Positions 1-64,000 of a stretch of DNA of 64,000 nt are shown one piece after another (the first letter of the stretch is position 1; each line of letters begins with the position of its first letter). The position numbers were made by a program, and so were the translations under genes. The notes beneath the pieces are model-generated. The model made no database searches. It saw only the letters and a program-made list of their open reading frames with translations, and was not told the origin of the DNA. Origin of the DNA: Bacteriovorax stolpii (lineage in GTDB: Bacteria; Bdellovibrionota; Bacteriovoracia; Bacteriovoracales; Bacteriovoracaceae); assembly GCA_945860895.1 (NCBI GenBank), contig CAMASK010000002.1, forward strand, positions 1 to 64,000, in the 5' to 3' direction.

Positions 1-93
1 AACTATAATGTCGTTGGCTATATTGGGATCGCCACATCTGTAGTCGCAATTTATATTGCTTATCTCATAAAGAATAAATTCAACTTGAGATAA
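1..93 (+). CDS. C-terminal fragment of a membrane protein
   Basis: An open frame enters from the left edge and ends at a TAA at 91-93, giving 30 residues. The tail is hydrophobic (VVGYIGIATSVVAIYIAYLI) and then basic (KNKFNLR), as expected for a last transmembrane helix with a cytoplasmic end. It stops 2 nt before the start of the RarD-type gene, so the two are probably co-transcribed. The family cannot be identified from this piece. Confidence 0.55.
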   Translation, partial: NYNVVGYIGIATSVVAIYIAYLIKNKFNLR

Positions 94-95
94 AT

Positions 96-992
96 ATGTC
101 GATTTCAAAAGCACATTTCGCGACCATAGCCTCATTTTCTATGTGGGGATTATTTCCTATCTATTGGAAGATTTTTCCGGAGATCCAGGCTTGGGATTTA
201 TTTGCTCACCGTCTAGTATGGTCCTTTATCACTTTGATCATAATTCTTTCATTTAAAAAGCAAATTTCGAGTTTAAAAGATATATGGTTAAATCCAAAAG
301 TTCGCTTGATGCTGATTTGTTCAGCCATTTTAATTTCATCGAATTGGCTTTTATATATTTATGCAATCAGCATCGGACAAATTCTTGAAGCGAGCATGGG
401 CTATTTCCTTAACCCCATCATTAATGTTTTTATGGGATGGATTATTCTCAAAGAAAAAATTCGCCCTGGACAATGGCCCGCTATTATCTTGGCGATTTTT
501 GCAATTGCTTTACTAGGATATCAAAGCGGAATTCAGCATTTCCCGTGGATCGCTGTGACTCTGTCTCTAACTTTTGCGACTTATGGTCTGATTCGAAAAA
601 TGGCACATGTTGGTTCTTTGGAAGGTTTAGCTTTTGAAACTTGCATCATGATCATTCCAACGCTAATTATCTGGCATTATCAGCCATCAAATCCACTAGA
701 TGTTTTTTTCCAAATAGCTCCCTGGAAATCATTTGTTCTGACGCTCTCGGGATTAATCACTTGCGCACCATTGGTTCTTTTTGCATTCGGCGCACGTAGA
801 CTACCTTTCGGAACTCTGGGATTTCTAGGCTATCTTTCTCCAAGTTTAAAGTTTGTCTGTGGTTGGATTATTTTCAAGGAAGTCCTAAGTCCCGAAAGGC
901 TTCAAGCCTTTGGGTTGATTTGGATGGCGCTAGGCTGGTATACACTGGAATCTTTTATTAATTTTAAAAAAAACAAACTGCAGCAAATTTAG
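96..992 (+). CDS. rarD: RarD-type EamA/DMT-family permease
   Basis: The 298-residue protein has about ten hydrophobic segments arranged as two EamA repeats, the size and layout of the RarD family of inner-membrane transporters. The N-terminus (MWGLFPIYWK near residue 16) and SNWLLYIYAI near residue 80 are typical RarD signatures. The substrate of the family is not firmly known; RarD has been linked to chloramphenicol sensitivity in some proteobacteria. It follows the preceding membrane-protein fragment with a 2-nt gap and converges on oxyR, 39 nt away. The ATG at 96 is the natural start, since the protein begins directly with the first helix. Confidence 0.85.
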   Translation: MSISKAHFATIASFSMWGLFPIYWKIFPEIQAWDLFAHRLVWSFITLIIILSFKKQISSLKDIWLNPKVRLMLICSAILISSNWLLYIYAISIGQILEASMGYFLNPIINVFMGWIILKEKIRPGQWPAIILAIFAIALLGYQSGIQHFPWIAVTLSLTFATYGLIRKMAHVGSLEGLAFETCIMIIPTLIIWHYQPSNPLDVFFQIAPWKSFVLTLSGLITCAPLVLFAFGARRLPFGTLGFLGYLSPSLKFVCGWIIFKEVLSPERLQAFGLIWMALGWYTLESFINFKKNKLQQI

Positions 993-1031
993 TTTTTTGA
1001 AAATTCACGTCACACTTTTCAAACTTTTAAA

Positions 1032-1967
1032 TCATATGGGCATTATTTCCATTTTGGTAGAAACTTTTTTTAATTCCTTAGGTACATTAGCGCTGATCGT
1101 TTTAATTAAGGCTGCTTGAATGGAAGTTTTCATGGAAAGAGGTCCAGTAACAAAACTCACATCTCTGACTGGAGAATGATTTTTAAAATCCCGTAGAAGT
1201 TTTTGATCAGCTTCAGATAGATTTAAACATGCCAGATATGGCAGGACTGTAAACCCCATAGAAGACTTAACCATGTTAATCACAGTTTCCAGACTTCCAG
1301 CTTCAAAAAATAATTGCCGATCCTGATTACCCTTATTGAACTGGCAGAGTTGCAAAGCTTGGGCCCTAAGACAATGACCTTCCTTTAGCAGCCAGGCTTC
1401 TTTCAGTTGAAGCTCTTTGTCTTCAATATTTTTTTTCTTCAACAATGGATGCGCTGGTGAAAAGAAAATCTGAAATGGCTCTAGAAATAAGTGTTCCTCT
1501 TTGATTTCTTTCACTTCCAGGGGAACTGCACAGATTGCACCATCAATTTTTCCTTCTCTCAGGTAATGGATGATTTCTTGCGTTTGATACTCATAAATTT
1601 TTAATTCTACTTTAGGATAAATATCAACAAATTTCTGAATAAATAAGGGAAGAACATAGGGCGCCAATGTAGGTATCACTGCCAGAACGTACTCACCTGA
1701 GACTTCTCCTCTGAGTGATTTGGACAACTGCTCTAATTCCTGTGCCTCTTGCATTACTTTCTTTGCATGCACTAATACCTTTTTTCCCATAGGTGTTGGT
1801 ACAACCGGAGATCTACTGCGATCAAATATGATAATCTGCAGGTAATCCTCAAGCTTTTGAATTTGCATACTCAAGGTCGGCTGAGTGATAAAACATTCTC
1901 TTGCAGCTTGGGCGAAATTTCTGCAACGATCTAGTGCCAGAATATAATTTAATTGAGTTAAGGTCAT
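1032..1967 (-). CDS. oxyR: OxyR-type LysR-family peroxide sensor
   Basis: The 311-residue protein has an N-terminal LysR winged helix-turn-helix (residues 1-60, with QPTLSMQIQKLE as recognition region) and a C-terminal effector domain. The segment KEGHCLRAQALQLC places cysteines at residues 199 and 208, the same numbers as the redox pair of E. coli OxyR. A disulfide-switched H2O2 sensor is therefore well supported. It is transcribed divergently from the YdcZ-type permease gene, with only 67 nt between the starts, so it may control that gene or itself from this gap. No catalase or AhpC gene lies beside it. A bfd/bfr iron-storage pair lies 18 kb away, with no evidence of a link. Confidence 0.9.
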   Translation of the reverse strand: MTLTQLNYILALDRCRNFAQAARECFITQPTLSMQIQKLEDYLQIIIFDRSRSPVVPTPMGKKVLVHAKKVMQEAQELEQLSKSLRGEVSGEYVLAVIPTLAPYVLPLFIQKFVDIYPKVELKIYEYQTQEIIHYLREGKIDGAICAVPLEVKEIKEEHLFLEPFQIFFSPAHPLLKKKNIEDKELQLKEAWLLKEGHCLRAQALQLCQFNKGNQDRQLFFEAGSLETVINMVKSSMGFTVLPYLACLNLSEADQKLLRDFKNHSPVRDVSFVTGPLSMKTSIQAALIKTISANVPKELKKVSTKMEIMPI

Positions 1968-2034
1968 ACATTTGCCTTTAAAGGATAAAATTCTATACTC
2001 TTAATTGAAACACATCTTACTTATGAGGTCGAAT

Positions 2035-2484
2035 ATGATCTTCGGACTAATAATTTTATCCGTCTTAATTGGAACCCTCCTTCCAGTTCAAGCAGGACTT
2101 AATGCAGAGTTAACTAAAATATTACAAAATCCTTTTATGGGAGCATTCATTTCCTTTTTCACTGGAACCTTAACTCTCGGACTAATTTTACTCTTTCAAA
2201 AAGCCCCACTGGGGGACTTAAAAAGACTTGCCGGCATACCTCCTCAATATTTTTTAGGTGGAATGATGGGAGCCCTCTTTGTCGGATCTTCCATCTTTTT
2301 AATACCACGCATGGGTGCCACTGCCATGATGGCGGCTTTCGTAACTGGTCAATTATTCAGTTCAATTATCATTGATCATAATGGATGGCTGCATTTACCA
2401 GTTTATGCCATTACTCCTCAAAGAATTGCAGGTATAATTCTACTTTTCGTAGGGCTTTTATTAGTGGTAAAGAAAACCACATGA
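2035..2484 (+). CDS. YdcZ/DUF606-type DMT permease
   Basis: The protein has 149 residues and four to five transmembrane helices. The N-terminus with GTLLPVQAGLNAEL and the later FISFFTGTLTL match the DUF606/YdcZ group of small membrane proteins. I chose the ATG at 2035 because AGGTCG lies just upstream and the protein then begins directly with its first helix; a TTG at 2005 and an ATG at 2023 are in frame but add a polar tail. The stop overlaps the start of the ABC ATPase gene by four bases (ATGA), so the two are translationally coupled. Substrate unknown. Confidence 0.8.
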   Translation: MIFGLIILSVLIGTLLPVQAGLNAELTKILQNPFMGAFISFFTGTLTLGLILLFQKAPLGDLKRLAGIPPQYFLGGMMGALFVGSSIFLIPRMGATAMMAAFVTGQLFSSIIIDHNGWLHLPVYAITPQRIAGIILLFVGLLLVVKKTT

Positions 2485-3464
2485 TCAAGCTCAATCAGCT
2501 TACAAAAGTTTTTGATGCCAGGGGCATTGCAGGACTTCACTCCGTTAATTTAGAAATTCCTAAAGGAACAATCTTTGCTCTGATGGGTCCAAATGGAAGC
2601 GGTAAAACAACTTTACTAAATATCATCTCAAGAAAACTTCTACCCGATTCTGGTGATCTAGCAGTAGATGGAAAAATCCATTTTTTTGAAAAGAAAACTC
2701 CTGAACCACAATTAAATGTGCAACGTTTTTTAATGGAATCAGTTTGCGATCCGGACATTGATACTGATAAAAAACTTCAATTGTCTCGTGATATGGCCGA
2801 TATTTTTCAATTTACTTTTCAACTCAGACAAAATATTTCTCAACTCTCTCAAGGCCAGCTCCAAAAAGTCCTGATGGCCGCTGAACTGATCAATCGGCCT
2901 GATATACTCTTTCTTGATGAACCCTTCATTCACCTCGACCCAATGTCGAGAAAAGACATCCTTGACTCTCTCTTCACTTATTTAAGACAAAGAGAAGTCA
3001 CAGTGCTTTGGATCACCCACGAAAAAGATGAAGCCTTGAAGTTTTCTGACAAGATAGGACTAATTCAACACGGCAAATTTGAACAGGTCTCTCACCCCAT
3101 CGAGATTCTGCAAGAACCTAGAAATCTTTTTGTCGCCCAATATTTCGGGCATCAAAATTTCATTAAAGTTTCTGGTCAAAATAATGTATGGACGACTCCT
3201 TGGGGAGAAATTTCATTCTCTCTTTCTGGGCTGGAAGGATATTTGGTTGTACCTCCAGCGGCCTGGAAAATTGATGAAAACTCACCTTTTGAAGGATTCG
3301 TGTCTCGCCATTTTCCTCAGTATTTTTCCTACGAAATCGAAATGGAAGTTTCTGATAAACGCTATAAGATTTCTTTATCTTTAAATTCACACAAAAATAT
3401 TAAGCTTGGACAAAAACTTAAAGTTTCACCAGAGCTTAGTCAGTGTTTCGTTATTCCTCTCTAA
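2481..3464 (+). CDS. Orphan ABC transporter ATP-binding protein
   Basis: This 327-residue cytoplasmic ATPase has Walker A (GPNGSGKTT), an ABC signature with Gln in place of the second Gly (LSQGQ), Walker B (ILFLDEP), a D-loop and an H-loop (ITHEKDE). After residue about 240 comes a C-terminal extension of roughly 90 residues that could be a TOBE-like domain, as in importer ATPases of the PotA/FbpC type. No ABC permease or binding protein lies nearby. The only partner is the YdcZ-type permease whose stop overlaps this start (ATGA). Whether the ATPase energises that small permease or serves a permease elsewhere cannot be decided. Confidence 0.85.
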   Translation: MIKLNQLTKVFDARGIAGLHSVNLEIPKGTIFALMGPNGSGKTTLLNIISRKLLPDSGDLAVDGKIHFFEKKTPEPQLNVQRFLMESVCDPDIDTDKKLQLSRDMADIFQFTFQLRQNISQLSQGQLQKVLMAAELINRPDILFLDEPFIHLDPMSRKDILDSLFTYLRQREVTVLWITHEKDEALKFSDKIGLIQHGKFEQVSHPIEILQEPRNLFVAQYFGHQNFIKVSGQNNVWTTPWGEISFSLSGLEGYLVVPPAAWKIDENSPFEGFVSRHFPQYFSYEIEMEVSDKRYKISLSLNSHKNIKLGQKLKVSPELSQCFVIPL

Positions 3465-3550
3465 TTAGCCCATTAAATTCAATACGTTAGCAACCTTTCA
3501 ATTCATGAACAAATCTAGTCTTAACCAGCTAGTTATGGTAGTTATTCGCC

Positions 3551-4456
3551 ATGGCCGTAACCTATTTTGATAAAGACAATTACCAGCGCAAGCCAGAGTG
3601 GCTTAAAGTTAAATTACCTCAGGGTGATGACTTTAAAGATATTCGAAATAATCTGCGCGAAAAAGGTCTCGCTACAGTTTGTGAGGAGGCCAAATGTCCG
3701 AACATTTCTGAATGCTGGAGTGCTCGGACTGCGACTGTGATGATTCTGGGTGATACCTGTACTCGCGCCTGCAAGTTCTGCAATGTTAAAACCGGCAACC
3801 CCAAAGGTTTTTTAAATCCTGAAGAAATTCAAAATACATCAAACATGGTGAAGATCATGAGTCTTCGTTATGTGGTGATCACTTCAGTTGATCGTGATGA
3901 TCTTCCAGATCATGGTGCGGGACATTTTGCAGCAGTCATCAAAAAAGTAAATGAGGATCATCCTAAAACTAAGGTTGAAGTCTTGATTCCTGATTTTGAT
4001 GGGAAGGAAGAACGCATGCATACCCTGGCCCAGGCCAAGCCATATGTAATTGCGCAAAATATAGAAACTGTAAAACGACTGACTCACCCCGTGAGAGATC
4101 CGCGCGCTGGTTATGAAAAGACTTTAAACTGTTTAAAATTTTATAAAGATAATTATCCTCATATTCAGACTAAAACTTCACTCATGGTGGGTTTAGGTGA
4201 AACCTGGACCGAAATTCAGGAAGCCTTGGAAGATATTCGCCGGGCAGATGTTGATATCGTGACTTTTGGTCAATATCTTCAACCAACAAAACGTCACCTT
4301 GATGTTAAACGATTTTATTCTCCAGAAGAGTTTGATGAGCTTAAACGTATGGCCCTCAAGCTTGGTTTTAAATTTGTGGCATCAGGTCCTTTAGTCAGAA
4401 GCTCATATAAAGCTGGCGACTTTCTGGACTATATTGAAGCCCAATCTCAAGTATGA
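3551..4456 (+). CDS. lipA: Lipoyl synthase
   Basis: This is a radical SAM enzyme that inserts two sulfur atoms into protein-bound octanoyl groups to form lipoyl cofactor. The 301-residue protein shows both [4Fe-4S] sites: the LipA-specific auxiliary cluster (CEEAKCPNISEC) and the radical SAM CxxxCxxC (CTRACKFC). It also has the C-terminal RSS(Y) motif (VRSSYKAGDF), whose serine ligates the auxiliary cluster. Length and motif order are standard. The ATG at 3551 gives a usual N-terminus. The stop overlaps the lipB start by four bases, so the whole endogenous lipoylation route (LipB then LipA) is made from one mRNA. Confidence 0.97.
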   Translation: MAVTYFDKDNYQRKPEWLKVKLPQGDDFKDIRNNLREKGLATVCEEAKCPNISECWSARTATVMILGDTCTRACKFCNVKTGNPKGFLNPEEIQNTSNMVKIMSLRYVVITSVDRDDLPDHGAGHFAAVIKKVNEDHPKTKVEVLIPDFDGKEERMHTLAQAKPYVIAQNIETVKRLTHPVRDPRAGYEKTLNCLKFYKDNYPHIQTKTSLMVGLGETWTEIQEALEDIRRADVDIVTFGQYLQPTKRHLDVKRFYSPEEFDELKRMALKLGFKFVASGPLVRSSYKAGDFLDYIEAQSQV

Positions 4457-5193
4457 ATTCGTCTCTTATAAATGAATCAACCTTAAATGAATTTGGCCTT
4501 ACGAGTAGTAATATTTCACAACTCAATGAGAGAACTTTACTGGTTAAGAAATTCAATTGGGATTATACACAGGCCCATCAATTTCAAAGATACTGTTTAT
4601 CACTTCTGAACGAACATCCAAATCAGCGGATCATCATTTGTTGCAATCATCCTCGGGTCTTTACTAATGGCCGTGGACTACAGCGCCCACGTAAAGGTGA
4701 AGTGCTGAGCCTTGTAGAGTTTGATTCTCGCAATGCCGCTCGTTTACCATATCCATTTCATCAAATTGAGCGCGGAGGTGGATTAACCTTCCATCATCCA
4801 GGACAATTCATCATCTACCCGATCCTTAAATTAAATCCTAAAACACTTTCACTCTCATCTATGATTGATGATCTTTTCAACTTCTCTATTTCTGTTTTAA
4901 AGGAATGGGGTCTTAATGGAATTAATCATGAGAATAAGCTTCTGGGTCTTTGGTCTGGAGAAAAGAAGTTAGCTTCAATGGGCATAGCTATTGAAAAACT
5001 CACGACCTTTCATGGAATGGCGTTAAATTTCTATCGGGATGAAGAATTTAAAAATGCACTTCACCTGATAAATCCCTGTGGCCTTAATGCACAAACATAT
5101 ACTTCAGTAGAAGAATTAATGAACCTTGAAAATAAAACGTTAGAGAACTTTACTGATAGCTTTATCGGGAGACTGACTGATGCCTGGAAATAG
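4453..5193 (+). CDS. lipB: Octanoyl-[acyl-carrier-protein]:protein octanoyltransferase
   Basis: LipB moves octanoyl from ACP onto lipoyl domains, the step before LipA. The 246-residue protein has the family motif RGGGLTFHHPGQ, where most homologues have TYHGPGQ, the catalytic lysine region (GEKKLASMGIAI followed by FHGMALN), and the acyl-accepting cysteine in NPCGLN. The first 28 or so residues extend beyond the usual LipB start, yet the ATGA overlap with lipA supports the chosen ATG. The gene overlaps aroC by 14 nt. The HHPGQ variant is unusual but the catalytic Lys and Cys are both present, so an active enzyme is likely. Confidence 0.93.
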   Translation: MNSSLINESTLNEFGLTSSNISQLNERTLLVKKFNWDYTQAHQFQRYCLSLLNEHPNQRIIICCNHPRVFTNGRGLQRPRKGEVLSLVEFDSRNAARLPYPFHQIERGGGLTFHHPGQFIIYPILKLNPKTLSLSSMIDDLFNFSISVLKEWGLNGINHENKLLGLWSGEKKLASMGIAIEKLTTFHGMALNFYRDEEFKNALHLINPCGLNAQTYTSVEELMNLENKTLENFTDSFIGRLTDAWK

Positions 5194-6181
5194 TTTTGGC
5201 AAAATGCTGACAATCACGACGTTCGGAGAATCACACGGTGAAGCTCTTGGAGTGGTTATCGATGGTCTTCCTGGTAATCTTTTGGTTAATCTGGATGATC
5301 TTAAAGCTGAACTGAGAAGACGGGCACCAGGACAACATGCTGTTCATACTGCACGTAAAGAAGAAGACGTTCCAGAAATTTTATCAGGAGTTTTTGAGAA
5401 CAAAACCTTGGGAACCCCAGTTACTGTAATTGTGCGAAATACAAATCAAAAAAGTGAAGATTATCTAAAACTAAAAGACAGTTATCGTCCTGGTCATGCT
5501 GACAAAACAACGCTAATAAAATACGGAATCCGTGACCATCGAGGAGGCGGAAGAGCTTCCGGCCGTGAAACCGTCTCCCGGGTAATCGCTGGATATTTTG
5601 CTGGTCTAGTTATTCCTAACGTAAGTACCTACGCATACATCGAACAAGTAGGCCCATATAAGTTAAAGACAGTGCCGAAAGATCACAAAGTTGATCGTGG
5701 TGAAATAAATATTCCTGATCCGCAAATGAGTGCCGAGGTTATTAGTTTTCTCGAAGAGTGCAAAAATAACGGGGAATCGGCCGGTGGTATAGTAGCTGTT
5801 TCTATTATAAATTGTCCTGTTGGTTTAGGCGAACCAGTCTTTGATAAATTAAAGGCTGATCTAGCAAAGGCTATGCTTTCACTTCCCGCTTGTGTAGCAT
5901 TTAGCTTAGGTGAAGGATTTAACTTTGCTCATCTTCTTGGAAGTCAGATTTCAACTCAACCTGAAGCATTTGGTGGAATTGAAGGTGGAATCACTAACGG
6001 TGGACCAATAAGTTTCAAAATTGCCTTTAAAGCACCTTCAACTATTGGAGAAAAGGCCAAAGAAGGACGACACGATCCGTGTGTACTCCCAAGAGTTGTA
6101 CCCGTAGTTGAGGCCATGACCAAATTAGTTATTGCCGATTATTTTTTACGCCAACAGGCTTACGAGAGTTTTCTTCCTTAA
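5180..6181 (+). CDS. aroC: Chorismate synthase
   Basis: AroC makes chorismate from EPSP with reduced FMN, the last shared step to aromatic amino acids. Family signatures are present in order: FGESHGEALG near residue 12, RPGHADKT near 106, and RGGGRASGRETVSRV near 125. At 333 residues it is slightly shorter than the usual 350-360. The start lies inside lipB (14-nt overlap), which suggests coupled translation. The 3' end runs 53 nt into the oppositely oriented sulfatase gene, so the two mRNAs would be complementary there. Confidence 0.96.
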   Translation: MPGNSFGKMLTITTFGESHGEALGVVIDGLPGNLLVNLDDLKAELRRRAPGQHAVHTARKEEDVPEILSGVFENKTLGTPVTVIVRNTNQKSEDYLKLKDSYRPGHADKTTLIKYGIRDHRGGGRASGRETVSRVIAGYFAGLVIPNVSTYAYIEQVGPYKLKTVPKDHKVDRGEINIPDPQMSAEVISFLEECKNNGESAGGIVAVSIINCPVGLGEPVFDKLKADLAKAMLSLPACVAFSLGEGFNFAHLLGSQISTQPEAFGGIEGGITNGGPISFKIAFKAPSTIGEKAKEGRHDPCVLPRVVPVVEAMTKLVIADYFLRQQAYESFLP

Positions 6182-8195
6182 GATAATAATCCGTCAACCC
6201 AATAAGACTCTCTGCTCGTCTTTTCATTTTTGCAGCTTCAGCTGATATCGGTAATTCTTTTAACTGCTGAGTTACTTTATTTTCCCAACTCCAGAATATT
6301 TTATGATGAAATGCTCCCGTCTCATCAGCAAAAAGACCTGAACTATTAAGGGAGAGGCCTTTTTCATTTATAAGGTCTTCACCCAATTTCAGATATTCTT
6401 GATTTGATAGTGTAAGGTTATAAAGAGTTGGAAAAATATCTTCGTGAGAACCAAAATTTTCACTATCTACTTTGTTTGGTTTAATTCGATCAGGAATTGA
6501 AAGATAAAAAGGAATGGCAAATCTTTTAAATTCTTCATCAAGCCCCACTCCTTTAGCAATCCAAAAACTATGGTCACCGGTCAAGGCAACGACCACTTTG
6601 TCGTTAAGAGCAGTTGTTTTAATTTTGCTTAAAAACTCCCCCATCTTTTGATTTGAATATTGCAGTCCCATAAATCTTTTTCTGGCGATTTCTTCACCAA
6701 TTGTAACCTTATCCAGAATATTTCTATTCATTTCCATCGGAAGCACATTATAGGAAGAAGGAAACGCAAAAGGCGGATGATTTGAAGTGGTTAAAACTAA
6801 GAAAAACTGAGGCTTTGTTGCCGTCCTGAGTTGTTCCTCAATAAATAAATAAAGATATTCATCAAATACTCCCCACTCATTGCCCAAATCCTTGGCTTCA
6901 ATATTATTAAGCTCCGGCATTGTTTCTTTAATTTCATCCGCACCCCAAAGATAATCATAACCCTGCACAGATAAATATTTTCCAAGATCTCTCCAGCCTA
7001 ACTTCCCTCCATAGAGGAAGTGAGTATCATAGCCGGCTTTCTGGTAAGGCAAATGACCAGAAATTTGAAGCTTTGTTCGCATAAAATCTGATTCTGATAA
7101 AAATCGGGCGCCGGGACGAATGACTTGAGAAGTAGCAACGGAGACCATACTCCCGATAGTTCCATTTTCAGCAGAAAGGAAATTTTTAAAGAGAATTCCC
7201 TGTTTAAAATGTTCATCCAGAGCTCCCAGAATATTAAACGACTCAGAGTGCTGATTATTCCAATAGGAGCCAAAACTCTCCATAACTACCAGTACAACAT
7301 GAGGAGGATTCTTTTCAAGAGCGGGATTAAGCGGAGTTGTCGCTTTCAAGCTTTCGATCAAAGTTGATTTTAACGGCTTTTCCGGGAAAGCTATTTGAAA
7401 AGCCTCTTCCCAATTTTTAAAACCATAACTTGAAAGATAATTTACATTCGTATTACCAAATTTTTTTCTAATCTTAAGTGCCCGATTTAAAGTCAAAGCA
7501 CCGTTCAAAGATAATTTATTAATAAATTCATTTGAGCTCATATGAGCATCTTCAATTGATAATGGTAATCTTCCAAAATTACCTCTGGCAAAAAGCGCCA
7601 ACAATACGATTCCTAATAGAAACGAGCTAATGACTTTAAAATCAAATTTTTTTGTCTCTAAATCAAAGTCATAATGAGAAAACATAAATTTTATGAGTTT
7701 GATAAAGGCATAGTGGCAGATAAAGATAACTGACAGCCATAAAGGAAGATTATAGTTTTTCCAGATTGAAGTCAGTAAGGCAATGGTATCATCTTCAAAA
7801 AAACCAAAGAACAGTATATTGAGATGATCCTGAAAATAGGAATAGAAGCCATAGTCACAAATGTAGAGCCAGATTAAAAAGATGTAACCAAATAAAAGAC
7901 TACTCAAGACTAAAGTGCGGACACTTTTGATGGTGTACTTCCCCGGAACAAAGTAACCCAAATTCATGACGATAAAGGGGAAAATATTAATGTAAGCCAA
8001 AGGTATAAGATCAAATCTCAGACCAAGAAAAAGAGCGGCTTTTAAGGCCGGAATATCGCTTTGAATCTCTGACCAATCACCAAATATAAAAATAAAGGCG
8101 AACCGGGCCATAGTCATCAATGTAAGCATGATGACAAAAAGCAGTAATTGATTTTTAATCCAGCGCCAGTAATAGTGCTTAAAAGAAAGATTCAT
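6129..8195 (-). CDS. Membrane sulfatase-fold enzyme, LTA synthase/phosphoglycerol transferase-like
   Basis: The 688-residue protein has about five N-terminal transmembrane helices (to roughly residue 215) and a large periplasmic alkaline-phosphatase/sulfatase-fold domain. The domain shows the first metal site (VVLVVMESFGSYW), the presumed catalytic threonine in ENGTIGSM, and the second metal site (ALTGDHSFW). This is the LtaS/MdoB/OpgB-like architecture, which transfers phosphoglycerol or phosphoethanolamine groups onto envelope glycans or lipids. The exact acceptor is unknown. Its 3' end overlaps aroC convergently by 53 nt. Confidence 0.85.
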   Translation of the reverse strand: MNLSFKHYYWRWIKNQLLLFVIMLTLMTMARFAFIFIFGDWSEIQSDIPALKAALFLGLRFDLIPLAYINIFPFIVMNLGYFVPGKYTIKSVRTLVLSSLLFGYIFLIWLYICDYGFYSYFQDHLNILFFGFFEDDTIALLTSIWKNYNLPLWLSVIFICHYAFIKLIKFMFSHYDFDLETKKFDFKVISSFLLGIVLLALFARGNFGRLPLSIEDAHMSSNEFINKLSLNGALTLNRALKIRKKFGNTNVNYLSSYGFKNWEEAFQIAFPEKPLKSTLIESLKATTPLNPALEKNPPHVVLVVMESFGSYWNNQHSESFNILGALDEHFKQGILFKNFLSAENGTIGSMVSVATSQVIRPGARFLSESDFMRTKLQISGHLPYQKAGYDTHFLYGGKLGWRDLGKYLSVQGYDYLWGADEIKETMPELNNIEAKDLGNEWGVFDEYLYLFIEEQLRTATKPQFFLVLTTSNHPPFAFPSSYNVLPMEMNRNILDKVTIGEEIARKRFMGLQYSNQKMGEFLSKIKTTALNDKVVVALTGDHSFWIAKGVGLDEEFKRFAIPFYLSIPDRIKPNKVDSENFGSHEDIFPTLYNLTLSNQEYLKLGEDLINEKGLSLNSSGLFADETGAFHHKIFWSWENKVTQQLKELPISAEAAKMKRRAESLIGLTDYYLKEENSRKPVGVKNNRQ

Positions 8196-8229
8196 AAAAT
8201 GACCTCAGTTTAGGAGATCATACCAATTA

Positions 8230-9324
8230 TTATTCAGACTGGTTACCAAACATTAGATTCCTCTCAAAATCTTCTGGTTTACTGGCGTTGCCTTTAGCCT
8301 CTTCCATAGAAATCAATTTATCCCGGTAGAGCTGGGTAATATGTTGATCAAAACTCTGTGCACCCGAGGTATTCTTTCCCTTCTCAATATACATATAGAT
8401 TTCTTTGGTCTTTGCTGGGTCTAAAATTGATTCCTTTATTCCGGGATTATTAATCATGATTTCCTGAGCGACGATTCGACCTTTTCCGTCAGCACTTTTG
8501 AGGAGTCGCTGCGAAACAGTGGCATGCAAATTGTCTGCAATACGAACTCGGACAACGCTTTGCTCTTCCGGTGGAAACATGGAGATGAGTCGGCCAATAG
8601 TACTCAAGGCATCTGTGGTATGAACTGTACCAAATACCAAATGGCCCGTTTCAGCAGCCTTCAAGGCAATAGAAATAGTCTCAGCATCCCGCATTTCTCC
8701 AATCAATATAATGTCTGGATCTTGTCTCAATGCAGACCTAAGTGCTGAACCAAAATCATTTGTGTCGGCACCGATCTCACGCTGAGTGATTCTTGCTTTG
8801 ATAGGATTGTGGACGTATTCAACAGGATCTTCCAAAGTCAAAATGTGAACGGCTGAAGTGCGATTGATATAATTAATCATCGCTGCGAGTGTGGAACTTT
8901 TACCTGAACCAGTGGCACCAGTCACTAGCACTAAACCAGAGTTAGCAACAGCAATTTTATTAATAACTGGAGGAAGTTTTAATTCTTCAGTGGTGGGGAT
9001 TTTATCGCTTATAAGACGAAGAATCAGGCCCATTTTTCCCTGGTAGCGCATGAGATTGTAGCGAACTCGGCATATTTGAGGAATTGAAAAAGATCCATCA
9101 TACTCCTTGATGGTATCAAGACGTTTTAAAATTTCTGCGTCTTTAATCATGAATGAACAACAGAGCTGTAAATCTGCAGATGTCAGGGGATCAAGTTTCA
9201 CTGACACCAAATCGCCTCTAACTCTAAAGCAAGGCTTTTCATCAGTTCTTAAATGGATATCACTTACACCTGCCAAAGAGGCAGATTTAATGAGATTAAT
9301 GAATGCTTCTTTAGTGAGTGCCAT
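8230..9324 (-). CDS. pilT: PilT-type pilus retraction ATPase
   Basis: This is a cytoplasmic hexameric secretion ATPase of the GspE/PilT superfamily, expected to depolymerise type IV pili. The 364-residue protein carries Walker A (GATGSGKSS), the Asp box (ILTLEDPVEY), Walker B (IILIGEMRDAETI) and the His box (GHLVFGTVHTTDA). It lacks the extra N-terminal domain of PilB. The N-terminus SDIHLRTDEKPCFRVRGD is the PilT-style PAS-like domain. The AIRNLIRE-type retraction motif of classical PilT is not obvious (IREMIRN-like text is replaced by TKEIYMYIEKGK), so this may be a PilT paralogue such as PilT2/PilU. No other pilus gene is adjacent. Confidence 0.88.
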   Translation of the reverse strand: MALTKEAFINLIKSASLAGVSDIHLRTDEKPCFRVRGDLVSVKLDPLTSADLQLCCSFMIKDAEILKRLDTIKEYDGSFSIPQICRVRYNLMRYQGKMGLILRLISDKIPTTEELKLPPVINKIAVANSGLVLVTGATGSGKSSTLAAMINYINRTSAVHILTLEDPVEYVHNPIKARITQREIGADTNDFGSALRSALRQDPDIILIGEMRDAETISIALKAAETGHLVFGTVHTTDALSTIGRLISMFPPEEQSVVRVRIADNLHATVSQRLLKSADGKGRIVAQEIMINNPGIKESILDPAKTKEIYMYIEKGKNTSGAQSFDQHITQLYRDKLISMEEAKGNASKPEDFERNLMFGNQSE

Positions 9325-9436
9325 ACTATCCAGTCCTGGTTAATAATTTCGAATTCTTTATCGTCTTAAACGAGCATAAGTTTAAGATAAAAGGCATAAC
9401 CGACTGGTCATCTCAAGTGAATTTCTTATTAACTTA

Positions 9437-9444
9437 TCCGATAA
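9437..9444 (+). promoter_or_regulatory. CCGATAA-type -10 box just before the clsB-like gene
   Basis: TCCGATAA lies only 7 nt upstream of the ATG at 9452. A TGAA at 9418-9421 sits exactly 15 nt upstream, close to the TAAA-N15-GCCGATAA consensus of sigma-28 (FliA) promoters. The box is also part of an imperfect palindrome (CTTATC-C-GATAAG). If used, transcription would start at or next to the ATG, giving a leaderless mRNA; no Shine-Dalgarno sequence is visible for that ATG. The promoter class is inference. Confidence 0.35.
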
Positions 9445-9451
9445 GCAAACT

Positions 9452-10594
9452 ATGGATAAATATTGGGATAGTGAGGACATTTTTTTTGACGGAGATCAAT
9501 ATTTTGATCAAATGTTTAAAGATATAGATGACGCCCGGGAACTTATCACGATTGAAGTCTATATTTTTAATGATGATTTTATTGGAAAAGAGATGGCTTC
9601 TCGCTTGATACAAGCACACAAACGAGGAGTAAAAATAAATCTGATGGTGGATGGAATAGGCAGTTATGATTTTTTTGATAAACTTTATGCAAGATTTTCT
9701 GCAGTTGGAATTCCTGTAAAAATTTATAATCCTCTGCCATTCATTCATCCCTATTACGAAAAATTAAATTTAAGAAAAAAACTTCAAACTTTTCTCACAA
9801 GGATTTGGCGACTTAACAGTCGCAATCATCGTAAAATCTTCACGATCGACAGACACATCATGTTTACCGGAAGCTTTAACGTTTCGGCAGAACATACCAG
9901 CCATCATCATGAAAAATCGTGGAAAGACATGGGAGTCAGGGTAACTGGAGAAAACGTCAGGCTGGCTCTTTTTTACTTTAAAAAAATATGGAACTTCAGA
10001 GAATTTTTGCGCTATCGAAAAGTAGTAAGTCATTTATTGGGAAAAAAAAATAAGAATTCTCCTCTTCGCCTTAATCATTCATTGTTCATGAGGCGTTTTT
10101 ATTACCGCGACCTACTTTATAAAATTAATCACTCTGAAAGTAGAATTTGGTTAATGACCCCTTATTTTATTCCTAAAAGCAGATTGATCAGGAACCTGGC
10201 CAAGGCAGCACAAAAAGGGTGTGATGTGAGGATTATCATCTCTGCCAGAAGTGATGTGAATTTTTTTCAATCATTGCAATTTTTTTACTTTCCATATCTC
10301 ATGCAAAAAGGAGTTAAGATCTTTCTTTACGACCAAACGATTTTGCATTCCAAGAATTTTATCATTGATGACTGGATCACAGTTGGCTCAAGCAATTTGA
10401 ATCATCGGAGTTTTTTACATGATTTGGAAGTTGACCTTTCCATTCAAAACCAAAGTAATAAAGAAAAAATTGAAACCAATTTTATTGAATCTGCAACAGT
10501 TGAAAACGAATTCACCATTGAACATTTGAAACAAAGAACAGTCTTTGATAAGTTGCTATCACGACTCTTCTTTCTTTTTAAATACTGGTTTTAA
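9452..10594 (+). CDS. ClsB-like cardiolipin synthase / phospholipase D family
   Basis: The 380-residue protein has two complete HKD motifs: HRKIFTID near residue 130 and HSKNFIID near residue 308, each followed by the GS/GSS-N element (TGSFNVS, VGSSNLN). No N-terminal membrane helices are present, unlike ClsA, so it resembles ClsB. It would join phosphatidylglycerol with another phospholipid or alcohol by transphosphatidylation. It is followed after 3 nt by a YbhP-like phosphatase gene; E. coli has the same neighbours (clsB-ybhP), which supports a lipid-metabolism role. No clear ribosome-binding site precedes the ATG. Confidence 0.85.
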   Translation: MDKYWDSEDIFFDGDQYFDQMFKDIDDARELITIEVYIFNDDFIGKEMASRLIQAHKRGVKINLMVDGIGSYDFFDKLYARFSAVGIPVKIYNPLPFIHPYYEKLNLRKKLQTFLTRIWRLNSRNHRKIFTIDRHIMFTGSFNVSAEHTSHHHEKSWKDMGVRVTGENVRLALFYFKKIWNFREFLRYRKVVSHLLGKKNKNSPLRLNHSLFMRRFYYRDLLYKINHSESRIWLMTPYFIPKSRLIRNLAKAAQKGCDVRIIISARSDVNFFQSLQFFYFPYLMQKGVKIFLYDQTILHSKNFIIDDWITVGSSNLNHRSFLHDLEVDLSIQNQSNKEKIETNFIESATVENEFTIEHLKQRTVFDKLLSRLFFLFKYWF

Positions 10595-10597
10595 AAA

Positions 10598-11338
10598 ATG
10601 AAAATTAGAATTCTAAGTTATAACATACATAAAGGCTTTACCATTGGTAATACCGATTTCATTCTGGAGCAAATACGCAATGCCATGAGAGAAGTGAATG
10701 CCGATGTCCTTTTTTTACAAGAGGTCTTAGGTGACCATAATGACAAACGCTGCAGGATACCGGATTGGGAAACTGCCATACAATTTGAATATCTGGCCGA
10801 CACAGTATGGCCACACTTTGCTTATGGTAAAAATGCCATCTACTCTGAAGGCCATCACGGAAATGCCATTTTGAGTAAATTTCCCATTACTGATTGGTCA
10901 AACAAACTAATCAGTACGAATCGTTTTGAACAACGAGGCCTATTGAAAGCTAAAATACAAATACCTCAATTAGAAAGAGAAATTATACTAGCCACAACTC
11001 ATCTTGATCTTACTCAAGGTGGCAGAGATCTACAGGCGAAAAAAATTATTGACGACCTCATGAAAGATGCTGAAACACCATTCGTTTTATTAGGCGATTT
11101 CAATGACTGGAATAACAAAATTTCTAGAAGAATCGAATCCGAACTTGGAGTTGTTGAAGCTTTTAAAGAGATACATGGAAAATATCCAGCAACATTCCCC
11201 AGTTTTATGCCGTTGCTTTCACTTGACCGCGTTTTTTTGAATAAAATTAGACCTAGTAAAGCAATAACTCTTAAAGATGCTCATTGGCGTAAACTTTCTG
11301 ACCACCTTCCTCTGTACGTTGAAGCTGAAATTGATTAA
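10598..11338 (+). CDS. Endonuclease/exonuclease/phosphatase-family protein (YbhP-like)
   Basis: The 246-residue protein is a single EEP (DNase I-like) domain: RILSYNIHKG at the N-terminus, FLQEV as the metal-binding Glu, TTHLDL, LLGDFNDW, and SDHLPLYVEAE at the C-terminus. All canonical catalytic residues are visible. It starts 3 nt after the cardiolipin synthase-like gene, matching the E. coli clsB-ybhP order, where YbhP is thought to act on a phospholipid-derived substrate. A DNA or inositol-phosphate substrate cannot be excluded. No signal peptide is seen. Its stop overlaps the convergent S51 peptidase gene by 4 nt. Confidence 0.85.
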   Translation: MKIRILSYNIHKGFTIGNTDFILEQIRNAMREVNADVLFLQEVLGDHNDKRCRIPDWETAIQFEYLADTVWPHFAYGKNAIYSEGHHGNAILSKFPITDWSNKLISTNRFEQRGLLKAKIQIPQLEREIILATTHLDLTQGGRDLQAKKIIDDLMKDAETPFVLLGDFNDWNNKISRRIESELGVVEAFKEIHGKYPATFPSFMPLLSLDRVFLNKIRPSKAITLKDAHWRKLSDHLPLYVEAEID

Positions 11339-11997
11339 TTGATATTGAACTTGTGCCCCTTTGAATAAGCGTAACACTTTCCAATAAATCTGATCTCATC
11401 ATCTTTTACTACGATTCCGGCACCATCAGGGCAAGCATAAATTATCTTGTCTGTAGAGCGGGTATATTTATTGAAGACAGCATCATAGCGTGGTGAATTT
11501 TTAAAGTGGGGAAAAAATAAAAAATCAACGAGATTCAGTGCACTGAGATTTTTTACATTTACAATATTTTCATCCCTATCAAAGTCCGGATATCCGGCCA
11601 TCTCAATGTTTTCAGTCATCATAATCGCACCGGCCGATAACCCAGAAAGTACTCCACCTTTTTCAGCGAATTTTTTAAGTTGAGGGAGAAGTTTTGCCTT
11701 CCTAAGACTATTTAAAAAATAAAACGTATTTCCACCAGCCATATGTATGGCATCACTCCTCATCACTTCTGAAAAAATAATTTTATCAAAAGGTACATCA
11801 ATGGGAAAATAAATGAATCTGGTGATTTTAAATTTAGAGTAGTGCCTCACAAAGGATTTAAACTCTTGCTCGGAGAGATAAGAGGATGATGGAATAAAAG
11901 TAATGACAGGATTTTTCTTATCTATTAACTCTAAAAAAGAGTGGTCCAGAGTAAGATTTTCTTTTTCGTCACCACCGCTGTAGAAAACAAGCTTCAT
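11335..11997 (-). CDS. Peptidase S51-family (PepE/cyanophycinase-like) hydrolase
   Basis: The 220-residue protein has the class-I-glutamine-amidotransferase-like S51 fold. The nucleophile elbow GLSAGA is near residue 120, preceded by AIHMAGGNTFYFL. Family members include dipeptidase E (Asp-X dipeptides) and cyanophycinase. The start overlaps the stop of the upstream SelO-like gene as ATGA, so translation is coupled and a shared role is plausible. There is no signal peptide, so it should act in the cytoplasm. The substrate is unknown. Confidence 0.8.
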   Translation of the reverse strand: MKLVFYSGGDEKENLTLDHSFLELIDKKNPVITFIPSSSYLSEQEFKSFVRHYSKFKITRFIYFPIDVPFDKIIFSEVMRSDAIHMAGGNTFYFLNSLRKAKLLPQLKKFAEKGGVLSGLSAGAIMMTENIEMAGYPDFDRDENIVNVKNLSALNLVDFLFFPHFKNSPRYDAVFNKYTRSTDKIIYACPDGAGIVVKDDEIRFIGKCYAYSKGHKFNIN

Positions 11998-13829
11998 AGC
12001 CCCTCACGGCATTCTCGAACAATCGAATACAAATTCTGCATGATGTTCTTATGCCGTTCAGGAGAATTGGCCACTACTAATTTCTGATCTGGATCAAGAT
12101 TCTGATACGAAGCAAATTGTTGAGATAGTTCAAATAATTCATGTGCAGTTAGCTTTGGACGCAGCTTCTGTACTTTTTGCACAATATAAGTAATCGAATC
12201 ACCAGTAACCCGATCGCATTTATTGATGACCGAACTTCGCATAGTCAATTCAAGCATGAGGTGAGTACGACTGATGTTGAAATCTTTTTCCAGGGCAGTG
12301 ATCAAAGATAAATAATGAGATTGAAAGCGGTTAATTTGTTTCTTACGAATGTCAGTCAACTTTAAATCACTCTTGCGTGCGTAGGATGATTTAATTATTT
12401 CCAAAAATTCTTCATGACTCAAAGTATTTAAACGAGTGAGATAGAGTTGTGGAAATTCACGCAAGATATCTCGCATACAGAAAATGGCATCACGATTAAT
12501 GCCATCCGGAACTTTATACATCCCTCTTTTTGATTTGGATCTTTCAAAATAACTAAAAACCTTGCGGAACCTAGTTACTTTATCGAGATGATTTTTAAGA
12601 AGATGGTCCTGATCTTTTTTCTTAAATCCAATTTTTTGTAATAAATTTTTGTTTTTTGAGTCAATGAAGTGCTTATCAAATGACTGCATAATAGGATGAG
12701 TTCTAAAGTGAGAAAGAGATTTTTTCTTCTTTGTTGTTAAAAAATCTGCAATCTGGATAAAGCACTGAACAATGTAGCGAGCCTTCTGTCTCTGCTCCAA
12801 AATTGTTGTAGAATATCTTTGCACATCATCATACCGATATTCGGCATGAAATAATCCAAACTGACGAATTGAGCCGTAGTCAATGATTCCCCCATCCATC
12901 AGGATGTTGTCTCCATCCCAATCCAACCAGCAAAAGATATACTCATTCTCAAATTTGGCAGCAGTTTCAGCAAACGATCGGGCCATTTGAGAGGCTAAGT
13001 AATAATATTTTTCTTTAGTTGTTTTAAAGCTTGTAACTTCCCAAGCCTTATTTTCAACTTGGCGAGAAATATAGTAATCGGCTACTTGCTTCAAGGTTTC
13101 AAGATTACCCTGCCTCAAGTGACTAAAAAAATGACTTGGTCTGATCAAATTGGGATTAGCGCGGACATTGATCCCAATACCTTTATCGTATTCAAGGATG
13201 GCCAGGACTCGTTCGGTTTTGAACCCATTCTTCCCCAAAACTTCGGAAAAGAATAGAGTTTCTAACCCTTCGGCCACTTCCGAGAGACCGCAACCATAGG
13301 AAACACTAGGGTCCCCAGTCTGATAGAATTTTTTATTGATGTTACAGGCCGGAGATAATTTAGTCCCACCAGTCCCACAACTAGAAACATCCCATGTGAT
13401 TCCATTATTTCTCACAGAACCATTCCAAATTGTTCTTCCATCTCCAGAGGTTCTTCCCATTTTATCAGGGTGCTGCAACTGAAGATAACGAGTGGCCATG
13501 AAGGTATTTGGAAAAATATCCTCTTCCGCGAATTTTATGTCGTTCATCAAATCGTATTCATTGATGATAGTTAAACTAAAGGTATCTAGAATTTCTCTTT
13601 CCAGATCAGGAGTTAAACTATTCGGATGATTTTTTGCAATTAGACCCATCTCTTTAGCGAGCTCAAAATTGAAGAAAGCAACTTTGCCACCTTTACGGTA
13701 ACGGGCCTTGTATTCAACTCTGCCGCCAGGGACCTGGGTTTTGAAGGGATGCTCGCCATTAAGCTGACTAAAATTGGTATAAGAGCGCTTGCCGACTTCG
13801 TCCGTTGGACTTTTTTTAATTGAATTCAT
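11994..13829 (-). CDS. Divergent SelO-like (YdiU/UPF0061) pseudokinase-fold protein
   Basis: SelO proteins are kinase-fold enzymes that transfer AMP to other proteins using flipped ATP. This 611-residue protein keeps the SelO order: SGDGR at 128-132, then WDVSSCG (WDxxxKG in SelO), a region like DGRAVLRSS (GDPSVSYGCGLSE), and DN-x8-D near residue 307 (GDNILMDGGIIDYG). The spacing from the metal Asn308 to Asp317 is 9 residues, the same as in SelO. However, the ATP-contacting Lys is Cys151 and the following DG is DP, so activity is uncertain. An extra basic C-terminal region of over 200 residues follows. The gene is coupled to the S51 peptidase (ATGA). This assignment rests on motifs only. Confidence 0.55.
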   Translation of the reverse strand: MNSIKKSPTDEVGKRSYTNFSQLNGEHPFKTQVPGGRVEYKARYRKGGKVAFFNFELAKEMGLIAKNHPNSLTPDLEREILDTFSLTIINEYDLMNDIKFAEEDIFPNTFMATRYLQLQHPDKMGRTSGDGRTIWNGSVRNNGITWDVSSCGTGGTKLSPACNINKKFYQTGDPSVSYGCGLSEVAEGLETLFFSEVLGKNGFKTERVLAILEYDKGIGINVRANPNLIRPSHFFSHLRQGNLETLKQVADYYISRQVENKAWEVTSFKTTKEKYYYLASQMARSFAETAAKFENEYIFCWLDWDGDNILMDGGIIDYGSIRQFGLFHAEYRYDDVQRYSTTILEQRQKARYIVQCFIQIADFLTTKKKKSLSHFRTHPIMQSFDKHFIDSKNKNLLQKIGFKKKDQDHLLKNHLDKVTRFRKVFSYFERSKSKRGMYKVPDGINRDAIFCMRDILREFPQLYLTRLNTLSHEEFLEIIKSSYARKSDLKLTDIRKKQINRFQSHYLSLITALEKDFNISRTHLMLELTMRSSVINKCDRVTGDSITYIVQKVQKLRPKLTAHELFELSQQFASYQNLDPDQKLVVANSPERHKNIMQNLYSIVRECREGL

Positions 13830-14076
13830 TAGCTTTTATCAATCCTTCGATAAATTTCTAAACAAAAACCTTACTACCATTATAGGACCGTTTTGCAAAA
13901 GTTGACAAAAAAACATGAAGCTAGGCAAAAAATAAATTCCCGACAGTATTCATTTAGTAATCCATGCATCCTTAGGCCGGCGTTATGAGTAAAAGAAGTG
14001 AAATTAATAAATTCATCTTCATCCAATCCTAACCTTTCTTAACAAAATCCTAGCAAGCACTTTGAAGACAGTTATA

Positions 14077-14082
14077 TATAAT
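14077..14082 (+). promoter_or_regulatory. Perfect TATAAT -10 box
   Basis: TATAAT occurs inside TTATATATAATC, 22 nt before the ATG of a 40-residue membrane protein gene. No good TTGACA is found 16-18 nt upstream, so this would be a -10-driven promoter. A GGGAGAGGA ribosome-binding site lies between it and the ATG. Confidence 0.4.
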
Positions 14083-14103
14083 CTAAAACAAGGGAGAGGA
14101 CGC

Positions 14104-14226
14104 ATGAAAGCAATGATTAAAGTTTTGTATCTAGCCTACAGCCCGATATTGGTGGTGTTGTACTGGAGAAATACGATGAGAACGATGGACGATGTTCACA
14201 GGTTTGAAATTACTAACGTTGAATAA
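14104..14226 (+). CDS. Small membrane protein, 40 residues
   Basis: The reading frame starts at an ATG preceded by a very strong ribosome-binding site (GGGAGAGGA, 3 nt spacing) and a consensus TATAAT. The product begins with a basic N-terminus, has one hydrophobic segment (VLYLAYSPILVVLYW), and ends in a charged tail with two Met-Arg/Met-Asp pairs. It ends at the base before the stop of the oppositely transcribed dipeptidase gene. It is too short for family assignment, but the start signals make it more credible than a chance frame. Confidence 0.5.
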   Translation: MKAMIKVLYLAYSPILVVLYWRNTMRTMDDVHRFEITNVE

Positions 14227-14886
14227 TCATTCAACATCGAAATCAAAGTATTGCTCAGGATAAGGCTCCGGCCTGTACGAATAGTGCCACCACTCCTGAG
14301 AAAAATTTTTAAATCCTCTTCCTTCCATTAATTCTTTTAAAATCATCCGGTTCTTTTTTTGTTCCGCAGTCACCTTAGGCGAATCAGTGTTGGACAAGTC
14401 ATCAAAGTAATCAAAGGCTGAGCCCATATCAAGTGCGTGTTGAGTTTTCAGGTTCACCAAAGTCAGGTCAACGGCACTACCACGGGAATGACTGGACTGT
14501 TTAGCAATATAGCCCTGCTCAAATAATTCGAGACGGGTGAATTTTGGATAATAAAGTTCTTTGATTTTGGGATTGGTTTCCGATTTTTTTGCCCAACTTT
14601 GAAAAAAACTCACCGCCTTTACTGGACGATAGCTATCAAAAATTTTTAGTGCAAATCCCTTTTTCATGGCTTCGCCTTGAACTAAACAAAGAGCCTCAGC
14701 AGGAATTTTTGCCAAATAAGCTGTTTTGGCTTTATAGCCGGCAACCACTTCACCCGTAAAATTATCTGGAGTTGAGTAACTCATTCCAATAATCATAGAT
14801 GGGCAAAGTTCGTTTAAGGAAACAAATCCACTTGGGATACTGGCCATAGAAAGACTCACTAGGAATAGGAGGAAGAATATGTTCAT
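14227..14886 (-). CDS. D-alanyl-D-alanine dipeptidase (VanX/DdpX-type, M15D)
   Basis: The 219-residue protein begins with a signal peptide and carries the M15D zinc-site motifs: SSHSRGSAVDLTLV (His and Asp ligands) and the C-terminal EWWHYSY (catalytic Glu and zinc His). The arginine in DSYRP and the block MGSAFDYF are also typical of VanX/DdpX. It should split D-Ala-D-Ala in the periplasm, releasing alanine from cell-wall debris. In a predatory or saprophytic bacterium this fits prey-peptidoglycan recycling (inference). No vancomycin-resistance genes are nearby. Confidence 0.88.
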   Translation of the reverse strand: MNIFFLLFLVSLSMASIPSGFVSLNELCPSMIIGMSYSTPDNFTGEVVAGYKAKTAYLAKIPAEALCLVQGEAMKKGFALKIFDSYRPVKAVSFFQSWAKKSETNPKIKELYYPKFTRLELFEQGYIAKQSSHSRGSAVDLTLVNLKTQHALDMGSAFDYFDDLSNTDSPKVTAEQKKNRMILKELMEGRGFKNFSQEWWHYSYRPEPYPEQYFDFDVE

Positions 14887-14953
14887 GTCTTATTTTTAAC
14901 TATTAAGTTCGTAAACTCCAGAAAAAGCAGTGCGTAAATGCTGCCGTTTGATA

Positions 14954-16816
14954 CTAATGATAAAAATAAACACCCACTTGTGCTTCATGAATATTACCTA
15001 TGTCCTGATCAACGTTAGTTGATTTAAAGAATAAACTCGTGTTTCGTCGTAAATAGTATCTAAAATCCAGATCATATCCGATACGTCTTTTCATCCAGCC
15101 ATCAAAAAGTTCTGAAGGCATGAAATAATTTGCATCAAGACCAAGTGCAAACTTGTCCTTAAGAATCCTAAAATTAACTTTGGGACCTAAGTTAAGAAGT
15201 GAATCGTTTTCATAAATGCGGTCATATAAATATACTCCGCCCACTAGAAAAGTAAGAACATAGTCTTCAGAGAATTCCACCGAAGTGCCCGCCCCGAATG
15301 TTGCAACAGGATCAACACAATCCTGACTCTGACATCCCCATCTTTGATCCAGACCCAAAGCCATATCAAAAGAAATTGAACTATTCCAAAAGTCACTTGG
15401 TTGATACTTTTTTAAATCCAATAAACGTGCTCTCTCAAGAACAAATTTATTGCTTCTGAATTGAGTAGTTTGATATCTGAATTTAATATCGCCCATAATA
15501 ACCTGGGAATTTCTTAAATGACCCTGACTTGGATCAAGTAGCTCATGCTGGGCAGCACGCCATTCAAAACCACTAAAGGCTCCTTGCTGGTATTTATCCC
15601 CGGCATAAAATCCCAAGCGGGATGAATTATGAGCGTCATCAGGGGCATGCATTTTACTAATATCGAATTTTAAATCCTCACTTATATGTGGATTTTCAGC
15701 TCTTAAGACTAAAAGCTCTCTTCTTTCTTCAGTGGTTTTCTTTTCATTGAGGAGAATTCTTTCAGCCTTCAAATAATCCAGAGCACTGATTGATGAGTCC
15801 AATAAATCAGCTGCTTCTTTTACCGGATATTTTTGGGCAAAGTTTTTGGCCAGTTCAGGCTTTTCCCCAACTTCTTTGACAAGATTCAATTGGGCGGTTG
15901 TATAGCCATCAGTTTCTTTCAGCAATTTACCGTATGCAGAAACTCTTACCTTGCGGTCTTTGATCAAGCCCAAATCTTTCATTTCTTTAATTGTGTCAAT
16001 GGGAAGAACATAAATAGGACTCAATCCTGCCAAAAGATCAAAATCATCATAGGCAATATTGAGTAAACCCAAAATATGATACGAGCAATTTTCTGTGAAA
16101 TAAAAATAATCAAAATGAACTGAACCCATTTCCCAAATATGGTCAATCACTCGATCAATTTGTTCCTGATTAAGTCCAAGATCATAATCCCAAATATCCC
16201 TGAATTCATGATCGTTATATTCTCGAATTTTATAATAATAAGGAACCACCGAAAATTTTCCAGGATAAGAGCCAATCAATCCCTTGGCCATGTAGAGAGC
16301 AACGTTATCTTTGGAATCCTGAGCTGCAAAATTGATGGCATAGTCCAATAACTCATTATTTCTGAATTCTTTATAACGACTGACCCGAATAAAAGTATGA
16401 CCAAAAGTTGAACCAGGATTATTGATGTAAAAAGAAGAGAAAACCAAACTTAGGTTCTTGGCTTCAAGTTTTCCAACAAATGAATTATAAATGTCACAGC
16501 TCTTCGTAGTGTATTCCCAGTTATTTTTAATCGTTTTCCTGAGCCATCTGTAGCGAAGTGGGAATTTACAAACATACTCCTGGGCCTGTGGAGAATTTAA
16601 GCCTTCAATGAAACTTTTCAATTCTTTTTCAGGTGATGTCTTGCCCTCGCTGGAAACGAAGAAATTTTGAGAATCGACCTCACTCACCACCTTACCAGCT
16701 AGATCAGGACGGTAATGCAATAATTTATGCCAAAATTTCAACTGCTGCTCATTCAGCTCAAATGCCTGTGCCTGGGATACAAGGAATAGAAATAATAAAA
16801 TCAGAAACGATTTCAA
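14954..16816 (-). CDS. DUF4105 (Lnb N-terminal domain) exported protein with barrel-like C-terminus
   Basis: The 620-residue protein has a clear signal peptide ending AQA. Residues about 120-260 hold the DUF4105 signature (NPGSTFGHTFIRV, later FYFTENCSYHILGLL), which keeps a conserved His and Cys as in NlpC/P60-like papain-fold hydrolases. The last 200 residues alternate polar and aromatic residues, with short strands and a C-terminal Tyr-His ending (VYFYH), like an outer-membrane barrel. Function is not established; a lipid- or peptidoglycan-processing role is a guess. It lies next to a DUF3015 gene in the same orientation. Confidence 0.75.
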   Translation of the reverse strand: MKSFLILLFLFLVSQAQAFELNEQQLKFWHKLLHYRPDLAGKVVSEVDSQNFFVSSEGKTSPEKELKSFIEGLNSPQAQEYVCKFPLRYRWLRKTIKNNWEYTTKSCDIYNSFVGKLEAKNLSLVFSSFYINNPGSTFGHTFIRVSRYKEFRNNELLDYAINFAAQDSKDNVALYMAKGLIGSYPGKFSVVPYYYKIREYNDHEFRDIWDYDLGLNQEQIDRVIDHIWEMGSVHFDYFYFTENCSYHILGLLNIAYDDFDLLAGLSPIYVLPIDTIKEMKDLGLIKDRKVRVSAYGKLLKETDGYTTAQLNLVKEVGEKPELAKNFAQKYPVKEAADLLDSSISALDYLKAERILLNEKKTTEERRELLVLRAENPHISEDLKFDISKMHAPDDAHNSSRLGFYAGDKYQQGAFSGFEWRAAQHELLDPSQGHLRNSQVIMGDIKFRYQTTQFRSNKFVLERARLLDLKKYQPSDFWNSSISFDMALGLDQRWGCQSQDCVDPVATFGAGTSVEFSEDYVLTFLVGGVYLYDRIYENDSLLNLGPKVNFRILKDKFALGLDANYFMPSELFDGWMKRRIGYDLDFRYYLRRNTSLFFKSTNVDQDIGNIHEAQVGVYFYH

Positions 16817-16875
16817 AGCGTAGTCTTTTGAGGAAGTTTTATCTTGGATTTAATTTATCTAAGGCGCAGGGAAAA

Positions 16876-16902
16876 GCCAACCCAGAGTAGCTCTGGGTTG
16901 GC
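16876..16902 (-). terminator. Hairpin terminator after the DUF3015 gene
   Basis: A perfect 12-bp stem (GCCAACCCAGAG with its complement, loop of 3) lies 14 nt past the DUF3015 stop. In the minus direction it is followed by TTTT, and in the plus direction by an A-rich run, consistent with an intrinsic terminator for the minus-strand gene. Confidence 0.75.
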
Positions 16903-16916
16903 GAAATCAAAAAAAA

Positions 16917-17384
16917 TTAAAGAGAAGCAGTCGTGTTACAAGAAGTAGCAGCGATTGAGTTAATGTTGTGAGTGATTTCTTTAGAAGTTGAATTAGCTGA
17001 ATTGAAAATTGTCTTATAGTTAGACTTAAGAGCTTTTCCGAATTCCATTGCATTGCTGCAACCATAAACATTAGAAAGACCAACAACAGTTTCGCCATTT
17101 CCACGAGCAATATCATTAGCAAGTGCTACTTTATTTGCTTCAACGTAAGCTTCAACCTGACCAACTTTAAGTGGAGCTGGAGAATCACAGTTAGAAGTAC
17201 CTACAGAGATCGCAATGGATTGCAAGGCCCAAAGGTTAGTTGAGGCAGCAAGAACTTGCTTCCACCAAGTCTGGTCACCTTCGAAAATCATAGAACCAAG
17301 ACCACAACCAGCTGAACCGTATTTAGCCGCAAATGATGTAGAAGTAGTCAGAACCATAGCAATGACCAATAGCATTTTTTTCAT
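16917..17384 (-). CDS. DUF3015-family exported protein
   Basis: This is a 155-residue protein with a signal peptide (MKKMLLVIAMVLTTSTSFA). The mature start YGSAGCGLGSMIF, followed by WWKQVLAASTN and GTSNC, is the DUF3015 signature. The family has no known function; its Gly-rich N-terminus and conserved cysteines (three pairs possible here) suggest a disulfide-linked periplasmic or surface protein. A strong hairpin terminator directly follows, so it is expressed as a separate unit. The base use is more GC-balanced than its neighbours, which may reflect high expression. Confidence 0.82.
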   Translation of the reverse strand: MKKMLLVIAMVLTTSTSFAAKYGSAGCGLGSMIFEGDQTWWKQVLAASTNLWALQSIAISVGTSNCDSPAPLKVGQVEAYVEANKVALANDIARGNGETVVGLSNVYGCSNAMEFGKALKSNYKTIFNSANSTSKEITHNINSIAATSCNTTASL

Positions 17385-17525
17385 TTATTACTCCATTGTT
17401 AATTAACTTGTGAAAACAAACATAGACTATTATCCGCTGATAAAAGTTTTCATCAACTATAAATTTCTTAAAGAATAATTAAACTTGAGTATTTATGTTT
17501 GCAAACGCCACAGCACAAAGCATTA

Positions 17526-18059
17526 CTAATTATCAGATTGGGAAAAATGATTGATCGTGAGGTATGTTAAACGCAGACGCTTCTCTATCGTTTCATCTAA
17601 CATGAGCAGCAAGTCTTCTAATTCATCTGCAAAGCCAATGTCACAAACAAATTTATCCGCACCAATTTCTGCCATCATGGGATCAAGCTTGCCGGACTCA
17701 AGTTCATACAAAAGATAAGCCAACTCATGAGCAAGATAGGCTACAGCCGCATGCTTGGATGAATTTAGCAATTTTTGAAATTCGGGAAAGATCACTATTG
17801 TATTATTTAAAACAGTACCGGGTGTGTTTTGTGAACGATACAAAGCGTGAGGAATGAAAACTACTGGATGTTTGCTCATCATGGCTTCAATCAAATTAAC
17901 TGGAAGATGCTGAAACAGATTTTCAAAATGAGATTTAGTAACAGGATTATTTATCCACTGATGTTCAGGTAGAGTGAAAAAATAAAAACTAAAATTCTCG
18001 CGAATCTTAGTTTTATCCCTAGAGTCTCTTTTAAAATATTTTTGAATTAGATTTAACAT
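17526..18059 (-). CDS. Unknown protein with degenerate metalloprotease motif
   Basis: I do not recognise this 177-residue protein. It has no signal peptide and no membrane helix. Near residue 118 it reads AYLAHELAYLLYELE and about 20 residues later AEIGADKF. This is laid out like a gluzincin site (HExxH ... ExxxD), but the second His is replaced (HELAY). It could be an inactive relative of M48-like peptidases or a chance resemblance. It is followed by a 92-residue gene upstream in the same direction (54 nt gap), with which it may share a promoter. Confidence 0.55.
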   Translation of the reverse strand: MLNLIQKYFKRDSRDKTKIRENFSFYFFTLPEHQWINNPVTKSHFENLFQHLPVNLIEAMMSKHPVVFIPHALYRSQNTPGTVLNNTIVIFPEFQKLLNSSKHAAVAYLAHELAYLLYELESGKLDPMMAEIGADKFVCDIGFADELEDLLLMLDETIEKRLRLTYLTINHFSQSDN

Positions 18060-18113
18060 GCAGTAACCTCGTCCATCTATATCGGGATTAAGACTACTGC
18101 GCTTAAGGGAAAT

Positions 18114-18392
18114 TTATTGAAAAGGCTGCTCATCAGGATCCAGGGCAAGATTAACCTGACCTTGGTATTTCTCGCCGATAATCTCAAGCAGATCGTCAGG
18201 TATTTGGGAGGCACGATATTTCTTTCCGTTCGTCGTACGAATCCAAAAGCCATTAAGAATTTTATCAGGACGAGAAATTCTAATCGGTTTGATAGAGATA
18301 ATGTGATCCAGATTGAAAAGAACTTCCATTTCCTCGGTCTGGGCAGAACCTGTACTTTTCAAGTCGAGTATTTTGAATTTTCTAAACTTCAT
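18114..18392 (-). CDS. Small unknown protein with FlbD-like layout
   Basis: This 92-residue protein is predicted to be cytoplasmic. The core (FNLDHIISIKPIRI, then GFWIRTTNGKKYRASQIPDDLLEII) has the pattern of short beta strands with TTNGKKY and a C-terminal helix seen in FlbD- and LytTR-like small proteins. The resemblance is weak and by eye only. An AGGAG-like ribosome-binding site precedes the ATG at 18392. It is transcribed toward the degenerate-protease gene and divergently from the esterase gene. Confidence 0.5.
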   Translation of the reverse strand: MKFRKFKILDLKSTGSAQTEEMEVLFNLDHIISIKPIRISRPDKILNGFWIRTTNGKKYRASQIPDDLLEIIGEKYQGQVNLALDPDEQPFQ

Positions 18393-18463
18393 GGGAGACT
18401 CCTATATTAATTGGCGATACTTTATAGTGAATTAGTTAGCTTTAGATTAACAGGAAGCTCTTT

Positions 18464-19135
18464 GTGAAAACTTTACAGGATGATCAGGAAGTAATTAGGC
18501 GCATTTCCGGAGATCTACAGTTAAAAGCTGTGGAACGTAAGCCTGATCAGGTTAAATCGATCACTCTTTTACTCCATGGTCTGAATGAAAGAGGTTTGAG
18601 AATTTATCGAAAACTCTTAAAATCTCTTCCTTCAGATACTCATATTGTTGCTCCGAATGCCCCGTTTCCATTACCCCGATTAAAATCAGATCGTCTGGAT
18701 TATGGCTACGCCTGGTATTTCTACAATCAATTTACTCAAAACTATGATGTCGACCAAACAATGGCCATAAGTCTTTTGAAGAATTTATTAGTTGAAATTA
18801 ACCCTCACCATTTGCCTGTGACAATTATCGGATTTTCCCAAGGCGGATACTTGGCCCCCCTTCTGGCCTATGAAATAAAAGAAACCAAATTAGTGATTGG
18901 GATCAGTTGTGAGTTCAGAATAAATTTTTTTTCTGATACTCCCCAATTTTCATTGGTCGCTATCCACGGAGACCAGGATCCAGTCATCCATTTTGAACAA
19001 GCTCAAAATGAAATCAAATTACTAAAAGAAAAAAATATAGAGGTCGCCTGGCACCTAATTTCGCAATTAAAACACGAAATAAATCAAGAGGCAGCCCAAC
19101 TGATAAAAACTATTTTGGAGCAACATGGAAACTGA
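18464..19135 (+). CDS. Alpha/beta hydrolase, carboxylesterase/phospholipase family
   Basis: The 223-residue protein is a compact alpha/beta hydrolase of the YpfH/Abhydrolase_2 type. It has LLLHGLNERG as oxyanion region, nucleophile elbow GFSQGG near residue 126, acid Asp in HGDQDPVI and the catalytic His in QLKHEI. It is cytoplasmic, with no signal peptide. The start is GTG at 18464, preceded by CAGGAAG at good distance. Its 3' end overlaps the Nudix gene by 11 nt. The substrate is probably a small ester. Confidence 0.82.
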   Translation: MKTLQDDQEVIRRISGDLQLKAVERKPDQVKSITLLLHGLNERGLRIYRKLLKSLPSDTHIVAPNAPFPLPRLKSDRLDYGYAWYFYNQFTQNYDVDQTMAISLLKNLLVEINPHHLPVTIIGFSQGGYLAPLLAYEIKETKLVIGISCEFRINFFSDTPQFSLVAIHGDQDPVIHFEQAQNEIKLLKEKNIEVAWHLISQLKHEINQEAAQLIKTILEQHGN

Positions 19136-19631
19136 AGTTTTTAAAGGTCAGATCATTCGCGTGACCGAAGAAAAAATTGAAAATATCAATTGGGAGAGAG
19201 TCTATCTTCCTTCGGGTGTTATCATTTTCCCAATTAATGAAAAGGGTGAAATTCTGATGGTGGAGGAAAAAAGACCTCATGAAAATCCATCCACGCGAAT
19301 TAAACCAGTTTCTGGAATTTTGGAATTAGATAAGGGATCACCTGAAGAAAATGCACAACGTGAAATGCAAGAGGAAATCGGCTTCAAGGCAGGGGTTCTA
19401 GAAAATTTCTGGACCATGAAAAGTAGTGGGACAGTGAATTCGGTTCAATACTTTTATATTGCTCGCAAATTAGAGATCTCAAAGCTTCCCAATCCTGATG
19501 GAGAAGATTCCATCAGGTCGGTTAAGGCCTTCAGTCCTGATGAACTGATGCAAATGTATCTTCAAGACAGAATCCGATGGTCTATGTCCACATTGGGCTT
19601 TTTCCGCCTCTATGAGTATTTGCGCAGATAG
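19125..19631 (+). CDS. NUDIX hydrolase
   Basis: This 168-residue protein resembles ADP-sugar pyrophosphatases of the Nudix family. The core REMQEEIGF of the Nudix box is intact near residue 85, but the first box glutamate is replaced by Gly and the GILELDKGSPEE part is one residue longer than the consensus. The metal-binding REUxEE glutamates are present, so hydrolysis of a nucleoside diphosphate-linked substrate is still likely. It starts inside the esterase gene (11-nt overlap). Confidence 0.82.
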   Translation: METEVFKGQIIRVTEEKIENINWERVYLPSGVIIFPINEKGEILMVEEKRPHENPSTRIKPVSGILELDKGSPEENAQREMQEEIGFKAGVLENFWTMKSSGTVNSVQYFYIARKLEISKLPNPDGEDSIRSVKAFSPDELMQMYLQDRIRWSMSTLGFFRLYEYLRR

Positions 19632-19739
19632 TCAACTTATTGAAAATTCGTTGCCGTTACCGAACTCTGTATTATTTCCTAAAACATTTGTTAGTTAAGC
19701 CGAACATATGTATAGTTGTTTTATAGAAAAGGTAACAAA

Positions 19740-19946
19740 ATGTACGTTTGTATCTGTAAAGGCATCACCGAAAAACAAATTCAGGACGCAGTTACTTCTC
19801 GTAACTCGAACAATCCTAAAGAAATTCTTAAGGCACTAGGTGTTGGATCTGACTGCGGCACATGCGTTGAAGATGCTGTTAAAACTCTCCTCGATCAAAA
19901 CGCTCGCACTCCTTTCGAAATGAGAGACTCATCAAACAATACTTAG
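19740..19946 (+). CDS. bfd: Bacterioferritin-associated ferredoxin (BFD-like [2Fe-2S])
   Basis: The 68-residue protein starts MYVCICKGITEKQI and has DCGTCVEDA near residue 39, giving the four cysteines (CxC and CxxC) of the BFD fold that binds a [2Fe-2S] cluster. Bfd donates electrons to bacterioferritin to release stored iron. The next gene, 77 nt downstream, is a bacterioferritin, as expected. The ATG at 19740 is preceded by AAAAGGTAA; an upstream TTG would add eight residues and is unlikely. Confidence 0.92.
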   Translation: MYVCICKGITEKQIQDAVTSRNSNNPKEILKALGVGSDCGTCVEDAVKTLLDQNARTPFEMRDSSNNT

Positions 19947-20023
19947 GTTGTTTGAACTATTTTGCTTCTTCAAATTTCATCCTCTACAATAAGCTCAATA
20001 TTCTTTGATTCCCCGAGGTGATT

Positions 20024-20509
20024 ATGAAAGGTTCTCCAGCAATTATTGATGCTCTAAATTCTGTCCTTACTAAAGAATTAACGGCTATCAATCAGTACTT
20101 CCTCCATTCACGTATGCTTCAAAATTGGGGTCTTGAAAAAATTGGTAAGCTTGAATATGCAGCTTCAATTGATGAAATGAAACATGCAGACATGGTGATC
20201 AAGAGAATTCTTTTTCTTGAAGGTCTACCAAATGTTCAAAAAATTAATAAGATTCGTGTTGGTCAGGACATTGGTGAAGTTATTGCAGCTGATTTAGAAG
20301 TAGAATATGAAGCTGTTCCACACCTTAAAAAATGTATTCAGCAATCAGAATCCGAGCATGATTACGCTACTCGTGATCTTTTTCTTTCAATTCTTAAATC
20401 AGAAGAACACCACATCGATTGGCTTGAAACTCAACGTGATCTTCTTAAGGCAGTGGGTACTCAGAACTATATTCAGTCTCAAATGGAACCCGATCAAGGT
20501 GCTGAATAA
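20024..20509 (+). CDS. bfr: Bacterioferritin
   Basis: This iron-storage ferritin has 161 residues. The ferroxidase ligands are visible: Glu in LTAINQYF, Glu and His in DEMKHAD, the later Glu of EVEYEA, and Glu/His in SEEHHIDW. The methionine of DEMKH that binds heme between subunits is present, which separates Bfr from Dps. The ATG at 20024 sits 5 nt after CCCCGAGG; a GTG two codons upstream is less likely. It forms a pair with bfd upstream and is followed by a strong hairpin. Confidence 0.95.
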   Translation: MKGSPAIIDALNSVLTKELTAINQYFLHSRMLQNWGLEKIGKLEYAASIDEMKHADMVIKRILFLEGLPNVQKINKIRVGQDIGEVIAADLEVEYEAVPHLKKCIQQSESEHDYATRDLFLSILKSEEHHIDWLETQRDLLKAVGTQNYIQSQMEPDQGAE

Positions 20510-20521
20510 TTAATTAAATTA

Positions 20522-20556
20522 ATCTTTGGTCTGGAAAAATCTCCCAGACCAAAGAT
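20522..20556. terminator. Hairpin between bfr and convergent gene
   Basis: ATCTTTGGTCTGG pairs perfectly with CCAGACCAAAGAT (13 bp, loop of 9). It lies between two converging stop codons. There is no good T-run on the plus side (GATAAATT) and only a mixed AT tract on the minus side, so it may act as a stability element or a weak bidirectional terminator. Confidence 0.6.
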
Positions 20557-20562
20557 GATAAA

Positions 20563-21843
20563 TTAAGGAAGAATGTAATCTCTCGGCATATCCTCTTCTG
20601 AAGTCGCCATCTTATCGTAATAAAGATCATACTGAGTGTTATAGGCCTCTACAACTTCAGGGATCGTAATGTAATAAAAGTTTTCAAAGTTTTTAGTAAA
20701 AGCTGCAGTTGTAAAATTCCCAGCACCATTAAATATGGCTCCTCCACGCTCAAAAGTGAAAATCATAAATTTATTATGCTGAAGCTGGAAAACGTTCTGG
20801 TTTGTTTGAAGAAACTTAGTTTTCATTCCCGGATTGATTAAGTCTCTATAAAGCTTAAAAGCTTCGATTGAAGTATTGCGTCCAATGTCTTCACGACGTT
20901 TTACTGACCAATAGATGTCATCATCAAGAATGAATTTAATGGGTTTTTTATCAGCTAACAGTTTTTTAAAAAGTTCAGCCATTTGTCCCGAAAATCGATG
21001 AGACATGGCTTCAATTAATTTTGCTTTGTTGGCAGATTCAGTGACTTTTACCAATGCCATAGGGCCATCAACCGGGGAGAAGAAAACTTGAATATCCGTT
21101 TCAGGCTCAGCTTCGATTTTAGATCGACAGGCATTGAGAGCTTTCGTGAAATTTGCCTTTGTATCCCCCGCTTCTAGCATTGATTCGATGACACATTTAT
21201 GAGCTTGAGCAAAATAAGATTCACCCGAAGTTGTTATGAAATTCCAGTTTTCATGGTTGATACTTGTACCGCCTGTCATATTTCCAGATGAAAAAAGAAC
21301 TTTTGTCGTCTTGGCACCTGGATTTACAATCATAATTTTATTATGTGCATACCCAAGACCCGAAGTGCTTCCTCTGTAGGTCACATTTACTTGATTTTTT
21401 TCTCCACATTTCTTCAGTCCTTCAGCATCTTTATTAATAGCTGGATTTGCTGGATCTTCACCACCATCTAAAACCATTGTCAGTTTTACACCACTTTTGA
21501 CTGCGCTACATAAGGCATTAACAACATTCTTTGCACTGAAGCTTAAATAGGCCATGTACAATTCTTTGGTATTTTTATCAGAAACCCATTCAACAATTCT
21601 ATATTGAGGAGAATTTTTACGACTAACGGAAGCAGCTTCATCAGAAGGCTTGCAATATACATTCTGCGGCTTTCCAATTAAATTTTTTCCACTCACCGTA
21701 AAAACAGGTCTGTCATACTTATAATTTTCACAAACTGGATTAGTGAAAAGTGGCTCATATTCGAAAGGTGAGTAATCGGAAAGTTTAATTGCCCAGGTAT
21801 TTATAGAAATGAGACTTAACAGAAGCACGCATGTCTTTTTCAT
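20563..21843 (-). CDS. Exported phospholipase D-like protein with altered HKD motifs
   Basis: The 426-residue protein has an N-terminal signal peptide (ISINTWA) and two PLD half-domains. Each HKD motif keeps His and Lys, but the Asp is changed: HNKIMIVN near residue 170 and HNKFMIFT near 360. The downstream (G/S)S-N elements (SSGNMTGG, GAGNFT) remain. Such exported PLD-like proteins are candidate secreted nucleases or phospholipases; the missing Asp makes activity uncertain, though that residue is structural in some families. It is monocistronic and converges on bfr. Confidence 0.72.
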   Translation of the reverse strand: MKKTCVLLLSLISINTWAIKLSDYSPFEYEPLFTNPVCENYKYDRPVFTVSGKNLIGKPQNVYCKPSDEAASVSRKNSPQYRIVEWVSDKNTKELYMAYLSFSAKNVVNALCSAVKSGVKLTMVLDGGEDPANPAINKDAEGLKKCGEKNQVNVTYRGSTSGLGYAHNKIMIVNPGAKTTKVLFSSGNMTGGTSINHENWNFITTSGESYFAQAHKCVIESMLEAGDTKANFTKALNACRSKIEAEPETDIQVFFSPVDGPMALVKVTESANKAKLIEAMSHRFSGQMAELFKKLLADKKPIKFILDDDIYWSVKRREDIGRNTSIEAFKLYRDLINPGMKTKFLQTNQNVFQLQHNKFMIFTFERGGAIFNGAGNFTTAAFTKNFENFYYITIPEVVEAYNTQYDLYYDKMATSEEDMPRDYILP

Positions 21844-21983
21844 TATTCATCTCCGGGATGTTTATAGCTAAAGTTCAGTTATCCTTAGAAAGCTTTAAAG
21901 TAAAAAAAGAAAGCAAAAATTGAGTCTTTTTTACTCATGGCAAGCTGCGTTGTCCGGGCTTTTTGCTTCTCAATTAATTAGTC

Positions 21984-21999
21984 GTTTGATATATCAAAC
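21984..21999. promoter_or_regulatory. 16-bp perfect palindrome, candidate operator
   Basis: GTTTGATATATCAAAC is fully self-complementary and ends 23 nt upstream of the ATG of the exported 123-residue protein. Its half-site TTGAT resembles FNR/CRP-type half-sites but the spacing is 2 nt instead of 4. One such palindrome is expected by chance in AT-rich DNA of this size, so only its position supports it. Confidence 0.3.
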
Positions 22000-22022
22000 A
22001 AAATTTATCAAAAGGATAAACC

Positions 22023-22394
22023 ATGAAAACTTTCATTTTGGCATTGGCCTTGTCACTTTCAACTTCAGCATTTGCTCGTCAATATATTCAATGTTCAGTT
22101 TTAAATAATTCAACGGATGTAGCGGTCGTAAATCTACAGACAATTAATGATGGAACACTTTTTCTTTCATCAGGTATGCAAAATTCTGAGGATGAAAGAA
22201 TTCTTGTGAAAATTGAATTTGATAAAATTGTTGAAAAAAATCATATTTATAAAGTGGTTAATGAAAATGGTGAAGGTGAAGTATCTGTTCCAACTGAAGT
22301 AATTGGGAAATTCTCAGATAACTTTTTAATTAACCTATCTTTCGCTGGTTACGTATTTGATTACAGCTGTTTTTCTCGTATATATAATGATTAG
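22023..22394 (+). CDS. Small exported protein of unknown function
   Basis: This 123-residue protein has a signal peptide (LALALSLSTSAFA) and a mature part rich in beta-strand-like segments (IQCSVLNNSTDVAVVNLQ). It has two cysteines, one near each end (QCSV, YSCF), which may form a disulfide in the periplasm. No family is recognised. A CAAAAGGATAAACC ribosome-binding region precedes the ATG, and a 16-bp palindrome lies upstream. The stop overlaps the next gene's start, so translation is coupled. Confidence 0.6.
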   Translation: MKTFILALALSLSTSAFARQYIQCSVLNNSTDVAVVNLQTINDGTLFLSSGMQNSEDERILVKIEFDKIVEKNHIYKVVNENGEGEVSVPTEVIGKFSDNFLINLSFAGYVFDYSCFSRIYND

Positions 22395-22878
22395 AAAAAT
22401 AATTCTTATCTTAGTCAGTATTTGGTTGGGATGGACAGTATTAATTGATTTTGCTGTCGTTCCAGCTGTATTTAGAGTGATTAAAGACTTCTTTAATGCT
22501 GGCGAATTAGGCATCAATCTTTTTTCTATTCTTAATTCTTTTGAACTTATTGTTTCTTCATTTCTTTTTGGATTAATTGTTTTTGAATTTTATAATAAAC
22601 GAACTAGTAAGCTTCAGCTACTCTTGGGTGCTCTAGCGAGTCTCATTATTTGGATTTACGTCTCATACCTAACTCCAAAACTAATTGAACTAACGAGGTT
22701 ATGGCAGCAAGCCGATACGACCAACCAGATCGGAATTCAGGGCATTCAAGACATTCAGCAAGAACACCAATATTTTCATCGGCTTTATGTCACATTGGAC
22801 AGCGTGAAGCTTGGCCTTATTCTCGGCCTTCTTGGTATTAGTCTTTTTTCGAAGGAAAAGTTTTTTGAAAAGGCTTGA
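22387..22878 (+). CDS. DUF4149/TMEM205-like membrane protein
   Basis: The 163-residue protein has four hydrophobic segments. The opening (IWLGWTVLIDFAVVPAVFRVI, split here as IWLGWTVLIDF and VVPAVFR) is the DUF4149 pattern: WxG in helix 1, then a VAPxxF-like block. DUF4149 proteins are found in many proteobacteria and have no defined job. The ATG at 22387 overlaps the stop of the exported-protein gene, and its 3' end overlaps the Dus gene by 14 nt, so all three are likely one operon. Confidence 0.6.
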   Translation: MIRKIILILVSIWLGWTVLIDFAVVPAVFRVIKDFFNAGELGINLFSILNSFELIVSSFLFGLIVFEFYNKRTSKLQLLLGALASLIIWIYVSYLTPKLIELTRLWQQADTTNQIGIQGIQDIQQEHQYFHRLYVTLDSVKLGLILGLLGISLFSKEKFFEKA

Positions 22879-23833
22879 ACCAGTTTCTTATGGATCCCTT
22901 TTTTTTGCACCAATGGAAGGCATTACAGATGAAGCCTTCAGGAAAACTATTATCAAGCTTTATCCAGAATGGGACTATCTTGCGACTGATTTCTTGCGAG
23001 TCCCATCTGCCGGAAGATATCCATCCAAACATGTCGTTACTCATTTTGGTAAAGAGCTTTCCCAAGAGGAAGAGATAAAAAACAAAACTCAATTTCAAAT
23101 TATGACTTCACATCGATCGTTTACAATCGAGATGATCAAACAAGTCGTTGAGCTCAATTATCCTTGGTTAGATATCAATCTAGGATGCCCTTCAAATACT
23201 GTAACGAAGAATGGTGGTGGCTCCTCGCTGCTTCTGGATTTAGTCTCCCTGAGACCACTTATTAAAACCATCAGAGACTGCTTTCCTGGCCGACTTACAT
23301 CCAAAATAAGAACTGGTTTCCATCATACTGATGAATTTGAAGATTCAATCAAGCTTTTAAATGATGAGGGAATTGAAATGATCACTGTTCATGGAAGAAC
23401 AAGGGATATGATGTATAAAGAGCCAGCTCAATGGAGCTTTATTGAAAAAGCGGTCAAGGTATCGCAAGTACCTATCGTAGGAAATGGCGATATCTGGTGC
23501 GTAAATGATATTGATCGGATGTTAAAAGAAACCGGATGTCATTCTGTAATGGTTGCCCGGGGAGCACTTAAATTTCCCTGGATGGCGCAGAGTTATCGCA
23601 AAGGCCAGATGAGAGAGACTTCACAAGAACGTTGCCTAAAAATAAAAACTTTTTTTATGGAATACCGCTTGAATCTTGAAGCCGAGGAAATCTCTGATCG
23701 TGGATTACTAAAACAAAGTAAATCTGTCTCAAGGTATATGCTGGATGGGGTGGATAACGGTGACACTATCAGAAGAAAACTTTTATTATCTCAAACAGTG
23801 CCAGATTTCTTTTCTATTATTGAGTCTTTCTAA
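22865..23833 (+). CDS. tRNA-dihydrouridine synthase family protein
   Basis: This FMN enzyme reduces specific uridines in tRNA. The 322-residue TIM-barrel protein shows FAPMEGITDEAFR near the N-terminus, INLGCPSNTVTKNGGG (the catalytic Cys in GCP), the KIRTG lysine, ITVHGRTR, and VGNGDI. The missing ATG is best replaced by a TTG at 22865, preceded by GAAGGA; a longer frame would start in the hydrophobic end of the previous gene. It could correspond to DusC. It overlaps the upstream gene by 14 nt and the ATP-grasp gene by 4 nt at its convergent end. Confidence 0.88.
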   Translation: MKRLEPVSYGSLFFAPMEGITDEAFRKTIIKLYPEWDYLATDFLRVPSAGRYPSKHVVTHFGKELSQEEEIKNKTQFQIMTSHRSFTIEMIKQVVELNYPWLDINLGCPSNTVTKNGGGSSLLLDLVSLRPLIKTIRDCFPGRLTSKIRTGFHHTDEFEDSIKLLNDEGIEMITVHGRTRDMMYKEPAQWSFIEKAVKVSQVPIVGNGDIWCVNDIDRMLKETGCHSVMVARGALKFPWMAQSYRKGQMRETSQERCLKIKTFFMEYRLNLEAEEISDRGLLKQSKSVSRYMLDGVDNGDTIRRKLLLSQTVPDFFSIIESF

Positions 23834-24783
23834 AAGCTTTTCATGGAAAATTCAACTCGCTCTTTTGCTAAGACATTTTTAGGCGCTTCTAAGCGAATTT
23901 TTTCAAGTCGAGGAACCAGTCCAGCTAAATTCGCAATTTGAATTCCAAGACCAGGTCGAGCATTAAGCTCCAGAAGGATTGGACCATGTTCAGGCGTTAA
24001 CACAATATCAACACCTAAGTATCCAAGTTCAACCATATCGTAGCAATGAGCCGCTAGGTCCAGAATTTCCTGCCAAAATGGAACTTTCAACCCAGCTAAC
24101 TTATGTCCTGTATCTGGATGAACATTGACGACCTGATTTCTAATAACAGCATTGTTGGTGGAACCATCACGCATATTAAGCCCGGCCCCGATGGCACCCT
24201 GGTGAAGATTTGCCTTACCATCAGAAGAACGTGTGGGTAGACGAACCATACTCATCACTGGATAACCTTCAAATACGATTACGCGGATGTCGGGAATGCC
24301 TCCAAAGGAATAGTCATTAAAGATAGGATGCTTATCAATCTTTGCTTGAATAATGGCCGTATCACTTTGACCAGATAAAGAATATAGGCCAGAGAGAATT
24401 CCAGAGATATGATGTTTGAGCTCATCAATTTCCATCAATTTATCATTTGATCTGCGACAAATTATTCTAATTTCCCCATTAACAACTTCTTTAATCACTT
24501 CTTTGATTACAATTATTCCATTTCCTTGTGAGCCATTCGCCGGCTTGATCACAAAGGAATTATAGTGCTGAAGTTTGAGCTGAAGATTTTTGAGTGAACC
24601 ATAATTTTCAATAATCATGTAATTTTCGGGCATGGCAATCCCCCAAGCTTCGGCCCTCTGTGCAGTGAGCACTTTGTTATCCACCAATGGATAATTCTCT
24701 CGCTTATTGTGACGAAGGATGTAGCGCCCTACACGATTATTAATCCCTAAAATTCCAAAGTTATTCAGCTCACGGAAGATCAT
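23830..24783 (-). CDS. Alpha-L-glutamate ligase-like ATP-grasp protein (RimK-related)
   Basis: This 317-residue ATP-grasp enzyme resembles the RimK-related glutamate ligases. It shows the ATP-grasp core FVIKPANGSQGNGI near residue 80, GGIPDIRVIVF, and the metal-binding ILLELNARPGLG near residue 270. It is the third member of a conserved cluster with the inactive transglutaminase-7TM protein and the retropepsin-like protein, here in the same order. Members have been assigned as a separate group with unknown substrate, possibly adding glutamate or an amino acid to a cell-envelope target. The start overlaps the neighbouring gene by 14 nt. Confidence 0.82.
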   Translation of the reverse strand: MIFRELNNFGILGINNRVGRYILRHNKRENYPLVDNKVLTAQRAEAWGIAMPENYMIIENYGSLKNLQLKLQHYNSFVIKPANGSQGNGIIVIKEVIKEVVNGEIRIICRRSNDKLMEIDELKHHISGILSGLYSLSGQSDTAIIQAKIDKHPIFNDYSFGGIPDIRVIVFEGYPVMSMVRLPTRSSDGKANLHQGAIGAGLNMRDGSTNNAVIRNQVVNVHPDTGHKLAGLKVPFWQEILDLAAHCYDMVELGYLGVDIVLTPEHGPILLELNARPGLGIQIANLAGLVPRLEKIRLEAPKNVLAKERVEFSMKSF

Positions 24784-26380
24784 TTGATGCTGACTCCAGT
24801 TTCTTTTTCTGACGGACTAGATCTCTGAATCTCAAAAATTCAGACAATCTGTAACCTTTGTATTTCCCAATTAAAATTAACAACCCAATAATTGTGAATA
24901 AAAGTTCAGGGTTGGTGAACATGAACATCTCAAGAGCATGGATGGAATATAATGAGTAACCAAGAACGGAAATGACTAAAGTTCCAAACAAGGTCTTGAG
25001 TGTATTAAAGACTCCTTCTTCAGTAATCATGATAGAGAGTCGCTCAATATTGGTAGTCACAATAACAATTGGGAAGAAAGCCAGATGTTTTTGCGAAACA
25101 AATGCGATATCCGTACTAAATAAGGAATAGCCAATCATTAACATAATCACCAAAGTCAGAATAATGGACAAACGAGGAACTGCCAGAAGATAGAATTTGT
25201 CCAAAACATAACGTTGGCCGATACCGATGGCAACCACCACGCTGAAAAATAAAAGCCCAAATCCAAAAGAAGTCTCTTTAAAAAATAATGTTAACAGAAT
25301 TGGCGTAAATATACCGAAGGTCGGAATCCCGATAATGTTTCGTGCCAAAGACAAAACCAATGTACCTACAGGAATTAATAAAATAGTAGTGAACATGGTT
25401 TGTAGAGGTAATGGCAAACGATAGAGACTAAATCTAGAAAAGATAGAATCGCTTTTCACCACTTCTTTTTTAAATTCTGCTTTATTGTATCGATTGATAC
25501 GAGCACGCTCTGCCTGGATGGCGTAACTTACTTTTTTCTTAGAAATAATTTTTTCAACTTCTTCATAATTTCTATGAATCACCATAAAGTTATCTGGACG
25601 CTCTCCAAAAAATCCTCGGTTTGTATCGATAGGGATCCATTTATTATTCAGGAACACTTCGTTAGCAAAAGTAAAAGAGAGCTTTTGATGCTCGGCATTT
25701 TCCTTCTTTGGCATTCTCACCATGACAACAATTCGCGAAGGAACTTTTTGTCTTCGCGCCATGATATTAAAAAGTCTTGCCTTTATTAAGGGTGAGCCTT
25801 TACCGGTATTTAGCGTTTCGTGAATTGTTTTAATATTAGTATGGCGCTGGATTTCTTCTTCCACATAATAATAAATTTTACGGATGACACCGGTTTTATC
25901 CTCACTGCCTTCGAGAATGGCTTTTTCAAGATGTTCAATCGCGGCATTATCTTCGGGTAAAAGAGTCGGAACTTTTAAATACCGGCTTAAACCCTTAGGA
26001 TAAACCTCAGTGAAATCCTTAGGAATGTTTTTATAAAAAAGGGGCTTGAGATCGATTCTTGCGGAATAAGTCACTCTTTGCTTAATCGGTTCTTTAGCTG
26101 ACCAAGTGGCCAGAGTACTGTCAGAATTAGAATCAATGAAGACTTCAAAGTTTTTTGAACGAATTCGTTCATCTGAAATTTTTATTCCAGGACCAGGTTT
26201 AGGAATTGGGAACGAAAAATTCGTTTTGTCGCCTTTTGGTCTGGCAGTCAGATGAAAATTCCAGACATCATCCACCATCTCGGGCAACAACGATAGATTA
26301 AGCACTTGTGATTTATAAAGCAGCATCCCCATTGGCGCAAAGATCAGCAGGGTCGTTATAATAAAAATTGTTTTTCTCAT
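24770..26380 (-). CDS. Inactive transglutaminase fused to seven transmembrane helices
   Basis: The 536-residue protein has an N-terminal membrane anchor, a periplasmic transglutaminase-like domain (about residues 30-290) and a C-terminal block of about seven transmembrane helices (from residue 325). The transglutaminase core lost its Cys (GKGSPLIKARLF, normally xxCG) and its His (FANEVFLNNKW, normally HAWxE), while the third-position Asp (IPIDTNRG) remains. This matches the known 'inactive transglutaminase / 7TM' family. It probably binds, rather than cuts, a peptide and works with the ATP-grasp and retropepsin neighbours, which overlap or lie 3 nt away. Confidence 0.83.
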   Translation of the reverse strand: MRKTIFIITTLLIFAPMGMLLYKSQVLNLSLLPEMVDDVWNFHLTARPKGDKTNFSFPIPKPGPGIKISDERIRSKNFEVFIDSNSDSTLATWSAKEPIKQRVTYSARIDLKPLFYKNIPKDFTEVYPKGLSRYLKVPTLLPEDNAAIEHLEKAILEGSEDKTGVIRKIYYYVEEEIQRHTNIKTIHETLNTGKGSPLIKARLFNIMARRQKVPSRIVVMVRMPKKENAEHQKLSFTFANEVFLNNKWIPIDTNRGFFGERPDNFMVIHRNYEEVEKIISKKKVSYAIQAERARINRYNKAEFKKEVVKSDSIFSRFSLYRLPLPLQTMFTTILLIPVGTLVLSLARNIIGIPTFGIFTPILLTLFFKETSFGFGLLFFSVVVAIGIGQRYVLDKFYLLAVPRLSIILTLVIMLMIGYSLFSTDIAFVSQKHLAFFPIVIVTTNIERLSIMITEEGVFNTLKTLFGTLVISVLGYSLYSIHALEMFMFTNPELLFTIIGLLILIGKYKGYRLSEFLRFRDLVRQKKKLESASNDLP

Positions 26381-26383
26381 GGA

Positions 26384-26872
26384 TTAATCACCTAGTACGT
26401 GTGAGCGTGCAACATCAACAATAAAACGTCCTAAAAGAACATTTCGGCCAATGAGAAATTTATATTCCATTTTAGAGCGGTCATTTAAGTTAACCATTAC
26501 TTCTCGTTCAATCGCTCCCATTTTAATTTTTTCTTTGATCACATATCGTCGAGAAACAAAACCGGCGGTGTTAGAAACTCTTTGAGTCGTTCCAATTTTT
26601 CTCACAAGTTCTACCACTTTATCTTCAGAATCAACCGTTTGAAATTTTACAAATTTCTCTCCACGCTGTTCAACTTCTTCAATATTCACAGCATGCATTG
26701 AAGTGGTCTTTGCACCAGTATCGATACGGGCCTTTAGTCTAATTTTTAAATCCGGCAGACTTACCCATTCAACTCTTCCAATTAAGACCTTCTCTTTTAA
26801 AAGTTGGGCATGAACTGAGGGGACTGGGCCAAGAACCAGTATTCCTAGTAGAAGAAAAATGAGCTTCACCAA
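26384..26872 (-). CDS. Retropepsin-like aspartic protease (ATP-dependent zinc protease family)
   Basis: The 162-residue exported protein has a signal peptide and the aspartic-protease motif ARIDTGAKTTSMHA near residue 48, with the flap-like region following. It is usually annotated as 'ATP-dependent zinc protease' (PF05618), although the DTGA motif is that of a retropepsin. A second block, FLIGRNVLLG, resembles the ILG/LIG strand of retropepsins. It opens the three-gene cluster (retropepsin, inactive transglutaminase-7TM, ATP-grasp), with the next gene 3 nt away. Confidence 0.83.
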   Translation of the reverse strand: MVKLIFLLLGILVLGPVPSVHAQLLKEKVLIGRVEWVSLPDLKIRLKARIDTGAKTTSMHAVNIEEVEQRGEKFVKFQTVDSEDKVVELVRKIGTTQRVSNTAGFVSRRYVIKEKIKMGAIEREVMVNLNDRSKMEYKFLIGRNVLLGRFIVDVARSHVLGD

Positions 26873-26986
26873 AAGTGCCTTTTAATACGAATTAGACCTT
26901 TATTTTAGAGCAAGGAGATGATCCTCGGCAATAGCGATAAAGAAGCTAAACCATGAAATTCATTATTTAATCAATGGGGATTAATT

Positions 26987-27007
26987 TATCGGTCACTTAA
27001 CCGATAA
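26987..27007 (+). promoter_or_regulatory. Inverted repeat containing a CCGATAA box
   Basis: TTATCGGT and ACCGATAA form a perfect 8-bp inverted repeat around a 5-nt spacer, 35 nt upstream of the ATG at 27042. The right arm matches the -10 box of sigma-28 promoters (GCCGATAA) in seven of eight positions. The -35 position (ATTA) is poor. It could be an operator, a -10 box, or both. Confidence 0.4.
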
Positions 27008-27041
27008 GTCTTCTATTAAAACCTCTTCTAGGAGCCAAAAA

Positions 27042-27206
27042 ATGACTTGGAAATTAGCTGACTTTTGTACCTCTGTTTTCTTTTGTTGTGCTTTTGCTTT
27101 TATGGCCGTGCATTTTGCCCAGATGAAGACTCCAGCCCAAGACCGTTATGTAGCTAGCCATACTCAGGCAGTTCAGCCTTGGTATGATGCAAGCTTTAAA
27201 CTCTAA
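27042..27206 (+). CDS. Small membrane-associated protein, 54 residues
   Basis: A clear AGGAG ribosome-binding site lies 7 nt before the ATG. The product has a hydrophobic N-terminal segment (TSVFFCCAFAFMAVHFA) followed by a short polar tail with aromatic residues, as a single-pass or exported peptide. Upstream is an inverted repeat with a sigma-28-like box. The last 4 nt overlap the end of the aldehyde dehydrogenase gene on the other strand. No family is recognised. Confidence 0.5.
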   Translation: MTWKLADFCTSVFFCCAFAFMAVHFAQMKTPAQDRYVASHTQAVQPWYDASFKL

Positions 27207-28579
27207 CGAAGCAAAAATTTTACCCTATTCAGCTTTTTTTCATCATATGGTGGGTATCTCAAAGGAATATCCATCAATGATCCCCGCTGATAAAGGGACT
27301 TGTAGTGAGTGAAAGTATCAAAGCTTTTCTGTCCATGATAACTACCAATTCCAGATGTTCCTACTCCCCCGAATGGTAAATTCGGATTTGCTAAATGAAC
27401 AATCGTATCGTTAATACATCCGCCACCAAATGGTATGCGTGAAATTATCTGCTTTTGTTTTTCTGCACTTTCTGAAAACACATAAAATGCCAAGGGCTTT
27501 GGGTAGCTCATAATAATATTTATTGCTTCTTCAAGATCCTGATAAGGCAAAATTGGAAGAAGTGGTCCAAAGATTTCATCTTCCATTATTTTATCATTCA
27601 GCGCAACATTCTTAAAGACAGTTGGAGCGATAAAATTTTCCTCTCTGTTTGATTTGCCCTGGATAGCTACTTTTGAATCAAGGACAAGTTTTATTAAACG
27701 ATCGAAATGTCGATTATTAACAATCCTGGGATAATCAGCCGAAGCTTGTACATCTTCTCCATAAAAAGCTTTTAAATGTACCTTCATCCTTTCAATAAAT
27801 TGATCCTGAAGATCATTCGGTATTAAAACATAATCAGGAGCCACACATGTCTGGCCAGCGTTCAAGAATTTACCCCAGGCAATTCTTTTGGCCGCGAGAT
27901 CTAAGTTTGCAGTTGCTTCAATTAAACATGGACTTTTACCACCCAACTCTAATGTCACAGGAGTGAGATGCTCGGCTGCTGCCTTCATCATGATTTTTCC
28001 AACACTAGGACTACCAGTGAAAAAGATATAGTCAAATTTTTGTTCTAAAAGAATTTGGGTTTCATTTAGTCCGCCTTCAATTACCACGACTTCATTTTCA
28101 TTAAATACGTCAGTCAGGATTTTTTTTATAATTGCAGAGGTTTGAGGGGCCATTTCAGATGGTTTAATTACAATTTTGTTTCCAGCGGCGAAAGCTCCGA
28201 TGAAGGGGGATAAACAAAGTTGAAATGGATAGTTCCATGGAGAAACTATTAGCACCACGCCATAAGGCTCGGGGTGAATGAAACTTTTTCCAGGAAATAA
28301 AATAAATGGAGTTTTAACTTTCTTTACTTTTGCCCATTCATCAAGATGCTTTAAGAAATAACTAATTTCTTCCAAAATAAAACCAATCTCAGTAGTGTAA
28401 GTTTCAAAGGCAGAACGACCAAGATCACTCTTAAGTGCACTCACAATTTGAGCTTCATGCGATTTAATCGATTTTTTGAGAGTTTCTAATTTTTTCTTGC
28501 GAAGATCAACGCCCTGGGGTCCATTTTTTCGAATGGAATCTCTAAGTGTCTGGGCAATTGAATCTAATTTCATAATCAT
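27203..28579 (-). CDS. Aldehyde dehydrogenase (class 3-like)
   Basis: This is a 458-residue NAD(P)-dependent aldehyde dehydrogenase. The catalytic glutamate is in VTLELGGKSP and the nucleophilic cysteine in NAGQTCVAPDY, with the IVSPWNYPFQL and FTGSPSVGK dinucleotide motifs. The size and the C-terminal PPY segment suggest the shorter class 3/coniferyl-aldehyde group. The start overlaps the stop of the upstream binding-protein gene (ATGA). With the amine-oxidase-like gene further upstream, the set could oxidise an amine to the aldehyde and then to the acid, like PuuB-PuuC in putrescine breakdown (inference). Confidence 0.88.
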   Translation of the reverse strand: MIMKLDSIAQTLRDSIRKNGPQGVDLRKKKLETLKKSIKSHEAQIVSALKSDLGRSAFETYTTEIGFILEEISYFLKHLDEWAKVKKVKTPFILFPGKSFIHPEPYGVVLIVSPWNYPFQLCLSPFIGAFAAGNKIVIKPSEMAPQTSAIIKKILTDVFNENEVVVIEGGLNETQILLEQKFDYIFFTGSPSVGKIMMKAAAEHLTPVTLELGGKSPCLIEATANLDLAAKRIAWGKFLNAGQTCVAPDYVLIPNDLQDQFIERMKVHLKAFYGEDVQASADYPRIVNNRHFDRLIKLVLDSKVAIQGKSNREENFIAPTVFKNVALNDKIMEDEIFGPLLPILPYQDLEEAINIIMSYPKPLAFYVFSESAEKQKQIISRIPFGGGCINDTIVHLANPNLPFGGVGTSGIGSYHGQKSFDTFTHYKSLYQRGSLMDIPLRYPPYDEKKLNRVKFLLR

Positions 28580-30318
28580 CTCTCTAACTTAAGATATTTG
28601 ACGTAATTTCGAATAATGGAAGATTTTCTAAAGTTTTTAATATTCGGATACTGGAGTACAAATGAACTTTCATACATCATAGGAATCCAGGGAAGATCAT
28701 TGAATACGATTTCTTCCATTTCTCGAATTATTTTATCCCTTTGATCCATATTAGTTGTCTGCTTTAACTCATCATAGAGTTTATCAATATGGTTATTACT
28801 ATAAGCGGACTTATTTATCCCTGGAAAATTTTTAGAAACCAAAAGTTGAAGAATATTTTCACCATCAGGATAATCAAACAACCAATTGTCTGTAAAAAAC
28901 ATCAACTCTCCTGCCCGACCTTTAGTAAGAAAATTTGGGAATGCGAGAACTTCGATTTCAACCTTTAAACCAATTGCTTCAAGATGTTTTTTAATGAAAT
29001 CTGCCTCCGTGAGGTGAATGCTTTGATTTCCCCTGGTTGAATATTTAATCGTTGGCATTTTATCAGGCCTGTCAAAACCTGCCTGCTTCAAGTAGGCTTT
29101 CGCAAGCTCAGGGTCATATTTAAAACGGAAATCTTTGGCGGGTAAATAACCCGAAATCCCTGGGACTAAAATTGAATTCGCCCTTAAGTTCGTATTTTGG
29201 GAAAGCACCTGGATGTACTGAGAATAATCAATCGAATAAGCAATCGCTCTTCTAAGAAAATCATTCTTTCCAATCAGGGGATGCTTCATATTGAAAGCGA
29301 GCCATCGATTTGCAAGTATGGGAAAGTGTTTTAACGTAACATGATTTTTTTTCAAATCATTACTGAGTTCCCCGTTTGAATTATACAAGGCAGGAATGAA
29401 GGATTTGGGAACTGTAAGAAGATCAATCTTACGTTTTAGAAACATTTCCCATCTCTCAGATTCCTGAGATGTGACATAGAAGCGGACAATATCAATGAAA
29501 GGGATTAATTCTTTAGAGGAATCAAGCAGCTTCTCTACGTTGGCATATCTATCACCTGAGCTAGGATAAAAATCCTGCCTATAATCTTTAAATTTCTTTA
29601 ACTCGTAATAATTTTCCTGAAAACCGCCAAAAATATACGGCCCTGTTCCTAATAAAACTTTATCAAGATTATTTTCCTGCCAAGCAACTAATTCAAATGG
29701 CACTGGGACAATGAAATTAAGAGCTAAATAGTAAACTATATTTGGTTCAGTTCGGGTCAGCTTGACTTCCAAATTGTAATCATCAATAGCAATGACTCCT
29801 TCCAGTGGAGTCATGCTAATGTTTCTCCAGTCATTATTGATTTTTTTACTGTATGAATCAAATCCGACAATCAGTCCTGCAAATAAGCTTTTAGCGGGAC
29901 TCTTCAATGATTCCATGGCCAGTCGCTTAAACTGAACCACAAAGTCGTCTGCTTTCATGTAACGTTTTTTGCCATTGAATGCAGAATGATCATGATAAAG
30001 AATATTCTTTTTTAATCTAATTTTGATCAGGGTGCCTTTCAATTCAAGTTTGGGCAAAGATTCTGCAACGAGTGGTTGAATCTCGTAAGGACGTTTCAAA
30101 TAATGATATTGATAAAGAGGCTCAAGCACCTGTGCTGAAATGACCAGCGAGTCGTCACTATAAGCCTTGGCCGGATCAAGACTATCAAAGGCATTATCAA
30201 GAGATAAGGATAGAAGTGAAGGAGTGCTTTGATTGATCTTTAATTTTTTCAAACCAAAGAAACCCAATGCAAGAGATATAATGATGACAAGAGCAACAAG
30301 AAAGGTTCTTTTATTCAT
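28576..30318 (-). CDS. Peptide/solute-binding protein of ABC transporter family 5 (SBP_bac_5)
   Basis: This 580-residue protein has an N-terminal signal anchor and no lipobox cysteine, then the OppA/DppA fold. Motifs include SLSLDNAFDSLDPAKAYS near the N-terminus and GTGPYIFGGF near residue 225. Such proteins bind oligopeptides or other solutes outside the inner membrane; no permease or ATPase gene is adjacent, so it must use a distant permease or act alone. It is coupled on both sides, overlapping the oxidoreductase gene stop and the aldehyde dehydrogenase start by 4 nt each. Confidence 0.85.
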   Translation of the reverse strand: MNKRTFLVALVIIISLALGFFGLKKLKINQSTPSLLSLSLDNAFDSLDPAKAYSDDSLVISAQVLEPLYQYHYLKRPYEIQPLVAESLPKLELKGTLIKIRLKKNILYHDHSAFNGKKRYMKADDFVVQFKRLAMESLKSPAKSLFAGLIVGFDSYSKKINNDWRNISMTPLEGVIAIDDYNLEVKLTRTEPNIVYYLALNFIVPVPFELVAWQENNLDKVLLGTGPYIFGGFQENYYELKKFKDYRQDFYPSSGDRYANVEKLLDSSKELIPFIDIVRFYVTSQESERWEMFLKRKIDLLTVPKSFIPALYNSNGELSNDLKKNHVTLKHFPILANRWLAFNMKHPLIGKNDFLRRAIAYSIDYSQYIQVLSQNTNLRANSILVPGISGYLPAKDFRFKYDPELAKAYLKQAGFDRPDKMPTIKYSTRGNQSIHLTEADFIKKHLEAIGLKVEIEVLAFPNFLTKGRAGELMFFTDNWLFDYPDGENILQLLVSKNFPGINKSAYSNNHIDKLYDELKQTTNMDQRDKIIREMEEIVFNDLPWIPMMYESSFVLQYPNIKNFRKSSIIRNYVKYLKLER

Positions 30319-31481
30319 AATTTTATTTTTATCGCTTTGAAATTATCAAAAAATGATTTTTGAATTGTTCCTAGAACAAGATCGGCTACCTCTTTAGCAG
30401 AACGAAAACCAAAACCCATTCCGTGTCCACTAAATCCACCAATGACGTAAGTATCCATCGGAGCTTCAGCTTTTGTAATAATAGGAAGTTCGTGGCCAGT
30501 AAACCCCATGGTTCCAGACCAGCGATGAATGACTTTATAGTTCAATTTAAGCAAATCTTTTAAATACGATTCAAGTCCAGCCTGTATTTTTGCTGAGATT
30601 TTTTCAAAATCTCCCACCTCACCAGCTTCATCCAAAGTTCTTTTGCCACCAATCAGGAGAATTTTATCAAATGACTTACGCCAATAAACTTTTTCTGGAG
30701 AATCATAATGAAGAAAATTAGAATCGATGTCTTCCTCTAATTCCACTGCCATCATCTGGGCCCTACAAGGCTTAATTAATTCCTTGAAAGCGGGATGAAA
30801 TTGAGGAAAGTAGCCATTGATTGCGAGAACAACCTGCTTACACTTAATTGTATTGTATTCTGTAGAGACACCATCTGCAGTAATTTCAAATGCCGCAAGA
30901 TTTTCAATAATCTGAATTTTGCGGGCCTCTAGCTTGGCTTTTAAACTGTTTAATAATTGAATTGGATTGATTTTATACTCAGGACCATTCTCAAAAGCAC
31001 CATGAAATTTACCGCGCAACCCAGGTGAAAGTTCAACCTCATTTTTCCAGATAAAATTAAAGTCTGATGGATTGAAAGAAGGATCATCCCAAGCTGTTCT
31101 ATTCTCTGGAGTTTGAAACAAGGTCAAAGAGCTGCTTTTCTCAAATTTAATTTCAGGTGAAGACTGTAGGATATGTTGGTGAACTAAAGAGAGTGATTCC
31201 TTACCAAAATTTAAAAGTGACAGCGCACGCTCCTTGCCCCATTCTTTATTTAATTTTTTATAAAAAGTTGCGCTTCCCATGGTAAGAAATCCAGCGTTTC
31301 TTCCACTTGCTCCAGCACCAAGGTGTGATCTATCAAGGATAACTATCTTTAAGTCTGGACGACTTTCGGAAATCCAATACGCTGTTGAAAGGCCAACGTA
31401 TCCACCGCCTACAATGACAATATCAGCGATGATATCAGGAGTCTTAAAAGCATGTGGACGTAACCAATGTGAAGTAGTCAT
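30315..31481 (-). CDS. FAD-dependent oxidoreductase of the DAO/amine-oxidase family
   Basis: The 388-residue protein has the Rossmann dinucleotide motif IVGGGYVGLSTAYW near the N-terminus, then LDRSHLGAGASGRNAGFLT, the DAO signature. It resembles glycine oxidases, sarcosine oxidases and gamma-glutamylputrescine oxidase (PuuB), which oxidise an amine to an imine and H2O2. It heads the operon with the peptide-binding protein and an aldehyde dehydrogenase. No signal peptide is present, so it acts in the cytoplasm. Confidence 0.85.
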   Translation of the reverse strand: MTTSHWLRPHAFKTPDIIADIVIVGGGYVGLSTAYWISESRPDLKIVILDRSHLGAGASGRNAGFLTMGSATFYKKLNKEWGKERALSLLNFGKESLSLVHQHILQSSPEIKFEKSSSLTLFQTPENRTAWDDPSFNPSDFNFIWKNEVELSPGLRGKFHGAFENGPEYKINPIQLLNSLKAKLEARKIQIIENLAAFEITADGVSTEYNTIKCKQVVLAINGYFPQFHPAFKELIKPCRAQMMAVELEEDIDSNFLHYDSPEKVYWRKSFDKILLIGGKRTLDEAGEVGDFEKISAKIQAGLESYLKDLLKLNYKVIHRWSGTMGFTGHELPIITKAEAPMDTYVIGGFSGHGMGFGFRSAKEVADLVLGTIQKSFFDNFKAIKIKL

Positions 31482-31552
31482 ATAAATTTTTCCTGCTTAG
31501 CAATAAACATGTTTATTTTAAGTAGGAAAATAATAGCTCAGGGAATCTGTGG

Positions 31553-31792
31553 TTAGGAAGCTTTCTTAGCTTTAAGTTCAGGATAAAAGTCTTCTTCGTA
31601 ATCACTTTTATATTTTAAGAATAGTTGATAATTTGCAAATTCAACTTCTGACATCATTCCAATTTGCTCATCCAGAGAGCGCTTAAAGCACATTTCAATA
31701 AAATTTAACTGAAATGGTCCCAGATCTCTGAAAAAGTCTTCAGTTAGTGGAACCGATTTTAATAGATCTTTTAAGCCTTTCGCAGCGTACAT
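31553..31792 (-). CDS. Small unknown protein, 79 residues
   Basis: The product is acidic with a basic C-terminus (FYPELKAKKAS) and appears wholly helical, without membrane segments. An AGGAG lies 9 nt before the ATG, and upstream is a sigma-28-like promoter pattern (TAAC-N15-ACCGATAA). The same direction as the amine-oxidase operon, 71 nt ahead of it, suggests a possible shared transcript. No family is recognised. Confidence 0.6.
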   Translation of the reverse strand: MYAAKGLKDLLKSVPLTEDFFRDLGPFQLNFIEMCFKRSLDEQIGMMSEVEFANYQLFLKYKSDYEEDFYPELKAKKAS

Positions 31793-31813
31793 AAGGTTAA
31801 ACTCCTAAACTCT

Positions 31814-31840
31814 TTATCGGTAAAATGCTGGCTTGGGTTA
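31814..31840 (-). promoter_or_regulatory. Sigma-28-like promoter for the 79-residue protein gene
   Basis: On the minus strand TAAC (31837-31840) and ACCGATAA (31814-31821) are separated by exactly 15 nt. The E. coli FliA consensus is TAAA-N15-GCCGATAA, so each box differs at one position. It lies about 21 nt before the ATG, and a normal AGGAG follows. The best match of this type in the window. Confidence 0.5.
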
Positions 31841-31874
31841 ATAAGTTTCTATTTTAATTTCACATCCCAAAAAC

Positions 31875-31890
31875 AAGAGTTTAAACTCTT
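31875..31890. promoter_or_regulatory. 16-bp perfect palindrome, candidate operator
   Basis: AAGAGTTTAAACTCTT is fully self-complementary and lies 32 nt upstream of the MBOAT-like gene start (31922), within the divergent gap. In DNA this AT-rich, one such palindrome per window can occur by chance; position in a short intergenic gap is the support. Confidence 0.3.
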
Positions 31891-31921
31891 TGTCTGACAA
31901 GCTTTATCAGGAGATGATTAC

Positions 31922-32674
31922 TTGAGTTATCGCCTCGTCTTTGTCTTTAATTTTTTCCTTATTATATTATTGATGAAATATGTCAGCTGGTTACTGCATC
32001 CAAAAATAAGAAGAGAAAATCTTTTCAAATTTATTTTTAAATCGCCTTTGTTATCAGCTCGTAATTATCAATCAAGTCAACAGCATAAAGAATTGTTCCA
32101 TTTCATTATTTTAAAACTTTTTCTTTCTGGCCTTTACCTTTCATTGATTATTTTAGTGGCACGTGAAATGCTTCAACCTCTTAATTATTTTAAGGTCATT
32201 TTAATCTCTCCCATTATTTATTTTTTAACTGAATTTTGTGGCTCCCTTGGGCAATTGATGTTCTATCCGTTATCCATAAAAATTCCACCAATTCACCGTC
32301 ATCCACTTATCTCAAAATCCCTCGGAGAATTTTGGGGACGAAGATGGAATATCTGGGTTCAGGATTGGCTCAGGGATGTTAGCCGGTACCAAAGAAAGAG
32401 CTTAATCGCAAAATTATTTGTGACTTTCCTAATCTCAGGAATATTTCATGAGTTAATGGGTAATTTACCATTTCTTATTTGTTTTAAACGTAGCCATTTT
32501 GGAAATATGACTCTTTACTTTGTTATACAAGGCTTGGGATTATGGATTGAGAAGAAATGGGTTTGGAAATTCCCTCCAACCATTCATCGTTTGTATTTAT
32601 GGCTAGTGGTTCTTTTACCGGCACCACTTTTTATTAATTACCCTATACTTTTATTTTTTGGAATATTGGAATGA
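31922..32674 (+). CDS. MBOAT/wax-synthase-like acyltransferase
   Basis: The 250-residue membrane protein has several helices and the wax-synthase-type MBOAT motif SLGEFWGRRWNIWVQDWLR, followed later by FLISGIFHELMG, where the His is the proposed catalytic residue. Such enzymes acylate hydroxyl groups in lipids; this one is short (plant wax synthases are near 340), so it may be a minimal version. The start is TTG at 31922, preceded by CAGGAG at 8 nt. It overlaps the next gene by 4 nt. Upstream is a 16-bp palindrome. The product is unknown. Confidence 0.65.
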   Translation: MSYRLVFVFNFFLIILLMKYVSWLLHPKIRRENLFKFIFKSPLLSARNYQSSQQHKELFHFIILKLFLSGLYLSLIILVAREMLQPLNYFKVILISPIIYFLTEFCGSLGQLMFYPLSIKIPPIHRHPLISKSLGEFWGRRWNIWVQDWLRDVSRYQRKSLIAKLFVTFLISGIFHELMGNLPFLICFKRSHFGNMTLYFVIQGLGLWIEKKWVWKFPPTIHRLYLWLVVLLPAPLFINYPILLFFGILE

Positions 32675-33003
32675 ATGAATTTTGGATGAATTTTTCGCTT
32701 GAGATTGGTCTCTTTTCGTTTTTGGGGATCCTTTATTACTTTTACCAAAAAAGAAAAATTATTCAGTACGAAGAAAACAAGACACCCATTGTATTGAATT
32801 ATATTTTACAGGCTTGTCTGGCAGAAAAAAAAGACATCCCTCAAAAAGAGCTAGATCTTATTATTGAATTTATTGATGATTTTCTAAAAGGCACTTCGCA
32901 AAAGAACCCTATTACAACTCTGAAAAAATTTACTCAATCCACAGATTGCTCCCATGAATTAAAAGAAATTATTTTGGCAGGATTAAAGGAAATTGGAGCC
33001 TAG
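32671..33003 (+). CDS. Small protein with N-terminal membrane helix
   Basis: This 110-residue protein has one helix (FSLEIGLFSFLGILYYFYQ) followed by a polar, acidic domain (ELDLIIEFIDDFLKG) with four Cys spread out. It is encoded between the MBOAT-like gene and greB and overlaps both by up to 4 nt, so the three are probably one operon. No family is recognised. Confidence 0.6.
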   Translation: MNEFWMNFSLEIGLFSFLGILYYFYQKRKIIQYEENKTPIVLNYILQACLAEKKDIPQKELDLIIEFIDDFLKGTSQKNPITTLKKFTQSTDCSHELKEIILAGLKEIGA

Positions 33004-33485
33004 TGGAGAAGCAAAACTACATTACTCCTAAAGGCTACAAACGCCTGACAGATGAACTTGAACAACTTCACAAATTTGAGCGACCAGAAGTAACAAAGCT
33101 AGTAGCCTGGGCGGCGAGCAATGGAGATAGATCAGAGAATGCTGACTATATTTATGGAAAAAGAAGATTAAGAGAAATTGATAGGCGAATAAGATTTCTT
33201 TCAACCAGACTGGATGCAGCCTTAGTAGTGGACCCTACCCAAATTAAGAGTGAGAAAATTCAATTTGGTGCCACTGTTGAGGTTCAAAATGAAAATGGGA
33301 TTACAAAAATATTTACGATTGTAGGTGTCGATGAGGTTGATACTGCGAAGGGCCGGATCAGTTGGCAATCACCAATTGGAAAAAGTTTGATAGGTAAATC
33401 TTCGGGAGATGAAGTTTTAGTAAGACTACCCACTGGCGAAATGAGTTATGAAGTTGTTACAATAGTTTATCTACCGATAGAGTGA
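33003..33485 (+). CDS. greB: Transcription elongation factor GreB
   Basis: GreB stimulates RNA polymerase's own RNA cleavage to rescue backtracked complexes. The 160-residue protein has the N-terminal coiled coil with SNGDRSENADYIYGKRRLREIDRR, shown here as DRSENADYIYGKRRLREI, which holds the acidic tip (DRSENAD) and GreB's YGKRRLREID block. The C-terminal FKBP-like domain follows. The start is GTG at 33003, one base inside the previous stop. The YGKRRLREID stretch favours GreB over GreA. Confidence 0.93.
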   Translation: MEKQNYITPKGYKRLTDELEQLHKFERPEVTKLVAWAASNGDRSENADYIYGKRRLREIDRRIRFLSTRLDAALVVDPTQIKSEKIQFGATVEVQNENGITKIFTIVGVDEVDTAKGRISWQSPIGKSLIGKSSGDEVLVRLPTGEMSYEVVTIVYLPIE

Positions 33486-33643
33486 GGTTTTATTGCACCT
33501 TTCTTCATGCTCAGTAAGTCAGTTGGCCAGGGAAATGGATATGACGCACAGCAAGGGCCACGTCTGAAAAAGTGAAAGATTTTCCGGGAGGAAAACTATC
33601 CTATTTACAGCTAGAATAGAATTTCCACTATCGAAGGAATGAT

Positions 33644-34393
33644 ATGGCTATTTTAAAGTTAATTTTATGTGCAGGATGGTTAATTTCTCTACAGGTTTTT
33701 TCTAGTACTGCAATACTAGATAAAAAAGAAACCATTAATGGGGTGACTGTTCAAACAGGTAAGCAAGACTCAAGTCGGATTTATCAAGGCTCCATTACCA
33801 AAACCTTTCCTTACAAATTAGATACTATTAAAAAAAGTGTAATGAATTTTCATGAGAAGTGTAATAACTCTCTTAAAGAACGTCGTAAATTCACGGATAA
33901 AAACGCAGATTGCAAATATCACAATGAAAATTTGGTTGAGACTCTTGTTATTAAGAACATAAAGCAAACTGGTTGGACTAAAGCACCAGGTGAAGTGGAA
34001 CGCTTTATCATGGGCCGCCTCATTTATAATCGCGGTAGTTTTGGTTATTATGAACTAGTTCAAATTTTTCATGGCAAGAATAAGAAGAATCAAAATACCA
34101 TCAAAATCGTTCAAACAATGTTAGATGATAAAGCTACGAAGCTTTATGTCACACCTGCTTTTGATAAAGATTCAGCTTTTGAAACAATTCAATGCACTTA
34201 CACCTTGACTGAACTGAGTCCGACAAAAACAAAACTCCGATATAAATACAGTGCGAATACGGAGCATTGGATTTTGAACAAAGAGGTTTCGATACCTCAA
34301 GTCTTTGCTTCAATTAGTAAGAGTATCAATGATTTAGTTAAAACTGTAGACACTGAATCTGTTATTCAAAGCCGCGATTTAGCTTCAAATTAA
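33644..34393 (+). CDS. Exported protein, START/SRPBCC-like
   Basis: The 249-residue protein has a signal peptide (FSSTAILDKK after the hydrophobic core) and a basic, beta-rich mature domain ending in a helix (FASISKSINDLVKTV). The size and pattern (charged strands, then CTYTLTELSPTKTKLRYKY, then a helix) resemble START/SRPBCC ligand-binding folds, a guess from pattern only. It is followed by a 10-bp hairpin with a T-run, so it ends a transcript. An AAGGAATG ribosome-binding region precedes the ATG. Confidence 0.55.
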   Translation: MAILKLILCAGWLISLQVFSSTAILDKKETINGVTVQTGKQDSSRIYQGSITKTFPYKLDTIKKSVMNFHEKCNNSLKERRKFTDKNADCKYHNENLVETLVIKNIKQTGWTKAPGEVERFIMGRLIYNRGSFGYYELVQIFHGKNKKNQNTIKIVQTMLDDKATKLYVTPAFDKDSAFETIQCTYTLTELSPTKTKLRYKYSANTEHWILNKEVSIPQVFASISKSINDLVKTVDTESVIQSRDLASN

Positions 34394-34409
34394 TCATTCA
34401 ATGACGCAA

Positions 34410-34446
34410 GCCCTGATTTGTGATAAATCAGGGCATGCAATTTTTT
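34410..34446 (+). terminator. Hairpin terminator that runs into the radical SAM gene start
   Basis: GCCCTGATTT and AAATCAGGGC form a perfect 10-bp stem with a 5-nt loop (34410-34434). The ATG of the radical SAM gene follows at once, and a run of six T (34441-34446) forms its first Phe codons. It is a good intrinsic terminator for the upstream gene, but also lies across the start region of the next gene. Confidence 0.7.
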
Positions 34447-35349
34447 CGAACCTATATTGAGATCTCCAACATCTGCAATCTCCAATGCACATTCTGTCCA
34501 GAAGTGGTCAGAGAAAAAAAAGTATTGCATCCCGATGATTTCAAAAAAATTCTAGTTCAGGTCCTTCCACATACAGAACAAGTTTGCTTGCATCTTATGG
34601 GTGAGCCACTCGCGCATCCTGAATTTAAAAAGATCTTAGAAATCTGTAATGAAGAAAAAGCTGTCATTCATCTAACCACTAATGGAACATTTCTTCAAAA
34701 GTATGGTTTTGATACTTTCTTTCAGGCAACTTCATTACGACAAATTAATTTCTCGCTTCATAGCTTCAAAGATAATTTTCCTGATAAAGATATTCGTCCC
34801 TATCTTTACGACATCCTTCAGTTTTCTAAGGAAGCTCTTACCCAAAGGCCAGAACTTTATATTAATTTTCGTCTCTGGAATTTACCAAGCGTCACTGGAA
34901 ATAAGGAGGAGAATCAAGAAATCATTGATTATATTTGTGAATTTTTTCAAGTCCCTATTAACGAGCGTTTAAATGTAAGCCATATAAAAAGCAAAAATCT
35001 CATCGGAAGAATTTATTTTCATTTCGATACCCGCTTTGACTGGCCCACTATGATGGATCCTATTCGCGGTGACAAAGGATTTTGTCATGCTCTCTCACAA
35101 CAGATTGGCATTCATGCTGATGGAACTGTTGTACCGTGTTGCTTTGATAAAGAAGCCGGCATTGATTTAGGAAATGTATTGAAAGATGATTTTGAAACGA
35201 TTTTAAACTCCCCACGCCTCATCAAGATCAGGGAGGGATTTAAAGCTCACACTCTGGTAGAGGAACTTTGCAAGCGTTGTACCTATATAGCACGCTTTGA
35301 TAAAAAACTTTCCCGCCCTGCCCCTACGTCTGCCCCTGCAAAAAGTTAA
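34435..35349 (+). CDS. Radical SAM/SPASM-domain protein
   Basis: The 304-residue protein has CNLQCTFC (CxxxCxxC) at residues 14-21, which binds the radical SAM [4Fe-4S] cluster, and the SAM-contacting GEP block (HLMGEPLAHPEF). The C-terminal SPASM region holds the auxiliary-cluster cysteines (VPCCFDKE, then ELCKRC). Members modify peptides or make cofactors; the substrate cannot be named. The start is the ATG at 34435; a GTG five codons upstream would lie in the terminator hairpin. No separate ribosome-binding site is visible outside that hairpin. Confidence 0.85.
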   Translation: MQFFRTYIEISNICNLQCTFCPEVVREKKVLHPDDFKKILVQVLPHTEQVCLHLMGEPLAHPEFKKILEICNEEKAVIHLTTNGTFLQKYGFDTFFQATSLRQINFSLHSFKDNFPDKDIRPYLYDILQFSKEALTQRPELYINFRLWNLPSVTGNKEENQEIIDYICEFFQVPINERLNVSHIKSKNLIGRIYFHFDTRFDWPTMMDPIRGDKGFCHALSQQIGIHADGTVVPCCFDKEAGIDLGNVLKDDFETILNSPRLIKIREGFKAHTLVEELCKRCTYIARFDKKLSRPAPTSAPAKS

Positions 35350-35372
35350 AAAAAGTATTTTTTTGGTTGAAC

Positions 35373-35418
35373 TACGGAAAAAGTACGCTTATACTGAGCT
35401 TAATACGGAAACAATACG
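35373..35418 (+). promoter_or_regulatory. Two direct repeats in front of lexA, candidate LexA operators
   Basis: TACGGAAAAAGTACG (35373-35387) and TACGGAAACAATACG (35404-35418) agree at 13 of 15 positions and begin 31 nt apart, about three helical turns. They occupy the lexA promoter, ending 10 nt before its ATG. They match neither the E. coli CTGT-N8-ACAG box nor the TTAC-N3-GTAA box that I recall for Bdellovibrio. Autoregulation by LexA is the obvious explanation. Confidence 0.55.
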
Positions 35419-35428
35419 GAGAACCAGT

Positions 35429-36022
35429 ATGGCGATGACAAAAAAACAAAAAGAAGTTTTAGATTTTATTACTGAGTATGTGAGAGAGAACGATTACTCT
35501 CCAACTCAAAAAGAAATTCAGGAACATTTTGGGTTTAAATCACTTGGTTCAGTTCAGGATTACATAAAGTACCTTACTCTTGGTGGATATTTACTAAACG
35601 ACTCTCATTCTGTTCGCGGATTGATGCCGTCGACAGTTCAACAAAATACTGAAGAGATTCCCCTTTTGGGTTCTATTGCAGCTGGTGTTCCTATTGAAGC
35701 TATTGAAAATAGCGACAAGATCAGTGTACCAATACATATGCTAGGAAGAGGTCAATACTACGCTCTTAAAGTTAAGGGTGAGTCTATGATAGATGATGGG
35801 ATCTTAAGTGGTGATGTCGCCATTATTAGGCATCAGGATCAAGCCGAGAATGGGCAGATCGTGGTAGCCGTAGTTGACAATGAAACCACCTTGAAACATT
35901 TCTTTAAAAAACAAAAACAAATTGAGTTACATCCTGCGAACAAAACAATGAAGCCTATTATCATTAAAGACAAAGAATGTGAGATAAGAGGTGTAATGGT
36001 TGGGTTGCTCAGGACTTATTAG
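35429..36022 (+). CDS. lexA: LexA-family SOS repressor
   Basis: The 197-residue protein has an N-terminal winged helix (TKKQKEVLDFI, SPTQKEIQEHFGFKSLGSVQDY) and a C-terminal S24 autoprotease. The cleavage site is Ala85-Gly86 (IAAGVPIE), the catalytic serine is Ser119 (KGESM) and the lysine Lys156 (TTLKHF). The start at 35429, after GGAG, is preferred to a longer frame. It represses DNA-damage genes until RecA filaments trigger self-cleavage. Two direct repeats of 15 bp lie upstream as candidate operators. It ends 59 nt before a 65-residue gene. Confidence 0.95.
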   Translation: MAMTKKQKEVLDFITEYVRENDYSPTQKEIQEHFGFKSLGSVQDYIKYLTLGGYLLNDSHSVRGLMPSTVQQNTEEIPLLGSIAAGVPIEAIENSDKISVPIHMLGRGQYYALKVKGESMIDDGILSGDVAIIRHQDQAENGQIVVAVVDNETTLKHFFKKQKQIELHPANKTMKPIIIKDKECEIRGVMVGLLRTY

Positions 36023-36081
36023 TTCCACTTTCACTAAAAACACACGCATGTAATAGCTTCTATTCGTCAAGGAGGACGTTT

Positions 36082-36279
36082 ATGTTGGCACACACCTTTT
36101 CTCGCTCTGCTATGAATGATTTAAATGAAACAGAATTATTTTCAAAGATTCAATTAGAACTCATTAATCGCTATCAAGTGGATCCGAATCTGGCTTCAGA
36201 AATGACTTGGGATTTAATGGAAGTTCTCTCGGCGGTAGACAGTAACTTCGACATCTTTGAGAAATACTTTCTGCAATAG
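36082..36279 (+). CDS. Small unknown protein, 65 residues
   Basis: The ATG is preceded by AAGGAGGAC, an excellent ribosome-binding site. The product is helical and acidic (FSKIQLELINRYQVDPNL, then MTWDLMEVLSAVDSNF) with no signal or membrane segment. It follows lexA by 59 nt in the same direction and could be co-transcribed. No family is recognised. Confidence 0.6.
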   Translation: MLAHTFSRSAMNDLNETELFSKIQLELINRYQVDPNLASEMTWDLMEVLSAVDSNFDIFEKYFLQ

Positions 36280-36382
36280 ATTTCTCTCAAGCTAAACACG
36301 AAGACAATTATTTTACTCTCTGTAGCGAATGCGACGAGCATAAGGATTTTTTTGTCTTTTTTTTATAACAATTGGAGATCAA

Positions 36383-36472
36383 ATGATAACTGAACAAGAT
36401 TTATGGGTAAGCCGATCACTTTTAGTTTTTATGGGAAGCTTTATCTTCTTTAGTCTGATTGGCGCCATTTAA
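36383..36472 (+). CDS. Micropeptide with one membrane helix, 29 residues
   Basis: GGAG lies 5 nt before the ATG. The product has a short charged N-terminus (MITEQDLWVSRS) and one hydrophobic helix (LLVFMGSFIFFSLIGAI) up to the end. It is much too short for family assignment, but the signal and the hydrophobic pattern make translation plausible. It overlaps the end of the DUF5522 gene on the other strand by 4 nt. Confidence 0.4.
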   Translation: MITEQDLWVSRSLLVFMGSFIFFSLIGAI

Positions 36473-36846
36473 AATAAATAGGCTTCCACCATTTCTCTAG
36501 ATAAGTTCTGGTTTTGAAAATAAGGACGAAGATATAAATGCTTAATGACGATATGATTCTTTAGCAAGAAACCACAAACTTGATCTTTTAAAATGATAAG
36601 TCGTATATGATCAGGCCAGAATGTTTTCCATTCTACTGGATTCTGGCCTGATTCAATTATGATACTTTCAATTAAGCCAGAATCAGCTTCTGTCACTGCT
36701 CTAAACTGTAACCTGAGCTTTTTTAAAGTGAATCCATAAGGGCAATGTAAACAAGCAGACTTGCAGCAAGTGCCTTTATTCTTTAAATACTGGCTGGTAA
36801 AGACAGTATAACCCTCTGGAGTTTCGTAAGTGAGTTCCTTATACAT
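36469..36846 (-). CDS. DUF5522 protein fused to a truncated GNAT-like domain
   Basis: The 125-residue product starts with DUF5522-like text (YETPEGYTVFTSQYL, then CCKSACLHCPYGF), whose cysteines may bind a metal. It continues with what looks like the first part of a GNAT acetyltransferase: FRAVTEADSGLI, then ICGFLL-type strand, and LYLRPYFQNQNLSREMVEAYLF, which stops after the acetyl-CoA loop. The usual GNAT C-terminal strands are missing. The start is chosen at 36846 because an upstream ATG at 36906 would overlap the neighbour's start; a TATACT box lies upstream. Confidence 0.6.
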   Translation of the reverse strand: MYKELTYETPEGYTVFTSQYLKNKGTCCKSACLHCPYGFTLKKLRLQFRAVTEADSGLIESIIIESGQNPVEWKTFWPDHIRLIILKDQVCGFLLKNHIVIKHLYLRPYFQNQNLSREMVEAYLF

Positions 36847-36869
36847 AAGATCTAAAGTATAATAAAAAA

Positions 36870-37628
36870 ATGATTTTATGGCTCTTAATATATCAGTTGT
36901 TTGCATTTGCTCAAGATCCGGCGATTGAGGAGTACTGTTTTTCCAATGAAACTAAAATGCAGGAAGTACAATCAAGATTAAAATTCATTTTAATCCCGGC
37001 AGATAAAATAGAGCTAAATCAGAATTGCTTTACTATCAATACTCCGTCTCACCGAAGAGAATTGATCCAAAACTATGTCAGAAGAATAGAGCCTAATGCT
37101 CAAATTGCCTTTTCATCTGCCGAGCTCAAGCGAGAGCATTGCAAAATTAAAGTCGAGAAAGTCCGAAAAAAGAACGGAGATGGCTTAGCTGCTGGTTTAG
37201 ACGTAAAATTGAATCCATCAATTGATACTAATCAAAAGATGCAAATGGGCAGTGACATTACAAATATCCAGACCATGAAAGATTTTTCCCTTGCTGTAAA
37301 TCAAGACTCCATCACGGGAGAATGCAGAGCAATTAATTCTGATCGCTATGAAATAACTTTAACAGTAAAAAAAGAGGCTACTCCCCTATTACCACCCATG
37401 CCAGCAGGCACCGTTGTCGTTGTTGCCAATGCCCAAATTCCCAAAGAGCCGCAACAAACATCTTTGCTCCAAACAACTGTTCAGCTAAATCGCGGTCAAA
37501 AAATGGAAATTGGTTCAGTTGTAAAAAATCTAAGGAATGACTCGAAAAAAATTGATTTGAATACAGGTGCAAATCTGGATCATACGAATGATGATCAGAA
37601 TGAGATTGTGTATTTAAGCCTTGATTAA
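36870..37628 (+). CDS. Exported protein of unknown function
   Basis: The 252-residue protein has a signal peptide (ILWLLIYQLFAFA) and a mature domain with Cys in pairs (EEYCFSNE, QNCFTINT, EHCKIKVE, GECRAINS), so disulfides are plausible. The end (VQLNRGQKMEIGSVVKNL) resembles repeated beta hairpins but no family is recognised. Its start overlaps the control region of the divergent DUF5522 gene. Confidence 0.6.
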   Translation: MILWLLIYQLFAFAQDPAIEEYCFSNETKMQEVQSRLKFILIPADKIELNQNCFTINTPSHRRELIQNYVRRIEPNAQIAFSSAELKREHCKIKVEKVRKKNGDGLAAGLDVKLNPSIDTNQKMQMGSDITNIQTMKDFSLAVNQDSITGECRAINSDRYEITLTVKKEATPLLPPMPAGTVVVVANAQIPKEPQQTSLLQTTVQLNRGQKMEIGSVVKNLRNDSKKIDLNTGANLDHTNDDQNEIVYLSLD

Positions 37629-38338
37629 AATATAAAAACTTACACATTCTTACAGTAAGATCCAGTAAGAATTCAGCTTCAAGTTCGAGACATTGTTCAT
37701 CTAATGGGCCGAACAAAATCTAACCTGACATTTTTGCCCCCGCTTATTTTGAGATGTGGCAATATGACTCCTGCCTTTTTTATTTTGACTGACTGAATCA
37801 ATGAGGCATTTAACTAATTTAGAAGGTTCATTGAATCAAGAAACATTGGCATGTGGGTTGCTTTAAAAAGGGAAGCAGAGGAAATGAACTCCAAAAAATA
37901 GTTCAAAAAATGTCCCAGGAATAGTTTTGCTAACCACTAAGCTCTTCCTCAATATCCTCCCACACCACTTTCACCGTTCCTTCCTCTGCAGGTTATTTAA
38001 AAATTAAAAAAGGCTCGAGAATTCGAGCCTTTTTTAATTTTTAGAAATTTTAAATGCCATAGCTCCGATATTTGCACCAGTATCCATTTGTCCTATTTGG
38101 CCAGCTTGGCCCCATTCAAGACTAATGGACTAAGGTTTTTCGAACATTTAGCTACCCACAAATTTTGGCACAGATCATGCTTAATAGATCTTGAGCTGAG
38201 GGTGATGAACTCCATAAAAGTTCACAAAAGAATCCCCGAAATTTGAAAAGTAAAACCATTCAAATTTCTCCCCATTCTGCACTTCACCCCATCACCGTTC
38301 CACCCTCAGCAGGTTTTCTTTTTTCAAGATCTACTAAT
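37629..38338. other. Gene-free 0.7 kb with a diverged tandem duplication
   Basis: No intact gene was found. Two stretches of about 190 bp (near 37810-37996 and 38125-38325) resemble one another: both have ATGAACTCC...GTTCA near 37887 and 38204, and both end with a 23-bp block (TCACCGTTCC..CCTC.GCAGGTT, four mismatches at most) near 37971 and 38291. On the minus strand the blocks read PAEEGTV and PAEGGTV before short tails ending in stops. Between them, just before the terminator at 37999-38042, a minus-strand frame near 38043-38135 reads SISLEWGQAGQIGQMDTGAN and ends ISKN plus a stop, preceded by a stop. These look like decayed coding ends. Confidence 0.55.
37999..38042. terminator. 20-bp bidirectional terminator hairpin
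   Basis: AAAAATTAAAAAAGGCTCGA pairs with its complete complement across a 4-nt loop (GAAT), a 20-bp perfect stem with A/T-tracts on both sides, which gives a T-run in either direction. It is the strongest terminator in the window. It sits inside the gene-free region, with no intact gene next to it on the minus side. Confidence 0.85.
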
Positions 38339-38791
38339 TTATTTCATCCATTCATATAAATGATAATGCTCTCCAGACATGCTGAGTGCCTCATAGACTT
38401 TTTGCGCTCTCATATTGGTTTTATCGACATAAAGCCTTAAACCCCTGAACTCTTTTGAGTCTTGAACCATCTTCTTTAAATGGCCATACAGACTACGATA
38501 AACTCCATTCTGTCGATGATCTGGATGAACATAAACTGAATGAATCCAAAGTACCGTACCATTTCGCCAGTCACTCCATTCAGGAATTGTAAGTAAACAA
38601 CCAATAACATTGCCGTTTAATTCAGCTAACCAATATTTCCCTTTAGCAGGATCATCAAAAATGGCACTTACTCCTAGTTCCACAGTTGCAGGATCAAGCT
38701 TCATATTCTCAGTTTCTAACGCCATTTTTATTTGATAGTCAGCAATGACTTGGATATCAAAAAGAAGGCCTGGTCTAATTTTAATATTCAT
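38339..38791 (-). CDS. GNAT-family acetyltransferase
   Basis: This 150-residue protein is a single GNAT domain: IRPGLLFDIQVIADY at the N-terminus, GCLLTIPEWSDWR, and the acetyl-CoA loop VHPDHRQNGVYRSL followed by LRLYVDKTNMRAQKVY. It acetylates an unknown amine. It is the last of a four-gene operon rapA-thioredoxin-DUF6952-GNAT, with overlaps of 1 nt. The 3' end abuts the gene-free region. Confidence 0.85.
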   Translation of the reverse strand: MNIKIRPGLLFDIQVIADYQIKMALETENMKLDPATVELGVSAIFDDPAKGKYWLAELNGNVIGCLLTIPEWSDWRNGTVLWIHSVYVHPDHRQNGVYRSLYGHLKKMVQDSKEFRGLRLYVDKTNMRAQKVYEALSMSGEHYHLYEWMK

Positions 38792-39027
38792 CAGGCAAGT
38801 ACTCCTCTGACACGTTTAGAAAATTCCCTTAAAGCTTCGTTCATATTCATGCCTTGGTCGATCAGAGTTCTCAATTCAGCGGCTTGAAGATAATCACTCA
38901 TTTGATCACCGTCATCTTCCTGAGTTTTCACAGGAGCAATGCCAGTAGATTCAAATTCATCAGCAAATTTATACAATTCTTCTGCAGTGTACTTTTGAGT
39001 GAGTTCTTTTAAAGATTTAACATCCAT
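38791..39027 (-). CDS. DUF6952-like small protein
   Basis: This 78-residue protein (MDVKSLKELTQKYTAEEL and a C-terminal helix EALREFSKRV) matches the small DUF6952 pattern that often sits next to thioredoxin in Bacteroidetes and others, usually together with a peroxiredoxin. Here it sits between a thioredoxin and a GNAT gene, overlapping each by 1 nt. There is no membrane segment. Function unknown. Confidence 0.6.
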   Translation of the reverse strand: MDVKSLKELTQKYTAEELYKFADEFESTGIAPVKTQEDDGDQMSDYLQAAELRTLIDQGMNMNEALREFSKRVRGVLA

Positions 39028-39347
39028 TATTGAGCCTTCATGAGTAAGAGAAAGTTTCTAAAAGCATCCTCTTTGGCCACATTAACGAGTCCTTGGGGTT
39101 CACCATTCTTAAAGCATCCAATGGAAGGCAATCCCTCAAGTTCGATCATTGATTTAATTTTAGGATTTTTTTCAACATCGATTTTAAAAATTTTGACAGC
39201 CTCTTCACTGGCGACGCGGGCGAACATGGGAGCAGCCATTCTACAAGAGCCACACCAAGAAGCGTAAAAATCAATAAAGACCAGCGGTTCTTTTTCAATC
39301 ACATCAAAAATAGTATCGTCTTCTAATTCTAACATATGCATAGACAT
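39027..39347 (-). CDS. Thioredoxin-family protein
   Basis: This is a 106-residue thioredoxin fold with active site WCGSC (residues around 31-35), where classic thioredoxin has WCGPC, followed by the cis-proline in GLPSIGCF. It should act as a cytoplasmic thiol reductant or reductase partner. The start is 6 nt from the rapA stop, and the 3' end overlaps the DUF6952 gene by 1 nt, so it belongs to the rapA operon. An ATG four codons downstream is an alternative start. Confidence 0.88.
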   Translation of the reverse strand: MSMHMLELEDDTIFDVIEKEPLVFIDFYASWCGSCRMAAPMFARVASEEAVKIFKIDVEKNPKIKSMIELEGLPSIGCFKNGEPQGLVNVAKEDAFRNFLLLMKAQ

Positions 39348-39353
39348 TCCCTT

Positions 39354-42092
39354 TTAGCTAACAACCAGTCTGATTGAATCAAGCGATAGTTCGGCTTTTT
39401 CCATCGCTTTTAACATGTTATCTCTATTAAATTTAAGAAGTAAAATTTCCGTTTCTGATACGGTTGGATTTACTTTTCGAAGGGCCTGGAGTCGATCAAT
39501 TTCAGAATTCATTGACTTGAGCATATCATCTCTGAATTTCTCCTTGTACTGCTTGGCGCGGGCAATACATAATTCTTTGCCTTTTTTGATACACTCTTTA
39601 AGAAAATCTTTTGGCAACTCTTTCATTTGAGCACGCTTCTCCTGGTCAATAGTGCCAGTATTCTCATCCAAAAATTTCTTAGGCAATTTTTGAGTCATAT
39701 CCTGAAATTGAGAATTTAAAAGAACCCGAAGTGGAGTTGGAGGAAAATATTTTTGCAACTGAAGCTTCCTGTCACCAATGCAACTTAATAAATAATATCC
39801 TTCAAAGAGAAAGTTTTCTTTGGAAGGAGTTTTCCAGGAAGCAATTGTAACATTCCCCATTTCTTTTGATGAAATAAAATCCATGATACCAACAACCATC
39901 GGATGGTCCCAACTTAAAAAAGTCACATCATCGCGTTTTAGGGCATTTTCACGCTTAAATGTTATAGTCATGCCTTCATTTTCCAGACCAGGAAAGTGTG
40001 GCAAATACATATTGTCTCCGGGGCGAATTAAGAAAGTATAAGGATCGTTCATGTCTTCAGCATCAACCCCAAGTTGATTGAATAAGTTGAGCATGAAATC
40101 TCGCAAATCAATGGAATCGTCTTGTGCTTTCAGTTCACTAATAAAGCTCATCGCCTTTCCATGGTGAAAAGAATTGAACTCAATCAGTTGATCTTGGCCT
40201 TCCTCTAGTTTTTTCTCGATCTCACCATGAAATTGCTGAGTTTTACCTAAAAAAGATTTAAATTCTTTTTCAGGAAAATCGCCCTCCTCAGTGGCCGCCA
40301 AAAGTTTAACTAAATCTTCCCTAACAGTTGCATACAATTCTGTTCCACCACGAGGAGAAGATTCAAAAGCATTAAAGCCTTCATGGTACCAGCGCATGAG
40401 TAATTCTTCGTTTGATTTTTCAACGTAAGGTACATGAATTTGGATATTATTTTTTTGGCCAATTCTATCTAATCGACCAATCCTTTGTTCAAGCAGATCA
40501 GGAAGCTTGGGTAAATCAAACAGGATTAAATGTTTTGCAAATTCAAAATTTCTACCTTCAGAGCCAATTTCCGTAGAAAGAAGAATATCTGCGCCTTCAG
40601 GATCAGCAAAGTAAGCTGCTTGCCTGTCTCGGTTCATGAGATTCATCCCTGAATGAAAGAATGCCACTTTTGCAGTGGTTTTATCCTTTAAAACTTTTTC
40701 CAAATCAACCACGACATCTTTATCATGACAAATAAGTAGCGTTTTATCGGTTTTATGCTGTTCCATAAATTCGGCCAGCCAATTGGATTTCAATTCAAAA
40801 AGTTTTTTTTCTGGATTTTTTGTCTTGCCCAGTTTTATTGAATGCGGATGAAAAATACGTTTAGGAAAGAATTCCTGAAAAGTGGCCATGGTCTTTCTGG
40901 TATTTCTAAAATAAACCCTACCAGTTCCATGACGATCGACTAACATTTGCAAGGCCTGATCTCTGTCTAATCCTTCAGCTTCCATGCCAAGTTTTTCTTT
41001 TAATGATTTTTTATCTGCAGCTGTGAGAGTTTTATTAGAAATGAGCTTATTTGCCAGATCAGAAATGGGCTTATACCCCATCGTCTCTTCTACAAAATGA
41101 TTGAAATCATGAAAACGATTGGGGTCTAATAAATGTAGTCGAGCATAGTGTCCAGCTAGACCCAAAATCTCAGGAGTTCCTGAAAGTAAAAGAACTCCCG
41201 CAGTATCTTTAGCAAGTGCGGCTACAAAATCATATTCCATAGAAGAATGATCCGGGGTCCAGCGCAATTGATGTGCTTCATCCACCACTAACAAATCCCA
41301 CTTGGATTCCATGGCCTGGTCCATCAACCAATCCTCCTGCATCAAATATTTAATGGAAGCAACGAAGAATTGCCCCTCTTCAAATGGCTCATCCCCTTTT
41401 TTAAAACCAGCATCATGATTAATTGTTTTAAAAGTTAATTGAAATTTTCGAAGCATTTCAACAAACCATTGATAGACCAAGGAGTCCGGCACCAAAATCA
41501 AGGCACGTTCGACTCGTCCTGTAAGAATCAAGTGATGAAGGATTAAACCCGCTTCAATGGTTTTACCCAGCCCAACTTCATCGGCCAGTAAAACTCTGGG
41601 ACGGCTTCTTTTTGCAACTTCACTGGCCACATACATTTGATGTGGAATGAGACTTACTTTCGGTCCAGTAAAGCCACGAGTTGGTGAAATAAAAAGTTTT
41701 CTTTGATTTAATAAAGTCTCATAGCGCATTTTAAAAAATTCGTTGGAATCAATATTGCCAGCGAAGAGACGCTCTTCAGGTTTAGAAAATGACAGGGTAT
41801 CTGCCAGCTGAGTTTCCGAAAGAGATTTTCCCTGACCTACATACGTAACTATTCCTGAATCTTCAGAGATAGACTCTACATTAAACACTTCACCATTCTG
41901 CGCCTTAACCTCGTCCCCTTGTACAAAACGAATTCTTCTCAAAGGTGCCGTTTGAGTGCCATAGCGGCGATCAACTTTAGCGGCTGGAAAAAAACAAGTG
42001 ACAGTTTTGGCTTCTATCTCGACTATTACTCCTAAGCCTAACTCAGGTTCAGATTCCGATATCCAGCGTTGGCCTATGATGAACTGCTTCAT
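39354..42092 (-). CDS. rapA: RNA polymerase-associated protein RapA (SNF2-type ATPase)
   Basis: RapA recycles stalled RNA polymerase. The 912-residue protein has an N-terminal domain (FIIGQRWISESEPELGLG), then the SNF2/helicase core: LADEVGLGKTIEAG (Walker A), VVDEAHQLRW (DEAH-type box), LLLSGTPE, and STEIGSEGRNF and QRIGRLDRIGQ (motifs V and VI). The C-terminal extension is about 300 residues and matches RapA. The ATG at 42092 follows GGGAGGGGAG. It heads a rapA-thioredoxin-DUF6952-GNAT operon. Confidence 0.93.
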   Translation of the reverse strand: MKQFIIGQRWISESEPELGLGVIVEIEAKTVTCFFPAAKVDRRYGTQTAPLRRIRFVQGDEVKAQNGEVFNVESISEDSGIVTYVGQGKSLSETQLADTLSFSKPEERLFAGNIDSNEFFKMRYETLLNQRKLFISPTRGFTGPKVSLIPHQMYVASEVAKRSRPRVLLADEVGLGKTIEAGLILHHLILTGRVERALILVPDSLVYQWFVEMLRKFQLTFKTINHDAGFKKGDEPFEEGQFFVASIKYLMQEDWLMDQAMESKWDLLVVDEAHQLRWTPDHSSMEYDFVAALAKDTAGVLLLSGTPEILGLAGHYARLHLLDPNRFHDFNHFVEETMGYKPISDLANKLISNKTLTAADKKSLKEKLGMEAEGLDRDQALQMLVDRHGTGRVYFRNTRKTMATFQEFFPKRIFHPHSIKLGKTKNPEKKLFELKSNWLAEFMEQHKTDKTLLICHDKDVVVDLEKVLKDKTTAKVAFFHSGMNLMNRDRQAAYFADPEGADILLSTEIGSEGRNFEFAKHLILFDLPKLPDLLEQRIGRLDRIGQKNNIQIHVPYVEKSNEELLMRWYHEGFNAFESSPRGGTELYATVREDLVKLLAATEEGDFPEKEFKSFLGKTQQFHGEIEKKLEEGQDQLIEFNSFHHGKAMSFISELKAQDDSIDLRDFMLNLFNQLGVDAEDMNDPYTFLIRPGDNMYLPHFPGLENEGMTITFKRENALKRDDVTFLSWDHPMVVGIMDFISSKEMGNVTIASWKTPSKENFLFEGYYLLSCIGDRKLQLQKYFPPTPLRVLLNSQFQDMTQKLPKKFLDENTGTIDQEKRAQMKELPKDFLKECIKKGKELCIARAKQYKEKFRDDMLKSMNSEIDRLQALRKVNPTVSETEILLLKFNRDNMLKAMEKAELSLDSIRLVVS

Positions 42093-42169
42093 CTCCCCTC
42101 CCGGGATTGGTGACAAATACACAAGTTTGAACCAAGATATTAGCAAATGCCACAAAGGGGTAAAAGCAT

Positions 42170-43375
42170 ATGATGAAAAAAACTTTGATGTGTTTAGCTT
42201 TAATGCTGTTTTTTAGCACTTTAAGTGTATTCGCCAAGAGTATAAATGCTGGACCGTGGCGTTTTGAGCTTCGTATGACCAATGCGGTGGTGCCTTTTAT
42301 CATTGAATTTGAATATGACAAAAATAAGCACCTGACTGGAATTTTAAAAAATGGAAAAGAAAAAATCCCCTTAAACGACATAGCCTACATCGACAAGGAC
42401 ATCATCATCCCTCTTGGTGCCTTTGAAATCGCCCTGGAACTACAACAGCAGGAAGAAAATATTTTGATTGGTAACTTAGTCCGTCGGAACAAAAATCCAA
42501 TGGTAAAGACTAATATTATTGGAATTCAAGGGATAAAAGAGCGCTATCCGGGAAGAAAGACTAAACCGACAATTGATTTAAATGGGACTTGGTCACTTGA
42601 ACTTACTGATGACAATGATATTAAAAGTAAGGGGGTGGGAACGTTTAAACAAAAAAACAATAAACTGAGTGGCAGCATTTTAACTCCAACAGGAGATTAT
42701 CGATATCTATCGGGTTATGTTTCTGGGGATCAGTTTGAGGCAGCTAGTTTTGATGGTGTATACAATTATATTTTTAAAGGTGCAGTCAAAAATGGAACTT
42801 TAGAGGCATCCATTCTTTCCAATTTAACTACCAAAGTGAAAGGAATAAAAGATCCTAAAGCTGAATTACCAGATCCTTATGCTCAAACCCAAATCAAAGA
42901 AATGAAATTTATTTTCCCTGATCTTTCAGGACAAAATGTTTCCTTAAATCATTTAAAGTTTCAAAATAAACCAGTCATTATTCAAATTTTTGGTTCATGG
43001 TGCCCTAATTGTTTGGATGAAATGAACTATCTAGTTCCTTGGTATAATGCAAATCATAAAAGAGGGATTGAAATTGTAGCACTCGCTTTTGAAAGAAGTT
43101 TAGGTGCTAAAGAAGCTACCGTTCAATTACTTAAACTCCGCAACAGATTGAAAGTTCCCTATCCAATTCTTCAAGTTGGTTCCACATCAGAAGATAAACC
43201 AGTAGATAAACTGCCAGGACTTACTAATTTTATTTCTTTTCCCACGACAATCTTTTTAAATAAAAAACATCAAGTTGTTAAAGTTCATGCTGGATTTACC
43301 GGGCCAAGTACTGGTGATTTTTTTGAAAAATGGAAACAAGAATTCAACGAAACGGTAAATGAATTATTGGACTAA
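42170..43375 (+). CDS. TlpA-like exported thioredoxin with long N-terminal domain
   Basis: This 401-residue protein has a signal peptide, about 220 residues of unknown beta-rich sequence (GTWSLELTDDNDIKSKGVG with repeated FKG/GTLEA elements), and a C-terminal TlpA/ResA-type thioredoxin domain. The active site is FGSWCPNCLDEM near residue 277, and TFLNKKHQVV is the usual late strand. It likely reduces disulfides in the periplasm. The N-terminal part could bind a partner protein or a lipid. Confidence 0.85.
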   Translation: MMKKTLMCLALMLFFSTLSVFAKSINAGPWRFELRMTNAVVPFIIEFEYDKNKHLTGILKNGKEKIPLNDIAYIDKDIIIPLGAFEIALELQQQEENILIGNLVRRNKNPMVKTNIIGIQGIKERYPGRKTKPTIDLNGTWSLELTDDNDIKSKGVGTFKQKNNKLSGSILTPTGDYRYLSGYVSGDQFEAASFDGVYNYIFKGAVKNGTLEASILSNLTTKVKGIKDPKAELPDPYAQTQIKEMKFIFPDLSGQNVSLNHLKFQNKPVIIQIFGSWCPNCLDEMNYLVPWYNANHKRGIEIVALAFERSLGAKEATVQLLKLRNRLKVPYPILQVGSTSEDKPVDKLPGLTNFISFPTTIFLNKKHQVVKVHAGFTGPSTGDFFEKWKQEFNETVNELLD

Positions 43376-43376
43376 T

Positions 43377-43531
43377 ATGCTAAAAACTATCTCACTCCTT
43401 ATATTGTCGAACGTATTTATGACTTACGCCTGGTATGGGCAGTGGGATTTATGAAAGTTCCGCTTAATCGCAATTTTTTATATGCTTCAATTTGTTTACT
43501 TGGAGCTGTTTTCTTAATTTTTAGGAAATAA
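43377..43531 (+). pseudogene. Internally deleted DUF486 (DMT) permease gene
   Basis: The first frame reads MLKTISLLILSNVFMTYAWY before a stop after 25 codons (TGA at 43452-43454). This is a strong match by eye to the N-terminus of DUF486 permeases. In another frame, starting at ATG 43451, comes LYASICLLGAVFLIFRK and a stop, like the last helix of the same family. The normal gene is about 330 bp; the middle two helices and about 180 bp are missing and the frames are shifted. It lies between the TlpA-like and DUF2231 genes. Confidence 0.65.
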
Positions 43532-43534
43532 TTT

Positions 43535-44158
43535 TTAATCATCTTCCTGTTTAAGATCATCTCCATCCTCTTGAATGGCATCTTCTTCATTGGACCCATA
43601 ATCAGTGTCATCTGACTTTAAGCTCTCATTTTCTTCAGTGGGCACTGTGGACTCGGAGGTATTCATTCCAGGTGTAGGTAATAAGCCAGAATTACTATGA
43701 TCCTGAAAAGGTATGTACGCGTTAGCTGCACCTTGATGATAGACAAGCTTCCCTCCTAGCTCTCCAGCGCTGTAGGCTAAATAACAAGCGACGACACTAA
43801 CCAAGCAAACAAACATATGAGCGAAAAATTGAATTTCTTTTCTAAGAAAAAAAGCTGCTACAGAAACGACTAAAGCAAGTACTGTAGAACCAACAAAAAC
43901 TTCAGCTGCTTCTTCATGCTCATGAATGATTCTTTTATCTATGACCTTTTCAACCTGATGCTCCTCATCTTCTCCCGTCTCAAGAGAAATGTAGCCTGTT
44001 ATCGTAGTAACTAATTGTAGACCAATAATGATAAGCCAAGCTTGATGGTTCATTTTACCAGTCTTCGTCATATAGGCAAAAACAAATATTAATGCTGGCA
44101 AAATGAAAGTTAGCGCTATTGGAAAGTGAACAATCATGGGGTGAAAAGGTAAATTCAT
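43535..44158 (-). CDS. DUF2231-like membrane protein with acidic tail
   Basis: The 207-residue protein begins HPMIVHFPIALTFILPALIF, a typical DUF2231 start, with four transmembrane helices and a later GELGGKLVY block. Residues about 160-207 are a very acidic tail (EEDAIQEDGDDLKQEDD) of unknown role. DUF2231 proteins are predicted inner-membrane proteins without a known function. It converges on the DUF486 pseudogene, whose stop lies 3 nt from its own. Confidence 0.7.
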   Translation of the reverse strand: MNLPFHPMIVHFPIALTFILPALIFVFAYMTKTGKMNHQAWLIIIGLQLVTTITGYISLETGEDEEHQVEKVIDKRIIHEHEEAAEVFVGSTVLALVVSVAAFFLRKEIQFFAHMFVCLVSVVACYLAYSAGELGGKLVYHQGAANAYIPFQDHSNSGLLPTPGMNTSESTVPTEENESLKSDDTDYGSNEEDAIQEDGDDLKQEDD

Positions 44159-44164
44159 ACAATC

Positions 44165-44350
44165 CTATTTTTGGTTAAAACGATTATATTTTGATGTAAG
44201 TATCTTATCTTTGTAATTCATTTCTTTTAATTTTTGCACACGGTTGAGAGTGTCAAAAAAACGTCGTTTTTCAAGTTTTCGAATAAAAAAATCTTTTATC
44301 TCTCTAAGATCAGATTGATGCCTTACATCGCCTCTCAATAGTGCAAGCAA
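44165..44350 (-). CDS. Doubtful small basic protein, 61 residues
   Basis: The frame starts at a TTG without a clear ribosome-binding site. The product is rich in Lys, Arg and Asp/Glu (SDLREIKDFFIRKLEKRRFF) and could be a helical basic protein. It lies in the gap between the DUF2231 gene and the divergent DksA-like gene. A TTATAT box lies upstream. It may also be a chance frame in intergenic DNA. Confidence 0.25.
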   Translation of the reverse strand: MLALLRGDVRHQSDLREIKDFFIRKLEKRRFFDTLNRVQKLKEMNYKDKILTSKYNRFNQK

Positions 44351-44387
44351 ATGTTAGATATAACAAGGGTTTAAAGCATAGAAATTG

Positions 44388-44416
44388 TTGGCAAAGAAAT
44401 TCTCAACTGTTTTAAT
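44388..44416 (+). promoter_or_regulatory. Sigma-70-like promoter for the DksA-type gene
   Basis: TTGGCA (44388-44393) and TTTAAT (44411-44416) are separated by 17 nt, close to TTGACA-N17-TATAAT. It is 58 nt upstream of the ATG at 44475, which has its own CGAGGAGAA ribosome-binding site. Confidence 0.45.
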
Positions 44417-44474
44417 TTTCAGAACACATTTACACAACTGGGTTACGACCCACCTGTAACGAGGAGAACTAAGG

Positions 44475-44912
44475 ATGTCAGTTCGACTAAACAGTCATTT
44501 GTCCGATAAGCACATTAAAGCGCTTAAAGATAAACTTTTAACCGAAGCAGAGCGTATTAGAACAAATTTTCAACTCAAGAAAAATGAGTATGAAAATAGC
44601 TCAATAACCGGTGCCAAAGATGAAGTAGATTCTGCAAATGATAATATTTTGCTAGCTGCTGATATGCGTTTCTCAAACCGCGAAAGTCTTTATTACAAAA
44701 AAATAATGAAAACCTTAAGCAAGGTCGAAACCGAGGCTTATGGTATGTGTGATGAATGTGGCGACCCAATAACATTCTTAAGACTCATAGCTCGTCCAAC
44801 ATCGGAGATGTGTATTCTCTGCAAAGAAGAGTCAGAAAGAGAGGAATCTCAAAATTTCTTTGAGAGAAGATCTAAATCTCTTGGACGCGAAATGAGTGTA
44901 AGCGGACATTAA
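44475..44912 (+). CDS. DksA/TraR-family C4-zinc-finger protein
   Basis: The 145-residue protein has an N-terminal coiled-coil region (KALKDKLLTEAERIRTNFQ) and a C-terminal C4 zinc finger (CDECGDPITFLRL, then CILCKEE). Such proteins enter the secondary channel of RNA polymerase and adjust transcription with ppGpp. At 145 residues it is near classic DksA. The DxxDxA-like acidic tip of DksA is partly present (DEVDSAND). It is followed by the YrdC/Sua5-family gene after 3 nt. Confidence 0.85.
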   Translation: MSVRLNSHLSDKHIKALKDKLLTEAERIRTNFQLKKNEYENSSITGAKDEVDSANDNILLAADMRFSNRESLYYKKIMKTLSKVETEAYGMCDECGDPITFLRLIARPTSEMCILCKEESEREESQNFFERRSKSLGREMSVSGH

Positions 44913-44915
44913 TAA

Positions 44916-45551
44916 ATGATCGAATACGTCGTCGAACATAATCCTGACGACCGCATATTATCGAAAGCCTCCCAAATCTTACGAAATGGGGGGCTTATTT
45001 GTTTTCCGACAGAAACAAACTGGGTAGTGGTTGCCGATCCCTTCAATAAACAAGGGGTAGATAAGCTTTATCGGCTTAGGCATGTCGACAACACCAAACA
45101 CTTCACTGTTCTCTGTGAAAGCTTCCAGAAGGCCCAGGAAGTCTCATTCATTGATGATAGCGCTTTTAGGATTCTCAAAAAAATCATTCCTGGCCCCTAT
45201 ACTTTTATATTTGAAGCTCAAAAGAAAATTACTAAAAATTTAAACGCGTCTAAAATTGATAAAGAAGTAGGAATTCGTTTCCCACCGAAAAAACTTTGTA
45301 GACTCTTGCTGCAAAAGCATGGTGACGTTGTTATTTCTTCTCACATAACCCGCGAGATGATGGAGATGGAAGATGAATCAATGGCATTGTATGGAGCCTT
45401 AATTGAGGATTATTTTGGTTCGCAGATTGATCTGATTATTGACCCTGGTGAGTATGAATTTATAGGTCACCACACCACCATTATTGATTTTACTTCGGGG
45501 AGCCCTGAGATCATTCGTGAAGGGGCAGGTCCAATTAATTTCCTAAGATGA
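44916..45551 (+). CDS. YrdC/Sua5-family L-threonylcarbamoyladenylate synthase-like protein
   Basis: The 211-residue protein has the YrdC fold: GGLICFPTETNWVV near residue 27, RLRHVDNTKHFTVL, PGPYTFIFEA and GIRFPPKKL, close to the substrate-binding motifs. It would make threonylcarbamoyl-AMP for tRNA t6A. The family also includes YciO/YwlC paralogues, so the orthology is not certain. It lies 3 nt after the DksA-like gene and so may share its transcript. Confidence 0.83.
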   Translation: MIEYVVEHNPDDRILSKASQILRNGGLICFPTETNWVVVADPFNKQGVDKLYRLRHVDNTKHFTVLCESFQKAQEVSFIDDSAFRILKKIIPGPYTFIFEAQKKITKNLNASKIDKEVGIRFPPKKLCRLLLQKHGDVVISSHITREMMEMEDESMALYGALIEDYFGSQIDLIIDPGEYEFIGHHTTIIDFTSGSPEIIREGAGPINFLR

Positions 45552-45562
45552 TCAAAGCGTTT

Positions 45563-47383
45563 TTACTTTGTTAAATCTGGAAATTTAAAATCAGGACATT
45601 TTGTCTTTACCAATTTGTAGAGTTCTTCATCCTTTTCAAATTTAAATCGTGTACATGACCAATAACTTGAAAGGTATTTTTCATGATCTTCTTGAAGATA
45701 ATAACCATAATCATGTACCCAAATATCCTCGGATTTAACCTTACACTCCTGAACCTTGCCATCAACAATGGCGCGAACTGGAACAATTGAACCAGGTTTT
45801 CTTTCATCTCGATTGGAAGTTAACTTAGAAATAATAAACAATCCCTTTCCCTCATAAGAAAAATCAGAATCCGGATAAGTTCGCACGTTTTTATTGCCTT
45901 TAGAGTCCAGTCTATTTTCCACTTGATTCTTAGGAGAAACTTCTTTGGCTGCACCAGCTACAATTCTTCCTGATTTCTTATCAACAGCAATTTCTTCACC
46001 AGTTGTCAGAGTCATAAGAATTTTATCATCCCGAACTTTAACAGAAGGTACAATCTTGCGAGGAAAAAATGCATATTGAGTAATTCTCATGTCAGTAGAA
46101 ATGAAACGGTTATAAATTTTATCTGATTTCCCAACATAATTCACCCGTACAGGAGAATCGATCACATCAAAGGAGCCTTCCTTGCCACGGGCAAGATACT
46201 CATTGGTTAGGACTCTCTTTGGATACATTGGCTCCATTTCGTCAGGACTATATTCAACACCATCTTCAATATACGACGAGGAAGGACCCATATGATCCAG
46301 ATTTATATCAAAACCACCTGGCACACGATTTTGTCTATCTTTATCTTTTTCCTGGTACATGATATCAACAGACACGCCGTCATCCGATCCAGAATAAGCA
46401 CCTTGAGAGTATTTATCTAAATTGGTTCCTGACTGCCCTCCGGCGCAAAAATCTTTTTTCGTTTTTTGATTTTGATCAATTGACTCAGAAGCTTCATGAT
46501 TTACCAGGACTTCATCTTTTTTCTCAATCTGCTTTAACAATTCACACTGTGTGCACACCACAGTATTTGAACTGTTCTCTTTGGTCGTAGCTGGGGCTTT
46601 ATTTACCAAGTCGACAGTTTTAACTAATTCATTCTTAAGCTCAACATTCTCTGAAACTTCTCCATCATCAATAACTGTAAAGTCATTTTTTGAATTGGCT
46701 TCCTTCTTTTCATTTTCAGTAACTATCTCTTTTGGCTTTCTATCCATTAACTCAGCTACTCTTTTTTTCAAATTTCCACACATGCCTGTTTTAGATTGAA
46801 ATCCTGAAGAGCAAATATCGTTCACTAAAGAGAACATCTCATCCGCCAGGGGTGCAAACTCTGTTTGAGTTAAATCTCTGGACAAGTCATCCATCGACTT
46901 TCCACTTGCTAGAAATTTTTGCTGACATTGAGAGAATGACGAGTTCTTTTGAGCCTGAGTCTTCGTTTCAATACATACATCTTTACCAAATAAAAGAGGC
47001 TGGCAGAGCATTTTTTCCGAACCACAAGTTGATGATAACACTTTATAAATTGGGTTTGAATTTGCGGGAGAACTACAAACAGTTTTAGTCTTGCCGGATA
47101 CTTTTATACTTTTTTTCTTACTTGGCCAGCCTGCATAGAAGCAGTTAAAACCTTCAGATGCATATGCCTCCTCAAAGAATAAAAAATCAATTTTTGAAAC
47201 AAATTCCTCGTTATCCAAAACATCTGTATTTTTGATTATTTCTTTAACAAAAGTTTTATATGCCTCAAGTACCTGAACTTTTTTTTCAGGAGACAACCGT
47301 TTGAATTCCTGAAAGGTCAAAAAATCACCAGCAAAAGAGACAGAGGTATGAAGACAAAAAAATATAAATATGAGTATTTTCAT
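45563..47383 (-). CDS. Large exported cysteine-containing protein, unknown
   Basis: The 606-residue protein has a signal peptide (FCLHTSVSFA) and about sixteen cysteines in the mature part, mostly in the N-terminal 230 residues (SSTCGSEKMLCQPLLFGKDV) and near the C-terminus. There is an acidic linker (about residues 215-290). The C-terminal half looks like beta strands (VRDDKILMTLTTGEEIAVD). No family is recognised. A CCGATAA box lies 6 nt before the ATG and no ribosome-binding site is seen, which fits a leaderless mRNA. Confidence 0.6.
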   Translation of the reverse strand: MKILIFIFFCLHTSVSFAGDFLTFQEFKRLSPEKKVQVLEAYKTFVKEIIKNTDVLDNEEFVSKIDFLFFEEAYASEGFNCFYAGWPSKKKSIKVSGKTKTVCSSPANSNPIYKVLSSTCGSEKMLCQPLLFGKDVCIETKTQAQKNSSFSQCQQKFLASGKSMDDLSRDLTQTEFAPLADEMFSLVNDICSSGFQSKTGMCGNLKKRVAELMDRKPKEIVTENEKKEANSKNDFTVIDDGEVSENVELKNELVKTVDLVNKAPATTKENSSNTVVCTQCELLKQIEKKDEVLVNHEASESIDQNQKTKKDFCAGGQSGTNLDKYSQGAYSGSDDGVSVDIMYQEKDKDRQNRVPGGFDINLDHMGPSSSYIEDGVEYSPDEMEPMYPKRVLTNEYLARGKEGSFDVIDSPVRVNYVGKSDKIYNRFISTDMRITQYAFFPRKIVPSVKVRDDKILMTLTTGEEIAVDKKSGRIVAGAAKEVSPKNQVENRLDSKGNKNVRTYPDSDFSYEGKGLFIISKLTSNRDERKPGSIVPVRAIVDGKVQECKVKSEDIWVHDYGYYLQEDHEKYLSSYWSCTRFKFEKDEELYKLVKTKCPDFKFPDLTK

Positions 47384-47864
47384 TCTTATTTATCGGAAAA
47401 AGATTCAAATTTAATTAATCCTCATAGTCCGATAAAAAATATCAAGAATTTTTCGATACCATTTTTGGACTCTCCTTTGCAGAAATTAAGTGAAAAAGAT
47501 TGGAACTGCTCGCTTACAATGGTGTTGGTATAGCTTTTTCATTAATGGAATCAAACTTTTCTTAAGAGCGATAAAACAAGGTTCTTAACATTTTATGAGA
47601 GATTTTTTAGGGCTAGCGATTTTCAACTTAACTAAGTCACAGAATTCACAGGGGAATTTGAGATCCCAGCACCAATAATTTAGGGCAGTTTCAATTCTTT
47701 ATGGTCCGACCTACAGACGTTTGGTGGAACTTTTTCCTATATGTGGATTTGGGAAACTGTTCATATAAGTCTTGGACTTGCGACTCATGATTTATCCAAT
47801 CTTACATTTGGTCAGAAAGGATACTATTACGTCTATGATTTATTCTGGCGATTTTAAGGTGCGC
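47384..47864. other. Intergenic region, 481 bp, with a possible gene remnant
   Basis: The region lies between the ends of the exported-protein promoter and the convergent-facing mtnC end. TTATCGGA and TCCGATAA occur at its left end 30 nt apart as an inverted pair. From 47684 to 47857 an open frame without a start codon reads GSFNSLWSDLQTFGGTFSYM and ends YYYVYDLFWRF plus TAA. That is more hydrophobic and aromatic than chance sequence and may be the 3' remnant of a membrane-protein gene. I see no RNA gene in it. Confidence 0.3.
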
Positions 47865-48551
47865 TTAGATAAGATTTATGAAGCTGTTAAAGCTTGTGAT
47901 CCCTTCAAATTCCGAAGATTTTGCTCCTTCTCTTAAAAGATGCGTAACCTGCATACCTGCCTCCTTGGAGGCTTTTAGTTCTTCAGGAATATCAGAAAAG
48001 AAGTGAATTTCTTGCGGAGTGAGTTTAGTTTCGAGCGCAATTTTTTCGTAGGAGATTTTCTCGCGTTTTGCGCCAACCTTAGTATCAAAAAAATACGATA
48101 TCATTGGTGTTAAATCTCCGTCAGTAGAAAAACCAAAAATGAGTTTTTGAGCATGAACTGAACCGGAGGAATAAATACCAATTTTTTTATTTGAGGAAAT
48201 GATTTTTGAAAAGAATGGTTTCACATCTGTGTAAAGGTGCCCTTTAAATTCATTTTTTGAATAACCATTTTCCCAGATCAAACCCTGAATTTCTTTGAGC
48301 GCCGGATGTTTACGATCTTTTTTAATCCATTCTTTTAACTTTTCAATAACATCATAGAGAGCAAGTTTTTTCTTGTCTTCATCCCAAACGGTTATACGGG
48401 TGTCTTCTATTGCTTTCATCACTGTCGGGTGAGTCTGATGATGAAGAATAAATTGCTCCATTGCATTGTAGGCATAAGGAAATAAAACCTTATGAACAAA
48501 GTTGATGTCCGTGGTTGTTCCTTCAATATCGAAAAGAAATAATTTAATCAT
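47865..48551 (-). CDS. mtnC: Acireductone synthase (enolase-phosphatase E1)
   Basis: MtnC enolises and dephosphorylates 2,3-diketo-5-methylthiopentyl-1-phosphate to acireductone in methionine salvage. The 228-residue HAD-superfamily protein starts FLFDIEGTTTDINFVHKVLF, with the MtnC-specific DIEGTTT loop (nucleophile Asp8). It has IYSSGSVHAQKLIF as motif II and the DIPEELKASKEAG element as motif IV. It is last of the mtnB-mtnD-mtnC operon and its start overlaps the mtnD stop by 4 nt. Confidence 0.94.
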   Translation of the reverse strand: MIKLFLFDIEGTTTDINFVHKVLFPYAYNAMEQFILHHQTHPTVMKAIEDTRITVWDEDKKKLALYDVIEKLKEWIKKDRKHPALKEIQGLIWENGYSKNEFKGHLYTDVKPFFSKIISSNKKIGIYSSGSVHAQKLIFGFSTDGDLTPMISYFFDTKVGAKREKISYEKIALETKLTPQEIHFFSDIPEELKASKEAGMQVTHLLREGAKSSEFEGITSFNSFINLI

Positions 48552-49075
48552 AGGAGATACTTTTGCTCTTTACCGCTTTGAGTGTAATTTGCCACCCAGC
48601 CTTCTGGCGTCTGGAAAACCCGAATGGCCTTGACATGATATTTAGGAGCTAAGTCAAACCAATGAGTGTAGCCCTTAGGTACGGAAATAAAATCACCTTT
48701 TTCACAAAGAAGTTTAAACACTTCTTTTGATTTTTCCAGATGAAAGAAGAAATAGCCTTCTCCATCTACAAAAAAACGCACTTCATCTTCAGCATGAGTA
48801 TGCTCTGATAAAAACTTTGCACGAATAGCTTCTATATTGGGTGTCCCTTTATGAACATTAATCACATCAGCATTCACGTAGCCGTGTTTTTTCATATAAG
48901 GGCCCAGCTCATGGTCAAAAGCTTTAAGAATAGTTTCCTGTGAATCAGAATCATTTAATGGAATATTGCTTTCCCACTGTTCAAAAATAATTCCACGCTC
49001 ATTCATGAAGGATTTTATTTCTTTTGGATCTTTAATTTCTCGGCTTAAAGGATCAAGCAAAGTTAAAATGGCCAT
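48548..49075 (-). CDS. mtnD: Acireductone dioxygenase
   Basis: The 175-residue cupin uses iron to cut acireductone to 2-keto-4-methylthiobutyrate and formate (with nickel, an off-pathway product). The metal ligands are in EHTHAEDEVRFF (two His and Glu) and in KGYTHWFDL (third His). The size is normal. It is the middle gene of the mtn operon, 1 nt overlap with mtnB and 4 nt with mtnC. Confidence 0.94.
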   Translation of the reverse strand: MAILTLLDPLSREIKDPKEIKSFMNERGIIFEQWESNIPLNDSDSQETILKAFDHELGPYMKKHGYVNADVINVHKGTPNIEAIRAKFLSEHTHAEDEVRFFVDGEGYFFFHLEKSKEVFKLLCEKGDFISVPKGYTHWFDLAPKYHVKAIRVFQTPEGWVANYTQSGKEQKYLL

Positions 49076-49707
49076 TATAGTTTCCTCATTGTGTGAAAAC
49101 AGTTAAATAAAAATTCGTAAGTTTCAATATGGCGTTTTGCCGTCGCAAGATCCTTACCCCACGTATACAGGCCATGGCCGGCGATCAGAAATCCATGGAT
49201 GCTGGGTTTTTCTGTCAAATGTTGATCCATATCCTTTATGATGTCACTCATAACCTGAGAGTTAGGCACAATTGGTAGGCGGGAAATAAGATCGTGTGTG
49301 ATATTTCCTTCAAGCCCTTTTTGAATTTCAAATCCTTCGAACTTTAGTTCTTTATCTTTAGCATGCACGTAGGACAAAACAGTGCCTAGAACTGAATGGG
49401 TGTGAAGCACACAATTGACTTCAGGATATTTCTGATAAAGATGGGTATGAATTTCAGTCTCTGCAGAAGATTTAATGCCGGGCCGGTTGAAAGGGACCAA
49501 TACTTCTCCATTAGGATTGATCATGATTAGATCATCCAGACTAAATTTACTTTTATCAACTCCAGAGCGGGAAATAATATATTCCGAAGAATTTTTAGTA
49601 CGTACCGAATAATTAGTTGAGGTAGCCGGTGACCAACCTTGAAGATTAAAAAATTTGATCGCCTCAAGTAGTTCGATCGCTAGAATTTTATTGGAATCAC
49701 TGAACAT
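49075..49707 (-). CDS. mtnB: Methylthioribulose-1-phosphate dehydratase
   Basis: MtnB dehydrates methylthioribulose-1-phosphate. The 210-residue class II aldolase-fold protein has LQGWSPATSTNYS near the N-terminus, the zinc motif ETEIHTHLYQ and CVLHTHSVL, and the later IAGHGLYTWG. The ATG at 49707 gives the usual N-terminus; an in-frame GTG at 49800 would add 31 residues without homology. A 10-bp hairpin covers the start region. The earlier steps of salvage (mtnA, mtnK/mtnN) are not in this window. Confidence 0.92.
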   Translation of the reverse strand: MFSDSNKILAIELLEAIKFFNLQGWSPATSTNYSVRTKNSSEYIISRSGVDKSKFSLDDLIMINPNGEVLVPFNRPGIKSSAETEIHTHLYQKYPEVNCVLHTHSVLGTVLSYVHAKDKELKFEGFEIQKGLEGNITHDLISRLPIVPNSQVMSDIIKDMDQHLTEKPSIHGFLIAGHGLYTWGKDLATAKRHIETYEFLFNCFHTMRKL

Positions 49708-49709
49708 GC

Positions 49710-49735
49710 AAAAAGCCCCTTTGTCGGAGCCTTTT
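49710..49735 (-). promoter_or_regulatory. Hairpin in the mtnB leader
   Basis: On the minus strand AAAAGGCTCC pairs with GGGGCTTTTT (10 bp with two G-U pairs) around GACAAA. It ends in T-rich bases immediately before the ATG at 49707. GGGG in its 3' arm is the only ribosome-binding-like sequence for mtnB. It may act as an attenuator or a translational switch; no known riboswitch aptamer is recognised upstream. Confidence 0.45.
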
Positions 49736-50021
49736 CGTATCGCGAACATTATGATTTTTGAAGAACAAACTAGAGATGTTTCATATAGACCAGTTGCCAC
49801 TAAGACAAAGACGAATATCAGTCAATACTCTTGATTGAGTTGCCTAGTGCGACATAAAAGATTTCAATGAGGTAAGCGAGCCTCGTTTATAAAAATAACA
49901 CTATGCATTTTTTTCGTGCTAAAATGGGCCACTTTTTGATCAAAGTCATGAGTGTCTTTTCACTCTAAAAATGATTAGCTGAGCATATCATAAACACACA
50001 CGTTTTCACTGAGGCTTTAAT

Positions 50022-53000
50022 ATGAAAAACCCCTACCTCGGAAGTGATTTTCAAAATACCCATAAAGGTAATTTTACTCATCTGCATTTGCACACTCAAT
50101 ACTCTCTTTTGGATGGGGCCCTACGATTGGAAGATCTATTCAAGCGGGCAAAAGAATTACAAATGCCGGCCATTGCATGCACCGATCACGGAAACATGTT
50201 TGGTGCAATTGATTTTTATACCAGGGCCTTGAAAGCCGGGATTAAACCTATCTTGGGTTCAGAAATTTATTTCACCCCCGGTTCTCGTCATGACCGTCGA
50301 GCGCCTAAAAATCTTAAGACCCTTGACTCACAAGATGAGGTTGAAGGAAAGCATCAGATTCATCACCTAATTCTTCTTTGTAAAAATATAACCGGTTATC
50401 AGAATCTTTGTAAGCTTCTATCAAAAGCTTATCAGGAAGGTTTTTACTACAAGCCACGCGCTGATGTGGAATTACTGAGAGAGTATTCCGAAGGTCTTAT
50501 CGCAACAACAGCTTGTCTTAAAGGCGAAGTCGGGTACAACTTCTTCACCGGACAGGATGAGCGTGCCTACCAAGCGGCTTTGAAGTTTCGCGAAATTTTT
50601 CAGGATGATTTTTATCTTGAGATTCAGGAAAACGGTATTCCTGAACAAGTTGATGTGAATCGTAAGATCATTGCATTCGCCAAAGAGAAATCAATTCCTC
50701 TAGTGGCCACCAATGATTGCCATTATCTCACTCGAGACGATGCCGCTGCTCAAGAAGTTTTAATGTGCATTCAGACGGGTAAAACTTTGGAAGATGAAAA
50801 GCGCATGAAGCTTTCGACTTCAGAGTTTTATTTTAAATCAGCCGAGGAAATGCGCGAGGCTTTCAACTACATCCCTGAGGCTTGCAATAACACTCTTAAA
50901 ATTGCTGATGCTTGTAATCTTGAAATGCGTTGGCAAGATGATAAGGGCAAACAGATTTACCTTTTGCCTAAATTTGAAATTAAAACAGCTGAAACCGAAG
51001 AAGACTATTTCACGCGACTCGCTCGCGAAGGTTTAAAAGAAAGATTTAATGGCCCTCACTTCAAGCACTTGGTGGCTAAAGAGAACTGGGAAACAGAATT
51101 AAAATCTCAATACCTCGATCGTTTAGAAGTTGAAATAGGACTTATTAAACAAATGGGTTTCACAGGGTATTTTTTAATTGTATCTGACTTTATTATTTGG
51201 TCTAAATCAAAAGGCATTCCGGTTGGACCAGGACGCGGCTCTGGTGCGGGTTCGATTGTCGCCTACGCTTTAAAGATTACTAACGTTGATCCGATTCCTT
51301 TTAATTTACTCTTTGAAAGATTTATCAATCCTGAACGTATTTCGATGCCGGATTTTGATATCGATTTTTGTCAGGATCGCCGTCAGGAAGTTATTGAATA
51401 CGTGACTAAAAAATATGGTGAAGAGCGAGTTGGCCAAATTATCACTTTTGGTACTCTTTCTGCAAAAGCTGTCTTGCGGGATGTTTCTCGCGTTTTTGCT
51501 CTTCCATATTCTGAAGCCGATGCCTTAGCTAAATTAATCCCTGAAGAATTGGGTATTGATTTACAAGAAGCAATTGATAAAGAGCCGAAACTCAAAGAAC
51601 TTGAAGATAGTGATCCAAAGATCAGACGCATCCTTCAAATTGGAAAGCGCCTAGAAGGTCTTAACCGTCACGCTGGTATTCACGCTGCGGGAGTGATTAT
51701 TACCAATGAACCTCTGGTAACTTATTGCCCTCTCTTTAGGGGTTCTAAAGGTGAGCAGGTTGTACAATTTGATAAAGATTTTTCTGAAAAAATTGGATTG
51801 GTAAAATTCGATTTTTTAGGACTTAAAACTCTGACAGTTATTTCCAATGCCCAAAAATTAATTCAGCGTGATATTAAAGCTGATTTTGATATTGAGTTTA
51901 TCGATTATCATGATCAATCAGTTTATAAACTCATCTCTGAAGGCTCCACAGTGGGAGTCTTCCAGCTTGAATCAAGTGGAATGCAAGACCTTTGTAAGAG
52001 AATTAAACCCGATTCCATTGATGATATTACCGCGATTAATGCCCTTTATAGACCGGGTCCAATGGGTTCAGGTATGCACCATGAATTCGCTGAAATTAAG
52101 CACGGTCAAAAACCTGAAGTTTATACTTTTGAAGAATTAAAACCTGTTCTTAAAGACACCTACGGCATTATTGTGTACCAGGAACAGGTAATGAATATTG
52201 CCCGATTGGTGGCCGGTTACTCTCTTGGTCAGGCAGATATGCTACGAAGGGCCATGGGTAAAAAGAATGCTGAGGAGATGCAACGGCATAAGGAAATTTT
52301 CCGTGTCGGTGCGGTTGAGCGCGGATTCAATCAAGAAAAGGCTCTTACTCTTTTCGAATTAATGGAAAAATTTGCGGAATACGGTTTTAACAAGTCTCAC
52401 GCTGTAGCGTATTCCGTGATTTCATTTCAAACTGCTTTCTTAAAGAAATATTATCCAGCTCAATTTTTTGCGGCCCTATTAGGGACTGAGATCAACAACA
52501 AAGAAAAGATAACTTCTTATATTCAAGAAGCGAAAGATTTTGGAATCGAAATCCTTGCTCCGGACGTGAATCAATCACTCTGGCTTTTCAACGTTATTGG
52601 CCAGACTATCCGTTTTGGATTAGGGGCCGTTAAAGGTGTGGGCGAGGGAGCAGTCGAGGAAATTGTTAAAGAGCGTATTGAAAATGGACCTTTTAAAGGA
52701 TTCGTTGATTTCTGTGAAAGAGTAAATCTTAAGGCGGTAAATAAGCGCGTTCTGGAATCTCTGATTAAAGTAGGGGCTTTTGATTCATGTGAAAAATTCA
52801 ATCGTAAAACTCTTCTTGATAATATGGAATTCATTGTAACTTTTGCCGAAAAGAAACAGGAAGAGAAGCTCATGGGTCAGACTTCTTTGTTTGATGTGGG
52901 GGAAACTGCGCAAACATCAGAAGAACAATTGAATATTAATGAATCTCAAGAATTTGATGAAAAACAAAAACTTTCTTTAGAAGCTGAGCTTCTGGGCATT

Positions 53001-53672
53001 TATGTTTCTGGTCATCCGCTTTTCAGATTCAAAGATATCATGGGTAAACTAACCTCCATGAGCGTTGCCGCAATTCAGGATTTACCTACAGTTGTTCAGC
53101 CTGAAGGCTTCAATCGACGATTAGGTGATGAGCATGATCCCTCAAAGCGAAGTATGGTTATTGCCGGAATGATTACAGAAAGTAAGATCATCATGACTAA
53201 GAAGGGCGACAAGATGGCCTTCGTTACTTTTGAAGATTTATCCGGAAAAATTGAATGCCTTTTCTTTCCAAGAACTTTCACTGAATTTCAGCAGTTTTTA
53301 ACTGGCGATGAACCACTCATTATGCATGGAGTAGTTAATTTAGCCGAAGATCCTAAAAAGTTTTATCCAAGTAAAATAAGTCTCTTAAAAGATGAATCTG
53401 ATGATCGTGTGACTTCAGTCCGGGTTAATGTGCCTTTAAATCATTTAAACCCTCATTCATTAATTCAAATGAAGCAGATTCTTCTAAGTTACCGTGGATC
53501 AGTTCCAATTCATTTTATTTTTGAAACGACTGAAGGAAGAGCACGTTTACCTTTAGATGATAATTTTTTAGTAAGTCCTTCACCTCAAATGGCAGCAAAA
53601 ATAAATGAATTGTTAAATACAAACTCGGTTTCATTTATAATTGACGGTAAGGTTGAGGAAATCAGACATTGA
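50022..53672 (+). CDS. dnaE: DNA polymerase III alpha subunit
   Basis: This is the 1216-residue replicative polymerase. The N-terminal PHP domain is intact in its motifs (THLHLHTQYSLLDGALRLED, ACTDHGNMFGAID, ATNDCHYL). The catalytic aspartates are in PDFDIDFCQDRR, and the fingers and thumb follow (GRGSGAG). A clamp-binding motif QTSLF lies near residue 950, and an OB domain (IAGMITESKIIMTKKG) and C-terminal domain complete it. It is the normal DnaE1 type. The stop overlaps a TTG start of the next gene. Confidence 0.97.
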   Translation: MKNPYLGSDFQNTHKGNFTHLHLHTQYSLLDGALRLEDLFKRAKELQMPAIACTDHGNMFGAIDFYTRALKAGIKPILGSEIYFTPGSRHDRRAPKNLKTLDSQDEVEGKHQIHHLILLCKNITGYQNLCKLLSKAYQEGFYYKPRADVELLREYSEGLIATTACLKGEVGYNFFTGQDERAYQAALKFREIFQDDFYLEIQENGIPEQVDVNRKIIAFAKEKSIPLVATNDCHYLTRDDAAAQEVLMCIQTGKTLEDEKRMKLSTSEFYFKSAEEMREAFNYIPEACNNTLKIADACNLEMRWQDDKGKQIYLLPKFEIKTAETEEDYFTRLAREGLKERFNGPHFKHLVAKENWETELKSQYLDRLEVEIGLIKQMGFTGYFLIVSDFIIWSKSKGIPVGPGRGSGAGSIVAYALKITNVDPIPFNLLFERFINPERISMPDFDIDFCQDRRQEVIEYVTKKYGEERVGQIITFGTLSAKAVLRDVSRVFALPYSEADALAKLIPEELGIDLQEAIDKEPKLKELEDSDPKIRRILQIGKRLEGLNRHAGIHAAGVIITNEPLVTYCPLFRGSKGEQVVQFDKDFSEKIGLVKFDFLGLKTLTVISNAQKLIQRDIKADFDIEFIDYHDQSVYKLISEGSTVGVFQLESSGMQDLCKRIKPDSIDDITAINALYRPGPMGSGMHHEFAEIKHGQKPEVYTFEELKPVLKDTYGIIVYQEQVMNIARLVAGYSLGQADMLRRAMGKKNAEEMQRHKEIFRVGAVERGFNQEKALTLFELMEKFAEYGFNKSHAVAYSVISFQTAFLKKYYPAQFFAALLGTEINNKEKITSYIQEAKDFGIEILAPDVNQSLWLFNVIGQTIRFGLGAVKGVGEGAVEEIVKERIENGPFKGFVDFCERVNLKAVNKRVLESLIKVGAFDSCEKFNRKTLLDNMEFIVTFAEKKQEEKLMGQTSLFDVGETAQTSEEQLNINESQEFDEKQKLSLEAELLGIYVSGHPLFRFKDIMGKLTSMSVAAIQDLPTVVQPEGFNRRLGDEHDPSKRSMVIAGMITESKIIMTKKGDKMAFVTFEDLSGKIECLFFPRTFTEFQQFLTGDEPLIMHGVVNLAEDPKKFYPSKISLLKDESDDRVTSVRVNVPLNHLNPHSLIQMKQILLSYRGSVPIHFIFETTEGRARLPLDDNFLVSPSPQMAAKINELLNTNSVSFIIDGKVEEIRH

Positions 53673-54964
53673 AGATTCTTTATCTTGTTTTAATTTTACT
53701 GTCTCATGTTTCCTTGGCCCAGGTCGTAAACTCCGTGGAACTAAGTGCTAAACTTGATACTACCAGCGAGGAAGCCGCAAAAAAAGAATTACAACATCTC
53801 GCCGTTTTGAAAAGTATTGAAAAAATTGCTCCCGAGCTTGGTTATAAATTTGATGAATTTATGCAAAAGTTAGATCAGCAGTTTTCTGTCTATTTTGAAG
53901 CTTATAAAGATAGAAGTGCTCAGGAAAAATTTGGTCCTCAATACAAAACGATATTAGGTGAAACAGAACGCCAAGCATTCTTGGAAACTCTTGAAAAAGA
54001 ACGACATAATAATTTTATTAAATTTTCCCGAACTTTGGACATCATTCGTTCATCGTCAATAACCGCAATGGCGCGGGATTCAGATTCATGGAAGGCAAAG
54101 ATTGAACTTGATTTGGATAAGATCAAGTTAGAAAGATTATTCAGAAAAACTTTGAGTAATGAAACAAAGCCCTTTTCAAAAATTATTCTCATTTCTGAAA
54201 TTGATCCTTTTCAATTTGTATGGACAGATTTAGGACTGGAGAGTGAAAAAAGTTTTTTGAAACCATTAAATGCCTCATGGCTTAATTGGCTCAATGAAAA
54301 CCTACCTTCGACGGTTGAGGAAGTCAGCAGTTGTGATGAAGGTTGCCAGATTTTTTTTTCTAAGTGGACCGATTCTCACATCGATCAAATATCCATACCT
54401 CCTGAATTCGTTAATGGACTATTTTTAAGGATAAACATTGCTTTAAAAAAAATCGAGCATGATGAATCCTTGGAGCAATCGACTTTTGAATGGGAAGGAC
54501 GAGCTCTCCTCCAGGATATAAAGACAAAAAGAATCTTTGGCAGTTATGTTTTAAGCATGGAGAAAAGATCCTTTAAGCGAGTTGATTTAAAGGCCATGAA
54601 CTCTGGTCTTGCAAGTTCTCTGTACCGCACACCCATGAGTGCACTTAAGCAATTCAATCGAAAAATTGAAGAAAAAATTGGATTTAACCGAGTATCACGG
54701 TTGGTTGTTAAGGGTTTTCGGCATTTTGGTGATCTGCATACTTATATTGAACTGCTTAAAACCCGAGAGCCATCGTTGGGTTTAGAGATCTTTTTGGATT
54801 CTTTCACTAAAGAAGAGGCTAAGCTTGCCTGTTTCTATCAGGGTGAGGAAAAATCGTTTACTGATTTATTGTCGGGCATAAAAGAGTTAAAATCTTCTCA
54901 TAGTTATGCGTTAGTGAATGAAATTACAGAGGTTCATAACGTCATCAAGTTTGTTGCTGAATAA
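53669..54964 (+). CDS. Exported protein of unknown function downstream of dnaE
   Basis: This 431-residue protein has a signal peptide (LVLILLSHVSLA) and a mature part without a family I recognise. It is mixed helix and strand, with SSCDEGCQIFF as the only close cysteine pair. The start is TTG at 53669, overlapping the dnaE stop (ATTGA), which points to coupled translation. It is followed after 15 nt by a lipoprotein with a FlgT-like C-terminus, so the two may act together in the envelope. Confidence 0.65.
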   Translation: MKILYLVLILLSHVSLAQVVNSVELSAKLDTTSEEAAKKELQHLAVLKSIEKIAPELGYKFDEFMQKLDQQFSVYFEAYKDRSAQEKFGPQYKTILGETERQAFLETLEKERHNNFIKFSRTLDIIRSSSITAMARDSDSWKAKIELDLDKIKLERLFRKTLSNETKPFSKIILISEIDPFQFVWTDLGLESEKSFLKPLNASWLNWLNENLPSTVEEVSSCDEGCQIFFSKWTDSHIDQISIPPEFVNGLFLRINIALKKIEHDESLEQSTFEWEGRALLQDIKTKRIFGSYVLSMEKRSFKRVDLKAMNSGLASSLYRTPMSALKQFNRKIEEKIGFNRVSRLVVKGFRHFGDLHTYIELLKTREPSLGLEIFLDSFTKEEAKLACFYQGEEKSFTDLLSGIKELKSSHSYALVNEITEVHNVIKFVAE

Positions 54965-54979
54965 CTTTGAGGATTACAA

Positions 54980-55906
54980 ATGCACATTGGTTTACTTATT
55001 TCCCCCATTTTAATGGTGATGGTATTGCTTCAGTCTTGTGCGCCTGTTACCCGCAGAAGACCGATTAATCAAACCAGTCGAATGAGCCGAGTTACTGAAT
55101 TCAATCCCATTAAAAAGAAAATAGCCTTACTCACTTTTTATAACGAGTCACCTTTGGGTGGGGAAGATCTGGCCATTGTTGCGACTGAAGAATTTAGAAG
55201 AGAATTTAGTCGCTCTCTTGAGTTTTTAATTGATCCTGGTGCTTCAAATATTTTTGGAACTTCAAAAGAAATCTATGGTGGTGGCGGAATTAAACTTGTT
55301 CAGCTTGCTCGCAAAGCAAAAATGTCCGGTGTTAATATTGTAATCTTTGGCAGAATAAAAGAAGCACGAGTTCGTCAAAAAAGCGATGAAATCGGCTTTG
55401 TTCGCAAAGTAAAATCACTTGCAGAGACTTTCGTAGAAATTAGGGCCTATGATGTGCTCTCTAATAAAGAGCTTTTTACTGAGACGGTTGACGGTAACAT
55501 CTCGGACGATAATTTGAAGTTTTATCAAGCAGAAGGTGAAGATGATCTTTCTTATCGTCAGGAACTTCTTCGCTATTCTGTTAAAGTTGCTGTTAGAAAA
55601 ATAGTTCCCAAAGTTATTTCTATGGGGAGTCGTCTAGACTGGATGGGAAGAGTGGCAAAAATTATTGGTACTCGAATTTACATTAATGCCGGCCGATCAT
55701 CTGGAATAAACCTTGGGGATATTTTAAAAGTTATTACTGAAGGACAGGAAATTTATGATCCTGAGTCTGGGGCAATGATTGGAATGTCTCAAGGGGAAAC
55801 TAAAGGAACTCTTGAAGTGGTAGATTATTTTGGTGAAGATGGGGCTATTGCAATACTGCACTCAGGAGGCTCAGTCACCGAAGGGGACTTTGTTCAGCTT
55901 TACTAA
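54980..55906 (+). CDS. Lipoprotein with CsgG/FlgT-like domains
   Basis: The 308-residue protein has a lipobox (VLLQSC, Cys at about residue 20). Its first domain (IALLTFYNESPLGGEDLAIV and NIVIFGRIKEARV) has the CsgG/FlgT-middle-like pattern of envelope proteins. The last part (GRVAKIIGTRIYINAGRSSG, EVVDYFGEDGAIAIL) resembles the C-terminal domain of FlgT, a flagellar H-ring protein. It may assemble at the outer membrane; flagellar association is inference. A strong terminator follows. Confidence 0.65.
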   Translation: MHIGLLISPILMVMVLLQSCAPVTRRRPINQTSRMSRVTEFNPIKKKIALLTFYNESPLGGEDLAIVATEEFRREFSRSLEFLIDPGASNIFGTSKEIYGGGGIKLVQLARKAKMSGVNIVIFGRIKEARVRQKSDEIGFVRKVKSLAETFVEIRAYDVLSNKELFTETVDGNISDDNLKFYQAEGEDDLSYRQELLRYSVKVAVRKIVPKVISMGSRLDWMGRVAKIIGTRIYINAGRSSGINLGDILKVITEGQEIYDPESGAMIGMSQGETKGTLEVVDYFGEDGAIAILHSGGSVTEGDFVQLY

Positions 55907-55951
55907 TTGCTGTTTGTTTCGTCAGCTTATCAATTACAATTTTTGCCTAAA

Positions 55952-55981
55952 AAAAAGAGGAGTCTAAGGGCTCCTCTTTTT
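55952..55981. terminator. Bidirectional hairpin terminator
   Basis: AAAAAGAGGAG and CTCCTCTTTTT form a perfect 11-bp stem with an 8-nt loop. A-runs before and T-runs after serve both the lipoprotein gene (plus) and the convergent 84-residue gene (minus). Confidence 0.85.
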
Positions 55982-56009
55982 AATTATTTTTTTACTTTCT
56001 CTTCGCTTT

Positions 56010-56264
56010 TTATGACTTCTTGGTTTTTTTGCGATCAACTTTAGATTTCAACATGGTTTCTTTAAACGACTTACGACAATCTTTTAGAGCTTCTTTACTT
56101 GAAGCAGACTGAACACAACTTTTAAAAGTATTTAAATTTGAAATTTTTTGTTCGAGGTTCCCCACTATTTTACTCTTGATGTCCTGGAGGGTTGGCTCTT
56201 TTGGTTTTTCATCAGCAAAGACGAAACTTGTCATGAGGGCTAAAGTAACGATTAAAAATTTCAT
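56010..56264 (-). CDS. Small exported basic protein, 84 residues
   Basis: The product has a signal peptide (LVTLALMTSFVFA-like core) and a mature domain of about 66 residues with two cysteines (FKSCVQSASS and LKDCRKSF) and a very basic end (KSKVDRKKTKKS). It may be a periplasmic PsiF-like or structural protein, but the resemblance is only in layout. A Shine-Dalgarno sequence (AAGGAG) precedes the ATG and a strong terminator follows. Confidence 0.6.
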   Translation of the reverse strand: MKFLIVTLALMTSFVFADEKPKEPTLQDIKSKIVGNLEQKISNLNTFKSCVQSASSKEALKDCRKSFKETMLKSKVDRKKTKKS

Positions 56265-56309
56265 TTGAACTCCTTAGGATTTATAGAACTTTATGATCTT
56301 AAGCCAATC

Positions 56310-56978
56310 CTAAATGTAGTCAATAGGGTCAGTTATTCCAGCCTCTTTGAAGCCTCTTAAACGAAGGGCGCATGAATCACATTGCCCACAAGCTTTGGCA
56401 GAGCTCTTGTAGCAAGACCAACTTAATTCAAAGGGCACATTTAGCTCTTTACCTTTAAGCACAATATCTTTTTTTTTCATGCTAATTACAGGGGTCAAGA
56501 TCTCAATATTTCCCGCTTTCGTTCCTTCTTTAATAACTTTATTAAAAGCTTCATAATAGCTTGGTCGGCAATCAGGATAACCGGGAGAGTCTTCGTGATT
56601 TGCTCCGATATAAAGTTTCGTTGCACCAATCACTTCGGCCCAAGAGACAGCGAGAGACAGTATAATCGAATTTCTAAACGGAACATAAGAATCCGGGATA
56701 ACAGTTGAATCACCTTGATATGTTTTTACAGAGATATTTTGGTCAGTGAGGGAGCTGCCTCCAATCTGAGAAAGAAAAGTCATGTCGATAATTTTTCTTT
56801 TTTCGAGGGGGATTTTGTAATGAGCGCATATCTCGTCGAATGAAATCTTCTCTCTGGAAGAAGTCTTCTGACCGTAATTTAAATGGAGCGCATAAACATT
56901 ATGATGCTCTTTATTGGCCAGACCTGCACAAACCAATGAATCCATTCCACCACTGAGGAGAACTATAACTTTTTCCAT
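56310..56978 (-). CDS. queC: 7-cyano-7-deazaguanine synthase
   Basis: QueC makes preQ0 for queuosine and archaeosine from carboxy-deazaguanine, ammonia and ATP. The 222-residue protein has the PP-loop LLSGGMDSLV near residue 8 and a C-terminal zinc site (CWSCYKS, CGQCDSCALR). It is standard in length. The other queuosine genes are not nearby. It lies 5 nt from the stop of the phosphohexomutase gene in the same direction, so both share a transcript. Confidence 0.94.
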   Translation of the reverse strand: MEKVIVLLSGGMDSLVCAGLANKEHHNVYALHLNYGQKTSSREKISFDEICAHYKIPLEKRKIIDMTFLSQIGGSSLTDQNISVKTYQGDSTVIPDSYVPFRNSIILSLAVSWAEVIGATKLYIGANHEDSPGYPDCRPSYYEAFNKVIKEGTKAGNIEILTPVISMKKKDIVLKGKELNVPFELSWSCYKSSAKACGQCDSCALRLRGFKEAGITDPIDYI

Positions 56979-56983
56979 TCTTT

Positions 56984-58750
56984 TTAAGCCTTATCGCAAT
57001 TTTCGCGGATCTTATCTTCAATAATTTTAACTTTTTTAAGGGCATTTATTTTCTTGGCCGCCAAATCGCCCTCAGTTTCTCTTACCATCACATAGAATTT
57101 TATTTTAGGTTCCGTGCCTGATGGTCTGAGGAATAACTTATTGCCGCTAGCAAAAGTAAAACTTAGAACATTACTTTTTGGCAATGCAATTGCCTTATTG
57201 GATTTCAAACGAATATCAGTCGAAATTAGCGTTTCATAATCTTCTTTGGCAATAATCTCTTCACCAGCAAATTGAGTTTCTGGATAGTTTCTAAAAAACT
57301 CCATAATGCGGGTAATTTTCTGAGCTCCGGCCATGCCTTCATAGTCCTGAGATAACAATGATTCATAATAGAATCCATATTTGGCATAGATATCATCAAG
57401 AACATCTACCAGATTTTTTCCCTGAAGCTTGAAATATAAAGCAACTTCAGACATAAGCGCCATTGAGCTAACCCCATCTTTGTCACGGCATTCTTTATGA
57501 GGCATGTACCCAAAAGATTCTTCAGAGGCAAAAACAAAATTAAAACCTGTCTTTTTAATTTCATGATCGTGGATCAATCCGGCCATCCATTTGAAGCCGG
57601 TGAGAGTATCTTGTACAATTCCACCGAAAGATTCGACAATGGCATTTTGTAGAGGGGAAGTTACGATTGATTTAATAACCAGAGCATTTTCAGGAAGTGT
57701 TTTTTGTTCAGTTTTCTTTTTGAAAATATAGTACAGCATGAGAATGGCAATTTGATTTCCATTTAAAATTGCTGCTTCACCTTTCACGTTTACCACAACT
57801 CCTAAACGATCTCCATCAGGATCAGTTCCATAGACGATATCAGCATTGGTTGCGAGCATCTTATCGATTGCAAGCTTCAAAGCTTTAGGATCTTCTGGAT
57901 TAGGTGATTTCACTGTAGGGAAATTTCCATCCGGTGTTGCCTGCTCAGAAATAGAATGAATTGTAGTAAAACCCAAGCGCTGACTAATCTCCAGGCAGGG
58001 AACTAATCCTGTACCATGTAGGGCAGTATAAACAATGGATAACTCTGAACCATGTTTTTTTACCAGAGCAGAATCTTGAATCACTTTTTTTTCAATAACT
58101 TTATAAAAAGCATCCTCCACTTTTTCATCTGTCCAGGCAGCTAGACCTTTTGCTCGAGCTTCTTCAAAAGGCATGTATTTAATCTCATTCCAGTCAGTCA
58201 GATCGTTGTAGGCATTGATAATTTCTTTATCAACAGGTGGAACAACTTGCGCCCCATCATTCCAGAATGCTTTGAATCCGTTGTAAATAGGTGGATTGTG
58301 GGAAGCAGTGATCATAATCCCGGCCTGGGCCTTGTAGTAGCGAACTCCAAAAGAGAGCATAGGAGTTGGTGTCAGAACTCTGTAAACGTAAGCCTTAATT
58401 CCATTGGCCGCAAAAACTCCTGCAGCTTCCAGAGCAAATTCTTTGGAGTTGTGTCTTGAATCATAGGAAATAACAGCAGATGAAGAGTGACCGAAATTTT
58501 TAACAACCATCTGACACAGGGCTTGAGTTGCGCGCCTTACATTGTATTTATTCATGCGGTTTTGTCCCATGCCCATAGGAGCACGAAGTCCACCCGTTCC
58601 AAACTCCAAATCACGATAAAATCTTTCAGTTAATTCAAGTTCATTGGCAGGAAGATCGGCGAGTAAGTGTGCAATTTCCGCTCGGTCAGTTTCACTGAAA
58701 TAAGTGTTTGAACCCCATAGTCTGGCTTTTTCGATGATTTTTTGGTCCAT
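56984..58750 (-). CDS. Phosphohexomutase (phosphoglucomutase/phosphomannomutase, PGM2-like)
   Basis: The 588-residue enzyme moves phosphate between C1 and C6 of a hexose. The phosphoserine loop is TASHNPPIYNGFK near residue 146, the Mg loop DPDGDRLG near 306, the sugar loop SEESFGY near 405, and the phosphate loop RPSGTEPKIKFY near the end. At nearly 590 residues it belongs to the longer PGM2/phosphopentomutase-like group. It is upstream of queC with a 5-nt gap. Confidence 0.92.
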   Translation of the reverse strand: MDQKIIEKARLWGSNTYFSETDRAEIAHLLADLPANELELTERFYRDLEFGTGGLRAPMGMGQNRMNKYNVRRATQALCQMVVKNFGHSSSAVISYDSRHNSKEFALEAAGVFAANGIKAYVYRVLTPTPMLSFGVRYYKAQAGIMITASHNPPIYNGFKAFWNDGAQVVPPVDKEIINAYNDLTDWNEIKYMPFEEARAKGLAAWTDEKVEDAFYKVIEKKVIQDSALVKKHGSELSIVYTALHGTGLVPCLEISQRLGFTTIHSISEQATPDGNFPTVKSPNPEDPKALKLAIDKMLATNADIVYGTDPDGDRLGVVVNVKGEAAILNGNQIAILMLYYIFKKKTEQKTLPENALVIKSIVTSPLQNAIVESFGGIVQDTLTGFKWMAGLIHDHEIKKTGFNFVFASEESFGYMPHKECRDKDGVSSMALMSEVALYFKLQGKNLVDVLDDIYAKYGFYYESLLSQDYEGMAGAQKITRIMEFFRNYPETQFAGEEIIAKEDYETLISTDIRLKSNKAIALPKSNVLSFTFASGNKLFLRPSGTEPKIKFYVMVRETEGDLAAKKINALKKVKIIEDKIRENCDKA

Positions 58751-58829
58751 AATTCAATCCTCTCGTATTTAGTCATTCAAGCTAACTGGGCAATCAGGGA
58801 AATGTCAAAAATAATGCAAGGCAAACAAC

Positions 58830-58858
58830 TTGATAGTTCTGTCATAGATTATTAGTAT
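58830..58858 (+). promoter_or_regulatory. Sigma-70-like promoter for the ferredoxin gene
   Basis: TTGATA (58830-58835) and TAGTAT (58853-58858) are 17 nt apart, 8 nt before the ATG at 58867. Transcription would start close to the ATG; AGGGGG between them is a short ribosome-binding site. Confidence 0.5.
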
Positions 58859-58866
58859 AGGGGGCT

Positions 58867-59115
58867 ATGGCGAACGCAAAAAATAAACATCCAAAAAATA
58901 TCCCCGGAGCCTACTACTGCACTGATCCTGATGATGACGGAGGCGAGGGCTGTATTGCTTGCAACGTCTGTTACTCAGGAGCCCCTGAGTTCTTCGCAGA
59001 AGATGATAACGGAAATGCTTATGTGAAGAAACAACCTACAACACCTGATGAAATTGCTCTATGTATTGAGCAGATGGACGCTTGTCCTGTAAACTCTATC
59101 GGCAAGAACGGATAG
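58867..59115 (+). CDS. Ferredoxin, single [4Fe-4S] cluster
   Basis: The 82-residue protein has CIACNVC near residue 34 and a distant CPVNSI near residue 74, the four cysteines of one [4Fe-4S] cluster in the short 4Fe ferredoxin fold. It is strongly acidic (TDPDDDGGEG). It serves as a low-potential electron carrier; the partner is unknown. A near-consensus promoter lies just upstream. Confidence 0.9.
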   Translation: MANAKNKHPKNIPGAYYCTDPDDDGGEGCIACNVCYSGAPEFFAEDDNGNAYVKKQPTTPDEIALCIEQMDACPVNSIGKNG

Positions 59116-59190
59116 TCTTTTTTTCTCTCAACTCTTACTCTTTTCCCTTTAAACTATTGATACATAGTTTCTTTTCAAAAGGGAGTTTGA

Positions 59191-60474
59191 ATGAATCCTA
59201 CTGTCATCGAGCTTTCGGCGTCGATCATCTTTGGTCTTGCCGTGCTCCACACATTTTTGGTGAGTAAATTTGCCAAGATCGCTCACCATTATCCAAAAGG
59301 TTCAATGGGCGAAAACTTTTTTCACTTTATGGCCGAAGTTGAAGCCGTGTTCGGTTTGTGGGCCATTCCCTTTATTCTGATTATCCTGAGTGTTGAAGGG
59401 GTTCATGGCTCTGTTGCTTACCTTGAGTCATTGGATTTCACTGAACCAGGATTTGTATTTGTGATTATGGCCATGGCAGGAACGAGACCAGTTATTAAAT
59501 TAGCTGAAAAAATCATTGTCCTGATTTCTAACGTTATTCCGCTTCCAAAAAAGATGTCATTTTATCTAACAACTATGGTGATGGGTCCACTGCTTAGTTC
59601 ATTTATTACTGAGCCAGCGGCCATGACTGTGACTGCTATTATTCTTTTGAAAAACTTCTACTCAAAAGGCGACATGAGTAAAAAGTTTATGTACGCAACA
59701 ATTGGTCTTCTTTTTGTGAATGTTTCAATTGGTGGTACTCTTTCTCACTTTGCTGCGCCTCCGGTTTTGATGGTTGCCAGTAAATGGGGGTGGGGTCTTG
59801 GTCACATGTTTACTAATTTCGGATATAAAGCCGCTATTTCTTGTTTGATAAGTGCTCTTTGTTTCACATTCATTTTCAAAAAAGATCTAGCTGGTGATTT
59901 CAGCTTACGTGCTGATAATACTGAAAAAATGCTTCCTCCTTGGTGGGTTACTTTTATTCACGTTATCTTTTTAGGTTTAGTTGTATTAAGCGCTCACCAC
60001 ATGGTGGTGTTCATGGGTCTTCTTCTCTTCTTTCTTGGATTCACTACAGTGACAAAAGAATTCCAGGATGAAGTTCAGGTAAAATCCTCTCTCATGGTTG
60101 GATTCTTCCTTGCCGGTTTGATCGTTTTGGGAACTCCACAAAAATGGTGGTTGCAGCCTCTAATCACAAGTCTTTCTGATCAAGTTCTCTATTTTGGTGC
60201 AACTGGTTTGACTGCTATTACAGATAATGCGGCACTAACTTATCTTGGTTCTTTAGTTGAATTAACTGATTCTGCAAAATATTTCTTGGTGGCCGGTGCC
60301 GTAACTGGTGGTGGTTTAACAGTTATTGCCAATGCCCCAAATCCTGCAGGATTTGGGATCCTTAAAGATTCTTTTGGAGAGGATGGTATCACTCCAGCTG
60401 GTCTATTCATGGGGGCCTTATTCCCAACATTTATTGCCATTCTTTGTTTTGAATTATTGCCTAGTCTTGGCTAA
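59191..60474 (+). CDS. Putative Na+/H+ antiporter (Na_H_antiport_2 family)
   Basis: The 427-residue protein has about eleven to twelve hydrophobic segments. It shows MGPLLSSFITEPAAMTVTAI, LFVNVSIGGTLSHFAAPPVL, and GLTAITDNAALTYLGSL, with buried acidic residues as expected for an ion exchanger. A GGGAG ribosome-binding site precedes the ATG. It is followed by a terminator hairpin. The transported ion has not been shown for this family. Confidence 0.85.
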   Translation: MNPTVIELSASIIFGLAVLHTFLVSKFAKIAHHYPKGSMGENFFHFMAEVEAVFGLWAIPFILIILSVEGVHGSVAYLESLDFTEPGFVFVIMAMAGTRPVIKLAEKIIVLISNVIPLPKKMSFYLTTMVMGPLLSSFITEPAAMTVTAIILLKNFYSKGDMSKKFMYATIGLLFVNVSIGGTLSHFAAPPVLMVASKWGWGLGHMFTNFGYKAAISCLISALCFTFIFKKDLAGDFSLRADNTEKMLPPWWVTFIHVIFLGLVVLSAHHMVVFMGLLLFFLGFTTVTKEFQDEVQVKSSLMVGFFLAGLIVLGTPQKWWLQPLITSLSDQVLYFGATGLTAITDNAALTYLGSLVELTDSAKYFLVAGAVTGGGLTVIANAPNPAGFGILKDSFGEDGITPAGLFMGALFPTFIAILCFELLPSLG

Positions 60475-60477
60475 GAT

Positions 60478-60503
60478 AAGGGCCCTGCGGGGCCCTTTTT
60501 TAT
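60478..60503 (+). terminator. Terminator after the antiporter gene
   Basis: AAGGGCCC and GGGCCCTT form a GC-rich 8-bp stem around TGCG, followed by TTTTTT. Confidence 0.85.
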
Positions 60504-60537
60504 TAAAACTTTAATTAATCCAACAGTTGTCACTAAA

Positions 60538-61590
60538 ATGGGAAAAATCTTTTTTGAGATTTATCCTGCTTTTAATATCAAACGCTTTCAAAAAAACACT
60601 TCAGATACCGGTAAGCTGGAACTTAAAGAGCGGGTTAAATTATTAACTCATGGACTTAAGTGTGAGCTGCCAGAAAATTATTCTGAGGCAATCCCTATCA
60701 TTCAAAAAGTGCTGGCGAAAAAAAGTTTGAGCGGTTTTGAGCTATGGCCGGTATCTGAATATATCGGTCAATTTGGTACAAAACATTTTAAAGAATCATT
60801 TGAGGCCATGTACTTACTAACCCAGCAGTTTACTTCAGAGTTTGCCATCAGACCTTTTCTTTTGAAAGATCATGCTCAGGTTCTGAAGATCCTGAAAAAA
60901 TACACAAAAGATAAAAATGTTCACGTCCGCCGCTGGGTTTCTGAAGGGAGTCGTCCTATTTTGCCATGGGGTGGAAAGCTAGCAGCCTTTATTTTAAATC
61001 CAGAACTCACTCTTGATCTACTTGAAGCCTTGAAATATGACGATGAACTTTACGTGAGAAAGAGTGTAGCCAATCATTTAAATGACATCTCCAAGAATCA
61101 TCCGGAAGTTGTGATTAGACTTCTCATTAGGTGGAGTAAAGAAGCACCGGAAAATCAAAAAAATAAAATTGAATGGATCACGAGACATGCCCTGAGAGTA
61201 CTCATCAAAAAAGGACATCCAGGAGCCTTGGGGCTCATGGGAGCAGGGAAAAAGGTTGAGATCAAGTTTCATAGGCTAAAGCTTAATGCAAAAAAATTTA
61301 ATTTAGGAAATACCTTAGAGTTCGAAATTGTTCTCTCATCTAGTGCTAAGAAAAAACAGAAAATCATTGTAGATTATTTAATCCATTTTCAGAAGGCCAA
61401 CGGGAAAACGACGCCCAAGGTTTTCAAATTCAAAACGCTGGAGCTGGATCCGGGTGAAAAACTCATACTGACAAAAAAGCATAAGCTAAAAAAAATCAGT
61501 ACGATGACTTTCTACAAAGGGTTACATGGAATTAGTATTCAGATTAATGGAAAAATTTATGCCTTGGCTTCATGGATGTTTCATCCATAA
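60538..61590 (+). CDS. DNA alkylation repair-like HEAT-repeat protein (AlkC/AlkD group)
   Basis: The 350-residue cytoplasmic protein has HEAT-like repeats from residue 30 to about 235: KNVHVRRWVSEGSRPILPW, LYVRKSVANHLNDISK and ALRVLIKKGHPGAL. The VRKSVANHLND stretch is the strong AlkC-type signature. Members remove alkylated bases from DNA. The last 100 residues (beta-rich, FKFKTLELDPGEKL) look like the extra Ig-like domain of AlkC-type proteins. A GG-lacking ribosome-binding site (AAAATG) is weak. Confidence 0.82.
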   Translation: MGKIFFEIYPAFNIKRFQKNTSDTGKLELKERVKLLTHGLKCELPENYSEAIPIIQKVLAKKSLSGFELWPVSEYIGQFGTKHFKESFEAMYLLTQQFTSEFAIRPFLLKDHAQVLKILKKYTKDKNVHVRRWVSEGSRPILPWGGKLAAFILNPELTLDLLEALKYDDELYVRKSVANHLNDISKNHPEVVIRLLIRWSKEAPENQKNKIEWITRHALRVLIKKGHPGALGLMGAGKKVEIKFHRLKLNAKKFNLGNTLEFEIVLSSSAKKKQKIIVDYLIHFQKANGKTTPKVFKFKTLELDPGEKLILTKKHKLKKISTMTFYKGLHGISIQINGKIYALASWMFHP

Positions 61591-61601
61591 AGCCAAAGTG
61601 A

Positions 61602-62678
61602 TTAGAAGAGAATTTCTTTTACCGGATGCATCCAACCTTGCGGACCATCATTTCGCCCGGATTGAATACCTATGAGTTTTTCACGCAGCTGCATGGATAT
61701 TTTACCATTGCCGTCTTTAACTTCGTAGACCCGGCCGTTTTTATCCAGAAAAGAACTTATGGGACAAATTACTGAAGCAGTTCCGCAAACGAAAGCCTCA
61801 GTACATTTACCACTCACGATGTCCTGAAGAAGTTTATCGATAGGGAGTTTGGTTTCCACGACTTTGATATTTTCATGACGAGCTAATTCCAGAATTGATT
61901 TCCGAGTGATTCCATCTAAAATAGTATCAGTCATTTCTGGAGTGTGTAGCTCTCCATCAATAATCGCCATAAAATTCATCCCAGACATTTCTTCAACATA
62001 TTGATGAGATTCATCTAACCATAAAGTCTGATCACAGCCGGCCTGAGTTGTTCTGGTATAGGACTGAAGACTAGCAGCATAATTACCACCAGTTTTAGCG
62101 AAACCAATTCCACCATGAGCGGCACGAATGTCATCTCTTTCTATGTAAACTTTTACAGAATCACCAGAGAAGTAAGCTCCTGAAGGTGAAGCGATGATAA
62201 CGAATAAAAATTGCTTAGATGGTTTAATACCTAAACCAACTTCAGTCGCAATCATGAAAGGTCTTAAATAAAGTGATTCTCCAAGGCGCCTTGGTACCAG
62301 ATTCTTACAGTATGCGGTGATCACATCACAGGCATTCAAAAATTGAGCTTCAGGAATTTCCGGCATCGACATTCGTCGTGCCGATTGATTGAAGCGTCGG
62401 GCATTCTGCTCAGGACGAAACATGGCTATTTGATCGTTAGGTTGCCTGAAGGCTTTCATGCCTTCAAATATTTCCTGACCGTAATGGAGAACTTTAGTAC
62501 AAGGATCTAGGGCGATCGGACCATAGGGAAGGAGATCAAAGCGCTGCCATTCACCATTATCATAAATCGCTTCGATCATGACTGGGGCGACATGCTTTCC
62601 GAAGGCTAGATTTGTATCGGGTAAAACGAACTTTTTGACCCGCTCCACTGCTTCCGGATGTATTTCCACTTTCTTCAT
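61602..62678 (-). CDS. ilvE: Branched-chain amino acid aminotransferase
   Basis: This 358-residue PLP enzyme transfers the amino group to or from Leu, Ile and Val. It is a fold-type IV class with GFAKTGGNYAASL (the PLP-lysine), LHYGQEIFEGMKAFR, VEEMSGMNFM and EAFVCGTASVICPI. It resembles the eukaryote-like BCAT group in length. It converges on the HEAT-repeat gene (11-nt gap). Confidence 0.94.
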   Translation of the reverse strand: MKKVEIHPEAVERVKKFVLPDTNLAFGKHVAPVMIEAIYDNGEWQRFDLLPYGPIALDPCTKVLHYGQEIFEGMKAFRQPNDQIAMFRPEQNARRFNQSARRMSMPEIPEAQFLNACDVITAYCKNLVPRRLGESLYLRPFMIATEVGLGIKPSKQFLFVIIASPSGAYFSGDSVKVYIERDDIRAAHGGIGFAKTGGNYAASLQSYTRTTQAGCDQTLWLDESHQYVEEMSGMNFMAIIDGELHTPEMTDTILDGITRKSILELARHENIKVVETKLPIDKLLQDIVSGKCTEAFVCGTASVICPISSFLDKNGRVYEVKDGNGKISMQLREKLIGIQSGRNDGPQGWMHPVKEILF

Positions 62679-62738
62679 AATGTCCTCTGTGTGAGATGCC
62701 GATAGTGAATATATGCTTAAAAATCATGGATTTCAACG

Positions 62739-63485
62739 ATGAAAAACCTTAGAAACCTAACTCTTTCTTCAGGTATTGCGCTCCTAATTACAGCTATTTG
62801 TATGTTGTTTTTAGGACTTACTTCCAAAGAAAACTCACCCGGCCTTTACCGTTTTCTTCTCCTTTTAGGAGGCGACGTGGTAAACGGAGGATATGTACAG
62901 AGTGTGACCTACTTAGCCTTTTTTTGGGCCTGGTTTGAAGTGCGTGAAAAATTGAAAGTCATTGCTCGTGAACGTCGTGCATTCAAACTTAATTTAATTC
63001 CCACTAATGATAAGCATGTGTTCATGCCACAAGATATTAATAATCTAAAATTTAAAATTATTGAGTTTGAAAAAAAAGATAAATACATTTTGAGTGATCT
63101 TTTAAAAAAGGCTTGCACACAATTTCGAACTTCTGGATCATTGGCCGAATTAATCGCTATTGTTAGTATTCAAATCGAAGTCTCTCAAGAAAAAGCAGAA
63201 GGTGATCAATCAGTGATTCGTTATTTGACCTGGGTAATTCCATCTGTAGGATTTGTAGGAACGGTTATCGGTATTTCTCAGGCACTGATCGTCGCCAATT
63301 CCGGCGACATGGAAAAAATCACAACTCTCTTAGGAGTTGCATTCGATACAACATTAGTGGCACTTATCCTTTCGATAATTATTATGTGGTTTGTGCATCA
63401 GTTACAGGAAGAAACAGATCGTTTTCATTCTGACTTGAAAGAATTCATCATTGAAAATTTAATTAATAAGATTGAGTTGCCATGA
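62739..63485 (+). CDS. MotA/TolQ/ExbB-family proton channel protein
   Basis: The 248-residue inner-membrane protein has three to four helices. The C-terminal half (VIRYLTWVIPSVGFVGTVIG, LLGVAFDTTLVALILSIIIM) is the MotA/TolQ/ExbB core whose helix lines the proton path. The N-terminus has two further helices with a gap of about 80 polar residues between. The stop overlaps the start of the vWA gene (ATGA), so the two are a unit. Confidence 0.85.
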   Translation: MKNLRNLTLSSGIALLITAICMLFLGLTSKENSPGLYRFLLLLGGDVVNGGYVQSVTYLAFFWAWFEVREKLKVIARERRAFKLNLIPTNDKHVFMPQDINNLKFKIIEFEKKDKYILSDLLKKACTQFRTSGSLAELIAIVSIQIEVSQEKAEGDQSVIRYLTWVIPSVGFVGTVIGISQALIVANSGDMEKITTLLGVAFDTTLVALILSIIIMWFVHQLQEETDRFHSDLKEFIIENLINKIELP

Positions 63486-64000
63486 GAAAAAGAAGACCAA
63501 TTGAAGTCTTTTCAATTTCCTTCCTAGATCTTCTTAGCGGAGCCTTAGGTGCTGTCATTATTTTATATGTGGCCATACCAAAAAAAATCGCTGAGCAAGC
63601 GCCTAAAAATGATTCTATCAATGAAGTTTTGGTTCAAAGTTTAAAAAAAACTGAAGCCGAATTGGCCCAAGTAAAAGCTCAGTTAGCAGAAACTTCAAAA
63701 AAACTTGTCTTGGCAGATATTGCAAAAAATGAGGGAAAGTCTGGTGGAAAAAATCTGGATATTGGTTTTAAATTCAAAGGCAAAGAAATTCTTTTCATCA
63801 TTGATACTTCATACAGCATGATTGAAGAAGACCGTATGGGGCAAGTGAAAGCCGGCATGAAAATGCTCATTACTTCGCTAGCTCCAGAATACAGAATTGA
63901 AGTTATTCATTATCCTTTAGGCGAAAGGGCACCATTTAAAACATTATGGGGAGTGCCAAAAGGGAATACCTTAATCAATCAGATGGATGTTTTTGATTTC
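63482..64000 (+). CDS. Membrane-anchored vWA-domain protein (N-terminal part)
   Basis: The frame continues past the right edge, with 173 codons visible. It begins RRPIEVFSISFLDLLSGALG, a single N-terminal helix like that of ExbD/MotB-type stators, then a coiled coil (EAELAQVKAQLAETSKKLVL), then a vWA domain starting ILFIIDTSYSM. DTSYS fits the DxSxS metal-ion-dependent adhesion site. The overlap with the TolQ-like channel gene suggests they act as a channel-stator pair. Confidence 0.8.
   Translation, partial: MRKRRPIEVFSISFLDLLSGALGAVIILYVAIPKKIAEQAPKNDSINEVLVQSLKKTEAELAQVKAQLAETSKKLVLADIAKNEGKSGGKNLDIGFKFKGKEILFIIDTSYSMIEEDRMGQVKAGMKMLITSLAPEYRIEVIHYPLGERAPFKTLWGVPKGNTLINQMDVFDF

Follow-up and report, generated by a model that had tools for sequence, protein, structure and literature searches.

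The window analysed was a stretch of 64,000 nucleotides of Bacteriovorax stolpii contig CAMASK010000002.1 (assembly GCA_945860895.1), to which all coordinates refer. Two adjacent genes, encoding proteins of 611 and 220 amino acids, lie at the locus as originally predicted (Table 1). Their junction reads CTATGAAG, in which the ATG of the S51 peptidase gene (11997-11995) overlaps the TGA of the SelO-like gene (11996-11994), confirming that the second gene starts inside the stop codon of the first. The gene on the other flank of the SelO-like gene encodes an M15 peptidase. The promoter-like sequence 50 bp upstream of the SelO-like start is a weak candidate, as the scan overall returned 7 sites against 8.7 expected.

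Table 1 Features of the SelO-like/S51 locus. Codon numbers are those of the SelO-like protein.
Feature	Position	Strand	Evidence
Promoter-like TTGTCA-18-TATAAT (weak candidate)	13879..13908	-	11/12 matches
SelO-like protein, 611 aa, Lys-less SelO-family branch	11994..13829	-	NF000658, hhalign, AF2 model
SGDGR, codons 128-132 (SelO GDGR glycine-loop motif)	13434..13448	-	108/108 readable relatives
Cys at SelO beta3-Lys (K113) position, codon 151	13377..13379	-	Lys in 0/108 readable relatives
Thr at SelO alphaC-Glu (E136) position, codon 191	13257..13259	-	acidic in 0/109
Arg at SelO R176 position, codon 223	13161..13163	-	109/109; hhalign and MAFFT alignment
Arg at SelO R183 position, codon 230	13140..13142	-	109/109; hhalign and MAFFT alignment
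Catalytic-loop Asp307 and metal-binding Asn308 (SelO N253), codons 307-308	12906..12911	-	110/110
DYG Asp317 (SelO D262), codon 317	12879..12881	-	110/110
ATGA stop/start overlap of the SelO-like and S51 genes	11994..11997	-	sequence
Partner gene product, an S51 family peptidase of 220 aa	11335..11997	-	Pfam PF03575, 109.6 bits

Homology and predicted fold of the SelO-like protein

The NCBIfam model for YdiU, NF000658, matched the 611-aa protein with an E-value of 4.9e-10 and 39.1 bits, far under its cut-off of 431 bits, so that the protein does not score as a canonical SelO; five further members of the family also fell far under this cut-off when scanned. A Pfam-A search of the protein gave no match, PF02696 included, and PF02696 was matched by 5 of 23 relatives (set A1; best 1.7e-8). 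Alignment of the family with 15 SelO proteins of the same phylum by hhalign gave a probability of 97.9% and an E-value of 4.9e-13. The predicted landmarks, SGDGR at residues 128-132, WDxxxxG at 146-152, D307-N308 and, nine residues past N308, D317, are all present, and the NF000658 and hhalign matches indicate that they are more than chance. A search of PDB sequences with the family profile reached SelO chains at an E-value of 0.056 only.

An AlphaFold (AF2) model of the protein had a pLDDT of 81.1 and a pTM of 0.84, with low confidence precisely at residues 153-182 and 324-339. When it was searched against the PDB with Foldseek for a possible different fold, all nine matches with an E-value <0.001 were SelO/YdiU chains (1.2e-11 to 1.8e-9), and the next match had an E-value of 0.056. 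The 50 matches listed in a structural comparison were confined to SelO, NIS synthetases, ROP pseudokinases, a coronavirus polymerase complex and protein kinases; a fold missing from this list does not count as evidence. Structural alignment of the model with YdiU ran through residues 18-611 over 430 positions with a Z-score of 26.8, low-confidence stretches omitted. The long C-terminal extension originally described is thus mostly SelO's own C-terminal region, and the extra length looks, in the model, to be spread over insertions.

Profile homology and the modelled fold assign the 611-aa protein to the SelO superfamily, and the suggestion of a new kinase-fold branch was too strong for what is, by sequence and fold, a branch of SelO. 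The SelO-like gene and a canonical SelO occurred together in 114 of 149 listed genomes, so the protein is a SelO paralogue, distinct from the genome's own SelO. The family was matched in 219 of the 368 genomes of its phylum (11 of the 219 weakly, E >1e-10); this spread, with canonical SelO alongside, suggests that it probably has a job other than that of canonical SelO. No match was found in a phage search. A plasmid search gave three matches (E-values 3e-3 to 9e-3), of which the two that were checked were both canonical SelO by NCBIfam and were rejected as members of the family.

Active-site residues of the SelO-like family

Residues were compared among 110 SelO-like relatives, with the readable sequences at each position as the denominator; the roles of SelO K113, E136, R176, R183, N253 and D262 follow the accessible part of a review (PMC8097203). 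Position 151 was equated with K113 by hhalign and two MAFFT modes concurred. Cys stood there in 72 of the 108 readable relatives, Arg in 25, Ser in 7, Gly in 2, and Gln and Ala in one each, with Lys in none. The predicted replacement of Lys by Cys151 therefore stands, although the change is wider than claimed, because the alphaC Glu has also been lost: position 191 was Thr in 51, Ala in 28, Ser in 26, Gly in 3 and Gln in one of 109 relatives. The predicted change of DG to DP is present as D173-P174 but proved a weak landmark, with Asp in 60 and Pro in 55 of 79 relatives. The TPYSR motif of SelO is replaced by TxLSP or TxLAP.

The K113 and E136 that mark a canonical SelO are absent, whereas equivalents of R176, R183, N253 and D262 are all present (Table 1). 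Since D307, N308, D317, R223, R230 and GDGR are invariant while position 151 is never Lys and position 191 never acidic, we read the active site as probably rebuilt, with one subsite selectively altered, rather than in general decay. Profiles, fold and residue counts together bear out the description of the protein as a diverged relative of SelO whose active site has changed. A catalytic or redox role for Cys151 was rejected, given the Ser, Gly, Gln, Ala or Arg at this position in relatives.

The S51 peptidase and its linkage to the SelO-like gene

The 220-aa protein is a clear member of Peptidase_S51 (PF03575), scoring 109.6 bits against a cut-off of 23.9. Ser121 (GxSAG), Asp142, His164 and the GGNT motif were invariant in 55 homologues. 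The closest solved structure was Lmo0363 (3l4e; E-value 2.1e-14), followed by PepE-type peptidases at 5e-4 or worse. The protein fell under the equivalog cut-offs of both PepE (46.2 against 156 bits) and cyanophycinase (40.3 against 126.6 bits). No cyanophycin synthetase scored above the curated cut-off in any of the 29 genomes searched; sub-threshold matches occurred in all 29, but also in 14 of 14 control genomes. Cyanophycin metabolism was rejected on the missing synthetase and the low cyanophycinase score.

The pair recurs in relatives: an S51 gene lay within 500 bp of the SelO-like gene in 97 of the 149 listed genomes, downstream on the same strand in 94 and divergent in 3. Around the pair, 27 combinations of outer neighbours were found at 45 loci (the ones among 47 with both outer neighbours readable), which fall into 11 contexts without a common neighbour family. 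On this proximity, the variety of outer neighbours and the two arrangements, the S51 gene is a real partner of the SelO-like gene. Among the 66 long-flanked loci without Arg151 (3 of them unreadable) it was by far the most frequent neighbour, present at 50, the runner-up reaching 23. Of the 117 genomes with a strong match to this S51 protein, 115 also carried the SelO-like gene; such genome counts come from relatives by descent and are not independent of kinship. Neither of the outcomes that would have refuted the original reading, a different fold or the pair missing from relatives, was observed. A neighbourhood conserved in many relatives of the predator Bdellovibrio hints at an undescribed two-enzyme pathway, and no description of the pair was found in searches of the open-licence PMC literature.

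With support of 93/94 (not starred), the divergent S51 genes grouped with S51 genes from another family that are not linked, and a tree constrained to a single clade of all linked S51 genes fitted worse (AU p 0.02; long branches involved) and was rejected. These results suggest that the linkage has been rearranged, lost or gained over time. The partner is not obligatory, as no S51 gene was adjacent at 24 of 25 Arg151 loci (four of the 24 with a short flank on one side) or at 14 of 83 non-Arg151 loci; the 14 include all 5 members from another phylum and two loci, L038 and L155, that end at or barely beyond the gene. The L038 contig shows the beginning of an S51 gene. One Arg151 member, L156, has S51 beside the gene.

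An ATP-grasp gene (glutathione-synthetase/tubulin-tyrosine-ligase-like) lay within 15 kb of the SelO-like gene of the Arg151 branch in 35 genomes. None of the 149 genomes had links to both S51 and the ATP-grasp gene, and the five members of another phylum had neither. On a 79-row tree, built by a quick method after removal of near-identical and some partial rows, Arg151 changed twice and S51 linkage five times. Only 3 pairs were informative in a pair test of the two traits (sign test p = 1). Position 151 as a switch deciding the partner was rejected on these few tree changes and this p-value, and the association of Arg151 with a missing S51 is suggestive only, reading as a clade effect.

Proposed function and comparison with known systems

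The reading that we favour, with a probability of about 0.5, is that the SelO-like protein is a SelO-fold, nucleotide-dependent transferase whose donor or acceptor is unlike SelO's, and that it acts in one pathway with the S51 peptidase. The protein keeps the SelO fold and most of the catalytic machinery, while the pocket for the gamma-phosphate of ATP would have been rebuilt: the Lys/Glu ion pair is lost, but both arginines, the Asp of the catalytic loop and both metal ligands remain. Such a candidate transferase may carry out nucleotidyl or acyl-adenylate chemistry. The serine peptidase, probably made from one shared transcript, would cleave the substrate or the product at a peptide or Asp-type bond, whatever the order of action.

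The original prediction is partly supported, and one of its options was a pseudoenzyme, here taken as a protein that binds nucleotide or metal without catalysis and serves the S51 peptidase as regulator or scaffold. Both residues of the ion pair are gone, TPYSR has become TxLSP or TxLAP, and a single enzyme is the fixed neighbour in many genomes. In the available part of a report on SidJ, the K367A change in its kinase-like site abolished polyglutamylation (PMC6858067), so that loss of the Lys in this family could mean no catalysis. We consider this option unlikely, while giving it appreciable weight, because Asp307 of the catalytic loop, the metal-binding Asn308 and the DYG Asp317 are invariant (110 of 110), as are the arginines (109 of 109), and these residues are also retained in Arg151 and other-phylum members, where S51 is not adjacent.

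More doubtful is a SelO-type protein AMPylase or UMPylase in which Arg230, Arg223 or a shifted residue replaces the Lys and S51 is merely co-regulated. The SelO fold and most ligands are preserved and Arg151 (25 of 108) could substitute for Lys, but the Cys, Ser, Gly, Gln or Ala of the other 83 are unlikely substitutes, the alphaC Glu is lost too, canonical SelO is already present in 114 of 149 genomes, and S51 is retained while other neighbours vary. Lower again we place a SelO-fold conjugating enzyme that would convert a carboxylate to an acyl-adenylate (or use a donor that lacks a gamma-phosphate, for instance NAD+) and link a substrate to an amino acid or a peptide, with S51 trimming or reversing the bond and the Arg151 branch with its ATP-grasp gene as the other half of an amide-bond theme. 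SidJ is a precedent for acyl-adenylation by a kinase fold, as are the NIS synthetases, whose structural likeness is weak. Least probable is inherited synteny without shared function; it would fit counts drawn from related genomes, only five linkage changes on the 79-row tree and other-phylum members without an adjacent S51, but not the lead of S51 over the next neighbour (50 against 23 of 66), the 11 contexts with no outer neighbour in common, or the divergent arrangement in another branch.

SelO itself was once regarded as a pseudokinase and later found to be an AMPylase. A large SelO branch that has lost precisely the gamma-phosphate Lys/Glu pair, with every other known ligand frozen, amounts to a natural experiment on the purpose of the pocket. 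The S51 partner offers a handle on the substrate of the SelO-like protein, which would otherwise be guesswork. A 2026 Cell report of SelO as an NADase is described in the accessible part of a commentary (PMC13391479).

Among the structural matches listed, the NIS siderophore synthetases (SbnC, AcsD, IucA) were the best after SelO, with Z-scores of 8.8-10.9 that are far under SelO's and barely over the ROP pseudokinases (8.1); the PDB sequence search with the family profile gave no match to them. NIS synthetases are acyl-adenylating ligases. The SidJ-type pseudokinase glutamylase, likened here by its description in the part of the source available (PMC6858067), is a kinase-fold precedent for adenylation of a carboxylate and ligation of an amino acid; it keeps and needs its Lys (K367), unlike the Lys-less family. 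MchC, of microcin H47 maturation, is classed as a remote SelO subfamily in the accessible portion of PMC3281104. Like the SelO-like family it is remotely related to SelO and has a partner gene dedicated to it, although that partner is an HlyC-like acyltransferase rather than an S51 peptidase, and it retains the Lys (VKGIGSNP). By hhalign MchC gave no significant match to the SelO-like family (8.5%), but the comparison is weak, since the single MchC sequence used (E. coli Nissle 1917) reached just 8.8% against canonical SelO.

Within the S51 family, which includes PepE aspartyl dipeptidase, cyanophycinase and Lmo0363, the partner protein retains the Ser/His pair and GGNT. SelO/YdiU protein adenylyl(uridylyl)transferase (PF02696, NF000658; 6eac, 6lna, 9jym) shares its fold with the SelO-like protein over the whole length, as well as the GDGR loop, the two phosphate arginines, and DN and DYG at equal spacing. 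It differs in size, at about 480 aa against about 600-650 aa for the SelO-like family, and in possessing TPYSR, which is replaced in the SelO-like family, and the beta3 Lys and alphaC Glu, which are absent from all readable SelO-like relatives (Lys 0/108, Glu 0/109).

Relationship to SelO

The 611-residue protein of the window had been predicted to be a divergent SelO relative. It has no match in Pfam-A, and the NCBIfam YdiU model NF000658 matched residues 100-468 (E 4.9e-10). Five other members spread over the family (L064, L097, L116, L118 and L131) matched NF000658 at 1.1e-14 to 2.8e-9, all scoring far under the model cut-off, and PF02696 was matched by 5 of 23 members of the family alignment. 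A profile of these 23 sequences aligned with a profile of 15 canonical SelOs from the same phylum (hhalign 97.9%, E 4.9e-13); against PDB sequences it was borderline, with SelO/YdiU top at E 0.056-0.061. An AlphaFold model built on 32 sequences (mean pLDDT 81.1, pTM 0.84) matched nine SelO/YdiU chains at E ≤1.8e-9 and no other PDB structure better than 0.056. Structural realignment gave Z 26.8 over 430 residues, confirming that the protein is a SelO relative sharing the same fold. Since the alignment spans residues 18 to 611, the C-terminal part is largely the counterpart of SelO's own and not the long extension originally proposed.

The window genome, a 2.79-Mb draft, also encodes a canonical SelO (contig C101, 402 bits) that keeps the lysine (TKGSG), and the window protein is distinct from it. 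SelO-like matches were found in 219 of 368 genomes, 11 of them weak (E above 1e-10) and possibly canonical SelO or other proteins; the 150 listed matches come from 149 genomes, 114 of which have a canonical SelO match (E below 1e-20).

Active-site residues

According to PMC8097203, the gamma-phosphate of a flipped ATP in P. syringae SelO is coordinated by Lys113, which Glu136 supports, and is also held by Arg176 and Arg183; Asn253 and Asp262 bind metal, Asp262 being the base. The corresponding residues here are Cys151, Thr191, Arg223, Arg230, Asn308 and Asp317, on which hhalign and two MAFFT modes agree; they were drawn via residues 111, 134, 174, 181, 246 and 255 of the canonical SelO L001, with spacings that fit the P. 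syringae numbers. Conservation was assessed in 110 distinct family proteins from fetched loci. These include a fusion (L058), a protein cut off by the end of its contig (L155) and two proteins, L027 and L062, that are missing the N-terminal part. The predicted loss of the SelO lysine held throughout: position 151 is Cys in 72 of 108 readable proteins, Arg in 25, Ser in 7, Gly in 2, Gln in 1 and Ala in 1, and never Lys. A chemical role for Cys151 itself was rejected, because small neutral residues alternate there. Position 191 is Thr, Ala, Ser, Gly or Gln and never acidic (n=109), and position 187, one helical turn before, is Glu in 97 and Asp in 12 of 109 and may have taken a new role. Arg223 and Arg230 are kept in 109/109 proteins, and Asp307, Asn308 and Asp317 in 110/110. 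Residue 300 covaries with position 151: nearly all members without Arg151 have Cys there, and the Arg151 branch, L156 excepted, has Ala, Val or Thr.

Features of the window and related loci
Feature	Location	Orientation	Remark
SelO-like gene, 611 codons	11994-13829	minus	
S51 peptidase gene, 220 codons	11335-11997	minus	
Exonuclease/endonuclease/phosphatase-family ORF	10598-11338	convergent to pair	next gene below
M15 peptidase gene	~400 bp upstream of SelO-like gene	same strand	next gene above
Residue 300 of SelO-like protein	12930-12932		just before catalytic loop
SelO-like/S51 fusion	L058:2507-4528		one open frame
ATP-grasp copy of window genome	G000:C119:2183-2844		two separate matches only; broken gene or assembly end

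Partner genes

An ATGA overlap places the S51 start inside the SelO-like stop codon, as originally described. The convergent gene below and the gap to the M15 gene above make a two-gene transcript likely. A promoter-like site precedes the SelO-like start by 50 bp, in a scan that yielded no more sites than shuffled sequences. Endonuclease/exonuclease/phosphatase-family genes also lie near the SelO-like gene at Arg151 loci (cluster 4), in different clusters and orientations from that of the window, possibly by chance.

The pair recurs in relatives: S51 lies within 500 bp of the SelO-like gene in 97 of the 149 listed genomes, located downstream in the same orientation in 94 and divergently upstream in 3. 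Another 47 genomes lack a strong S51 match, and five have a non-adjacent one: ~2.5 kb away in G333 and on a different contig in G281, G309, G310 and G090, the last with its SelO-like gene at a contig end. Long flanks were available for 66 non-Arg151 loci, three of them unreadable; S51 was no more than four genes away in 50 of the 66 and the runner-up neighbour in 23. Where S51 lies directly behind and both outer neighbours are readable (45 loci), 18 upstream and 20 downstream families occur in 27 combinations, which form 11 groups with no neighbour family in common between them. Conversely, a strong S51 match (E 1.5e-33 or better) occurs in 117 genomes, and 115 of these also match the SelO-like query, G277 and G280 being the exceptions. 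The S51 active-site residues are invariant across 55 sequences. In the S51 tree a long branch separates the partner subfamily from most other paralogues; the subfamily takes in unlinked genes of two other families, with which the divergent partners group.

Adjacent S51 is absent for 14 of 83 non-Arg151 proteins, including the related L130, L158 and L159, with 5 kb of flank on both sides, and two whose sequence ends at or just past the SelO-like gene; one of these two, L038, shows the S51 start. Five of the 14 belong to a second phylum (that of L064, 'Deltaproteobacteria bacterium'), where the SelO-like gene was present in 5 of 188 sampled genomes, and S51 is absent from the fetched flanks of all five. 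The partner is therefore dispensable in some lineages, or substituted in the second phylum. Elsewhere in these five genomes, S51 matches occur in one, as two pieces, and ATP-grasp in one.

Two loci are unusual. In L058 the SelO-like sequence runs to about residue 511 and continues in frame into S51 from about residue 109, without both junction parts; the same arrangement occurs at G067:C137, and it may reflect deletion or misassembly. Genome G081 carries two pairs (contigs C1 and C5); as its listed contamination is 9%, one of them may be foreign.

In the Arg151 branch (motif SSRGTG/VGVTxLxPG), 24 of 25 loci lack adjacent S51, the exception being L156; on one side the flank is shorter than 1 kb in L103, L123, L153 and L154. 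At 19 of the 25 loci a protein of ~400 residues that looks like an ATP-grasp enzyme is encoded within four genes. In the PDB its profile finds homoglutathione synthetase (8.4e-6), and Pfam TTL (best 1e-5) and YheC/D ATP-grasp (best 6.1e-5) are each matched by 10 of the 19 members. The gene is present in 50 of the 149 listed genomes. In 35 it is no further than 15 kb from the SelO-like gene, the distance being up to 400 bp in 19, 0.8-1.9 kb in 13 and 9-12 kb in 3; in none of the 149 is the SelO-like gene linked to both S51 and ATP-grasp. The link may be plain synteny, since other neighbours are conserved to almost the same extent (clusters 4, 11 and 13 in 17, 16 and 13 of 25 loci) and the ATP-grasp gene also occurs in genomes without the SelO-like gene, such as G040.

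Predicted function

The SelO-like site has lost the Lys-Glu pair, and the rest of it is frozen. The most likely reading, at a probability of roughly 0.5, is an active transferase that needs metal and nucleotide, has an altered donor pocket and shares a pathway with the S51 peptidase. The main rival, a pseudoenzyme that regulates S51, is rather unlikely. Two bolder forms of the transferase reading would fit the data: the pocket might take a donor without a gamma-phosphate, such as NAD+, or the protein might be an acyl-adenylating ligase whose bond the paired S51 would break.

Among the matches listed for open-licence PMC searches (SelO or AMPylation with S51, peptidase E, cyanophycinase, ATP-grasp or Bdellovibrio), no paper on the pair was found. 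A SelO survey describes MchC (PMC3281104), PMC12599244 counts SelO among bacterial pseudokinases, PMC10870513 mentions it, and an analysis of SelO neighbourhoods leaves S51 unmentioned in the passages covered (PMC10364804). As for NAD+, a commentary relates that SelO hydrolyses it (PMC13391479), and YdiU has been crystallised with it, according to PDB titles (9jym, 9l29).
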